The notes below the pieces were generated by a model. It ran no database searches. It was given only the letters and a program-made list of their open reading frames with translations, and was not told the DNA's origin. 39,510 nt of DNA from the NCBI GenBank assembly GCA_003215335.1, contig QCKM01000013.1, positions 1-39,510 of the forward strand, in the 5' to 3' direction. This document shows, piece after piece, positions 1 through 39,510 of the stretch (position 1 is its first letter; the number at the start of each line of letters is the position of its first letter). Source of the DNA: Prochlorococcus sp. AG-409-P01. Its GTDB lineage: Bacteria; Cyanobacteriota; Cyanobacteriia; PCC-6307; Cyanobiaceae. The translations under genes and the position numbers were made by a program.

Positions 1-82
1 ACTAAAAGCCTTGAAAGAATGCGGTTCTGGCCCCCTTTATTTGCCATCAAGGCTTATTGAGTCAATAAATAAGAAATCTTAA
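1..82 (+). CDS. C-terminal end of an unidentified protein (cut by window edge)
   Basis: The second forward frame is open from the window edge to a TAA at 80-82 and encodes 26 residues ending in SINKKS. The composition (LPSRLIE, GSGPLYL) looks protein-like, and the other frames close sooner or read less plausibly. The start lies outside the window, so no family can be assigned. The following 137 bases up to the next start hold no gene that I can support. Confidence 0.35.
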   Translation, partial: LKALKECGSGPLYLPSRLIESINKKS

Positions 83-219
83 TTACCTATTTGACGATTC
101 ATTGTTGTATGGCTATTTCAAAAATAGAATATTGGATACATAGAAAATCAATTACAGGCTCTTGCTACAGCTATTTCTCCTTTGCTAGGATATATGTTAT
201 GTAATATGGAGGTTCGTCA

Positions 220-489
220 ATGCCTCGTAAGAGACGCAAGCTAAGTAAAGAGATGGAATCAAATATAGCTTCAGCAAAAAAGAAGATTGAGTTTGTATCA
301 GCTATGATAAATGATATTGATGATGAAGACATACAATCAGATTATAAAACTGCTTTTGAACGTGTTATTTTATGCTTTTTAAAACTTAGTGAAGAATATG
401 ATAAGAATGGCATACTAAGTGAAGTGCCTTTTTGGTACGAGAATTACACTGAATTTTTGGCAAAATTTGAAAGTGAATATGAGCTGTAA
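220..489 (+). CDS. small charged hypothetical protein
   Basis: I do not recognise this 89-residue protein. The start is well supported: ATG at 220 is preceded by a GGAGG Shine-Dalgarno sequence at 208-212 with a 7-base spacer, one of the best ribosome sites in the window. The N-terminus is strongly basic (MPRKRRKLSKE), followed by a lysine- and glutamate-rich stretch likely to be helical and an acidic C-terminal half. It has no signal peptide or membrane segment, so it is probably cytosolic. A basic tail could bind nucleic acid, but that is only a guess. It stands alone, with a convergent gene ending 25 bases downstream. Confidence 0.6.
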   Translation: MPRKRRKLSKEMESNIASAKKKIEFVSAMINDIDDEDIQSDYKTAFERVILCFLKLSEEYDKNGILSEVPFWYENYTEFLAKFESEYEL

Positions 490-513
490 TTTACTTACTA
501 GAGCATTTATATG

Positions 514-765
514 CTAATTCTTGTCCTCAATATCAAGTCCTAGTGCTGCTACGAGTAATTTGCTTTTGGAAATGATTGGGAACAACCACACCCCAATTAT
601 GATTGAGAGTACTCCGCAGACTGTAAATGTTGTGACTTGACCAAGAGATCCCTCGGAATAGGTCCCGGATTTTAGGAATGGAAGGTCAACTAGTGAGCCA
701 ATTGTTCCCCATATGACAATCCATACCGATACATAGCCAATTCCAAACCAGTCTTTTTTTGTCAT
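514..765 (-). CDS. small two-helix membrane protein, unknown function
   Basis: This 83-residue protein starts MTKKDWFG and has two hydrophobic stretches, about residues 8-28 (YVSVWIVIWGTIGSLV) and 44-66 (TTFTVCGVLSIIIGVWLFPI), joined by a short polar loop and ending in a charged tail. It resembles the small inner- or thylakoid-membrane proteins common in picocyanobacteria, but I cannot name a family. There is no clear Shine-Dalgarno. Its convergent neighbour ends only 24 bases away. It is probably real because of its clean two-helix topology and its basic, presumably cytoplasmic, N-terminus. Confidence 0.6.
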   Translation of the reverse strand: MTKKDWFGIGYVSVWIVIWGTIGSLVDLPFLKSGTYSEGSLGQVTTFTVCGVLSIIIGVWLFPIISKSKLLVAALGLDIEDKN

Positions 766-880
766 GGCTTAAATCGCCTGCCCTGTATAGCAATAAACTT
801 ATACGCAATCATAGTTGTTGTAGGTCTCTTTTATTCTATTTTCAAATTTCCATTACTCAATATTGACTTGTTTATCCGCT

Positions 881-1123
881 TCACCAAGCTCTGTCTTTTG
901 GAGGTGGTTTTACCCAAGGGATTACTTCTATCGAGATTTCTTCTATAGAGGGAATCCTTTTGTGGGCGTTAAAGCAATTTATAAAATCTGGTTTATAGAG
1001 GCAGGTCCGAGTTAGGTCTGTATCTATATCTACATTGACTTGTGATATAGCAATTGATGAAGCCATAATCATATTTATGATTCTCATAATTAACTGTCTA
1101 ATTAATCTGATGCTATCTAACAT
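881..1123 (-). CDS. small putative secreted hypothetical protein
   Basis: The 80-residue reading frame starts at ATG 1123, but the ATG at 1087 (protein starting MRIINMIMASS) may be the true start because it gives a short hydrophobic N-terminus resembling a weak signal peptide. The remainder is polar with two cysteines (CLYKPDFINC) and a proline-rich C-terminus (WVKPPPKDRAW). I do not recognise the family. No good ribosome site precedes either start. The gene lies alone in a stretch of small unknown genes and could be a lineage-specific periplasmic peptide or a decaying frame. Confidence 0.4.
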   Translation of the reverse strand: MLDSIRLIRQLIMRIINMIMASSIAISQVNVDIDTDLTRTCLYKPDFINCFNAHKRIPSIEEISIEVIPWVKPPPKDRAW

Positions 1124-1209
1124 ACATTAAAAAGCCAGCTTGTTATTTATTGTTCTGTGCAATTATTGATTATTCAAGTAAAATATAAAAAATTATTTTT
1201 TTACGTCAA

Positions 1210-1548
1210 GTGCCCGCAGTAACCATAAGAACATCTCTCAAGGATGTTCAGGATTCCAATTCATTCTTGCTCGCTGTTTCTAAAAGCATATCTGAGCTGA
1301 CTGGTAAGCCTGAAACATATGTAATGACTCTATTGCATACGGGTATGCAGATGTCATTTGCGGGCAGTCTTGAACCATGTTGTTTTGTTGAAGTTGATTC
1401 GATAGGATCATTGTCACCTAAAAGTATGTCTAAAACTATTTGTGAGCTTATAGAATCACACCTCGGCATTGAGTCAAATAGGACTTATATAAAATTTTTT
1501 GATGTTGAGGCAAGTAAATGGGGATTTGATAAAACCACTTTTGGATAA
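1210..1548 (+). CDS. MIF/D-dopachrome tautomerase family protein
   Basis: This 112-residue protein belongs to the macrophage migration inhibitory factor family, small trimeric tautomerases that use an N-terminal proline as the catalytic base. It starts with GTG at 1210, directly followed by proline (MPAVTIRTSL), so removal of the initiator methionine would expose Pro1. The family's lysine is present in TGKPETY (K33), and the segments LEPC and DSIGS align with human MIF SEPC and HSIGK. Only the first cysteine of human MIF's CxxC redox motif is present (EPCCF), so thiol oxidoreductase activity is unlikely. The length matches the family. MIF homologues are known from Prochlorococcus, but their physiological substrate is unclear. 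It is monocistronic in a region of small unknown genes. Confidence 0.9.
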   Translation: MPAVTIRTSLKDVQDSNSFLLAVSKSISELTGKPETYVMTLLHTGMQMSFAGSLEPCCFVEVDSIGSLSPKSMSKTICELIESHLGIESNRTYIKFFDVEASKWGFDKTTFG

Positions 1549-1633
1549 AATCTTGTCAAGGCAATTGATTGAATCCAAAATTATTTATAATATAAATATT
1601 TAGCTAATCATAAACTTAGTATTATCTGGGGTG

Positions 1634-1873
1634 TCAATATACGTATCTCTTTATTACTTTAGCTGGACTAATGGCGTCTAGTTTTTGATATAAGATCCAT
1701 TGTTTAGTCTCTATATCATGATCACAGCCGGTATCTCTTAAATCAGCATACAGTGATATTTGTTCGAAGTGACAAGCTTGGTCCGCTTCAAATGCAGATC
1801 TATATTTACCTATATATATGAAAGTGATTATTCCAAGTGTGATTAAGGATAAGATAAAGATGAAGATTCTCAT
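1634..1873 (-). CDS. small membrane-anchored hypothetical protein
   Basis: The protein has 79 residues: an N-terminal hydrophobic helix (about residues 3-22, FIFILSLITLGIITFIYIGK) followed by a soluble domain of about 55 residues with two cysteines (QACHFE and DTGCDH). The helix could be an uncleaved anchor or signal. The cysteines could form a disulfide if the domain faces the lumen or periplasm. A weak purine-rich AAGAG precedes ATG 1873. I do not recognise the family. The neighbours are MIF (convergent) and another small membrane protein (divergent), which give no functional clue. Confidence 0.5.
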   Translation of the reverse strand: MRIFIFILSLITLGIITFIYIGKYRSAFEADQACHFEQISLYADLRDTGCDHDIETKQWILYQKLDAISPAKVIKRYVY

Positions 1874-2046
1874 TTTTAGGCTCTTGTTACCTAAAATATT
1901 TTAGCCTATTAAATATATGATTAATACTATTTTGTCTTTTGATACGAAATTGATCTAAAGGCCATTTTTTTGGCTATGAATAGATTATCTCTTTTAGTAC
2001 CCTGTTCTTGGCTATTTCTTCAACTCTATCCTTCAATAACTTGATA

Positions 2047-2214
2047 ATGGCATCAGGTTTTGGCTACGGCCTTTTCGTTCTTGGCGCACTCTTTACTGCT
2101 GGTGTTGCCGTTTTGATCATTTCTTTTTATCTAGACGACTATTGGCCAGATGAGGCTTATAGGCGAAGCCTACGTTTGGGCCCGTCAAGGCTCAAAAAGA
2201 ACAATCGCACCTAA
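2047..2214 (+). CDS. small single-helix membrane protein, unknown function
   Basis: The ATG at 2047 gives a 55-residue protein starting MASGFGYGLF; an in-frame TTG at 2008 would add 13 residues. One hydrophobic helix (GLFVLGALFTAGVAVLIISF) is followed by a conserved-looking acidic-aromatic patch (YLDDYWPDEAYRR) and a basic tail. This layout, with a short lumenal end, one helix and a charged tail, is typical of small thylakoid-associated proteins, but I cannot assign it to a known photosystem or cytochrome subunit. A weak hairpin follows the stop codon. Confidence 0.5.
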   Translation: MASGFGYGLFVLGALFTAGVAVLIISFYLDDYWPDEAYRRSLRLGPSRLKKNNRT

Positions 2215-2218
2215 CCAT

Positions 2219-2238
2219 TACAAACTCATCTGTTTGTA
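2219..2238 (+). terminator. weak hairpin after a small membrane-protein gene
   Basis: A 7-bp inverted repeat (TACAAAC / GTTTGTA) with a 6-base loop lies 4 bases after the stop codon at 2214. A short T-tract (CTTTTG) follows about 10 bases later. The stem is AT-rich and the T-tract poor, so this is at best a weak terminator. Confidence 0.2.
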
Positions 2239-2305
2239 TAAATCAATCTTTTGTCTACAGGATAAGATCGCTTTGTGTTGATAGATTATCTACATCCTAG
2301 TTAAT

Positions 2306-2581
2306 TTAATCGTCATACTCGTTAATTTTTATCTGTAAGTTCTCTTTTGATAGATCGGTTAAGATAAACACTTCTTGTGCCAAAGACCCTTTCCTGGCAA
2401 CCAATTTGAAGCCTCCCAGTACTTGACTGGTTATCCTGATATTAAGTCTTTCTGACCTGCCCTTTACTTTTTTTATTGTTGCAGGTGTAATCGTTTTTAT
2501 GCACGGCAACTTGGCAAGCTTTTTCAGCCTGGGTATAAGACCTTCTAGATAGGTGCTATGAGTAATTACAAGGCGTCCCAT
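2306..2581 (-). CDS. DUF2103-like conserved protein
   Basis: This 91-residue protein begins MGRLVITHSTYLEGLIPRLK and ends in an acidic tail. The opening motif (xxVITHSTYxEGLI), the basic middle (KKVKGRSERLNIRIT) and the GGFKLVARKGSLAQEVF block match my memory of the cyanobacterial DUF2103 family, described as a predicted metal-binding protein. No enzymatic activity is established. It is soluble with no signal peptide. The ATG at 2581 is the only plausible start. The neighbouring gene is divergent, so it is probably transcribed alone. Identification is from recalled sequence pattern only. Confidence 0.6.
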   Translation of the reverse strand: MGRLVITHSTYLEGLIPRLKKLAKLPCIKTITPATIKKVKGRSERLNIRITSQVLGGFKLVARKGSLAQEVFILTDLSKENLQIKINEYDD

Positions 2582-2650
2582 CTATGTCTTAATGATTTTT
2601 GGACGAAATTTTCTGGCTTGGCTAGTAAATATATATGAGCTCTCTTGGTC

Positions 2651-2857
2651 ATGCTCAAATCAATTGAATCTTTGCGTGAGAATGTTGCTGCTCCTATCAC
2701 TAGGAGCCTAGGTGTTGGGGCCAGGATAATTTCCTTGGAATCTCACGGTGATGAGGTTCGAGGCCTAGCTATACATAAATACAAAGTTGTTCGATTTGTC
2801 TTTGATACACAAACTAATTCCCTTTGTACAACAGATCTTCTTCAAGTCATTCAGTGA
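2651..2857 (+). CDS. small hypothetical protein
   Basis: This is a 68-residue soluble protein of unknown function, taking the ATG at 2651; an upstream TTG at 2645 would add two residues. It reads as a small alpha/beta fold (SIESLRENV ... GARIISLESHG ... YKVVRFVFDTQTNSLCTTDLLQVIQ), with alternating hydrophobic residues in the C-terminal half suggesting beta-strands. No recognised motif is present. It is divergent from the DUF2103-like gene and convergent with clpS, whose stop lies 31 bases beyond its own. Confidence 0.5.
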   Translation: MLKSIESLRENVAAPITRSLGVGARIISLESHGDEVRGLAIHKYKVVRFVFDTQTNSLCTTDLLQVIQ

Positions 2858-2888
2858 TATTTATATACCAATTTTAGATGAAAATACT

Positions 2889-3185
2889 TTATACCTTTTC
2901 TATTGGAGCCATTGTCAGCCCTTCACTTGCAAGCTGGTGATGGTAAAGCTCTGCTTGTTCTAACGGACCTTGCCATACCTGAGCAGATCCTTCTTTGTCT
3001 ATACGGTGAGCGCGTTCCCATGCGAATTCTTCTGTCATGCCAGGAATGATTCGTATTAGGCAATCGACCACATGCTCAAAAGTGTTCACGTCATCATCTA
3101 GCACTATTACTTTGGCTTCTGGGTAGCCCAGAGTCATGGATTTTTTTTCTAGAACAGGAGTAGTGTTTGATGATGTATAGGTCAT
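2889..3185 (-). CDS. clpS: ATP-dependent Clp protease adaptor ClpS
   Basis: ClpS delivers N-degron substrates to the Clp unfoldase (ClpA/ClpC) for degradation by ClpP. The 98-residue protein has about 24 variable N-terminal residues, which act on the unfoldase in the family, then the ClpS core. The substrate-pocket acidic/Asn segment is LDDDVNTF (residues 29-36) and the pocket histidine is H60 in ERAHRI. The core ends in LTMAPIEKV, typical of the cyanobacterial form. Cyanobacteria carry two ClpS paralogues; I cannot say with confidence which this is. It lies 0.5 kb from psb29 and 1.2 kb from clpP, suggesting a conserved proteolysis neighbourhood. Confidence 0.9.
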   Translation of the reverse strand: MTYTSSNTTPVLEKKSMTLGYPEAKVIVLDDDVNTFEHVVDCLIRIIPGMTEEFAWERAHRIDKEGSAQVWQGPLEQAELYHHQLASEGLTMAPIEKV

Positions 3186-3335
3186 GTTTCCATTTCAGGG
3201 ACATGTAATCTAGTAAAAGCCTTTAGGCTATTCCTGCAATCAAAAAAAGACCAATGTTGTTTTCCCTCGGTTGGGCTGCTTTGGCAGCAATATTCAGCTT
3301 TTCCATAGCGATGGTTGTATGGGGACGGAACGGCG

Positions 3336-3518
3336 ATGGTTCCATTAATTTCTGAGGTGCTAACTATCCAGCCTGAGCTCACAAACCAACTGCTTGCTAT
3401 AACAGCAATTTCTCTTCTTGCCTTTGTAAGCATTTCTGTTATTTACCTTTCTGTTATTGAGAGGCGTGACCGACGTAGAGGATTAAACACCCCTGACCAG
3501 AAAAAAAAGAAGAAATAA
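3336..3518 (+). CDS. small single-helix membrane protein, unknown function
   Basis: Taking the ATG at 3336, this is a 60-residue protein starting MVPLISEV; an in-frame TTG at 3315 would add seven residues. A polar N-terminus (TIQPELTNQ) is followed by one hydrophobic helix ([20 protein letters not shown]) and a strongly basic tail ending in a lysine run. The positive-inside rule puts the tail on the cytoplasmic side. The opposite strand also has an open frame here (3182-3433), but the clear helix and charge pattern favour this strand. The function is not recognised. It is divergent from clpS. Confidence 0.5.
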
Positions 3519-3646
3519 CCTAAATTTAGCAAAAAATTAAACTTTATCTAATCTTGAATCTCATATTACTAACTGGTGCATTAAACATTATTTTCAAAAC
3601 ACAGGAACCAAAATAATCTTCTGATTCGAACATAGTAAGAATCTAT

Positions 3647-4306
3647 CTATTTATCAATTTTCTTTCTTTTTTCTCTTGCTATAGCCTCATTCATCAGCTC
3701 TATGGCTTGATTCATCTTGTCAAGATTTGATTTGTATTGCTTTATATCTTTTTCGACTCTATCTGCAGGTAATCCAAACGCGTTAGATAATCCTTGGCTT
3801 ATTGAATCGCTAGTATTATCATGATCTTTATTATAGTCCTTGGTACTTATATATATATTGTAAATTCCTATAGATGTTAACCTAGAATAATATTTAGCTT
3901 CAGAGCTGTTGAGTTTTTCTATGCCAAATAGCCTTGTTATTGAAACGTTTTGAGGCTTCTCTTTGTCAATTAAATTGGCTTTAAGGTCTTCTAGTTGCTG
4001 CTCCTTGATTACAGCGATAGCTTTATCTGAAGCTTGTCGAATTGAATCTGGATCAAAGCCAGTACTTTTGCATAGCGACCAGAAGAGTTTTTCTCGATTT
4101 TCCTTTGGTCGATAGCCTGTTGTGAAATCTTCAAATACTTTGACTAGTCCTATTGCAAAGAGCGTGTCTGGACTAAATCCTTTTTGATGACTTAGCAAAT
4201 GAAGCTCAACGAGCAATTCGTCTACTAAGCGCCTGTATAGCGCTGGGATAACGAATGGGAAAGCCTGATGGAAGGCCCGTTTGCTTTCTGCAATTGTCTT
4301 AAGCAT
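3647..4306 (-). CDS. psb29: Psb29/Thf1 thylakoid formation protein
   Basis: Psb29 (Thf1) is a thylakoid-associated protein needed for normal photosystem II biogenesis and repair. It is known to associate with FtsH proteases in cyanobacteria and chloroplasts. The 219-residue length fits the family. Diagnostic segments are the N-terminal TIAESKRAFHQAFP, YRRLVDELLVELHLLS and the FEDFTTGYRP block, followed by a helical region and a charged, coiled-coil-like C-terminus (MNEAIAREKRKKIDK). It starts at ATG 4306 and is divergent from clpP with an 81-base shared upstream region. Its position between clpS and clpP/ftsH agrees with a role in the same quality-control process. Confidence 0.92.
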   Translation of the reverse strand: MLKTIAESKRAFHQAFPFVIPALYRRLVDELLVELHLLSHQKGFSPDTLFAIGLVKVFEDFTTGYRPKENREKLFWSLCKSTGFDPDSIRQASDKAIAVIKEQQLEDLKANLIDKEKPQNVSITRLFGIEKLNSSEAKYYSRLTSIGIYNIYISTKDYNKDHDNTSDSISQGLSNAFGLPADRVEKDIKQYKSNLDKMNQAIELMNEAIAREKRKKIDK

Positions 4307-4387
4307 TCAACTTGTTGGACTTCAAATGTTGACAATGACCTTAGCCCCGCTAGGGACCGTTAATATCTTAGAAAACGAGCATTACAA

Positions 4388-4978
4388 ATGATCCCGATTG
4401 TTATCGAGGAGTCGGGCCGTGGGGAAAGGGCCTTTGATATCTACTCTCGACTTCTTAGGGAGCGGATAGTTTTTTTGGGTGAGACAGTCACTAGTGATAC
4501 AGCTAATCGTGTTGTGGCTCAATTGCTTTTCCTTGAAGCTGAAGACCCTGAAAAGGATATTTATCTCTATATAAACTCCCCAGGAGGTTCTGTCTATGAC
4601 GGATTAGGCATATTTGACACCATGCAGCACGTCAAACCAGATGTTCACACTGTGTGTGTTGGACTTGCTGCAAGCATGGGTGCATTTTTACTTGCTGCAG
4701 GGTCGAGAGGAAAGCGAAGCAGTCTTAAGCATTCACGAATAATGATTCATCAGCCAATCGGTGGAGCTAGGGGACAAGCTAGTGATATCCGAATTCAAGC
4801 TGACGAGATTCTTTTTTTGAAAGGAAGGCTTAATAAAGAGCTTTCTGATAGAACTGGCCAACCACTTGACAAAATTGAAGAAGACACTGACAGAGATTTC
4901 TTCATGTCACCTTCTGAGGCCGTTGAATATGGAATTATTGATTCTGTTTTAGATAAACGACCTATAAGATCTCTTTGA
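4388..4978 (+). CDS. clpP: ATP-dependent Clp protease proteolytic subunit ClpP
   Basis: ClpP is the serine protease subunit of the Clp complex, a double heptameric ring in the cytosol. The 196-residue protein has the full catalytic triad: Ser96 in GLAASMGA, His121 in MIHQP and Asp170 in DTDRDFFMS. The oligomerisation and substrate motifs NSPGGSV and [10 protein letters not shown] are intact, so this is an active ClpP and not the inactive ClpR. Cyanobacteria have several ClpP paralogues. clpX is not adjacent, so this is not the usual clpP-clpX pair, and I leave the paralogue number open. A TAATAT at 4361-4366 could be a -10 box. The short N-terminus suggests little or no propeptide. Confidence 0.97.
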
Positions 4979-5018
4979 AATTATATTCCTAATAAAAACT
5001 TGTCCCAATTATTAGATC

Positions 5019-6932
5019 TTAATTTATAACAGCATTGCTACGTTCTTTCTCTGGTATAGAAGTATACTTAGCAAGTATTTCTCTAAATTCTTCACCATCC
5101 ATAGTCTCAATATCTATTAACTTTTCAACTAACACATCCATAGCCGCTCTGTTTTTTGAAATCAGGTCAACTGTTTCTGTGTAGCAAGTTTTGACCATGC
5201 AACGCACGCTCTCATCTATTTGACGAGAAATAGCATCTGAAATATCATTTCTTGTCATTAAATCCCTCCCTAGAAATACTTCTTGGCTTCCACTTTCAAG
5301 TGATATGGGGCCTAGATCACTCATGCCAAATCTAGTAACCATCTGTCTTGCCATTGATGCAACTTGTTGAATATCACCACCTGCCCCTGTTGTGATCTCT
5401 GCATGCCCAAATACTACATCTTCTGCCGCTCGGCCACCAAGAGCACCCATTATCCTTGCTTTTAGCTGAGCTTTGCTTACTAACATCTGTTCATCATCCG
5501 GCGAAAACCAGGTGAGACCTTTAGCCTGTCCTCTAGGAATTAATGTAACTTTTTGGACAGGGTCATGTTCTTTTATAAGAGTGCCGATTAATGCATGACC
5601 TACTTCATGATATGCAATTAATCTTTTGCTTCTTCCATCACTTAATGGTTGCCCTTCCATTCCTGCAATAATTCTATCAACAGCATCATCAATTTCACAT
5701 AGGCTTATTGAATTTTTTCTTCTTCTTGCAGTAAGTATTGCTGCTTCATTTAATAAATTAGCTAAATCTGCTCCAGTGAAGCCAGGTGTTCTTCTTGCAA
5801 TACTTTCTAAAGAAAGAGATTCTTCTAATTTCTTGTTTCTTGAATGTACTTTTAGTATGGACAATCTACCTTTGATATCAGGAGCATCTACTGTTACTTG
5901 TCTGTCAAACCTGCCTGGTCTCATTAATGCAGAATCAAGTACATCAGGACGGTTAGTTGCGGCAATTATTATTATTCCACTATTACTTTCAAATCCATCC
6001 ATTTCAGTTAGCAACTGATTTAATGTTTGTTCTCTTTCGTCATTGCCTCCACCAATACCCGCTCCCCTTTGTCTTCCGACAGCATCGATTTCATCAATGA
6101 ATATCAAGCATGGACTGTTTTCATTGGCTCGTTTAAATAGATCTCTAACTCTACTTGCCCCAACTCCAACAAACATTTCAACAAATTCTGAGCCTGAAAG
6201 TGAAAAGAATGGAACACCTGCCTCGCCAGCAATAGCCTTTGCTAAAAGGGTTTTTCCAGTGCCTGGAGGACCTACAAGAAGAACTCCCTTAGGGATTTGG
6301 GCTCCAACAGAGGTAAATCTTTCTGGTTGCTTTAAGAAAGTGACTACTTCTTGGAGATCTTGTTTTGCCTCATTTACACCTGCAACATCATCAAATTTAA
6401 CTCCTGTTTCAGCCTCCATTGCAAACCTTGCCTTAGTTTTGCCGAATTGCATTGCCTGCCCTGGTCCACCTGGCATAGAACTAGAACGTCTGGCTAAGAG
6501 GATTAGACCACCTATGAGCAATATTGGAAAAAGTAGATTTCCAAGAATGCCTAATGCAGGAGGTGAGTTTTTAGGGGGATGAACATCGAAGCTTATCCCT
6601 TCATATTTGAGTCTGTTTATAAGTTCCGGATCTAATCCTGGTAGGTCTACTCGTATCCTTTGTATTCGGTTATCAAGATCTGGATCAACTGTTTCGACTA
6701 CCGCGTTCCTTCCACTATCAAATATGTCAACAGCAGTAACCCTTCCAGCATCTACGTAATCTAAAAATCGTCCATAACTCATTCGACCCACAGCTGTATT
6801 TGGTGATGCTGTAGGAACATTATTTGTAGAAAGGCTATTCACTTGGCTATTCCCTAGAACCTGCCACGAGAGCAGAGCAACCATCCCTATAGGGAGCAGC
6901 CAAAGTGCCAGGAGACGCCAACGCTGATTCAT
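5019..6932 (-). CDS. ftsH: ATP-dependent zinc metalloprotease FtsH
   Basis: FtsH is a hexameric membrane AAA+ protease; in cyanobacteria thylakoid FtsH removes damaged D1 protein during photosystem II repair. The 637-residue protein shows a transmembrane helix at about 7-26, a lumenal/periplasmic domain, a second helix at about 126-147, and then the AAA module with Walker A GPPGTGKT (221-228), Walker B IFIDEID (277-283) and the second region of homology RPGRFDR (338-344). The zinc site is HEVGH (442-446). Length and domain order are normal. The C-terminus contains [10 protein letters not shown], resembling the thylakoid-type FtsH proteins. It is convergent with clpP and has a 240-base noncoding region upstream. 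Confidence 0.97.
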
Positions 6933-6945
6933 GAGCTAACTGAAG

Positions 6946-6971
6946 GTCTAATGACTTTAATCGGACTAATG
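6946..6971 (-). repeat. 8-base direct repeat upstream of ftsH
   Basis: On the minus strand the octamers CATTAGTC (6971-6964) and CATTAGAC (6953-6946) are spaced 18 bases start to start and lie 14-39 bases before the ftsH start codon. They might be an operator or merely chance in AT-rich DNA. The remaining region up to 7172 contains no gene or strong hairpin that I can see. Confidence 0.25.
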
Positions 6972-7172
6972 GCCTAGATGCGGATTTTAATTCCTAATTC
7001 AGTACATAAGAAGGTAGCTCTGTCTATGTGGTTTCTTTGATGACGAAAATTATATGCATTTTGAAGGAAAACCAGTTGTTTAATTAAATAAGCATTTAAG
7101 TAAAAATTACTAGCATGATATTAATATTCAATGATCGTAAAATAGATAAAAAGATTTCACCCACTAATTTGT

Positions 7173-8402
7173 TTATAAACTTCTTAGAGCCACTATTGGG
7201 TCCAGCTTTGCGGCCCTTTTTGCAGGAACAACACCAAAGAACAACCCGATTGTCCCCGATAAACTAACAGTAATCATCACTATATTTGTTCCTATTGATG
7301 CTGGCAGTGGAGTTAAAGCAGCAACAGCACTTACTGCTCCGATTCCTACTGCTGTACCGATTACACCTCCTAAACTTGCAAGGACCAGTGATTCTATTAA
7401 AAATTGAATTAGGACATCTGCACTCCTTGCACCTAGAGCTTTACGTAAACCAATTTCTTCTGTCCGCTCGCTTACAGATACAAGCATTATATTCATGATC
7501 CCTATTCCACCTACTATAAGAGAAACCCCTCCTATTGCAGCAAGCATAAGTGTTAGGCCACCTGTAATTGTACTAACAATTTTCAACGCGTCTTTTTGAG
7601 ACCTTACTGCAAAGTCATCATCTCGAAGGATTTTATGTCTTTGTCTTAGTAGATTTGTTATTTGAAACTTTGCCGCTCTAGTACTCTTTTCATTTAAAGC
7701 TTCTACACTTATAAAACTTAGGCTTATGCCATATGTTGAATCTCTACCTGTTAACCTACTAACCATTGTTGATAATGGAATATATGCATTTTCATCCTGA
7801 TTATTGCCAAAGACAGCTCCTTTAGGCTCCATTACACCTATTACCTGAAATGATGTGTCTTTTATGCGCACAATTTCACCAATTCCACCACTTCTTGGAA
7901 AAAGTTTATCGCTTAAATCAGGTCCAATTACTACTACATTTCTTGCTGATCGAAGGTCCTGTTCATTTATAAATCTTCCGCTCGAGACCTCAAAATTGCG
8001 AACTAGTAAAAAGTTTGGAGTAACCCCTGATATAGAACTAGTTGTAGATTTTGCAGCTGCCTGAATTACCTCGCTACTAGTGATTTGAGGTGCAACTCTT
8101 TTCACGCTTGGCACTTGTTCCTCTATTGCTTTCGCATCCTCTAGAACTAGATTTCTTGGAAAGGCAACACCTCTTCTCCGGGTATCATTATTACCTGGTA
8201 CTACAAAAAGGACATTTGCCCCAAGATTGCTCAACTGTGATTCGGCAAGATTTTGTGCTCCTCTCCCAACACCAACAAGGGTTATCACTGAAGCATTACC
8301 AATAACAATCCCTAGCATTGTCAATAGACTTCTAAGTCTATTTGCCTTAAGTGTGGTTAAGGCCATTCCAATTGATTCTATAAGTGCAAGCTTTCTTCCC
8401 AT
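7173..8402 (-). CDS. MacB/FtsX-family ABC transporter permease
   Basis: This 409-residue protein is a type VII ABC transporter membrane subunit. It has an N-terminal helix (LRSLLTMLGIVIGNASVITLVGVG, about 23-46), a large extracytoplasmic MacB-like domain (about 50-270), then three C-terminal helices in the FtsX-type core, including the conserved GGIGIMNIMLVSVSERTEEI segment and RKALGAR coupling motif. Such permeases drive mechanotransmission for lipoprotein or small-molecule export rather than classical transport; the substrate is unknown. No ATPase partner is adjacent, so it must be supplied from elsewhere. The start is 21 bases after the pyruvate kinase stop on the same strand, so the two are probably cotranscribed. 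Confidence 0.88.
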   Translation of the reverse strand: MGRKLALIESIGMALTTLKANRLRSLLTMLGIVIGNASVITLVGVGRGAQNLAESQLSNLGANVLFVVPGNNDTRRRGVAFPRNLVLEDAKAIEEQVPSVKRVAPQITSSEVIQAAAKSTTSSISGVTPNFLLVRNFEVSSGRFINEQDLRSARNVVVIGPDLSDKLFPRSGGIGEIVRIKDTSFQVIGVMEPKGAVFGNNQDENAYIPLSTMVSRLTGRDSTYGISLSFISVEALNEKSTRAAKFQITNLLRQRHKILRDDDFAVRSQKDALKIVSTITGGLTLMLAAIGGVSLIVGGIGIMNIMLVSVSERTEEIGLRKALGARSADVLIQFLIESLVLASLGGVIGTAVGIGAVSAVAALTPLPASIGTNIVMITVSLSGTIGLFFGVVPAKRAAKLDPIVALRSL

Positions 8403-8423
8403 TATTTTCTATACCTAATTTGA

Positions 8424-10187
8424 TTAACTACTCATTATTCCAGTGCCTCTATGTATTATTCCTTCTTTTGGTTGCATGGTAACTACTTCTCCATTCCTTA
8501 AATCGTTGCTTGCATTTTCTACGTCAGTAATTAGAGAAACATTATATTTAATAGCAAAAGCACAGGCTAAACTTTCACTACCTTTTTCTTCTGTGATCAC
8601 GCCTGAAGAGTTTCTGATTGCGTCTTCGTAATTTGAATTACTCTTTTTGATAACCATAATTTCACCTGGTCTAAATAACTCGAGATCATTTTTAGAAAGA
8701 ATAACTCTTACTTTTCCACTAATTGTGTCATTACCTACTCCTAGGCCCCTTGCTAGAACTCCATTGACTATGCCGACTTTTACTAAATCTGTCGACCCAC
8801 TAACACCAGCAAGTGTTCCAGCTGTTTGGATGGCAAGATCACCTTCTTTTAGAAATCCCATCTCTTGAGCAACACCCATTGCAAGATTGAATGTTCCTGT
8901 TGTACTACTTTGATTGGGGATAACTATAGGAGTTACCCCCCAGGCCAACTGAAGTCTACAGGCTACAGACGTTTCACTTGTAATAGCAAGTATTGGTGTT
9001 GCGGGACGAAACTTGCTTACGTTATATGCTGTAGAACCTGACTTAGTTAATGGAATTATTGCTGCGGCATTTAATTGTCTGGCGATATTACTTACTGCAG
9101 CACTAATTGCATTTGGAATAGTGCATGACAAATAACTATCTATTGGTCTTTGTGGATAATCTCTTTCTATTCTTTTTGCAATAGTTGCCATTGTCTTTAC
9201 TGCCTCAACTGGGTACTCACCTACAGCTGTTTCATTTGAAAGCATCACAGCATCTGTTCCATCAAGAATTGCATTTGCAACATCGCTTACTTCTGCTCTT
9301 GTAGGTCTTTGGCTTGTTGCCATTGAGTCGAGCATTTGTGTGGCAGTAATTATTGGTATTCCAAGACTGTTTGACTTTCTTATAAGTTCTTTTTGTAGGA
9401 GAGGGACCTCTTCAGCTGGCATCTCTACTCCAAGATCCCCTCTTGCAACCATCACACCGTCACAGAGTGGAAGTATGGAATCTATTTGGTCAATAGCTTC
9501 AAATTTTTCAATTTTTGCAATTACTGGTGTGTTGCAACCATGTTTTTTTATTAACTCTCTTATCTCTTCCATATCTGATGGATTACGCACGAAGCTTAGA
9601 GCAATCCAATCAACTTCTTGCTTTAGTCCAAAGGCAAGATCGTTTCGATCTTTGTCAGTTAATGCTCTAACTGAAAGTTGTACATCTGGAAAATTTACGC
9701 CTTTATTATTTGATAGCAAACCGCCTACGGTTACTAAGCAATCTAGTCTCTGTTCTGTCTTGTCTACATGCTCTACGACCATTTCTACTCGGCCATCATC
9801 AAGAAGAATTCGACTACCTGTTACTACCTCATCAGTCAACTTCTTATATGTAACTGTTGCCGCATTTTGGTTGCATGGAATTTCTCTTGATGTGAGTTGA
9901 AATTTATCTTTTTCATTAAGTGTTATTGGCCCTTTCTCGAATCTTCCAAGCCGAATTTTTGGCCCTTGAAGATCTTGAAGGATCCCAATATTTGTCCCAA
10001 GTTCTTGCGAGACCTCTCTTATTGTGGCTATTCGAGCAGCATGTTCTTTATGGTCACCATGTGAGAAATTCAGACGAAATGTTGTAGCCCCAGCTTTGAT
10101 CAGTTGTTTGATCGTTTCTGGACTCTCTGTCGCTGGTCCAATCGTTGCGACAATCTTTGTTCTTCTTGTCAGATCTAAAGGGACCAT
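8424..10187 (-). CDS. pyk: pyruvate kinase with C-terminal swivel domain
   Basis: Pyruvate kinase converts phosphoenolpyruvate and ADP to pyruvate and ATP. The start at ATG 10187 (MVPLDLTRRTKI) is preferred because a GAGG ribosome site lies about 8 bases upstream; ATG 10205 would add six residues. The catalytic barrel contains RTKIVATIGPA, NFSHGDH, the catalytic lysine in IAKIEKFEAI, the metal-binding MVARGDLGVE and ITATQMLDSM. The alpha/beta C-domain follows. The last roughly 100 residues form an extra PEP-utilising-type swivel domain (GEIMVIKK ... ITEEKG) as in Bacillus pyruvate kinases. The position of the phospho-acceptor histidine is occupied by leucine, so this domain is probably not a phosphotransferase. 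The permease gene follows closely. Confidence 0.96.
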   Translation of the reverse strand: MVPLDLTRRTKIVATIGPATESPETIKQLIKAGATTFRLNFSHGDHKEHAARIATIREVSQELGTNIGILQDLQGPKIRLGRFEKGPITLNEKDKFQLTSREIPCNQNAATVTYKKLTDEVVTGSRILLDDGRVEMVVEHVDKTEQRLDCLVTVGGLLSNNKGVNFPDVQLSVRALTDKDRNDLAFGLKQEVDWIALSFVRNPSDMEEIRELIKKHGCNTPVIAKIEKFEAIDQIDSILPLCDGVMVARGDLGVEMPAEEVPLLQKELIRKSNSLGIPIITATQMLDSMATSQRPTRAEVSDVANAILDGTDAVMLSNETAVGEYPVEAVKTMATIAKRIERDYPQRPIDSYLSCTIPNAISAAVSNIARQLNAAAIIPLTKSGSTAYNVSKFRPATPILAITSETSVACRLQLAWGVTPIVIPNQSSTTGTFNLAMGVAQEMGFLKEGDLAIQTAGTLAGVSGSTDLVKVGIVNGVLARGLGVGNDTISGKVRVILSKNDLELFRPGEIMVIKKSNSNYEDAIRNSSGVITEEKGSESLACAFAIKYNVSLITDVENASNDLRNGEVVTMQPKEGIIHRGTGIMSS

Positions 10188-10265
10188 TAATGGCACCTCA
10201 TACATCGCGGAAAAAATACAATCTAAACCTCACAACTAACCATCCTTGAGACTTTAGACATTTTC

Positions 10266-10595
10266 ATGAACCTAAACGAATACCAGAAGGGTGCTCGCGC
10301 AACAGCAAGGTATCCAAATGTAGGGAACAACCCTATATACCCAACATTAGGGCTGTCAGGTGAATCAGGTGAGGTGGCTGACAAGGTCAAAAAGATCCTG
10401 CGAGATCGACAAGGCATTTTTGATGATGAATCTAGAAATGCCATAAAAATGGAGCTGGGTGATGTTCTTTGGTATGTAGCTCAACTCTCTAGTGAGCTTG
10501 GATTCAGTCTTGATGAAGTTGCAGATGCAAATTTGAAAAAGCTGGCAAGTAGATCAGCAAGGGGGCAAATTTCAGGGAGTGGTGACAATAGGTGA
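10266..10595 (+). CDS. MazG-like nucleotide pyrophosphohydrolase
   Basis: This 109-residue protein has the all-alpha NTP pyrophosphohydrolase (MazG-like) fold. It starts MNLNEYQKGARATARYP and shows the metal-binding helices: ESGEVADKVKK (an ExxE/D-type motif, about 36-46) and the second acidic motif MELGDVLWYVAQL (about 65-77). Such enzymes hydrolyse (d)NTPs to monophosphates and pyrophosphate, typically for nucleotide-pool housecleaning; the real substrate is unknown. It is a single-domain form, much shorter than the two-domain E. coli MazG. It is divergent from pyk and sits about 80 bases from the convergent yggT-like gene. Confidence 0.88.
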   Translation: MNLNEYQKGARATARYPNVGNNPIYPTLGLSGESGEVADKVKKILRDRQGIFDDESRNAIKMELGDVLWYVAQLSSELGFSLDEVADANLKKLASRSARGQISGSGDNR

Positions 10596-10677
10596 ATGCA
10601 ATCTAAAAACTATTCTGTCTTAGAGCTTTCTATCTTTAACCACAAGAGGTTGTAGCTGATCACTCAAATTTGATTTG

Positions 10678-10977
10678 CTAGCTGTAATAGCTCATTGAGT
10701 CACTAAATACAGCAACGCTTGCACTGGTAAGTACCTGTTGGAGGAGATTCAATGCAACAAACGCAAGGATTGCTGATAAGTCCAATCCTCCTAGGGGAGG
10801 AATTAACCCACGGAAAACATTTAAATAGGGATCTGTTATTGAACTGACAGTACTTAAAACTGGATTGGACCAGTCAAGATTGGGGAACCAACTTAAGAGG
10901 ACTCGAACAATAAGCACGAGTGAGTAGATCTCAAGGGTTTGGGCAAGTACCTGGAGCAATGTCGCAAGAATTTCCAT
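10678..10977 (-). CDS. YggT family membrane protein (Ycf19-like)
   Basis: This 99-residue integral membrane protein has the YggT/Ycf19 pattern: a first hydrophobic hairpin region (about 4-31), the conserved RVLLSWFPN and ITDPYLNVFRGLIPP motifs, and a second hydrophobic segment (about 67-91). The family is linked in bacteria and plastids to membrane organisation (cell-division-site or thylakoid nucleoid distribution), with no enzymatic activity known. It starts 24 bases after the scpB stop on the same strand and is most likely the last gene of an ilvA-scpB-yggT operon. Association with a chromosome-segregation gene fits a structural role. Confidence 0.88.
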   Translation of the reverse strand: MEILATLLQVLAQTLEIYSLVLIVRVLLSWFPNLDWSNPVLSTVSSITDPYLNVFRGLIPPLGGLDLSAILAFVALNLLQQVLTSASVAVFSDSMSYYS

Positions 10978-11001
10978 GGTTTGAAAATTAGCCTTTTAAC
11001 T

Positions 11002-11535
11002 CTATGCAGCTTGTTTGGATTCAGGTTGACCTAAATCTGGTAAAACTGAAAAAGTTCTATGAAATTTCTCTGAAAGGGTAAGCCAATATGACCTCCCTTC
11101 ACTTTGTCTTTTTCTTTCGATAAAATTCTCTTGAAGCAGATCTTTTATGTGTTCGTAGGCCCCTGACCCTCGAATATCAACCAACTCTGACTGAAGGATC
11201 CTTTTTTTTAATGCAATGGTTGCAAGGGTTCTGAGTGTTGCCGTTGAAAGATTTACTGGTAGTAAATTCTGTACAAGCTCTCCAAGTCCCGGCCTCAATT
11301 GGAGGCTGTAACGACCTTTGTTTTCTTGAACATCGAGGGCGGTATCCCGTTGTGCGTAACTAGCGGTTAGAGCCAGAAGAGCTTCTTCAACTTTTGATTG
11401 AGTTGTCCCAGCATGGTCCGAAAGTTCTAAAAGCGATAAAGGACGTCCTTTTAAATAAAGGATTGCTTCAAGGCGGGCTGGAAGTGAAATAGTCGTTTCC
11501 TCATCCTGGTACTTAGTTGAGGATTCGGTGGCCAT
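11002..11535 (-). CDS. scpB: segregation and condensation protein B (ScpB)
   Basis: ScpB is a winged-helix dimer that with ScpA forms the kleisin subcomplex of the SMC condensin. The start ATG 11535 (MATESSTKYQ) is chosen because AGGAGG lies 8 bases upstream; a longer frame from 11589 would overlap ilvA by 26 bases. The protein is 177 residues, with the typical ARLEAILYLKGRPLS opening, the winged-helix region around STATLRTLATIALKKRI and the IRGSGAYEHIKDLLQENFI segment. scpA is not in the window. The gene follows ilvA by 28 bases and precedes the YggT-like gene. Confidence 0.92.
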   Translation of the reverse strand: MATESSTKYQDEETTISLPARLEAILYLKGRPLSLLELSDHAGTTQSKVEEALLALTASYAQRDTALDVQENKGRYSLQLRPGLGELVQNLLPVNLSTATLRTLATIALKKRILQSELVDIRGSGAYEHIKDLLQENFIERKRQSEGRSYWLTLSEKFHRTFSVLPDLGQPESKQAA

Positions 11536-11563
11536 AACTGGGCCTCCTGTTGGATACGTCAAG

Positions 11564-13117
11564 TTAACGCGATCCGCCTGACTGTGCACCTAGAAATAAT
11601 TCGTAAGCAGGATTACCAGTTTCTTCCCAGCTTGGATAACCAAGATTTTCAAGAAAGTTATTCCATGCACTCATTTCGTTATCAGGGACTAGCACACCAA
11701 CAACGATTCGACCAATATCTGCCCCATGATTTCGATAGTGAAAAATACTGATACTCCATTCAGGAAGTAGAGCATTTACAAAAGACATAAGAGCACCAGG
11801 TCTTTCGGGAAATTCAAATCGATATAGAAGTTCCTTCAATCCTTGTTTGTATTGATTTCCACAAGAAGCTGGAAGCCTTCCTCCGACCATATGTCTTAGA
11901 TGGACTTTGGCTAATTCGTCTTGACTCAGATCTAAGCATTTGAACCCTTTACTTTGTAGTGAATGGAGAAAATCAACACGGTCTATCTTCCCTTCTACTT
12001 GAACACCCATAAATATATGGGCCAATGAACTGTCAGCCATCCTGTAACTGAATTCTGTGAGGCTCCTGTTCCCTAACGCTATGCACAACTTTCTAAGGCT
12101 TCCAGCTTGCTCTGGAAGCTGTATTGCGAGCATTGCCTCTCTCTCTTCGCCTATTTCTGCTCGTTCTGCCACAAATCGCAGCCTGTCAAAATTCATATTT
12201 GCCCCACAAGCCACAGCTACAAGACTCTTATTTTTTAGCTTTCGTTTTGATATATCTGCTTTCATGCCAGCAATTGCTAGTGCTCCAGCAGGCTCAAGAA
12301 TTGAACGGGTATCTTCAAATACATCTTTAATTGCCGCACATATTTCATCAGTACAAACAGAAATCATTGAATCAACATATTTTTGTGCCAAAGAAAATGT
12401 ATTTTCCCCTACTTGTCTTACAGCCACACCATCTGCAAAAAGTCCAACATTCGATAGTTCAACTCTCTCACCTGACTTGAGGGATTGACTCATTGCACAT
12501 GCATCTGTGGGTTCTACACCAATAATCTCTACTTCTGGCCAGAGACTTTTAACGTATGCGGCAATTCCACCAATAAGACCACCTCCTCCAACTGCTACAT
12601 AAATTGCATCAGGAGCTTTCTTGCATTGTCGAAGTATTTCCATGCCAATAGTTCCTTGCCCTGCAATAACTTCAGGGTCGTCAAATGGATGAATAAAAGT
12701 CAGACCATTTATCTGACTAAGCCTTATTGCCTCCTGGTATGACTCGTCATACGTATCTCCATGGAGGAAAACATCAGCTTGCAATGATTTAACTGCCCTT
12801 ATCTTCATTTCTGGTGTTGTCATGGGCATCACTATTGCCGCTCTGCAATTGAGGTGAGATGCACTCAAAGCCACCCCTTGTGCATGATTACCTGCGCTAG
12901 AAGCAATCACCCCTCTAGAAAGCTCTTCCTGGCTGAGTTGAGCCATTCGGTTGTATGCACCACGAAGTTTGAATGAAAAGACTGGTTGGAGGTCTTCCCT
13001 TTTAAGCAAAATTTGATTGTCCAGTCTTTTGCTTAAATTTGTTGCATATTCAAGAGGTGTAACCTCGGCCACGTCATAAACGCGAGCTCTCAAAATCCGT
13101 TGTAAATAATCGTCCAT
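11564..13117 (-). CDS. ilvA: threonine ammonia-lyase (biosynthetic)
   Basis: IlvA deaminates threonine to 2-oxobutanoate, the committed step of isoleucine synthesis. The 517-residue length and architecture match the biosynthetic, feedback-regulated form: a fold-type II PLP domain (residues 1 to about 320) with the Schiff-base lysine K50 in SFKLRGAYNRM, SSAGNHAQGVA and the phosphate-binding glycine loop VGGGGLIGG, followed by two ACT-like regulatory domains (about 325-400 and 420-505) expected to sense isoleucine and valine. It starts at ATG 13117, divergent from dxs with about 120 bases between the two starts. It leads an apparent operon with scpB and the YggT-like gene. Confidence 0.96.
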   Translation of the reverse strand: MDDYLQRILRARVYDVAEVTPLEYATNLSKRLDNQILLKREDLQPVFSFKLRGAYNRMAQLSQEELSRGVIASSAGNHAQGVALSASHLNCRAAIVMPMTTPEMKIRAVKSLQADVFLHGDTYDESYQEAIRLSQINGLTFIHPFDDPEVIAGQGTIGMEILRQCKKAPDAIYVAVGGGGLIGGIAAYVKSLWPEVEIIGVEPTDACAMSQSLKSGERVELSNVGLFADGVAVRQVGENTFSLAQKYVDSMISVCTDEICAAIKDVFEDTRSILEPAGALAIAGMKADISKRKLKNKSLVAVACGANMNFDRLRFVAERAEIGEEREAMLAIQLPEQAGSLRKLCIALGNRSLTEFSYRMADSSLAHIFMGVQVEGKIDRVDFLHSLQSKGFKCLDLSQDELAKVHLRHMVGGRLPASCGNQYKQGLKELLYRFEFPERPGALMSFVNALLPEWSISIFHYRNHGADIGRIVVGVLVPDNEMSAWNNFLENLGYPSWEETGNPAYELFLGAQSGGSR

Positions 13118-13237
13118 TAGGCCATTGTGGCAATTTTTGGGATTGGTCTTTTTTCAAATTTGATGGTCTATTAGAGATTGTTTCCAACGATCTTTGGCTA
13201 AAAAGCCCTAGATTGTCGAAATAGGTTGCGGACGGGC

Positions 13238-15172
13238 ATGCGTCTAAGTGAGTTATCCCATCCAAATCAGCTTCATGGGCTGAGTATCTCTGAGCTGGAG
13301 GATATCGCTTGTCAGATCCGAGAGCGACATCTTCAGGTTGTGTCTACCAGTGGTGGGCATTTGGGTCCTGGACTAGGTGTAGTTGAACTGACAATTGCTC
13401 TTTATCAGACTCTTGATTTAGATCATGACAGGGTTGTTTGGGATGTTGGTCATCAGGCTTATCCTCACAAACTCCTCACTGGGCGATATGAAAATTTCGA
13501 CACTTTGCGCCAACAGAAAGGAGTAGCGGGTTATCTAAAAAGAGCAGAAAGTACTTTTGACCATTTTGGGGCTGGTCATGCAAGTACCTCGATATCTGCA
13601 GCACTTGGCATGGCTTTAGGTCGTGATCAAAGAGGTGAAGATTTCAAGTGCGTTGCAGTAATTGGAGATGGGGCTCTTACTGGCGGAATGGCCTTGGAGG
13701 CAATAAATCACGCTGGTCATCTTCCTGATACGCCCTTCCTAGTTGTATTGAATGACAATGACATGTCCATTTCTCCTCCTGTAGGAGCCTTGTCCACTTA
13801 TTTGAATCGGATGCGCCATAGCGCTCCTGTGCAATTTCTTTCAGACAGTGTGCAGGAGAGTGTCAAAAATTTGCCTTTTATGGGTGGAGAACTGCCTCCG
13901 GAGTTGAAATCATTAAAGGGAAGTATGAGGCGGCTAGCAGTTCCAAAAGTTGGAGCTGTCTTTGAAGAGCTTGGTTTTACTTATATGGGACCAATAGATG
14001 GACACGATATTGCTGAATTGATCAGGACATTCCATGTTGCCCACAAAGTTGGAGGACCTGTATTAGTTCATGTTGTGACAACAAAAGGAAAGGGTTATCC
14101 ATATGCTGAAGCTGATCAGGTTGGTTATCATGCACAGTCAGCATTTGATCTCACTACAGGAAAATCATTTCCTTCCAAAACTCCCAAACCTCCCAGTTAC
14201 AGCAAAGTATTCGGCCAAACCCTAGTCAAAATATGTGAGCAAGATAGTCGTGTTATTGGAATTACGGCTGCTATGGCTACAGGTACTGGCTTGGATCTAC
14301 TTCAAAAGGCTGTACCTAAACAATATGTTGATGTTGGTATAGCAGAGCAACATGCAGTAACTCTTGCTGCAGGAATGGCTTGTGAAGGTATGAGACCGGT
14401 ATGTGCTATCTACAGCACATTTTTACAACGTGCATATGATCAATTAATTCATGATGTTGGCATCCAAAAACTCCCTGTAACTTTTGTTTTAGACCGTGCT
14501 GGCATTGTTGGTGCTGATGGGCCCACACACCAAGGTCAATACGATATAAGTTATTTAAGAGCCGTTCCTAACTTTACAGTTATGGCTCCAAAAGATGAGT
14601 CTGAACTACAAAGAATGTTGGTCACATGTTTGGAACATGATGGACCAGCTGCTCTTCGCATTCCTCGGGGTTCTGGAGAAGGGGTAGCTCTTATAGAAGA
14701 AGGATGGGAGGCATTAAAAATTGGTCGTGGAGAACTTCTTTCTGAAGGTGATGACTTATTAATAGTTGCTTATGGTTCTATGGTTTACCCAGCGTTAGAA
14801 ACAGCAAAACTTTTAGAAAAAACAGGTCTTAGATCAACTGTAATAAATGCACGTTTCTTAAGACCTTTAGACCAAGCATTGATACACCCTTTGGCTAGAC
14901 GCATTGGTAAAGTTATCACTATGGAAGAGGGTGCTCTTGCTGGTGGTTTTGGTTCAGCTGTTGTCGAATCTTTGTCTGATCAGGATTTACTTGTGCCAAT
15001 ACTAAGGATAGGCATACCTGATCAACTTGTTGATCATGCAAGCCCTAACCAAAGCAAGGAAGCTCTGGGCCTGACGCCCTCTCAAATGGCAGAAAAAATT
15101 ATAGAAAGATTCGGTATATCTGTTACAAAAACTTTAATCAGTAAGTCAGAAGAACAGACGCTACAGTCTTAA
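13238..15172 (+). CDS. dxs: 1-deoxy-D-xylulose-5-phosphate synthase
   Basis: DXS condenses pyruvate with glyceraldehyde-3-phosphate, the first and flux-controlling step of the MEP isoprenoid pathway that feeds carotenoids, chlorophyll phytol and quinones. ATG 13238 ([12 protein letters not shown]) gives the usual N-terminus and 644 residues; a TTG at 13226 is also in frame. Recognisable parts are [28 protein letters not shown], the thiamine-diphosphate motif [18 protein letters not shown], and the transketolase-type catalytic glutamate in [15 protein letters not shown], with the C-terminal domain complete. The stop is 5 bases before the start of the FAD oxidoreductase, so these two genes are surely cotranscribed. 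Confidence 0.97.
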
Positions 15173-15177
15173 AAGAA

Positions 15178-16395
15178 GTGTCAATTTTAATAGTTGGAGC
15201 TGGTCCGGCAGGCTCTAGGTTGGCAAAAAATTTATCGACTCTAGGTTTGAGAGTTACATTAATTGATAAATTATCTGGTCCAGATGAACATTCATTTTCA
15301 AGTGCAGCATTGCCACTCGATGCAATAGAAGAATTGAAAATACCTAGTGATTCTATATCTGCTTTTACAAGTTCTTGGCAGATATTTGGACCAGATCTTA
15401 AAAAATATGAGTGGACAAGTGATAAAAATATAGCAGCGGTTCTTGATTTTGGAATATTAAGACAAAAGCTTTGGTCTGACGCTTTAAATGCTGGTGTTGC
15501 GTTACTTATTGGCTGTCGAGCTTCATTAATTCAGATGCTCAACAATTCAGTAGTTGTTAAACTATCTTTTAAGTCAGGGGAAATTTTACAAAAAGAATTT
15601 AGTTGGGTTGTTGATGCTACTGGCTTTAGCCGTTCTTTTATTGGTCTTCCGAGAAATAAACAGACTTTTAAAAAGAGCAAGCTTTTAAGAGGCGAAGGGC
15701 TTGAATTGATAATAAAACCAAACCAATTAACTCCAAATGATTGGAATAGGAGCCTTACCTTTTTTTTGGGAACTAAATGGATTGAACATGGTTATGGATG
15801 GATATTTCCTATGTCTAATGATCGATTAAAAATAGGAGTATGTAGGCTTTCTCCTGTTTCTAAAAGTAAGCTAAAGCCTCTTCGACTTTATCTAGACAGA
15901 CTGATTAAAAACAATGGTCTGGATGAATTTGATGTTATAGATAAACATGGAGGAGTTCTCAGCAGCACGATAGAGAGGAATGAAGATCATTTCAACGGGC
16001 GCATTATTGCTGTTGGTGATGCTGTAAGCACCGCAAATTTACTTGGTGGTGAAGGAATCAGGTACGCAATTATTAGTGCTGAGATACTCTCGTTAATACT
16101 TTATAAACTCTGCAAGCACCCCTCATCTGGTGAGATTGGCATTCAAAAAAAATTTTTAAAGCAATATGAGAAGAACTTGAAAAGGAAATTAGGATGGCGC
16201 TGGCCAATAACAGGACGTCTTGCGAAAAGGACTTGGTGGGGCCTGAAAAATGAGAAAGCGGATATGAGGCTAAAAAAATTGATTAATGGCTTGCATGAAA
16301 AAGCGAGCGCTGATGATATCAGCGCTCTGCTTTTCAAATATCGCTTTGAGCGATATGGGTTTCGTTTATTGCCTTATCTGATGGGGGTGCGTTGA
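15178..16395 (+). CDS. FAD-dependent oxidoreductase, geranylgeranyl reductase/lycopene cyclase-like superfamily
   Basis: This 405-residue flavoprotein has a GTG start 5 bases after the dxs stop. The N-terminal Rossmann motif is ILIVGAGPAGSRLAKNL, with the ribose-binding acidic residue in VTLIDK. A second FAD motif, RIIAVGDAVSTANLLGGEGIRYAI, lies at about 280-303, and WVVDATGFSRS is the typical mid-domain element. This arrangement fits the PHBH-like group that includes geranylgeranyl reductases and lycopene cyclases. The sequence is not close enough to ChlP, CrtL or CruA for me to name it. Coupling to dxs suggests an isoprenoid or quinone substrate, which is inference. The 3' end of the gene contains two strong inverted repeats that may serve as the terminator of psaK on the other strand. 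Confidence 0.85.
   Translation: MSILIVGAGPAGSRLAKNLSTLGLRVTLIDKLSGPDEHSFSSAALPLDAIEELKIPSDSISAFTSSWQIFGPDLKKYEWTSDKNIAAVLDFGILRQKLWSDALNAGVALLIGCRASLIQMLNNSVVVKLSFKSGEILQKEFSWVVDATGFSRSFIGLPRNKQTFKKSKLLRGEGLELIIKPNQLTPNDWNRSLTFFLGTKWIEHGYGWIFPMSNDRLKIGVCRLSPVSKSKLKPLRLYLDRLIKNNGLDEFDVIDKHGGVLSSTIERNEDHFNGRIIAVGDAVSTANLLGGEGIRYAIISAEILSLILYKLCKHPSSGEIGIQKKFLKQYEKNLKRKLGWRWPITGRLAKRTWWGLKNEKADMRLKKLINGLHEKASADDISALLFKYRFERYGFRLLPYLMGVR
16298..16334 (-). terminator. candidate psaK terminator inside the convergent gene
   Basis: A perfect 10-bp inverted repeat, GAGCGCTGAT (16305-16314) / ATCAGCGCTC (16318-16327) with a 3-base loop, is extended by AAAAGC (16299-16304) / GCTTTT (16329-16334) across one bulged base. 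Read on the minus strand the stem ends GCTCGCTTTTTC, giving a GC-rich hairpin plus T5 about 85 bases beyond the psaK stop, as expected for an intrinsic terminator. It lies wholly within the coding region of the oxidoreductase on the plus strand. Confidence 0.55.
16338..16356. repeat. perfect 8-bp inverted repeat with 3-base loop
   Basis: ATATCGCT (16338-16345) and AGCGATAT (16349-16356) form a perfect hairpin with loop TTG only 3 bases beyond the preceding stem. It is coding sequence on the plus strand (residues KYRFERYG). It could assist termination of either convergent transcript or protect a 3' end. Confidence 0.5.
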
Positions 16396-16418
16396 GGAGT
16401 AGGGAACCTCATCCCCAT
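16381..16418. terminator. imperfect hairpin at the convergent gene ends
   Basis: ATGGGG (16381-16386) and CCCCAT (16113 offset: 16413-16418) bracket an inner GAGG (16394-16397) / CCTC (16407-16410) pair, spanning the oxidoreductase stop at 16393-16395 and reaching the psaK stop. The inner loop and asymmetry make it a modest structure, and no T-run follows on the plus strand. It may contribute to bidirectional termination together with the two hairpins just upstream. Confidence 0.25.
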
Positions 16419-16679
16419 TCAGAGAACGCCACGAGCAGCAAGGCCAAGAATCGTGCCTATGCCTAATACATGTCCTAAGCAGTTTGCAGCAACTACAGAA
16501 GCATGACTCATGCCGCCAAAGTACTGGGCATTAGGAATTTCAAAACCCTCATTGGGTTTAGCGATGTTGGCCCTGGCAATGGCATAGGCGAGAACGTTGC
16601 ATGCAATCATCACCATTGCCACCTTTGGTGACCAGGTGAATGTGGCTGGGTCAGCTGCAGCCAGGAGGGTTGTCATCAT
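16419..16679 (-). CDS. psaK: photosystem I reaction centre subunit PsaK
   Basis: PsaK is a two-helix peripheral subunit of photosystem I in the thylakoid membrane, involved in chlorophyll binding and antenna/trimer contacts. The 86-residue protein has a short alanine-rich N-terminus (MMTTLLAAADPATFTWSP) typical of cyanobacterial PsaK leaders, a first helix (about 20-38, VAMVMIACNVLAYAIARANI), a charged stromal loop (KPNEGFEIP), and a second helix (about 60-84) with the conserved ASVVAANCLGHVLG motif. Either of two adjacent ATG codons (16679 or 16676) may be used. It is transcribed alone; the strong hairpin at 16298-16334 is its likely terminator. Confidence 0.95.
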   Translation of the reverse strand: MMTTLLAAADPATFTWSPKVAMVMIACNVLAYAIARANIAKPNEGFEIPNAQYFGGMSHASVVAANCLGHVLGIGTILGLAARGVL

Positions 16680-16746
16680 GGAACCACGGAAGTGACAATT
16701 TATTTTCCTAGATTAATGGCAGATGCCTACAGATAATTACTGCCTC

Positions 16747-17085
16747 TTAAGAGTTATTCACCACACTTTTTTGATAAAACCGCAGAAATCCCAGCACCAC
16801 AAGCGCATCACTCAGTGTCAGAAAGGCTTCTGCCGCTCCATGTAGTGGGTCAACGTCAGTCAGCTCACCACCATAAATCTGCTTGGCAACTATCGCAAAA
16901 ATTATCGTCATCAATACAAAAAGCAGCGTAAGCCTGAAGCCAAGCAGCGAGACTTTGGGTATTGACTCACTTTTCTGGGCCCAATACAGAAAAACTAGGT
17001 ATGGGAATAGAGAAAGTACAAAAAATGGTGAAGGGTCAACGTTGTTTAGAAATTCCCATAAAGATGTTGCCGTTTCATGAATCAT
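16747..17085 (-). CDS. DUF3593 family membrane protein
   Basis: This 112-residue protein has three or four hydrophobic segments (about 20-37, 48-68, 84-103). The opening NVDPSPFFVLSLFPYLVFLYWA and the GGELTDVDPLHGAAEAFLTLSDALVVLGF segment match the cyanobacterial/plastid DUF3593 family. No biochemical function is established. Its start overlaps the stop of the upstream DUF2499 gene in an ATGA (17082-17085), so translation is coupled, and the two families are found side by side in other cyanobacteria and in plants. A role as a two-protein complex in thylakoids is inference. Confidence 0.85.
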   Translation of the reverse strand: MIHETATSLWEFLNNVDPSPFFVLSLFPYLVFLYWAQKSESIPKVSLLGFRLTLLFVLMTIIFAIVAKQIYGGELTDVDPLHGAAEAFLTLSDALVVLGFLRFYQKSVVNNS

Positions 17086-17384
17086 GAAAGTTGCCTCTCT
17101 TGCTTAACGAGATTCCATGCAGCCAATGCCAAACAAGCATTGCCGAATGTTGTCAATCCTGCCTGTAGGACCACTAACCCATAAAGGTTTTCAGGATTGT
17201 CAAAAATATGCCAAGTGATTGCTGCCATTGCGCTTGTGAGATTGGGCAGCATCGCTATTGCTAGCCAAGTAAGAGCCCTTTTCTTCATTGATTTACCAGT
17301 AAGGACAATCAAAATGATGGCGACTGACCACTCAAATAAAGTTGCCAAATGGATCCACCAAGTTCCTAACGATAATTCGTGCAC
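17082..17384 (-). CDS. DUF2499 family membrane protein
   Basis: This 100-residue protein begins MHELSLGTWWIHLATLFEWSVA and has three predicted helices (about 11-30, 37-55, 65-90). The THLATxxEW-type opening, the NLTSAMAAITWHIFDN block and the GLVVLQAGLTTFGNACLALAA helix identify it as DUF2499, a cyanobacterial and chloroplast family of unknown function. It is translationally coupled to the DUF3593 gene through a 4-base overlap. The pair lies next to psaK on the same strand but is separated from it by 67 bases, so it could read through into psaK. Confidence 0.85.
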   Translation of the reverse strand: MHELSLGTWWIHLATLFEWSVAIILIVLTGKSMKKRALTWLAIAMLPNLTSAMAAITWHIFDNPENLYGLVVLQAGLTTFGNACLALAAWNLVKQERQLS

Positions 17385-17470
17385 GGTAAAGATCAGCTAG
17401 AAGCTAATTCTATTGGATGAACTAGTATTTAAACGCATTCAAAGGATCATCCAGTGCCTAGAGCAGCATT

Positions 17471-17484
17471 CACTAAATTTAGTG
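17471..17484. repeat. 14-base perfect palindrome
   Basis: CACTAAATTTAGTG is perfectly self-complementary and lies 19 bases past the stop of the transporter ATPase gene (minus strand). It could be a short terminator stem without a T-tract or a dimeric-protein site. The rest of the 17385-17502 gap shows nothing else. Confidence 0.3.
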
Positions 17485-17502
17485 GGTCTTGTCAATACAA
17501 TA

Positions 17503-18483
17503 TCAAAATATATTGCTGATCCTTTTGCCAGATATTCTCTCAAATAAATGTTGTTTATCTGTTTCCCAACCAATAAATAAGTTCTCAGAAATTGAAATAT
17601 CAGGTTTAGCTAGTAATCTGATTAATCCATATGAGCTTTCAAGCATCAATAATTGGTTCGACCCAAGCCACTCTTTATAACTAAGTCGACATGGAATTCC
17701 TTGTTGACGTAATTCCAGATCTTCTGCCCGTACACCTTTAATAAAATCGGAACCATCTTTAAAGAAATTCATTTGTGGTCGACCAATAAATTTCGCCACA
17801 AATAGACTCGATGGCTTTGTATATAGTTCTGTAGGTGTCCCTATTTGCTCAATATTTCCATTGTTAAGGACAGCTATTTTGTCAGCCATTGACATTGCTT
17901 CATGCTGATCATGAGTTACATATAGTATTGGTTTGTTGTCATTTAATATGATGTTTCTAAACTCAGGGCGTAAGTCTTCTTTAAGTTGAGCATCTAGGTT
18001 GCTCATTGGCTCATCTAATAAATATATAAGAGGATCTCTTAGAAGGGCCCTCGCCAAAGCAACTCTTTGTCTTTGTCCACCAGAAAGTTGAGAAGGTTTT
18101 CTTGATGAATAACCATCAAGTTGGAGTAGAGAGATCATTGCACCAACTTTATCTCTAACTGTTCTTTCTTGTGTTCCTCTTATTCTTAAACCTAAAGCAA
18201 GATTTTCATATACATCGAGATGAGGAAATAGCGCATAACTTTGAAATACCATTCCTATTCTTCGCTGTACCGGGGATATATTAGTGACATTGGTATTATT
18301 AATGAGTATATGTCCTTCATCGGGGTTTTCTAATCCTGCTATTAGTCGTAAAGAAGTGCTCTTACCACAACCACTTGGCCCAAGTAGAGCAAGAAACTCA
18401 CCATTTGATACCTTTAGATTCATGTTTCTAATTATCCATTCTTGCCCATAGATGCGTCCTACATTTACAAGTTCTAATGTCAT
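17503..18483 (-). CDS. ggtA: ABC transporter ATP-binding protein (osmolyte/sugar, GgtA/MalK type)
   Basis: This ATPase powers import through the adjacent permeases. Domains: an ABC nucleotide-binding domain with Walker A GPSGCGKS (35-42), Q-loop VFQSYALFPH, signature LSGGQRQR (133-140), Walker B ending LLDEP and switch histidine in YVTHDQHEAMS, followed by a short regulatory C-terminal region with MalK-type landmarks FIGRPQMNFF and GVRAEDLEL. At 326 residues it is somewhat shorter than typical MalK-type subunits (about 360), the loss being in the C-terminal regulatory domain. Its start overlaps the upstream permease stop in ATGA (18480-18483). The name ggtA is inferred from linkage to ggpS. 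Confidence 0.85.
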   Translation of the reverse strand: MTLELVNVGRIYGQEWIIRNMNLKVSNGEFLALLGPSGCGKSTSLRLIAGLENPDEGHILINNTNVTNISPVQRRIGMVFQSYALFPHLDVYENLALGLRIRGTQERTVRDKVGAMISLLQLDGYSSRKPSQLSGGQRQRVALARALLRDPLIYLLDEPMSNLDAQLKEDLRPEFRNIILNDNKPILYVTHDQHEAMSMADKIAVLNNGNIEQIGTPTELYTKPSSLFVAKFIGRPQMNFFKDGSDFIKGVRAEDLELRQQGIPCRLSYKEWLGSNQLLMLESSYGLIRLLAKPDISISENLFIGWETDKQHLFERISGKRISNIF

Positions 18484-19304
18484 CCTTTTACAGCTCCTTT
18501 TGTGAGACCAGAAATAATTTGACTTTGGAAGATTAATACAATTATTAATAGCGGTATAGATGCTAATACAGTTGCTGCAGCATAAGCACCATATGGTACT
18601 GAATATACAGAAGAACCAGCAATTCTTGATATTGCAACAGGTAATGTGAGTAGAGCTGGGTCACTTATCCAGGTCAGAGATATTGGAAATTCATTCCAAG
18701 AAAATAAGAAAACTAGGATTGCTGTACTTGCCGTTGATGGTCCAATAAGTGGAAGTAATACCCAACGTAGACGTTGGAAAAAATTCAACCCTTCTAGTTT
18801 TGCTGCGTCTTCAAGGTCAAAAGGCAGATCTTTAAAGGCTGCAGAAAGTAATAGAAGTGATAGAGGCATAGATAATGCAGTGTATGGAATACTTAAAGCC
18901 AGTAAATTGTTCCCAATGTTTAAGCCCCTAGCAATTTCTAATAATGCTAGAAATAGTAAGACATATGGGAAAAGAGCCACACCAAAAAGCACTGTTTTAA
19001 TAATTGATGAAGTGCGTGCTTTTAATTTTGATATTCCATACGCAGCAGGAATTGAAAGTAATATACAGAATAGTGTTGAAGCTATACCAACAACAAAGCT
19101 ATTCCAAAGATACCTCCAGAAGGGCGTCTCACTACTAAGTATTAATTTATAATTAGATAAAGTCCACCTATTCATGACATCATTAAATGGATTAATTAAA
19201 GCATCAGCAGTAGAAAATGATGTATAAAGCTGCCAGGCCAATGGACCTATAGCCCATATTACTAAAATTGTAAATAATAGATTTTGACGTAATATCGATT
19301 TCAT
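18480..19304 (-). CDS. ggtD: ABC transporter permease (MalG type, probable GgtD)
   Basis: This is an inner-membrane subunit of the ABC importer, with about six helices and the type I permease EAA-like loop DLEDAAKLEGLNFFQRLRWVLLP near the ATPase contact. I prefer the start at ATG 19304 (MKSILRQNLLF, 274 residues) because it makes a 4-base ATGA overlap with the preceding permease stop; ATG 19343 gives 287 residues and a 43-base overlap. The GgtD assignment rests on order and on being in the operon with ggpS. The substrate is presumably glucosylglycerol and related osmolytes or disaccharides. Confidence 0.82.
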   Translation of the reverse strand: MKSILRQNLLFTILVIWAIGPLAWQLYTSFSTADALINPFNDVMNRWTLSNYKLILSSETPFWRYLWNSFVVGIASTLFCILLSIPAAYGISKLKARTSSIIKTVLFGVALFPYVLLFLALLEIARGLNIGNNLLALSIPYTALSMPLSLLLLSAAFKDLPFDLEDAAKLEGLNFFQRLRWVLLPLIGPSTASTAILVFLFSWNEFPISLTWISDPALLTLPVAISRIAGSSVYSVPYGAYAAATVLASIPLLIIVLIFQSQIISGLTKGAVKG

Positions 19305-20161
19305 GCTTCTGTCAAGTCTTTTATTTTGCTGAGTGTTATCCATGAGAATATATATGCCGCAATTAATATTATGAAGCTTGCCATCATAATTGTTGCACTA
19401 TAGCCAAAATCAAGAAATCTCATTGCATTAATATATGCATACATAGCCAAACTTTCTGTACTGCTAGATGGCCCACCGCCTGTAAGTACTTGTATTAAGT
19501 CAAAAACACCAAATGCTTGAGCAAGTCTAAATAATAAGCACACTAATATATATGGTTGTAATAACGGAATTGTTATTTTCATGAGTGCAGACAATGGTTT
19601 GCCACCTTCAAGGCGAAATGCCTCATACAAGTCTTCGGGTATGGTTTGTATGCCCGCAAGCAAAATAAGGGTTACAAATGGTGTTGTCTTCCATACGTCA
19701 GCTAAAACTGTGCCGATCCATGCAAAATTTGGATCTGAGAGTATATTTATTTGATCATAGCCAAGAATCTGAATTAGCTGTTCTATTGGACCATAAGGAC
19801 TATTAAATATCCATCTCCAGCCAAGTGCCATAACGGTTGTAGGCAAAGCCCATGGTAGTAACGTTAGTGCTCTTACAAGCCCTCTGCCTCGCCACCGTTG
19901 ATCTAGTATCAAAGCGATAAATATTGCTAGTATAAGTTCGAGAATTACTGACAAACAGGCAAAACGAGTTGTTTGAAATAAGTCTATCCAAAATCTTTGA
20001 TCACTTATTAATCTGTACCAATTAGCACCATTATTATAAACTGGCTCTAGTCCAGTTATAACTGATGATGCATGCATACTAAGCCATCCATATCGAATTA
20101 TTGGATAACTAAAAAAAGTCATTATTAGAAGTGATGCAGGTAATAAAAGTAGGAATATCAT
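19301..20161 (-). CDS. ggtC: ABC transporter permease (MalF type, probable GgtC)
   Basis: This 286-residue permease has an N-terminal helix (MIFLLLLPASLLIMTFFSYPII) and about five more, the usual MalF-type layout without an extended periplasmic loop. The coupling loop is DLYEAFRLEGGKPLSALMKITIPLL, and AQAFGVFDLIQVLTGGGPSSSTE is the conserved region after it. Its start codon overlaps the last base of the binding-protein stop (TAATG at 20161), indicating translational coupling. It pairs with the next permease to form the transmembrane channel. Substrate assignment to glucosylglycerol is by operon context. Confidence 0.85.
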   Translation of the reverse strand: MIFLLLLPASLLIMTFFSYPIIRYGWLSMHASSVITGLEPVYNNGANWYRLISDQRFWIDLFQTTRFACLSVILELILAIFIALILDQRWRGRGLVRALTLLPWALPTTVMALGWRWIFNSPYGPIEQLIQILGYDQINILSDPNFAWIGTVLADVWKTTPFVTLILLAGIQTIPEDLYEAFRLEGGKPLSALMKITIPLLQPYILVCLLFRLAQAFGVFDLIQVLTGGGPSSSTESLAMYAYINAMRFLDFGYSATIMMASFIILIAAYIFSWITLSKIKDLTEA

Positions 20162-21465
20162 TATAATTCGCCAGCTGAGTATAGGATAGCTTCAGTATCA
20201 ATCTTAGCCTTTTTCATGGCAGTCATAACATCATCATGCCCAGTTAATATTGAGCTCAAATTTCTTTGAAGCACGTCACTAATTTGTGCATAAAGTGCAG
20301 TTTGTGGACGTTGATCAGTTATTTTCAAAGCCTCATTAAGGGTGCTAAGTATTGGATAATTAGCTAATAATATTGTGTCATTTAAGACTTTCTTAGTTGT
20401 AGGTGTATAAGAATTTCTAATAAAGAGCTCAGTCAATGAATCATCAGAAGTTAAGTATCTAATAACATTTTCTGACTCTCTGGGATGGGTTGATTTTTCA
20501 AGTACTGAAAAACCCCAGCTTCCTAATGTTGCCGAGGATCTATATCCTGGAGCTGCAACCATAGTTGATACACTTACTTTACCTTGGACATTACTTGATT
20601 CTTTTTGTAATTCTGACCATGCGTATGGCCAATTTCTCATAAATGCTGCATCCCCTGACTTAAAAGCTTGTAATGCTTCAGATTCAGTGTAGTTAGTCGT
20701 TGACCTTGGACTTACTCCGCTATCAACAAGAGATTTGAGCCAATTGGCAGCATCAATGCTTTCGGGTTCATTGAGCCCAACATCAGTTTTCCCCTTTAAC
20801 CAATAGCCACCGTGCCCTTTGAGGATTTCAAGAAAGACACAACTCAGGCCTTCATATTGTTTCCCTTGGAACACGTATCCATATTTTACTTTGCCAGATT
20901 TTTGAAGTTTAGTACTAAGTTCGACAAGTTCTTCTGTATTACTAGGAGCCTTTTTAAGAAGATCATTTCTCCAATAAAGAAGACCAATGTCTGCTACAAG
21001 AGGCCATCTATATAAATGGCCATTATATTCATTTCCAAGTCTTGCTCCGTCAGCGAGTTCTGATTTGTCAGTTTCACTAAAACTTTCATCTAAGTTTTTT
21101 AGCCACCCTGCTTCAGCATATTTTGCTAGCCACGTAACATCAATCAAAATTATGTCATAAGGAGAATTTCCCAATAACAAACTACTAATGGCTAAATCTG
21201 ATACAGATTCTGTTTCCATAGGACCTCTAATCACATTAACATGTATTTTTTCAGAATTATTTCTATTGTAAGTGTCAATTAATCTTGATGTTGAGTCAAC
21301 AAATGGTGACGGCATAAGTATATTTATTTGTGTATACCTATTTGATAATGAATATGATTTGTAGAAGAAAAGTGTTGCTATCGTAAAGATAGTGAGTATA
21401 AATGATATTAAAAACCTTCTCATAGCTGATTTGTTTTTAATCACATAGCTGCTGTAATTGCTCAT
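20161..21465 (-). CDS. ggtB: ABC transporter extracellular substrate-binding protein (probable GgtB)
   Basis: This 434-residue family-1 solute-binding protein captures the sugar or osmolyte outside the plasma membrane. A basic N-terminus and hydrophobic helix (RRFLISFILTIFTIATLFFY, about 16-35) precede the mature domain, with sugar-binder landmarks such as DIILIDVTWLAKYAEAGWLK, RWPLVADIGLLYWRNDL and DAAFMRNWPYAW. There is no cysteine in a lipobox position, so it is not an obvious lipoprotein and is either cleaved or stays anchored. ATG 21465 overlaps ggpS by 29 bases; ATG 21423 would remove that overlap. The product follows ggpS in the same operon. Confidence 0.83.
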   Translation of the reverse strand: MSNYSSYVIKNKSAMRRFLISFILTIFTIATLFFYKSYSLSNRYTQINILMPSPFVDSTSRLIDTYNRNNSEKIHVNVIRGPMETESVSDLAISSLLLGNSPYDIILIDVTWLAKYAEAGWLKNLDESFSETDKSELADGARLGNEYNGHLYRWPLVADIGLLYWRNDLLKKAPSNTEELVELSTKLQKSGKVKYGYVFQGKQYEGLSCVFLEILKGHGGYWLKGKTDVGLNEPESIDAANWLKSLVDSGVSPRSTTNYTESEALQAFKSGDAAFMRNWPYAWSELQKESSNVQGKVSVSTMVAAPGYRSSATLGSWGFSVLEKSTHPRESENVIRYLTSDDSLTELFIRNSYTPTTKKVLNDTILLANYPILSTLNEALKITDQRPQTALYAQISDVLQRNLSSILTGHDDVMTAMKKAKIDTEAILYSAGEL

Positions 21466-22921
21466 TTGCCCAATCTTTAACTGTAAATGCTTCTACAGCT
21501 TGAGTCATATTTGCCATTCTTTTAAGTTGTTCAGTTTTAGGCATTTCTATTGCCTCCTCAATTGCTTCATCCATGCGTCTATGAGAATAAGGATTAGTCA
21601 GTACAGCTCCATCTAAGAGTACAGATGCTCCTGTAAATTCTGAAAGTACGAGTACACCACCTTTATTTTTTCTTGCAGCCGCGTATTCCTTAGCTACTAG
21701 GTTTAATCCATCTCTCAAAGGTGTTATCCAACAAATGTCAGCTTGACTAAACCATGCAACCATTTCTTCATATGGAATTCGTCTAGTCGAAAATCGAATA
21801 GGCACCCAATCTACAAGACTAAAACGACCATTAATTCTTCCAGCCATTTCTTCTATTGATCTTTGTGTCTCTTCATAGATTTTCATTCCAGATGCAGCAG
21901 CTACGCAAGCAAGCATTAGAACGACTTTTCCATGTAGATCTTTTCTCCTTTCTAGTAACCTTTCAAAAGCTAGTAAAAGTTGCTCATTGCCTTTTGTATA
22001 GTCAACTCTACTAGCAGAAAGAATTAATTTTCTTCCTTTCTTTGTACTTGTTTCTATCTCGTTACCATATTCTGTAACTATATCCGATTTTATTAGTTCC
22101 GTTATTAGATCTGGAGATGTACCTACAGGTGATGATAATAATTTAACTCTTTTGCCTTGATATTCAAGCCATGGCGTTTCAGATGGTTCTGTTAATGCAC
22201 TTCCGACTGATATAAATTTAGGGCTTACTAACTCTTTAGGACCTTTTGTTGCTCCTACTAGGCAATTCGCAGAACGAGCAAAGTTTTCTGTATAACGCGG
22301 TATATGAAAGCCAACTACATCGCAAGCAAGTAAACTCGATAAGATTTGATTTCTCCAAGGAAGTATTGCAAAAACATCATTGCAAGGAAATGGAGTGTGA
22401 TGAAAGAATGCAATTTTTATATCTGGTCTTTTTTCTTTTATCATCCCTGGCACTAACCAAAGATTATAATCATGAACCCATACAGTTGCATTTTTAGTAG
22501 CTTCTAGGCATGCAGCATTTGCAAATCTAGAGTTAACTTCTTCAAAAATACTCCAATCTGCGTTGTTAATCTCAAAATAGGTCGGGAATGTGTGAAGAAC
22601 AGGCCAGAAAGATTCTTTTGATGTTACGTGGTAGAAACTGCTTATCTGCTCTTCAGACAGTGGAATTCTTCTAAGTGTAAATTCCGCTGGCTCTTTCATT
22701 GTGATTTTTTCATCTTCGGAGTTATTGAGATCATCAACTTTCCTCCATGCGATCCATGTCCCATCAGTTCTATTAAGAAATAAGTTTCTAAGTGTAGGAA
22801 TAATTCCATTTGGACTTTTTTGATCTACCCATATTCTCTGACCTGTTTCTGATACACCCTCATCAAATGGTGTTCTGTGATAAAGAAGTATAAACGGACT
22901 ACTACCTTGTTGAGAGGTCAA
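21437..22921 (-). CDS. ggpS: glucosylglycerol-phosphate synthase
   Basis: GgpS (glycosyltransferase family 20) joins ADP-glucose and glycerol-3-phosphate to glucosylglycerol-phosphate, the precursor of the osmolyte glucosylglycerol. The signature N-terminus ILLYHRTPFDE and KSPNGIIPTLRNLF distinguishes it from trehalose-phosphate synthase; conserved family elements include WVHDYNLWLVPG, FFHHTPFP, SRVDYTKGNEQ and the nucleotide-sugar site PLRDGLNLVAKEY. The best start is TTG 22921 (494 residues, protein MTSQQGSS...), because AAGGAG sits 6 bases upstream at 22933-22928; the frame extends to TTG 22951. It leads the transporter operon. A GgpP phosphatase gene is not present anywhere in the window. 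Confidence 0.93.
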   Translation of the reverse strand: MTSQQGSSPFILLYHRTPFDEGVSETGQRIWVDQKSPNGIIPTLRNLFLNRTDGTWIAWRKVDDLNNSEDEKITMKEPAEFTLRRIPLSEEQISSFYHVTSKESFWPVLHTFPTYFEINNADWSIFEEVNSRFANAACLEATKNATVWVHDYNLWLVPGMIKEKRPDIKIAFFHHTPFPCNDVFAILPWRNQILSSLLACDVVGFHIPRYTENFARSANCLVGATKGPKELVSPKFISVGSALTEPSETPWLEYQGKRVKLLSSPVGTSPDLITELIKSDIVTEYGNEIETSTKKGRKLILSASRVDYTKGNEQLLLAFERLLERRKDLHGKVVLMLACVAAASGMKIYEETQRSIEEMAGRINGRFSLVDWVPIRFSTRRIPYEEMVAWFSQADICWITPLRDGLNLVAKEYAAARKNKGGVLVLSEFTGASVLLDGAVLTNPYSHRRMDEAIEEAIEMPKTEQLKRMANMTQAVEAFTVKDWANEQLQQLCD

Positions 22922-23088
22922 ATTTGTCTCCTTAATTTCAAAGACGAACAAACGCCTTTCTCTAATAATACCATTAACTAGTTATCCAATTTTGTCAAAC
23001 GATTTGCACATGATGTAACTTTTAATTAGGTTTATGTATTCTATTAAGCATTTATATTCTTTTTTTAACTTTAATTGTTTATTTCAAA

Positions 23089-23325
23089 TTAGAGATTATT
23101 TAAATCTACACCAAGTGATTTTGCGTATGTACCTAAGCCTTTCTTTTGAATTGTTTTTAACGCTCTAGTAGTCACCCGAATATTCACCCATTTGTTTCCT
23201 TCCTTCCACCATAATCTTCTTTTTTGAAGATTGGGTTGTTGAAGTTTCTTGGTGCGGATGTGTGAATGGCTGACTGCCATTCCATTATTCGCCTTGGTCC
23301 CTGTGAGCTGGCATACCCGAGACAT
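23089..23325 (-). CDS. rpmB: 50S ribosomal protein L28
   Basis: L28 is a small basic protein of the large ribosomal subunit. The 78-residue protein starts [22 protein letters not shown], exactly the bacterial L28 opening with RVCQLTGKxxxxGNxVSHSH, and contains the [15 protein letters not shown] segment and the [15 protein letters not shown]-terminal motif. Zinc-finger cysteines of the Cys-containing form are absent (only one cysteine). It lies 59 bases downstream of htpG on the same strand and is followed by 137 noncoding bases before the ggpS region. Confidence 0.97.
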
Positions 23326-23384
23326 GTTTGGGCCTCTTTACGACTGAGTTCAAATTTATAGCCTTACTCTATCAAACCCTTCTC

Positions 23385-25289
23385 TCATAAGGATCTTTCC
23401 AGTAGGCCGCTGAGTAGTTCAGCACTTCTTTTTTGAAAATTAGATATTTCTGATGCCTCTAGGCCGCCTACCCCTAAACGAGCCAAGTCGTATAAATGAG
23501 TAGCGAGCTCTTTGGCTAACCCAGCTGATTCAGATTCTTGTTCTGTGCCAACTATCACGGATCCAGAGTTGAGCTTTATAAGGGCCTCTACAAGCCTGTG
23601 AGATTGGTTTAAAACAATTACATGGTGCTCAGGTAATCCAGGAAGCCTTTGATCCATAAGCGCACTAATGTCATTGATTCTTCTCATTTGCTCTGGCAGA
23701 AGAATCATTGCCGGTGGTGCTTGATCACCTTTAATGGCTTGGACTTGTATCGTCACATTATCATTGTTAAGAGCTTTTTTTACTATTGACCTAATAACAT
23801 CAGCTTGAGTCTCACCATCTTGATTGGCTATATCTCCTGTCTCATCAGTAAGACTTTTATCTAATTCAGCATCTACTCGTTGAAACTTAATCTCCGGATT
23901 TTTGTTTTCAAGCCATGGAATGAATTGTGTGTCGATTACAGTTTCTGCTTTTAGTATTTCTGCACCTTGTGATTTCCAAAGGTTTAGTGCACTAGCCTGA
24001 GAAATCTCATCAGTACAGTAAAGTATTCTGGTATTCTCTGATTTGGGTTGCCGCTCGATGTAATTATTTAATGTTGTGTACAGCTTTGATCCAGATTTCA
24101 AATATTCTTGTTGCTCACTGTTGATTTTATCATCTCCTGACTGTGTTGTCTCATAAATAAATAGATCCTTTATTTGCTCTGAGAATTTATCATCTTCCAT
24201 TGCTCCAATTTTTAGAAATGGTGCTAACGAGTCCCATATTTCTGCATAAAATTCGGGTTTATCATTCATGATATTCCTTAATCGATCTGCTACCTTCTTG
24301 GCCACAAACCCGCCGATTGACCTTACTTTTCTATCAGTTTGCAAAGCACTTCTACTTACATTTAATGGTATATCTGTAGAATCTAAAACTCCTCTTAATG
24401 GTAGTAGATACCTTGGAACTACCTCTTTTATAGAATCACTCACAAAAACTTGGTTGCTATACAACTTGATATCACCCTTTTCCCAATCGGCTCTTCCACT
24501 AATTTTAGGGAAATAAAGTATTCCCTGTAAATTATATGGATAATCTGTTTTTAGATGAATCCACAATAACGGATCTCCTTGGAAAGGGTATAGATATCTA
24601 TAGAGTTCAATGTAATCCTGTTCTGTAAGCTCATTTTGGTTTTTTCTCCATGCAGGATTACGCTTGTTTATTGATTCACCTTCTAGTTGGACATCAATAT
24701 TCATAAAATCACAATATTTAGTTATTAGACTTTTGATTCTGCTTGGTTCTATATATTCAAGCTCTTCGTCTAATAAATAAAGAATAATTTGCGTACCTAC
24801 TTCATCCTTTTCTGCTTCTTCAAGAGTAAATTGTGGTGAACCATCACATTTCCATCTCACCGCCTTAGTGTTTTTTAAGGCTGATTTAGTCAGAATTTCT
24901 ACATTTTTAGCAACCATAAAACTAGAATAAAAGCCTAGGCCAAAATGTCCGATGATTCCATCTTCTGAGGATTTGTATTTCTCTAAAAATTCCTCTGCAC
25001 TGGAAAATGCTACTTGATTTATATATTTTTTGACCTCATCGGCTGTCATTCCAATGCCATTGTCTTGAACAGTCAATGTTTTGTTTTCTCTGTCAATACT
25101 GATTAGAATCTGTTCAGTTTCACACTCATCACAATCTCCAGAAATTGATGCCATTCTTCTTTTGCTAATAGCGTCAATCCCATTACTAACTAATTCTCTT
25201 AGAAATATTTCATGATCAGAATATACTGCTTTTTTAATGATTGGGAATATATTTTCAGTATGAATCTGAATTTGTCCTTCTTCGAACAT
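23385..25289 (-). CDS. htpG: chaperone HtpG (Hsp90)
   Basis: HtpG is the bacterial Hsp90, an ATP-driven dimeric chaperone; in cyanobacteria it supports heat, light and oxidative-stress tolerance. The 634-residue protein has the GHKL ATPase N-domain with catalytic glutamate in FLRELVSNGIDAISKRR (the usual SNASDA reads SNGIDA), VQDNGIGMT, the ATP-lid glycine segment GHFGLGFYSSFMVA, and then the middle and C-terminal dimerisation domains. It starts at ATG 25289. The 84 bases before it contain an unusual hairpin at 25325-25353 that could control translation. It lies between the ferredoxin gene upstream and rpmB downstream, all on the minus strand. Confidence 0.97.
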   Translation of the reverse strand: MFEEGQIQIHTENIFPIIKKAVYSDHEIFLRELVSNGIDAISKRRMASISGDCDECETEQILISIDRENKTLTVQDNGIGMTADEVKKYINQVAFSSAEEFLEKYKSSEDGIIGHFGLGFYSSFMVAKNVEILTKSALKNTKAVRWKCDGSPQFTLEEAEKDEVGTQIILYLLDEELEYIEPSRIKSLITKYCDFMNIDVQLEGESINKRNPAWRKNQNELTEQDYIELYRYLYPFQGDPLLWIHLKTDYPYNLQGILYFPKISGRADWEKGDIKLYSNQVFVSDSIKEVVPRYLLPLRGVLDSTDIPLNVSRSALQTDRKVRSIGGFVAKKVADRLRNIMNDKPEFYAEIWDSLAPFLKIGAMEDDKFSEQIKDLFIYETTQSGDDKINSEQQEYLKSGSKLYTTLNNYIERQPKSENTRILYCTDEISQASALNLWKSQGAEILKAETVIDTQFIPWLENKNPEIKFQRVDAELDKSLTDETGDIANQDGETQADVIRSIVKKALNNDNVTIQVQAIKGDQAPPAMILLPEQMRRINDISALMDQRLPGLPEHHVIVLNQSHRLVEALIKLNSGSVIVGTEQESESAGLAKELATHLYDLARLGVGGLEASEISNFQKRSAELLSGLLERSL

Positions 25290-25296
25290 GACTTTG

Positions 25297-25353
25297 TCTC
25301 TCTAGGGTTCAAATAACAATAGATTCTCTAGCTTGAACTGCTCAAGTGAGAGA
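25297..25353 (-). promoter_or_regulatory. possible switchable leader structure of htpG
   Basis: On the minus strand a 29-base hairpin (arms 25353-25342 and 25336-25325, 12 pairs with one G·T and one mismatch) lies 36 bases before the htpG start. Its 5' arm carries TCTCTC. The 3' arm contains CTAGAGA (25331-25325), and the same word recurs as CTAGAGAGA (25305-25297) exactly where the ribosome site should be, 7 bases before ATG. The TCTCTC arm could pair with either copy, so alternative folding could hide or expose the ribosome site. This is inferred from base complementarity only. Confidence 0.35.
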
Positions 25354-25373
25354 GTGGTGAGTTCTCCGTACAT

Positions 25374-25601
25374 TTATTGACCGGTTTTTTGAAGATCTGG
25401 TCGTTCCTCAGCCAGTACTGCACCTTCAACGGGACATACCTGTAAGCAGATTCCACAATCTATACAAGTATTGAAGTCTATCCAGTAGTAATCTGTGCCT
25501 TTGCTGTTTTTGCCATCAGCTTGCTTTATGCAGCTGACAGGACAAGCACTAACGCAATCTGCTATTCCTTCGCAAATGTCACTGGAAATACTATGAGCCA
25601 T
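25374..25601 (-). CDS. small 8-Cys bacterial-type ferredoxin (3Fe-4S/4Fe-4S or 2[4Fe-4S])
   Basis: ATG 25601 (MAHSISSDICEG) gives 75 residues and the usual ferredoxin start; a TTG at 25619 would add six residues. The second half has a normal CIDCGICLQVCP motif. The first motif is CEGIADCVSACPVSC: the second cysteine of a standard CxxCxxCxxxCP is replaced by isoleucine, as in 7-iron ferredoxins, which suggests one 3Fe-4S and one 4Fe-4S cluster; a fourth nearby cysteine might rescue a 4Fe-4S cluster. It is a soluble electron carrier with unknown partner. It starts 25 bases after the hisZ stop and precedes htpG. Confidence 0.9.
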   Translation of the reverse strand: MAHSISSDICEGIADCVSACPVSCIKQADGKNSKGTDYYWIDFNTCIDCGICLQVCPVEGAVLAEERPDLQKTGQ

Positions 25602-25626
25602 TGGATTTAACTGATTCAATTTTATT

Positions 25627-26805
25627 CTAAAGATCTATCCAATCGAGGGTGGAGCAATTTCTATTCAGCATCATTTCTGAAGCCATATTTTTATTTTTAC
25701 AGCAATTCACCTCAACTATTGCCATTACACCCTTGTTATGCCATTGGTGTTGACGGTTTAGTGCTTCTTCAAGAGAAACTCCTGGTCCATAGGCTACTAA
25801 AACCTTCTCTATCCCTGTTTGATCTTGAGATTCGTTGCCTATAAGCTCTCTTATCGAATCAATAGCGAAACTAAATCCAACGCCCGCTGCATCATTGCCA
25901 CTAGCCCCACATCGTGAAACTATTTCGTCGTATCTTCCTCCTCTTGCAATTACTACAGGGGCTGTTGAATGGTGACATACAACTTGAAATACAAATCCTT
26001 GATACAAGTCGAAATGTGGTAGAAATGTTGGGTCAAACTGTATGCTAATGCTTTGTGAAGAAGCCAATGGCTCAATGTAGTTAAATAGGCGTCTTATATC
26101 TTGTAAACATTTGCTTTCTCCAAACATTGATTTTATTTCCTCAATGACAGAATCTGGTTTTCCTCTTGTATCTAATATTTTATTTAAATATTTTTTTTCA
26201 TTAGTTTTTAGATGGGAATTTTCTATTGATAAGCGATCAAACTCGGCTAAATATTTACGAATAGTATCTTTATCACACTGATTAAATTGTGTAAGTATCA
26301 AATCTAGTATATCTGTATGGCCTATTAATATTTGAGTTTTGTTGTTAACTCCTAATTTTAATTTGCTTATTGACTTCACTAATAATGATAGTAACTCTAA
26401 CTCTGCACTAACATTTTTTAAGCCAAATAGCTCAACTCCACTATGAAGGCTCTCTTCTATACACAATGCACCGTCTACAGTCGACTTTGATTCAAAAACA
26501 GTTCCTGCAGCCCATAGGCGTAAGGGACGAGGACGTTCACCAAACCTTGTACATGCTGCTCTAGCAATCGATGCAGTCATTTCAGGCCTAAGTCCTAAAG
26601 CTTCGTCAGAAACTATTCGAACTATTTCCTTACTCGATATAGCACCACCAGCTTTAAGCGTTGCCATTCTTTCAACCCTAGGGGGAGCTACTTCTTCATA
26701 TCCCCACTGCTTATAAACTTCAGCCAAGCGAATACTAAGCTGATGATTTAGTTCTACCTGTTTTGGGTTTAAATCCTTAGCTCCAGCTGCAGGTTGTAAT
26801 GCCAT
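25627..26805 (-). CDS. hisZ: ATP phosphoribosyltransferase regulatory subunit HisZ
   Basis: HisZ is a histidyl-tRNA-synthetase-like protein without aminoacylation function that activates the short form of HisG in the first step of histidine synthesis. The 392-residue protein starts best at ATG 26805 (MALQPAAGAKDLNPKQVELN); the longer frame from 26892 overlaps the preceding phosphatase gene. The class II synthetase-like core shows EEVAPPRVERMATL, RPEMTASIARA and VVIARGGRYDEIVS. The C-terminal anticodon-binding domain of a true HisRS is not complete, as expected for HisZ. It implies that HisG in this organism is the short form. It follows an inositol-monophosphatase-family gene closely. Confidence 0.88.
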   Translation of the reverse strand: MALQPAAGAKDLNPKQVELNHQLSIRLAEVYKQWGYEEVAPPRVERMATLKAGGAISSKEIVRIVSDEALGLRPEMTASIARAACTRFGERPRPLRLWAAGTVFESKSTVDGALCIEESLHSGVELFGLKNVSAELELLSLLVKSISKLKLGVNNKTQILIGHTDILDLILTQFNQCDKDTIRKYLAEFDRLSIENSHLKTNEKKYLNKILDTRGKPDSVIEEIKSMFGESKCLQDIRRLFNYIEPLASSQSISIQFDPTFLPHFDLYQGFVFQVVCHHSTAPVVIARGGRYDEIVSRCGASGNDAAGVGFSFAIDSIRELIGNESQDQTGIEKVLVAYGPGVSLEEALNRQHQWHNKGVMAIVEVNCCKNKNMASEMMLNRNCSTLDWIDL

Positions 26806-26833
26806 AACCGTTATCTTGTTTTTGATCGGGATT

Positions 26834-27712
26834 CTATTTTTGTAGTTCTGGGGCACCAAAGCAACTTCCGTAAAGGGGTTTAACTTCAGCAAGCTCGTTT
26901 ATTAGATGCTTATGTATCCCAGGTGTGCATGCTAAGACCCTTCCACTTGTTATATCGAATTCTCCTCCCAAATAATTAGTAACAGTTCCACCTGACATTT
27001 CCACTAATGCTGTTCCTGCTGCCAGATCCCACGCAGATAAACCTCTTTCCCAGTACCCATCAATTATTCCAGAGGCAACAAATGCAAGATCAATAGCGGA
27101 TGCACCACCTCTTCTTACACCACGAGTTCTATGTGTCATCCAGCAAAATTCTGCATAATTGTTGTCTAATCGTGTTTGTCTGTCATAGGCAAAGCCTGTC
27201 ACTAAAAGTGAATCGACAAGTTTGCTGCATCTAGATACACTTAATTTTTGCTTGTTGCAAAAAGAGCCTATAGGAGGAGCACCCCAGTAAATTTGTTTTA
27301 GATAAGGAACAGAAATTGCACCTAGTAAAGGTTTGTTTTGCCATGTCAATCCTATAGATGTTCCGAAAAAAGGATAGCCATGTGCAAAATTCGTTGTTCC
27401 ATCTAATGGGTCCACACACCATTTTAGAGAGCCAGAAGGTCCTATATTTCCGCTTTCTTCAGCAAGGATTGCTATTTCCGGTGTACGTTCTTTTAAATGC
27501 TTTAAAACAAGACTCTCAGCATCTAAATCTGCATCGGTGACTAAATCTCCGATTCTCCCTTTGTTTTCAATGTTATTTAAATTACCATAATGCTCCATAA
27601 GTAGATTGCCAGCACTTTCTGCAATACTTTTAGAGACTTCCGCAAGTTCAATAAGATCTCGTTCTGTCAAACCAGCTTTTTCGGCTGCTATTACACATGT
27701 CGGATTATTCAT
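26834..27712 (-). CDS. inositol monophosphatase family phosphatase
   Basis: This is a Mg2+-dependent sugar-phosphate phosphatase of 292 residues. Family motifs: VTDADLDAE (about 58-66), the metal-binding glutamate E85 in ILAEESG, D101 PLDGTTNF (101-108), and the second metal site W228 D229 in SAWDLAAGTALVEMSGG. The substrate could be myo-inositol phosphate, fructose-1,6-bisphosphate or histidinol phosphate. Because it is immediately upstream of hisZ, and because IMPase-fold histidinol-phosphate phosphatases (HisN type) are known in actinobacteria and plants, that substrate is a reasonable guess but not shown by the sequence. It starts at ATG 27712. Confidence 0.9.
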   Translation of the reverse strand: MNNPTCVIAAEKAGLTERDLIELAEVSKSIAESAGNLLMEHYGNLNNIENKGRIGDLVTDADLDAESLVLKHLKERTPEIAILAEESGNIGPSGSLKWCVDPLDGTTNFAHGYPFFGTSIGLTWQNKPLLGAISVPYLKQIYWGAPPIGSFCNKQKLSVSRCSKLVDSLLVTGFAYDRQTRLDNNYAEFCWMTHRTRGVRRGGASAIDLAFVASGIIDGYWERGLSAWDLAAGTALVEMSGGTVTNYLGGEFDITSGRVLACTPGIHKHLINELAEVKPLYGSCFGAPELQK

Positions 27713-28047
27713 TGCTTAGATAAAATGATTACAATATACTTTCCATAATACCTTTATCAAGCTCCTCTGTTTCATCGGCAAATAAGAATTTAAATTCGAT
27801 TATATTTTGAATCTATTATATTGCGTTGTTAAGAAGGAAAACCAAGCTTATTATAAAAACAAAAATTATAGCTTTTGACTATTATTAATTATTTACATTC
27901 CTTATCTTGATTTATTTGTGTTTCTGCATAATACAAATATTCTTCCTGAGTACATTTCTCAGCGTTGAAAGTATTTGAAAAAACATTTAGTTGGACTTGT
28001 CGGCAAAATTGATAGCATACTGCTAGATTAAAAATGCTTTTGCCGCT
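27713..28047. other. 335-base intergenic region with a possible small minus-strand peptide remnant
   Basis: This stretch between the phosphatase gene and tRNA-Ser is AT-rich with no convincing gene. A minus-strand frame ending at 27889 encodes a protein-like tail (FNAEKCTQEEYLYYAETQINQDKEC) but has no ATG outside the tRNA, and its only in-frame ATG lies on the antisense strand of the tRNA. It might be the remnant of a small gene. The promoters of the phosphatase (minus) and of the tRNA (plus) should lie here. Confidence 0.4.
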
Positions 28048-28134
28048 GGAGAGGTGGCCGAGTGGTCGAAGGCGCAGCACTGGAAATGCTGTATAGGGGC
28101 AACTCTATCGAGGGTTCGAATCCCTCCCTCTCCG
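28048..28134 (+). tRNA. tRNA-Ser (GGA)
   Basis: The full cloverleaf is visible: acceptor arm GGAGAGG (28048-28054) pairs with CCTCTCC (28127-28133), followed by discriminator G. The anticodon stem CAGCA/TGCTG encloses the loop CTGGAAA, so the anticodon is GGA, reading UCC/UCU serine codons. A long variable arm (GTATAGGGGCAACTCTATC region) is typical of class II tRNA-Ser. The T-arm GAGGG-TTCGAAT-CCCTC is perfect. CCA is not encoded. The terminator hairpin follows 7 bases later. Confidence 0.97.
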
Positions 28135-28140
28135 TTTTTA

Positions 28141-28173
28141 GGCCGGTCACTAGAGCCGGCCATCACATTTTTT
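28141..28173 (+). terminator. intrinsic terminator of tRNA-Ser
   Basis: A GC-only 6-bp stem (GGCCGG at 28141-28146, CCGGCC at 28156-28161) with a 9-base loop is followed after 6 bases by TTTTTT (28168-28173). Its position just after the tRNA and before the convergent pstB gene fits transcription termination. Confidence 0.7.
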
Positions 28174-28214
28174 GCTTTTCAACTTATTTCTTTTTGTATG
28201 AGGCTTATCAACTT

Positions 28215-29024
28215 TTACCCAAAGCGCCCGGAAATATAGTCTTGAGTGGCTTTTTGTGAAGGTGAATTAAATATTTTACTAGTCTCATTATATTCAACTA
28301 AATAGCCTAACTTACCAGAACCACCGGATTGTTTCTCTGCGTTATAGAAAGCAGTCATATCACTAACACGTACTGCTTGTTGCATATTATGTGTAACTAT
28401 TATGATTGTATAACTCTTTTTTAAGTCGTGCATAGTCTCTTCGATTTTTAAGGTTGATATAGGATCTAAGGCGGAACATGGTTCATCCATAAGGATTACT
28501 TCAGGCTCGATAGCAATTGTTCTGGCAATGCATAATCTCTGTTGCTGACCGCCAGATAAAGAACACCCACTTTCTTTTAGTTTATCTTTGCATTCATCCC
28601 ACAAGGCAGCTTTTTTAAGTGACATCTCTACAAGTTCATCCATGTCACCTGTGTAGCCATTTATTCTTGCTCCAAATGCAATATTTTCGTAAACACTTTT
28701 CGGGAAAGGGTTGGGCTGTTGAAAAACCATGCCAATTCTTCTTCTTACTTCAACTGGGTCGACTTCAGGTGCATATAAATCGACACCTTCAAACAATACT
28801 CTTCCTGTTAGTGAACAACCATCTATTAAGTCATTCATTCTGTTGATAGACCTTAAGACAGTTGATTTGCCGCACCCTGAGGGGCCTATGAAGGCTGTAA
28901 CTTTGCCTCTTGGCATTTCACAATAGATGTTTCTAACTGCAGGTGAGTTTTTATAACTTATGGTTACATTCTCAAGTGATATGCAAGGAGAATTTATTAT
29001 CGAGTTGTTTTTGGTGTGATTCAT
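28215..29024 (-). CDS. pstB: phosphate ABC transporter ATP-binding protein PstB
   Basis: PstB is the ATPase of the high-affinity phosphate importer. The 269-residue protein has Walker [10 protein letters not shown] (47-55), the PstB-type [11 protein letters not shown] segment, Q-loop [18 protein letters not shown], signature LSGGQ (156-160) with QQQRL, Walker B VILMDEP (176-182) and the [13 protein letters not shown] switch region, all typical of PstB and distinct from sugar-type ATPases. It starts at ATG 29024, 56 bases after pstA, the usual pstC-A-B order. pstS is not in the cluster, as is common in picocyanobacteria. Expression is probably controlled with pstC and pstA from the upstream promoter. 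Confidence 0.97.
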
Positions 29025-29080
29025 GATCTTAATTCACAAGATAAATTAGCTGCTTAATATTGAGAAATTAGCAATCAAAA

Positions 29081-30028
29081 CTATTTACGGTTAGATTGTC
29101 CTGTTTTTGAGTCAGCCAGGTTACCCAATATCCTTGTTAGCAAGTTTATAAATAGGATCATAGCAACTAGAACAAAAGATGCAGCCCAGGCCAGTTGGTT
29201 TTGTGCTTCATACGGTTCTAAAGCAAAATTATAAATAAGGACGGAGAGTGAGGCTATCGGATTTAATGCTGAATCTATGCTGCTAGACCAATAGAAAGAG
29301 AATAATGCTGTAAAAATTAGTGGAGCAGTTTCACCAGCCGCTCTTGCTATAGCAAGAACAACACCTGTTGCAATTGGTGTAAATGCATTGGGCAGTGTAA
29401 TTCTTGTGATAGTTACAAACTTAGAGGCCCCTACTCCCAATGCACCAGTGCGCAAATCATCAGATACTAACTTAAGACCTTCGTCAGTAGTTTTAATTAT
29501 TGTTGGTAGCATAAGGATAGATAAAGCCATGCCACCAGCAATAGCACTGAAGTTTGAACCAAAAATAATCTTTGTCGAAACGATCACTCCATATATAAAT
29601 ACACCAGTAATAATTGACGGAACGCCTGAAAGGACATTGGTCCCAAATCTTATAAATTGAGAGAATGAATCGCCTTTAGAATACTCTGCAAGGAAAATAC
29701 CTCCTCCTACTCCAATTGGTATTGCTATAAGTGAAGCTATTGTTGTGACGATTAAAGTCCCTTGTATGGCATTTCCTATGCCGCCAGCATTATCCATATC
29801 ATCGCCAGGTGGTTCTGGCAATGAAAGGAATAAGTCTAGGTTTAATTGAGAAATACCTTTTACCAATACATAGCTCAATATAAGAATTAGAGGTAATATT
29901 GCGATTAGCGCAAATACTAATGAGGTCAATGTTAGAAATCTGTCAGAGATATTTCTAGCCAAACTTGGCTTGTAGGTTAAATCTGGAGTAGGCACATCTC
30001 CGATAATTTGTTTGTATTTATTATCCAT
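29081..30028 (-). CDS. pstA: phosphate ABC transporter permease PstA
   Basis: PstA forms the transmembrane channel with PstC. The 315-residue protein has about six helices, beginning with LTSLVFALIAILPLILILSYVLVKG (about 31-55), and the permease loop KLVSDDLRTGALGVGASKFVTITRITLPNA. The GGIFLAEYSK, SGVPSIITGVF and AIARAAGETAPLIFTA motifs are characteristic of PstA. Its ATG is almost adjacent to the pstC stop (1 base between), so translation is coupled. It is followed by pstB. Confidence 0.96.
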   Translation of the reverse strand: MDNKYKQIIGDVPTPDLTYKPSLARNISDRFLTLTSLVFALIAILPLILILSYVLVKGISQLNLDLFLSLPEPPGDDMDNAGGIGNAIQGTLIVTTIASLIAIPIGVGGGIFLAEYSKGDSFSQFIRFGTNVLSGVPSIITGVFIYGVIVSTKIIFGSNFSAIAGGMALSILMLPTIIKTTDEGLKLVSDDLRTGALGVGASKFVTITRITLPNAFTPIATGVVLAIARAAGETAPLIFTALFSFYWSSSIDSALNPIASLSVLIYNFALEPYEAQNQLAWAASFVLVAMILFINLLTRILGNLADSKTGQSNRK

Positions 30029-30029
30029 A

Positions 30030-30983
30030 TTAATATTTAAGTCTTAACCGTTTGACAATCAATTGAGCAAAAACATTGACGACAAGTGTTAGTATCATAA
30101 GTATTAATGCTGCATACATAAGTGAAGAAACTTGATTTCCATCAGCCTCGCCAAATTGATTGGCTAGCATTGCGGCGATTGTATTTCCCGGAGCAAATAT
30201 TGACCAGCTAAAATTATTAGAGTTGCCTATTATCATCGTTACAGCCATTGTTTCACCCATTGCTCTGCCAAGTGCTAACAACACCCCGCCTGCTATTCCA
30301 GATATTGCTGCGGGCAGAATAATATTAAATATAGTTGGCCATCTTGACGCTCCAATTGCATAAGCACCTTCACGAAGTTTATTGGGAACTTGATTTAATG
30401 AATCTCTAGAAATAGAAGTAATTATTGGTAATATCATAATAGCAAGTATAATTATTGCTGGGGCAACACCTGGTCCAACTGGAGTTGTATTAAATATTGG
30501 AAGCCAACCTAAAAAACTATTGATGCTAATTAGAAATGGTCTGAGGAACGGCTCCATAATGAAAATTGCCCATAGACCTAGAACGACTGATGGAATTGCT
30601 GCTAAAAGTTCAACCATAACGCTTAGTATTGATCTTATGTTCTTTGGAATTATATTTTCTGTTATAAATATTGCAGTACCAACACCTAATGGCACTGCAA
30701 TTAATAAAGCAACTATAGATGTAATTAGAGTGCCATATATTGCTGTAAATGCTCCATAGGCATCATCTACTGGGTTCCAGTCAGATGTGATTAAAAAACT
30801 AAGCCCGTATTTAGCTATTGATTCAATTGAACCTCTAAAAATAACTATCAATATTGAAAACAAGAGGATGGCCACTATTGAAGCCATACCCAATGAAAAA
30901 TTCTTGAACCCATTATCAAGGGTTCTTTCAGATGCTGTTCGCTTTCGGAGTTTATAGCGGATCTCTGATTCTCGCCTATTCAT
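30030..30983 (-). CDS. pstC: phosphate ABC transporter permease PstC
   Basis: PstC is the second channel subunit of the phosphate importer. The 317-residue protein has a basic N-terminal tail (RRESEIRYKLRKR) and six helices. Conserved PstC features are GTLITSIVALLIAVPLGVGTAIFI, LLAAIPSVVLGLWAIF, the SLNQVPNKLREGAYAIGASRW loop and LALGRAMGETMAVTMIIGN. It is the first gene of the pstC-pstA-pstB operon and is divergent from dnaK. A tandem repeat resembling a Pho box lies 31 bases before its start. Confidence 0.96.
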   Translation of the reverse strand: MNRRESEIRYKLRKRTASERTLDNGFKNFSLGMASIVAILLFSILIVIFRGSIESIAKYGLSFLITSDWNPVDDAYGAFTAIYGTLITSIVALLIAVPLGVGTAIFITENIIPKNIRSILSVMVELLAAIPSVVLGLWAIFIMEPFLRPFLISINSFLGWLPIFNTTPVGPGVAPAIIILAIMILPIITSISRDSLNQVPNKLREGAYAIGASRWPTIFNIILPAAISGIAGGVLLALGRAMGETMAVTMIIGNSNNFSWSIFAPGNTIAAMLANQFGEADGNQVSSLMYAALILMILTLVVNVFAQLIVKRLRLKY

Positions 30984-31013
30984 TCTTTTTTATGAATGAC
31001 CTGCTAACGCTAC

Positions 31014-31032
31014 TGGTTTTTCGTTGGTTATT
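31014..31032 (-). promoter_or_regulatory. possible Pho-box-like tandem repeat upstream of pstC
   Basis: On the minus strand AATAACCA and AAAAACCA are separated by 3 bases, giving the 11-base periodicity of cyanobacterial PhoB/SphR sites (consensus units PyTTAAPyPyT/A). The match to the consensus is partial (6 and 5 of 8). It lies 31-49 bases before the pstC ATG. Phosphate regulation of pst operons is established in cyanobacteria; its action here is inference. Confidence 0.3.
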
Positions 31033-31072
31033 TACAGAGTGATCTTGAATAGATGTGGATAGCCATATATAA

Positions 31073-31094
31073 AAAGGCTTGGAGCCAAGCCTTT
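31073..31094. promoter_or_regulatory. 9-bp perfect hairpin in the pstC-dnaK divergent region
   Basis: AAAGGCTTG (31073-31081) and CAAGCCTTT (31086-31094) form a perfect stem with a GAGC loop, 35 bases before the dnaK start. Read on the minus strand it ends in TTTTT and looks like an intrinsic terminator pointing toward pstC. On the plus strand it would lie in the dnaK leader. Either insulation between the two divergent genes or a leader structure is possible. Confidence 0.45.
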
Positions 31095-31128
31095 CTGAGG
31101 TTACGGTGGAGATTCACCTTTTGCTGCC

Positions 31129-33120
31129 ATGGGGCGAATTGTAGGAATTGACTTAGGGACGACCAACTCCGTTCTCGGAGTTTTAGAAGCAGGGCGTCCA
31201 CAAGTAATTGCTAATGCCGAAGGTAGTCGAACGACTCCTTCAGTTGTTGGTTATACCAAGGACTCCGAACTGTTGGTTGGGCAACTTGCAAGAAGGCAAT
31301 TAGTCCTTAGCCCAAGAAATACGTTTGCCAACCTTAAGCGTTTTGTTGGCCGTAATTGGGATGAACTAGAAGAGAGTTGCCTAAGCGTGCCATACACAGT
31401 TCGAGCTAACGCTCAAGGCAATGTTCGAGTCACTAGCCCTGTGACTGGAAGAGAATATGCCCCAGAAGAACTAGTTGCATCTATTTTAAGAAAGCTAGTG
31501 GATGATGCTGAAACTTACCTTGGTGAACCTGTTGATTCAGCGGTAATTACTGTCCCTGCTTACTTTAACGATGCTCAGCGACAAGCCACCCGAGATGCTG
31601 GAAGATTAGCTGGCATAAACGTTGAGCGAATCCTTAATGAGCCCACAGCAGCAGCTCTGGCATATGGCTTCGACAAGAGTTCTTCTAGTCGAATTCTTGT
31701 TTTTGATCTTGGAGGTGGAACATTTGATGTATCCCTGATGAGAGTTGCCAATGGTGTTTTTGATGTAAAAGCAACCTGTGGTGATACTCAACTTGGAGGC
31801 AATGACTTTGATCTTCGAATAGTTGATTGGCTTGCAGAGCAATTCTTAAAAGACAACTCAGTTGATTTGCGTAGAGATAGACAAGCTCTTCAAAGGCTTA
31901 CTGAAGCTGCTGAGAAGGCTAAGCAAGAGCTTTCTGGTGTACAGACCACTCCTATTTCTCTACCTTTTATTTCTACTGGTCCTGATGGCCCCCTTCATAT
32001 AGAAACTACTCTAGGCAGAACTCAATTTGAATCTCTTTGCCCTGACTTACTGGACAGACTTTTGTTACCTGTTCAAACAGCGTTAAAAGATTCTGGCTGG
32101 ACTGCTGAAGATATTGATGATGTTGTTTTGGTTGGTGGTGCCACAAGGATGCCAATGGTTAAACAACTTGTTCAGACGATTGTTCCTAACCCCCCATGTC
32201 AGTCAGTGAACCCCGATGAAGTTGTGGCAGTTGGAGCGGCTGTACAGGCAGGAATACTCACAGGTGAATTAAGAGATTTGTTGCTTAATGATGTAACACC
32301 ACTTTCATTAGGTCTTGAAACAATCGGAGGGCTTATGAAAGTCCTGATCCCTAGAAATACACCCATTCCTGTTAGACAATCTGATGTATTCAGTACTTCA
32401 GAATCGAACCAATCATCTGTAGAAATACATATTTGGCAAGGTGAAAGGCAATTGGCAGCTGATAATAAATCATTGGGAAAATTTAAATTATCTGGAATAC
32501 CTCCAGCTCCACGAGGAATCCCTCAAGTTCAGGTTGCATTTGATATTGATGCTAATGGATTGTTAGAAGTCAGTGCTACAGATAGAACTACAGGACGTAA
32601 ACAATCCGTTAATATTCAAGGAGGTTCTAATTTAAATGAACATGAGATAAAGGCTTTACTTGACGAGGCCCAAGCAAAAGCATTAGAAGATAAAAAGCGT
32701 AGAGCTTCAATAGATAGAACTAATAGAGCTTTAACACTTGTGGCTCAAGCTGAAAGAAGACTCAGAGATGTCGCATTAGAATTTGGACCCTACGGTGCTG
32801 AAAGACAACAAAGAGCAGTAGAAATAGCTTTAAGAGATGTTCAAGATTTATTGGAAGAAGACAACTTGCAAGAACTGGAAATGGGTGTCGCCGCCCTGCA
32901 AGAGGCTTTGTTCGGTCTTAATCGACGTATCTCTGCAGAAAGAAGGACTGAAACCAGTCCATTACAAGGGATAAAAAATACTTTTGGATCTCTTAAGGAT
33001 GAATTATTTTCAGATGATTATTGGGATGATGACCCTTGGGATGGATCATCTCGCATGTCTAATAGACGAAATATAGAACGCAACAATCAAGATCCTTGGA
33101 ATGATGACTTCTACCGCTAA
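31129..33120 (+). CDS. dnaK: molecular chaperone DnaK (Hsp70)
   Basis: DnaK is an ATP-driven chaperone. The 663-residue protein has the nucleotide-binding domain with GIDLGTTNS (5-13), VPAYFNDAQRQATRDAG, FDLGGGTFDVS and VLVGGATRMP; the substrate-binding domain follows with DVTPLSLGLE. The helical lid ends in a variable tail rich in acidic and aromatic residues (DDYWDDDPWDG and again QDPWNDDFYR) instead of the usual EEVxxK end. Cyanobacteria have several DnaK paralogues; this arrangement with a downstream zinc-finger-less DnaJ is one of the non-canonical ones and I leave the number open. The last 20 bases overlap the start of dnaJ. Confidence 0.96.
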   Translation: MGRIVGIDLGTTNSVLGVLEAGRPQVIANAEGSRTTPSVVGYTKDSELLVGQLARRQLVLSPRNTFANLKRFVGRNWDELEESCLSVPYTVRANAQGNVRVTSPVTGREYAPEELVASILRKLVDDAETYLGEPVDSAVITVPAYFNDAQRQATRDAGRLAGINVERILNEPTAAALAYGFDKSSSSRILVFDLGGGTFDVSLMRVANGVFDVKATCGDTQLGGNDFDLRIVDWLAEQFLKDNSVDLRRDRQALQRLTEAAEKAKQELSGVQTTPISLPFISTGPDGPLHIETTLGRTQFESLCPDLLDRLLLPVQTALKDSGWTAEDIDDVVLVGGATRMPMVKQLVQTIVPNPPCQSVNPDEVVAVGAAVQAGILTGELRDLLLNDVTPLSLGLETIGGLMKVLIPRNTPIPVRQSDVFSTSESNQSSVEIHIWQGERQLAADNKSLGKFKLSGIPPAPRGIPQVQVAFDIDANGLLEVSATDRTTGRKQSVNIQGGSNLNEHEIKALLDEAQAKALEDKKRRASIDRTNRALTLVAQAERRLRDVALEFGPYGAERQQRAVEIALRDVQDLLEEDNLQELEMGVAALQEALFGLNRRISAERRTETSPLQGIKNTFGSLKDELFSDDYWDDDPWDGSSRMSNRRNIERNNQDPWNDDFYR

Positions 33121-34000
33121 ACCTGATTATTGGTCACTGCTAGGGATTTCTCCAGGGAGTAATCCTGATCAAGTAAAGATGGCTTTCCGAAGGGAAGCAC
33201 GCAGATGGCATCCTGATTTAAATGGTAATGATCTTCATGCAGAAGAGCGATTTAAGCTGGTTAATGAAGCTTATGCAGTTTTAAGTGACCCTCGCAAAAG
33301 ATCAGCTTGGGAAGGAAGTTTCCAAAACCTTAAACAGACACCTGATCAGTTTGCTCATGGCTTCCCTACTTTTGAGACCTATCTGTCTACTGTCCTAGGA
33401 GTTAACCTACCTAAAGATGAAACTGAAGATTATGATCAACCTATAGATAATCAAGCACCTTGGCCAACTAAATCATCCACTCCACCCTCACCAGTCCAAG
33501 CTTTTGAAAACATTGAATCAACTGTTGATTTGACACCTGATCAGGCATTAAATGGAACGATAGTTGAACTTGAACTTGAAGATGGAACACTCATAGAGCT
33601 GGATACTCCGCCTTTGGCAGGAGATGGATGGAGATTACGTCTTGCTGGCGTAGCAAAAGGTGGACGAGATCACTTTTTACAATTGCGAGTGGAAACAGAG
33701 GAAGGTTTGAGAATCGATGGATTACGTGTTTTATATCGTTTAGAACTATTTCCAGCAGATGCTGTACTTGGCTGTGCTGTTGAAGTGCCGACGCTTGGTG
33801 GCCCAGTTACACTTCAAGTTCCTCCTGGATCATCAAGTGGTCGCCTTTTGCGATTGAGAGGCAGAGGAATGGAATATGAAGGTCGAAGAGGTGATCAATT
33901 GGTAGAAATTAATGTAGTTTTTCCTGCTCAACTCACAGAATCAGAACAGGCTTTGTACAAACGCTTACAGGAGTTGTCGTCAGACCCAGAGGCAATATGA
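33101..34000 (+). CDS. dnaJ: DnaJ-type co-chaperone (class B, no zinc finger)
   Basis: This protein of 299 residues has an N-terminal J domain (about 9-72) with the HPD tripeptide at 37-39, a linker rich in proline and polar residues (about 75-140) and two C-terminal beta domains (LTPDQALNGTIVELEL ... PTLGGPVTLQVPPGSSSGRLLRLRGRGM) that bind substrate. The cysteine-rich zinc-finger domain of classic DnaJ is absent, so it is a CbpA-like, class B protein. Its ATG lies inside the end of dnaK (20-base overlap), so the two are translationally coupled and surely function together. Confidence 0.95.
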   Translation: MMTSTAKPDYWSLLGISPGSNPDQVKMAFRREARRWHPDLNGNDLHAEERFKLVNEAYAVLSDPRKRSAWEGSFQNLKQTPDQFAHGFPTFETYLSTVLGVNLPKDETEDYDQPIDNQAPWPTKSSTPPSPVQAFENIESTVDLTPDQALNGTIVELELEDGTLIELDTPPLAGDGWRLRLAGVAKGGRDHFLQLRVETEEGLRIDGLRVLYRLELFPADAVLGCAVEVPTLGGPVTLQVPPGSSSGRLLRLRGRGMEYEGRRGDQLVEINVVFPAQLTESEQALYKRLQELSSDPEAI

Positions 34001-34054
34001 GCTCACCAATTATTGTGGCAGGTTAGATTATGAATAGTGTATATCTAGAGGCAA

Positions 34055-34435
34055 ATGAGAGTAAATGTCCTTCTTTATGAACCTGGCAAAGAAAATGAAG
34101 GAATTCACTCATTAGAATTATCTGGCAAAACAGTAGTTTTGATGTTTGAAGATATTGATGATGCTGATCGATATGCCGGATTATTGGAAGCACAAGATTT
34201 CCCAACTCCTTCTGTTCAGTGTTTTGATCAAGAAGAAATTGAAGAATTTTGTTTTAAAAGTGGTTATGAAGCAAAATTAGTTGAAAAAGGTTTCGTGCCT
34301 AATACTGAAGAAGAGAGATTACTTTTGTCACCGCCTCAAGTTAATAAAGATGTGACTAACTGGAATAATGATGACAACCAACATTCATTAGACGATCTAG
34401 ATGATTTTCGCAAAAAACTAGAAGAACTTCTATGA
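34055..34435 (+). CDS. DUF3110 family protein
   Basis: This 126-residue soluble protein has the cyanobacterial/plastid DUF3110 pattern: MRVNVLLYEPGKENEGIHSLEL, then VVLMFEDIDDADRYAGLLEAQDFP, where the acidic DxDDAxRYA helix and LEAQ are diagnostic. The C-terminal 35 residues are acidic and low in complexity (NNDDN ... LDDLDDFRKKLEELL). No function is known. It begins 54 bases after dnaJ and overlaps the start of murQ by 4 bases (ATGA, 34432-34435), so it is cotranscribed with both. Confidence 0.85.
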   Translation: MRVNVLLYEPGKENEGIHSLELSGKTVVLMFEDIDDADRYAGLLEAQDFPTPSVQCFDQEEIEEFCFKSGYEAKLVEKGFVPNTEEERLLLSPPQVNKDVTNWNNDDNQHSLDDLDDFRKKLEELL

Positions 34436-35391
34436 AAAACTTTAATACACATGACTTAAGATTAGATACCATTAATAATAGAGGCCATTTGAATACAGAA
34501 AAGCTTAATCCGAAAAGTAAAGGTCTAGATAAACTATCAACAGAATCCTTGGTCACTTTGTTTAACCAAGAAGATAAAATTCCTCAAGAGTCAGTCGAAA
34601 GAGCTAAACTATCTATAACTAATGCTATTGAAGCAATATATGCAAGAGTAAAAAAGGGAGGAAGGCTGTTTTATTTAGGTGCAGGCACATCTGGTCGCTT
34701 AGGAGTATTAGATGCTGCTGAGTGCCCTCCAACTTTTTGCTGTCCTCCTGATTTGGTAAATGGACTAATAGCTGGTGGTTCAGATGCAATGCATAGAAGC
34801 TCAGAATACTTAGAAGATAATGAGGAGGATGGAAAATTGGAGCTCATTAAATATAAATTCTCCAGTTTAGATAGTTTAATAGGAATAACAGCAGGTGGAA
34901 CTACTCCTTATGTTATTGGAGCTTTAAAATACGCGCTTGATGTTAACGGGCTTGCTATAGCTTTAGCTTGTGTCTCTACTGATGAAGCAATTTTGCCTTG
35001 TACATTAGATATTCGTCTTGAAACTGGACCAGAGCTACTATCTGGATCTACAAGATTGAAAGCAGGTACAGCTACTAAAATGACATTAAACATAATTTCT
35101 ACAGCGTTGATGATTCGATTGGGTAAGGTCTATAGCAATATGATGGTAGATTTATCGGCTACTAATTTTAAATTAATTGATAGATCCTTGAGAATATTAG
35201 AAACCCTTGCAAAGATTGACCGTGAGAAAGGAATAGAAGTTCTCAGGCAAGCATCTGGTTCAGTGAAATTAGCTCTTTTAATATCTATCTCTAAGTTGGA
35301 TCCTGAATCATCAATTAAATTATTGGAACACCATGATGGCAATCTAAGATCAGCCCTGGATTCAATTGGATGCTGTATTGATGAATCATGA
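34432..35391 (+). CDS. murQ: N-acetylmuramic acid 6-phosphate etherase
   Basis: MurQ cleaves the lactyl ether of N-acetylmuramic acid 6-phosphate to give GlcNAc-6-phosphate, a step of peptidoglycan recycling in the cytosol. The 319-residue protein has the SIS-fold phosphosugar site GAGTSGR (83-89), LGVLDAAECPPTF with the conserved glutamate E97, the GGSDAM and second acidic region, and AGTATKMTLN in the second half, all typical of MurQ. The start ATG overlaps the DUF3110 stop in ATGA, indicating translational coupling. It is followed by a cyclophilin gene after 27 bases. Upstream recycling enzymes are not in the window. Confidence 0.95.
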   Translation: MKNFNTHDLRLDTINNRGHLNTEKLNPKSKGLDKLSTESLVTLFNQEDKIPQESVERAKLSITNAIEAIYARVKKGGRLFYLGAGTSGRLGVLDAAECPPTFCCPPDLVNGLIAGGSDAMHRSSEYLEDNEEDGKLELIKYKFSSLDSLIGITAGGTTPYVIGALKYALDVNGLAIALACVSTDEAILPCTLDIRLETGPELLSGSTRLKAGTATKMTLNIISTALMIRLGKVYSNMMVDLSATNFKLIDRSLRILETLAKIDREKGIEVLRQASGSVKLALLISISKLDPESSIKLLEHHDGNLRSALDSIGCCIDES

Positions 35392-35418
35392 GTATGATTT
35401 GTTTTTTGCTCTAACAAA

Positions 35419-35859
35419 ATGACAAAAGCCATTATGGATACCGAGGCAGGGACAATCCATTTAGACTTTTTTGATAGTGATGCTCCTAATACTGTCACTA
35501 ATTTTGTCAAACTTTCAAAAGATGGTTTTTACAATGGGCTTTCATTTCACAGAGTTATAGATGGTTTTATGGCTCAAGGGGGCTGCCCAAACACAAGACC
35601 TGGTGCGAATGGTGCTCCAGGAACTGGTGGTCCTGGATACACTATTGATTGCGAAATCAATACAAACAAGCATCTACCAGGATCTATTTCTATGGCCCAT
35701 GCCGGTAAAAATACTGGTGGGAGTCAATTTTTTATAGTTCATGAGTCACAACCTCATTTGGATGGTGTGCATACAGTTTTTGGAAAAACTGATGATATGA
35801 ATATTGTCAGAAATATAAAAAATGGAACTAGGATCTTAAAGATAACTATTGTCGATTAG
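35419..35859 (+). CDS. cyclophilin-type peptidyl-prolyl cis-trans isomerase
   Basis: This 146-residue protein is a single-domain cyclophilin. It has no signal peptide, so it acts in the cytosol. It contains [30 protein letters not shown] (with the catalytic arginine in FHRVI and FMAQGG), [10 protein letters not shown] and [11 protein letters not shown]. The family's tryptophan position that governs cyclosporin binding is histidine here (QPHLDG), as in many bacterial members. It starts at ATG 35419, 27 bases after murQ on the same strand. The convergent ribBA gene ends 12 bases beyond. Confidence 0.94.
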
Positions 35860-35871
35860 TAATGATAGTTG

Positions 35872-37644
35872 CTATGACCATAAAATAAATGAATCTGATT
35901 TATCAATATTCCACGAGTCAATTAGACTTTCTTTCATAGATCTAAAACTTACAAGGCTACGTTCTTTCTTAGGTAAACTTTGAGACGGATGAAGAGCTTG
36001 TTGTGCTTTTTTAGTAGTTAGTATGCCAATACTATTTGTCTCGGGCCAGGATGCGATTTCACGTAAGAATTTTTCCAGATTATGAATGTCAAAGTCATAC
36101 ATATCTCTAGTAGCAATGTTCGCGGAACTTATTTTCCAGACGAAGTTAGGTTTTTCCAACAATGCAATTAGTCTAGAGGTATATTCGGGGCTAATTGTTA
36201 TGTCTAGTTGTCGTGATAGCTCTTCAGCCTTATGTAATAGTAATGGCACTATTTCGCTATCAATTTTGCCGTACCATGCTATTACAATGAATGGGTCGAT
36301 TTCCAGTGTAGATTCGCTATTGTCAATTAAGTGTCCTAACTTTTCTTTTTTTACAGATAAATAATCAGCATTATGTTCACTAGGACAGATTACAAGTGGT
36401 ACTCTTTCTTCTACTTTTAAGCCATATCCGCCAAGACCTGCAATCTTTCTAGGATTGTTAGTTAACAGCCTTAGACTGTGTATTCCAAGATCGGTAAGTA
36501 TTTGAGCTCCTACTCCATAATTACGTAAATCTGCTGCAAAACCTAATCTTTCATTTGCTTCGACTGTATCTAAACCTCCATCTTGAAGACTATATGCTTT
36601 GAGTTTATTAATTAAACCTATGCCACGCCCTTCTTGTCTTAAATAAACAACGACTCCTTCTCCTTCTTGCTCTATTCGTGATAAGGCTGCTTCCAATTGA
36701 GGTCTACAATCACATCTAAGTGAACCAAATGCATCACCAGTAAGGCATTCTGAATGCATTCTTACTAGAACAGGCTGTTTTAATTTCTCTTTATTACCCT
36801 TTACTAGTGCAATATGCTCTGTTTGATCTAACTTATTAACGTAACCAATGGCTTGGAAACCACCAAAAATGCTTGGAAGTGAAGCTGTTGCCTGACGAAA
36901 AACAAACCTTTCATTTTCTAGCCTATATCTAATAAGGTCAGCAATACTTATTAGCTTTAGATTCCATTGTTTAGCATATTTGTATAAATGAGTAAGTCTT
37001 GCCATTGATCCATCTGAATTTTGTATTTCACATATGACACCCGCTGGTGCTAATCCAGCTAGTTGAGCCAAATCGACCGCAGCTTCAGTGTGGCCTGCTC
37101 TTTTAAGAACACCTCCTTGACGTGCTCTAAGTGGGAAAATGTGCCCTGGTCGCCTTAAATCAATAGGTTTAGTTTCTGGATTGAGAGCTATTTGTATTGT
37201 TCTTGCTCGATCATCAGCTGAAATGCCTGTTGCGACACCGTGTTCTGGACCAGCATCAATGCTTATAGTGAAAGCTGTTTGGTTGGCATCAGTGTTTCTA
37301 TCAACCATTAGAGGAAGGTCTAGTTGATCTAGCCTCTTTCCTTCCATAGCCAAACAAATCAGGCCTCGAGCCTCAGTGGCCATGAAATTAATCTGTTCTG
37401 GGGTTGCAAATTGTGCAGCGCAGATCAAATCTCCTTCATTTTCCCTACGCTCATCATCTACAACCACAACACAGTCACCATTGCGTATTGCAGCAAGAGC
37501 ATCAGCGATTTCGTCAAAACGTACTTCGTCTGACTGGTTTGGTGTTGATGAATTAGTCAGTGTTCTATGGATTGACTTAATAAGAGCAGTATCGCTACGA
37601 GTACCATCGGCTGGAGTGCTCTGAATATCATGGTACCTGCCCAA
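35872..37644 (-). CDS. ribBA: bifunctional riboflavin biosynthesis protein RibBA
   Basis: RibBA carries 3,4-dihydroxy-2-butanone-4-phosphate synthase (N-terminal, about 42-245, with [11 protein letters not shown] at 63-73 and [13 protein letters not shown]) and GTP cyclohydrolase II (about 255-435, with zinc-binding C300 in [10 protein letters not shown]311 and C313 in LRCDCRPQ, and [11 protein letters not shown]). Both enzymes start riboflavin synthesis. The protein continues with about 150 further residues (441-590), beyond ordinary RibBA, that have no motif I recognise. The only in-frame start I can find is a TTG at 37644, inside the beginning of argC on the other strand. It is convergent with the cyclophilin gene. 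Confidence 0.95.
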
Positions 37645-38736
37645 TTATCACATCCCACAAGTCTTCCTAATACAGACATTCACCGCGTGGCGGTCATTGG
37701 TGCTAGTGGTTACGGTGGTCTGCAGACAATTAGGCTATTACTAGATCATCCAGAATTTGAAATAACCTTTTTAGGTGGTGAACGAAGTTCAGGTAAGTCT
37801 TGGAGTGATGTAAACCCTTTCATACCAATACCAAATAACCTAACAATCGAGATTCCTGACCCCGACAAAATTGCTCAAGTCTCAGATTTTGCTGTACTGA
37901 GCATGCCAAATGGAAGAGCTTGTCAAATCGTTCCTCATCTAGTTAAGAGAAATGTACGTGTAATAGATTTGTCAGCTGATTATAGATTCAGGTCATTAGA
38001 TAAGTGGAACTCAGTTTATCTAAATGAATCAAGATCAATAAATCGAAAAGATACTGCATTGTGTGAAACTGCTGTATATGGTCTTCCTGAGTGGAATTGT
38101 AACGCAATCAGATCTGCAGATATTGTTGCTGCTCCAGGTTGTTTCCCAACAGCTAGTTTATTGCCTTTATTACCATTTTTGAATCAAGGCATGATTGAAT
38201 ATGATGGAATAATTATTGATGCAAAAACAGGTACATCTGGTGGGGGTCGATCACCCAAAGAAAATCTATTGTTATCAGAATCATCAGAAACTATTTCTCC
38301 TTATGGTGTTATTGGACATAGACATACACCTGAGATTGAACAAATGGCCTCTCATATAGCAGGTCAAGAAATAAATATACAATTCACTCCACATCTTGTG
38401 CCAATGGTTCGAGGTCTACTTAGTACTGTTTATGCAAAATTGAGAGACCCAGGCTTAACTTCTGAAGATTGTAGAACTGTTTTGGCTACTATTTATCGTA
38501 ATAACCAGTTTGTAGAGGTATTACCTGTAGGAGTTTACCCATCAACAAAATGGGTTCGAAATACTAACAAAGCATTTTTATCTGTACAAGTTGACACTAG
38601 GACTAGTGGGATAGTACTAATGACAGCCATTGATAATTTAATAAAAGGTCAAGCTGGTCAAGGTGTCCAATGCTTAAACATTATGGCAGGACTATCTGAA
38701 GATTCTAATTTGCCAACAAATACATATTATCCCTAA
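37630..38736 (+). CDS. argC: N-acetyl-gamma-glutamyl-phosphate reductase
   Basis: ArgC reduces N-acetylglutamyl phosphate to the semialdehyde in arginine synthesis. The 368-residue protein has the NADP-binding GASGYGG (24-30), LSADYRF, the catalytic cysteine C171 in APGCFPTAS and the [10 protein letters not shown] motif with a conserved histidine. The ATG at 37630 is the annotated-style start, with a GTG at 37687 as a later option immediately before the dinucleotide fold. The start overlaps the ribBA start on the opposite strand by 15 bases, and the stop abuts the purN stop with no spacer. Confidence 0.96.
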
Positions 38737-39420
38737 TCATTTGTTAGACCTCCAAATCTGACCAGCAAGGGCTATACCTTGAGGAAGAATAATGTGTTCT
38801 TGCTGATGAATCTTTAGTGTTAATGATTCTTTTGTGTCGGTAGGTAATATCGGAACGGCTGATTGAATTAGAAGTGGACCAGCATCAACCTCAGAGGTGA
38901 CAAAGTGAACAGAACATCCGGTTATTTTGACTTTTCTATCTATAGCCTGACCTATGGCATCGACCCCTGAGAAGCTTGGTAACAGTGATGGATGAATATT
39001 TATAATTTTGTTGGGATATGAATTTAATAATACGTTAGAACATATACGCATCCAACCAGCCATAACAATACCTTCGACATTAAGTTTACTAAGAGTATTA
39101 ACTATGGCGCTTTCAAATTGGCTTCGATTATCAAAGTTGCGGTGATCATGAACAAAATATGGTATACCAAGACGTTCAGCTCTTTTAATAACCTCACTAG
39201 CGGGATTATTTACTATTAGTGCCTTTATGATTGCATCTAGGCGTTTTTCATTAATTGCAGTGGCTATAGCTTCCAAATTAGTTCCAGTACCAGATGCAAA
39301 TACTGCAATTTCTAGCGGAGGGTTAAAACCAGGTAGAGTTAATATTCTGGGATAAGTTAAAAATTCATTCTTTTGATTCTCTTCCCTGGGACTATATAAA
39401 TGTTCTGGAGTTGGATTCAT
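38737..39420 (-). CDS. purN: phosphoribosylglycinamide formyltransferase (PurN)
   Basis: PurN transfers the formyl group from 10-formyltetrahydrofolate to GAR in purine synthesis. The 227-residue protein has the substrate motif GTGTNLEAI, the catalytic set in NIHPSLLPSFSG and the HFVTSEVDAGPLLIQ segment with the catalytic aspartate. The N-terminus starting at ATG 39420 carries about 35 residues before the first strand (LEIAVFASGTG), longer than the E. coli protein, and could be shortened by a later start. Its stop codon is directly adjacent to that of argC. The bases from 39421 to the end of the window are noncoding as far as I can see. Confidence 0.95.
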   Translation of the reverse strand: MNPTPEHLYSPREENQKNEFLTYPRILTLPGFNPPLEIAVFASGTGTNLEAIATAINEKRLDAIIKALIVNNPASEVIKRAERLGIPYFVHDHRNFDNRSQFESAIVNTLSKLNVEGIVMAGWMRICSNVLLNSYPNKIINIHPSLLPSFSGVDAIGQAIDRKVKITGCSVHFVTSEVDAGPLLIQSAVPILPTDTKESLTLKIHQQEHIILPQGIALAGQIWRSNK

Positions 39421-39510
39421 TTATAGAGAAATGTTACCTCTGCTGTTAATGCAGCTTTCAATATAACACTAGTATACAAGTTTTTTTCATATGTCTTGAT
39501 ATGCATGTTT

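Follow-up and report, generated by a model that had tools for sequence, protein, structure and literature searches.

The closest described systems to the locus examined here are the glucosylglycerol (GG) genes of Synechocystis PCC 6803 and of marine picocyanobacteria. According to the part of PMC2874817 available to us, the PCC 6803 loci are sll1566 for GgpS, slr0746 for GgpP, slr0747 for GgtA and slr0529-0531 for GgtBCD, so that, by locus tags, ggpP adjoins ggtA and ggpS and ggtBCD lie elsewhere; in Synechococcus WH8102 the same text places GgpS (SYNW1281) in the operon SYNW1279-1286 and GgpP (SYNW0860) outside it. The accessible portion of PMC6753628 records GG accumulation in strains WH7803 and WH8102, that of PMC12834511 describes both ggpS and ggpP as up at 50 PSU in the marine strain RS9907, and, as far as the available text of PMC9361551 goes, both genes occur in every marine strain of that study. 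Prochlorococcus is reported to keep ggpP without ggpS, with the speculation that the enzyme acts on sucrose phosphate (PMC11505929, in the sections available), and the available sections of PMC9606707, which deals with low salinity in two Prochlorococcus strains, do not mention "ggpP".

The stretch of DNA analysed here, which we call the window, is 39,510 nucleotides long (38.6% GC) and comes from Prochlorococcus sp. AG-409-P01, whose genome assembly amounts to 1.78 Mb in 31 contigs and is 99.5% complete. All on the minus strand, it carries ggpS (glucosylglycerol-phosphate synthase, 21437..22921), followed by genes for the solute-binding protein of an ABC transporter, ggtB (20161..21465), two ABC permeases, ggtC (19301..20161) and ggtD (18480..19343), and an ABC ATPase of the MalK/UgpC type, ggtA (17503..18483), which is the arrangement that an earlier reading of the letters, made without database searches (the sequence-only reading), had described. 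The ggpS product is the sole PF00982 match in a profile search of the genome and scores 775.9 bits against TIGR02398, the GG-phosphate synthase equivalog (cut-off 569); the sequences closest to it, from marine Prochlorococcus and Synechococcus, reach at most 79% identity. The TTG at 22921 that the sequence-only reading had named as its start is preceded by an AAGGAG, the open frame extends up to another TTG at 22951, and alignments with several relatives begin at query residue 10-11. Start/stop overlaps had been claimed along the whole operon, whose junctions are indeed tight, and two of them stand, a single base shared by the ggtB stop and the ggtC start and 4 nt between ggtD and ggtA, whereas the length of the other two depends on the chosen ATG: ggtC and ggtD overlap by 4 nt from the second ggtD ATG (19304) and by 43 nt from the first, and ggpS and ggtB overlap, by 29 nt, only with the ggtB start at 21465, the ATG at 21423 leaving a 13-nt gap instead.

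The four genes adjoining ggpS, for one binding protein, a pair of permeases and an ATPase, make up a transporter of the Ggt (GgtABCD) type. Their family matches are general ones (PF01547 at 112.8 bits for ggtB, PF00528 at 61.7 and 45.6 bits for ggtC and ggtD, PF00005 at 130.5 bits for ggtA); NF008653 reached 336.8 bits with ggtA, under its cut-off of 432, and among the NCBIfam transporter models listed (the best 25 for the ATPase) none scored above its cut-off. It is from these matches and from gene order that the transporter is predicted to carry GG. The gene order is more than chance, since of 35 related loci from picocyanobacteria (L003-L037) 29 show ggpS-ggtB-ggtC-ggtD-ggtA in the same order and strand, and four of the six remaining loci (L003, L006, L027 and L033) end at a sequence edge; in L032 the ggtA-like match, at 288 bits, falls just below the 300-bit threshold used, and L024 has ggpS alone among the five genes. 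A simple scan of positions 17300-23500 gave nine promoter-like sites against 24.3 expected, with none directly 5' of ggpS on its strand, and is therefore uninformative on a salt promoter.

The GgpP phosphatase is, as the sequence-only reading had stated, missing from both the cluster and the window, the genome's only PF09506 match lying on another contig (C8:53331-54464, minus strand, E 3.9e-150). This single GgpP, found by the very search for a GgpP/StpA homologue that had been proposed, covers positions 1-387 of the 388 of PF09506 with no stop, and scores 497.6 bits against TIGR02399 (positions 4-385 of 389), above the cut-off of 365.5. Residues D24, D26, K248 and D306, which we take to be the HAD motifs, are all kept, and GgpP activity is predicted from the family to which the protein belongs. 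With an intact GgpP encoded elsewhere in the genome, what had looked like a lost phosphatase comes down to how the genes are laid out, the pathway step being present; of the options that had been offered, that of a phosphatase encoded elsewhere is thus the right one. What we observe is very probably the standard GG operon of marine picocyanobacteria, with GgpP on another contig completing GG synthesis: GgpP would take the phosphate off the GgpS product, and GgtABCD would re-import leaked GG, perhaps also sucrose or trehalose. The reactions, the transporter substrate and the co-regulation in AG-409-P01 we infer from the families. As for the co-regulated ggpP elsewhere that had been named as counting against an operon lacking its phosphatase, the gene, at least, exists.

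The split layout of ggpS and ggpP is common among picocyanobacteria. Within a sample of 121 genomes of the family, ggpP was present in 66, ggpS above the cut-off in 51 and both in 41, sub-cut-off matches to ggpS (G068, G095, G117) and to arsS (8 of 109) being set aside in the layout count. Among the 41 genomes, ggpP was at most 15 kb away from ggpS in 11, and the two genes were apart in the other 30 (genes on different contigs being scored as apart); in 25 ggpP lay within 3 kb of arsS, and in five it was near neither. Similarly, ggpP fell inside the available flanks of just one (L032) of the 35 related ggpS loci, and ten of the 121 genomes, mostly incomplete assemblies, had ggpS without ggpP. 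Being common in relatives and already in print, the split layout makes for an ordinary finding: the layout itself (PMC2874817) and ggpP without ggpS in Prochlorococcus (PMC11505929) are both known already from the available parts of those papers. Less ordinary are two by-products of the comparison, a four-residue signature in GgpP and a gene, up1, that accompanies ggpP. No paper listed by our searches of open-licence full text was visibly about ggpP together with arsS, about up1 or about the cysteine signature, the last two having no searchable name.

On the contig C8, the arsS open frame lies 35 bp downstream of ggpP (TIGR04167, 451 bits, cut-off 300), and a gene for a 509-aa protein, up1, is divergent from it. 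That ggpP adjoins arsS and has no salt genes beside it is an observation that does not sit easily with the standard reading. Across the sample, arsS occurs above the cut-off in 101 of the 121 genomes, so that its position close to ggpP may reflect nothing more than synteny, and on this ground we set aside an arsenic role; ggpP was within 3 kb of arsS in 23 of the 25 genomes that have ggpP without ggpS. Within open-licence full text, we found no paper naming both "glucosylglycerol" and "arsenosugar".

Counted as raw genomes, kinship included, up1 is present in 63 of the 121 family genomes, ggpP in 66 and both in 61. Two genomes (G012 and G082, both with ggpS) have up1 without ggpP, and five (G013, G026, G056, G072 and G101) have ggpP without up1. 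The two genes are divergent and at most 6 kb apart in 52 of the 61 genomes and apart in the other nine, so that their co-occurrence is not due to linkage alone. Likewise, among 194 genomes sampled across the class none of the 25 that carry up1 lacks ggpP, and outside the family up1 accompanies ggpP in 5 of 34 genomes. The protein has no NCBIfam match, no Pfam match of note (the best being RRG7, E 0.17) and no match in a phage search, and a sequence search of the PDB up to E 10 returned a single putative beta-lactamase at E 0.66. For a predicted model of the up1 protein (L091:10767-12296; pLDDT 84.2), Foldseek ranks 1-15 were all glycerol-3-phosphate dehydrogenases (G3PDH; TM-score 0.47 by model length and 0.69 by target length, lowest E 6.7e-9), as were ranks 1-16 with VIA (Z 25.8, 308 aligned residues, 3.0 A; rank 17 had Z 13.8). 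The predicted fold is thus that of G3PDH, and since the fold match comes with no named-family sequence match we describe up1 as G3PDH-like in fold and do not file it as a G3PDH. K228-N229 and R337-N338, invariant in an alignment of 20 proteins, may correspond to the catalytic Lys-Asn and Arg-Asn motifs of that enzyme. By eye we do not make out the customary glycine-rich NAD loop, an argument against taking G3PDH activity for granted. If the predicted fold is a guide, in ggpS-bearing cells the up1 enzyme could supply glycerol-3-phosphate to GgpS.

The signature concerns genomes in which ggpP persists without ggpS above the cut-off, of which there are 25 among the 121 (one, G068, having only fragments of both); among 334 genomes at least 85% complete, ggpP was present in 221 and ggpS above the cut-off in 89. 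Our residue table holds 67 GgpP proteins of the family and an outgroup drawn from other families of cyanobacteria, with 10 full-length proteins and 1 partial second copy, which is gapped at all four positions and was excluded from the tree. It covers 67 of the 221 ggpP genomes, many of which also belong to the 121-genome sample: the first alignment took in 60 of that sample's 66 ggpP genes (those of G013, G026, G056, G068, G072 and G096 being omitted), and seven further ones were picked by hand. N61, G98, L158 and A214 are found in all ten full-length outgroup proteins. Of the 42 family proteins whose genomes bear ggpS, 41 have N61, G98 and A214, and position 158 is L or I in these 41. Of the 25 proteins from ggpS-less genomes, 20 have C61, C98 and C158, residue 214 being S in 15 of them and M in five. 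The residues D24, D26, K248 and D306 are kept in every aligned row where the stretch is present, and the four variable positions may lie next to or within the putative substrate-binding part of the HAD architecture.

Exceptions occur on both sides. Five ggpS-less genomes have an unchanged GgpP, three of one genus (G028, G070 and G119) and two, G035 and G078, that are both 64% complete, so that ggpS may only be unseen there. In the residue table the sole ggpS-bearing genome with a changed GgpP is G401, which shows no match to ggtA, B, C or D in the 19 kb around ggpS (G387, the other ggpS-bearing genome of its genus, is outside the table); carrying both genes may therefore not mean that GG is made. 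The gain of three cysteines (61, 98 and 158) and the change of residue 214, with the catalytic residues kept, suggest a re-purposed phosphatase. Taking the ggpS-less clade to be core Prochlorococcus, we tentatively propose, as something possible rather than probable, that its GgpP acts together with up1, and possibly arsS, on a glycerol-phosphate substrate other than GG-3-phosphate, for which glycerol-3-phosphate or an arsenosugar-glycerol phosphate would be candidates.

For the four-position change one may also consider relaxed constraint on the ancestral residues, which is a live alternative, although retention of the three cysteines in 21 of 21 changed proteins speaks against plain decay. 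The dN/dS values were 0.16-0.27 in seven pairs of changed GgpP. Two pairs of unchanged GgpP whose genomes lack ggpS gave 0.18 and 0.33, and seven pairs whose genomes carry ggpS gave 0.06-0.26, with dS >1 in two of the latter. Constraint on GgpP is thus clear, and if anything somewhat weaker without ggpS. In a quick GgpP tree built without the four signature columns, the 21 changed proteins fall in one supported group (SH-aLRT 95) that includes one unchanged row from a ggpS-bearing genome, G049; a minimum of two changes is needed on the tree as drawn, and the well-supported branches force only one. The tree thus allows one origin, and the association of the changed form with ggpS loss may go back to one event alone; on this tree it comes to one or two. 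An independent-pairs test of the changed form against ggpS loss was without power.

The published suggestion that ggpP without ggpS serves on sucrose phosphate (PMC11505929, as given in its available text) bears on the same genomes. A strong PF05116 sucrose-phosphatase match (E 2e-48 or better) was found in 11 of the 25 genomes of the 121-genome sample with ggpP and no ggpS, and not in the other 14, so sucrose phosphate cannot be the sole reason for keeping ggpP, and as a sole role we reject it. Among the 17 genomes of that sample with a changed GgpP, PF05116 is present in four, all with M214, and absent in 13, all with S214; residue 214 thus tracks the domain, which kinship may explain.

Returning to the window genome, one may ask whether its C8 phosphatase has also moved to another task, with a different enzyme, for example one with a sucrose-phosphatase domain, finishing GG. 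Its ggpP does sit with arsS and the dehydrogenase-like gene, away from the operon, many ggpS-less genomes have a GgpP altered at four conserved positions, and the genome encodes a PF05116 domain (contig C3, E 3.8e-61) inside a 709-codon open frame that is probably a sucrose-phosphate synthase/phosphatase fusion. However, its own GgpP has the ancestral N61/G98/L158/A214, as do the outgroup and, allowing for I at 158, nearly all proteins from ggpS-bearing relatives. A trehalose-phosphatase in the place of GgpP we reject, as a search with PF02358 gave no match in the genome. We consider such a displacement very unlikely, and the substitute phosphatase that the sequence-only reading had allowed for is not needed given the C8 gene. 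Least likely of all is its further option of an operon now mainly serving uptake, with ggpS a relic or making another product: synthase and transporter do share an operon without the phosphatase, and G082 (one contig, 99% complete) has ggpS-ggtBCDA with no PF09506 match at E 0.001, so that a phosphatase-less state can exist, but in the window genome ggpS is intact and far over its equivalog cut-off, and the intact GgpP on C8 makes the option unnecessary.

More generally, a pathway gene absent from an operon need not be absent from the genome, and the four-residue signature and up1 make the oddity of ggpP without ggpS testable in a very abundant phototroph.

As a standard GG operon, the locus resembles that of WH8102, with ggpS and the ggt transporter in one operon and ggpP elsewhere on the chromosome; set against the published description in the available text of PMC2874817, it shows no difference of kind. 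With PCC 6803 it has both enzymes and all four subunits of the transporter in common (PMC2874817, same text), but, unlike there, ggpS is grouped with the complete set of ggt genes in the window genome. The ggpS-ggtB-ggtC-ggtD-ggtA order is also that of the complete GG cluster of some relatives, for example locus L106 of genome G024, where ggpP comes next on the same strand, followed by a gene that by eye resembles a GH13 glucosidase, with up1 between ggtA and ggpP on the opposite strand.

The state that the sequence-only reading had suspected, a glucosylglycerol operon with synthase and transporter and with the phosphatase absent, does occur in a genome other than that of AG-409-P01. This genome, G082, is a single contig (99% complete) that carries ggpS-ggtBCDA (locus L254, G082:C1:777001-796000), and a search of it for PF09506 (GgpP) at an E-value of 0.001 found no match. 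In the window itself, on the minus strand, ggtA is followed by two small genes with Pfam matches to DUF2499 and DUF3593 (PF10693 and PF12159; 16747-17384), which overlap each other by 4 nt.

In AG-409-P01, ggpP lies outside the window on contig C8, where it is followed after 35 bp, on the same strand, by arsS, a gene of arsenosugar synthesis (the arsS/ggpP pair occupies L002:434-1441 and 1477-2685). Among the 66 ggpP-bearing genomes of the 121-genome family sample, the two genes are at most 3 kb apart in 48. Divergent from ggpP on C8 is up1 (L091:10767-12296), encoding a 509-aa protein without a family name, whose predicted fold is that of glycerol-3-phosphate dehydrogenase; by genome search of the same sample, 61 of 63 up1-bearing genomes also have ggpP.

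Where ggpS is absent, the phosphatase itself is often altered: in the alignment, 20 of 25 GgpP proteins from ggpS-less genomes share N61C, G98C, L158C and A214 changed to S or M (examples at L095, L094 and L113). One genome, G401, combines this changed form with ggpS (loci L163 and L234).
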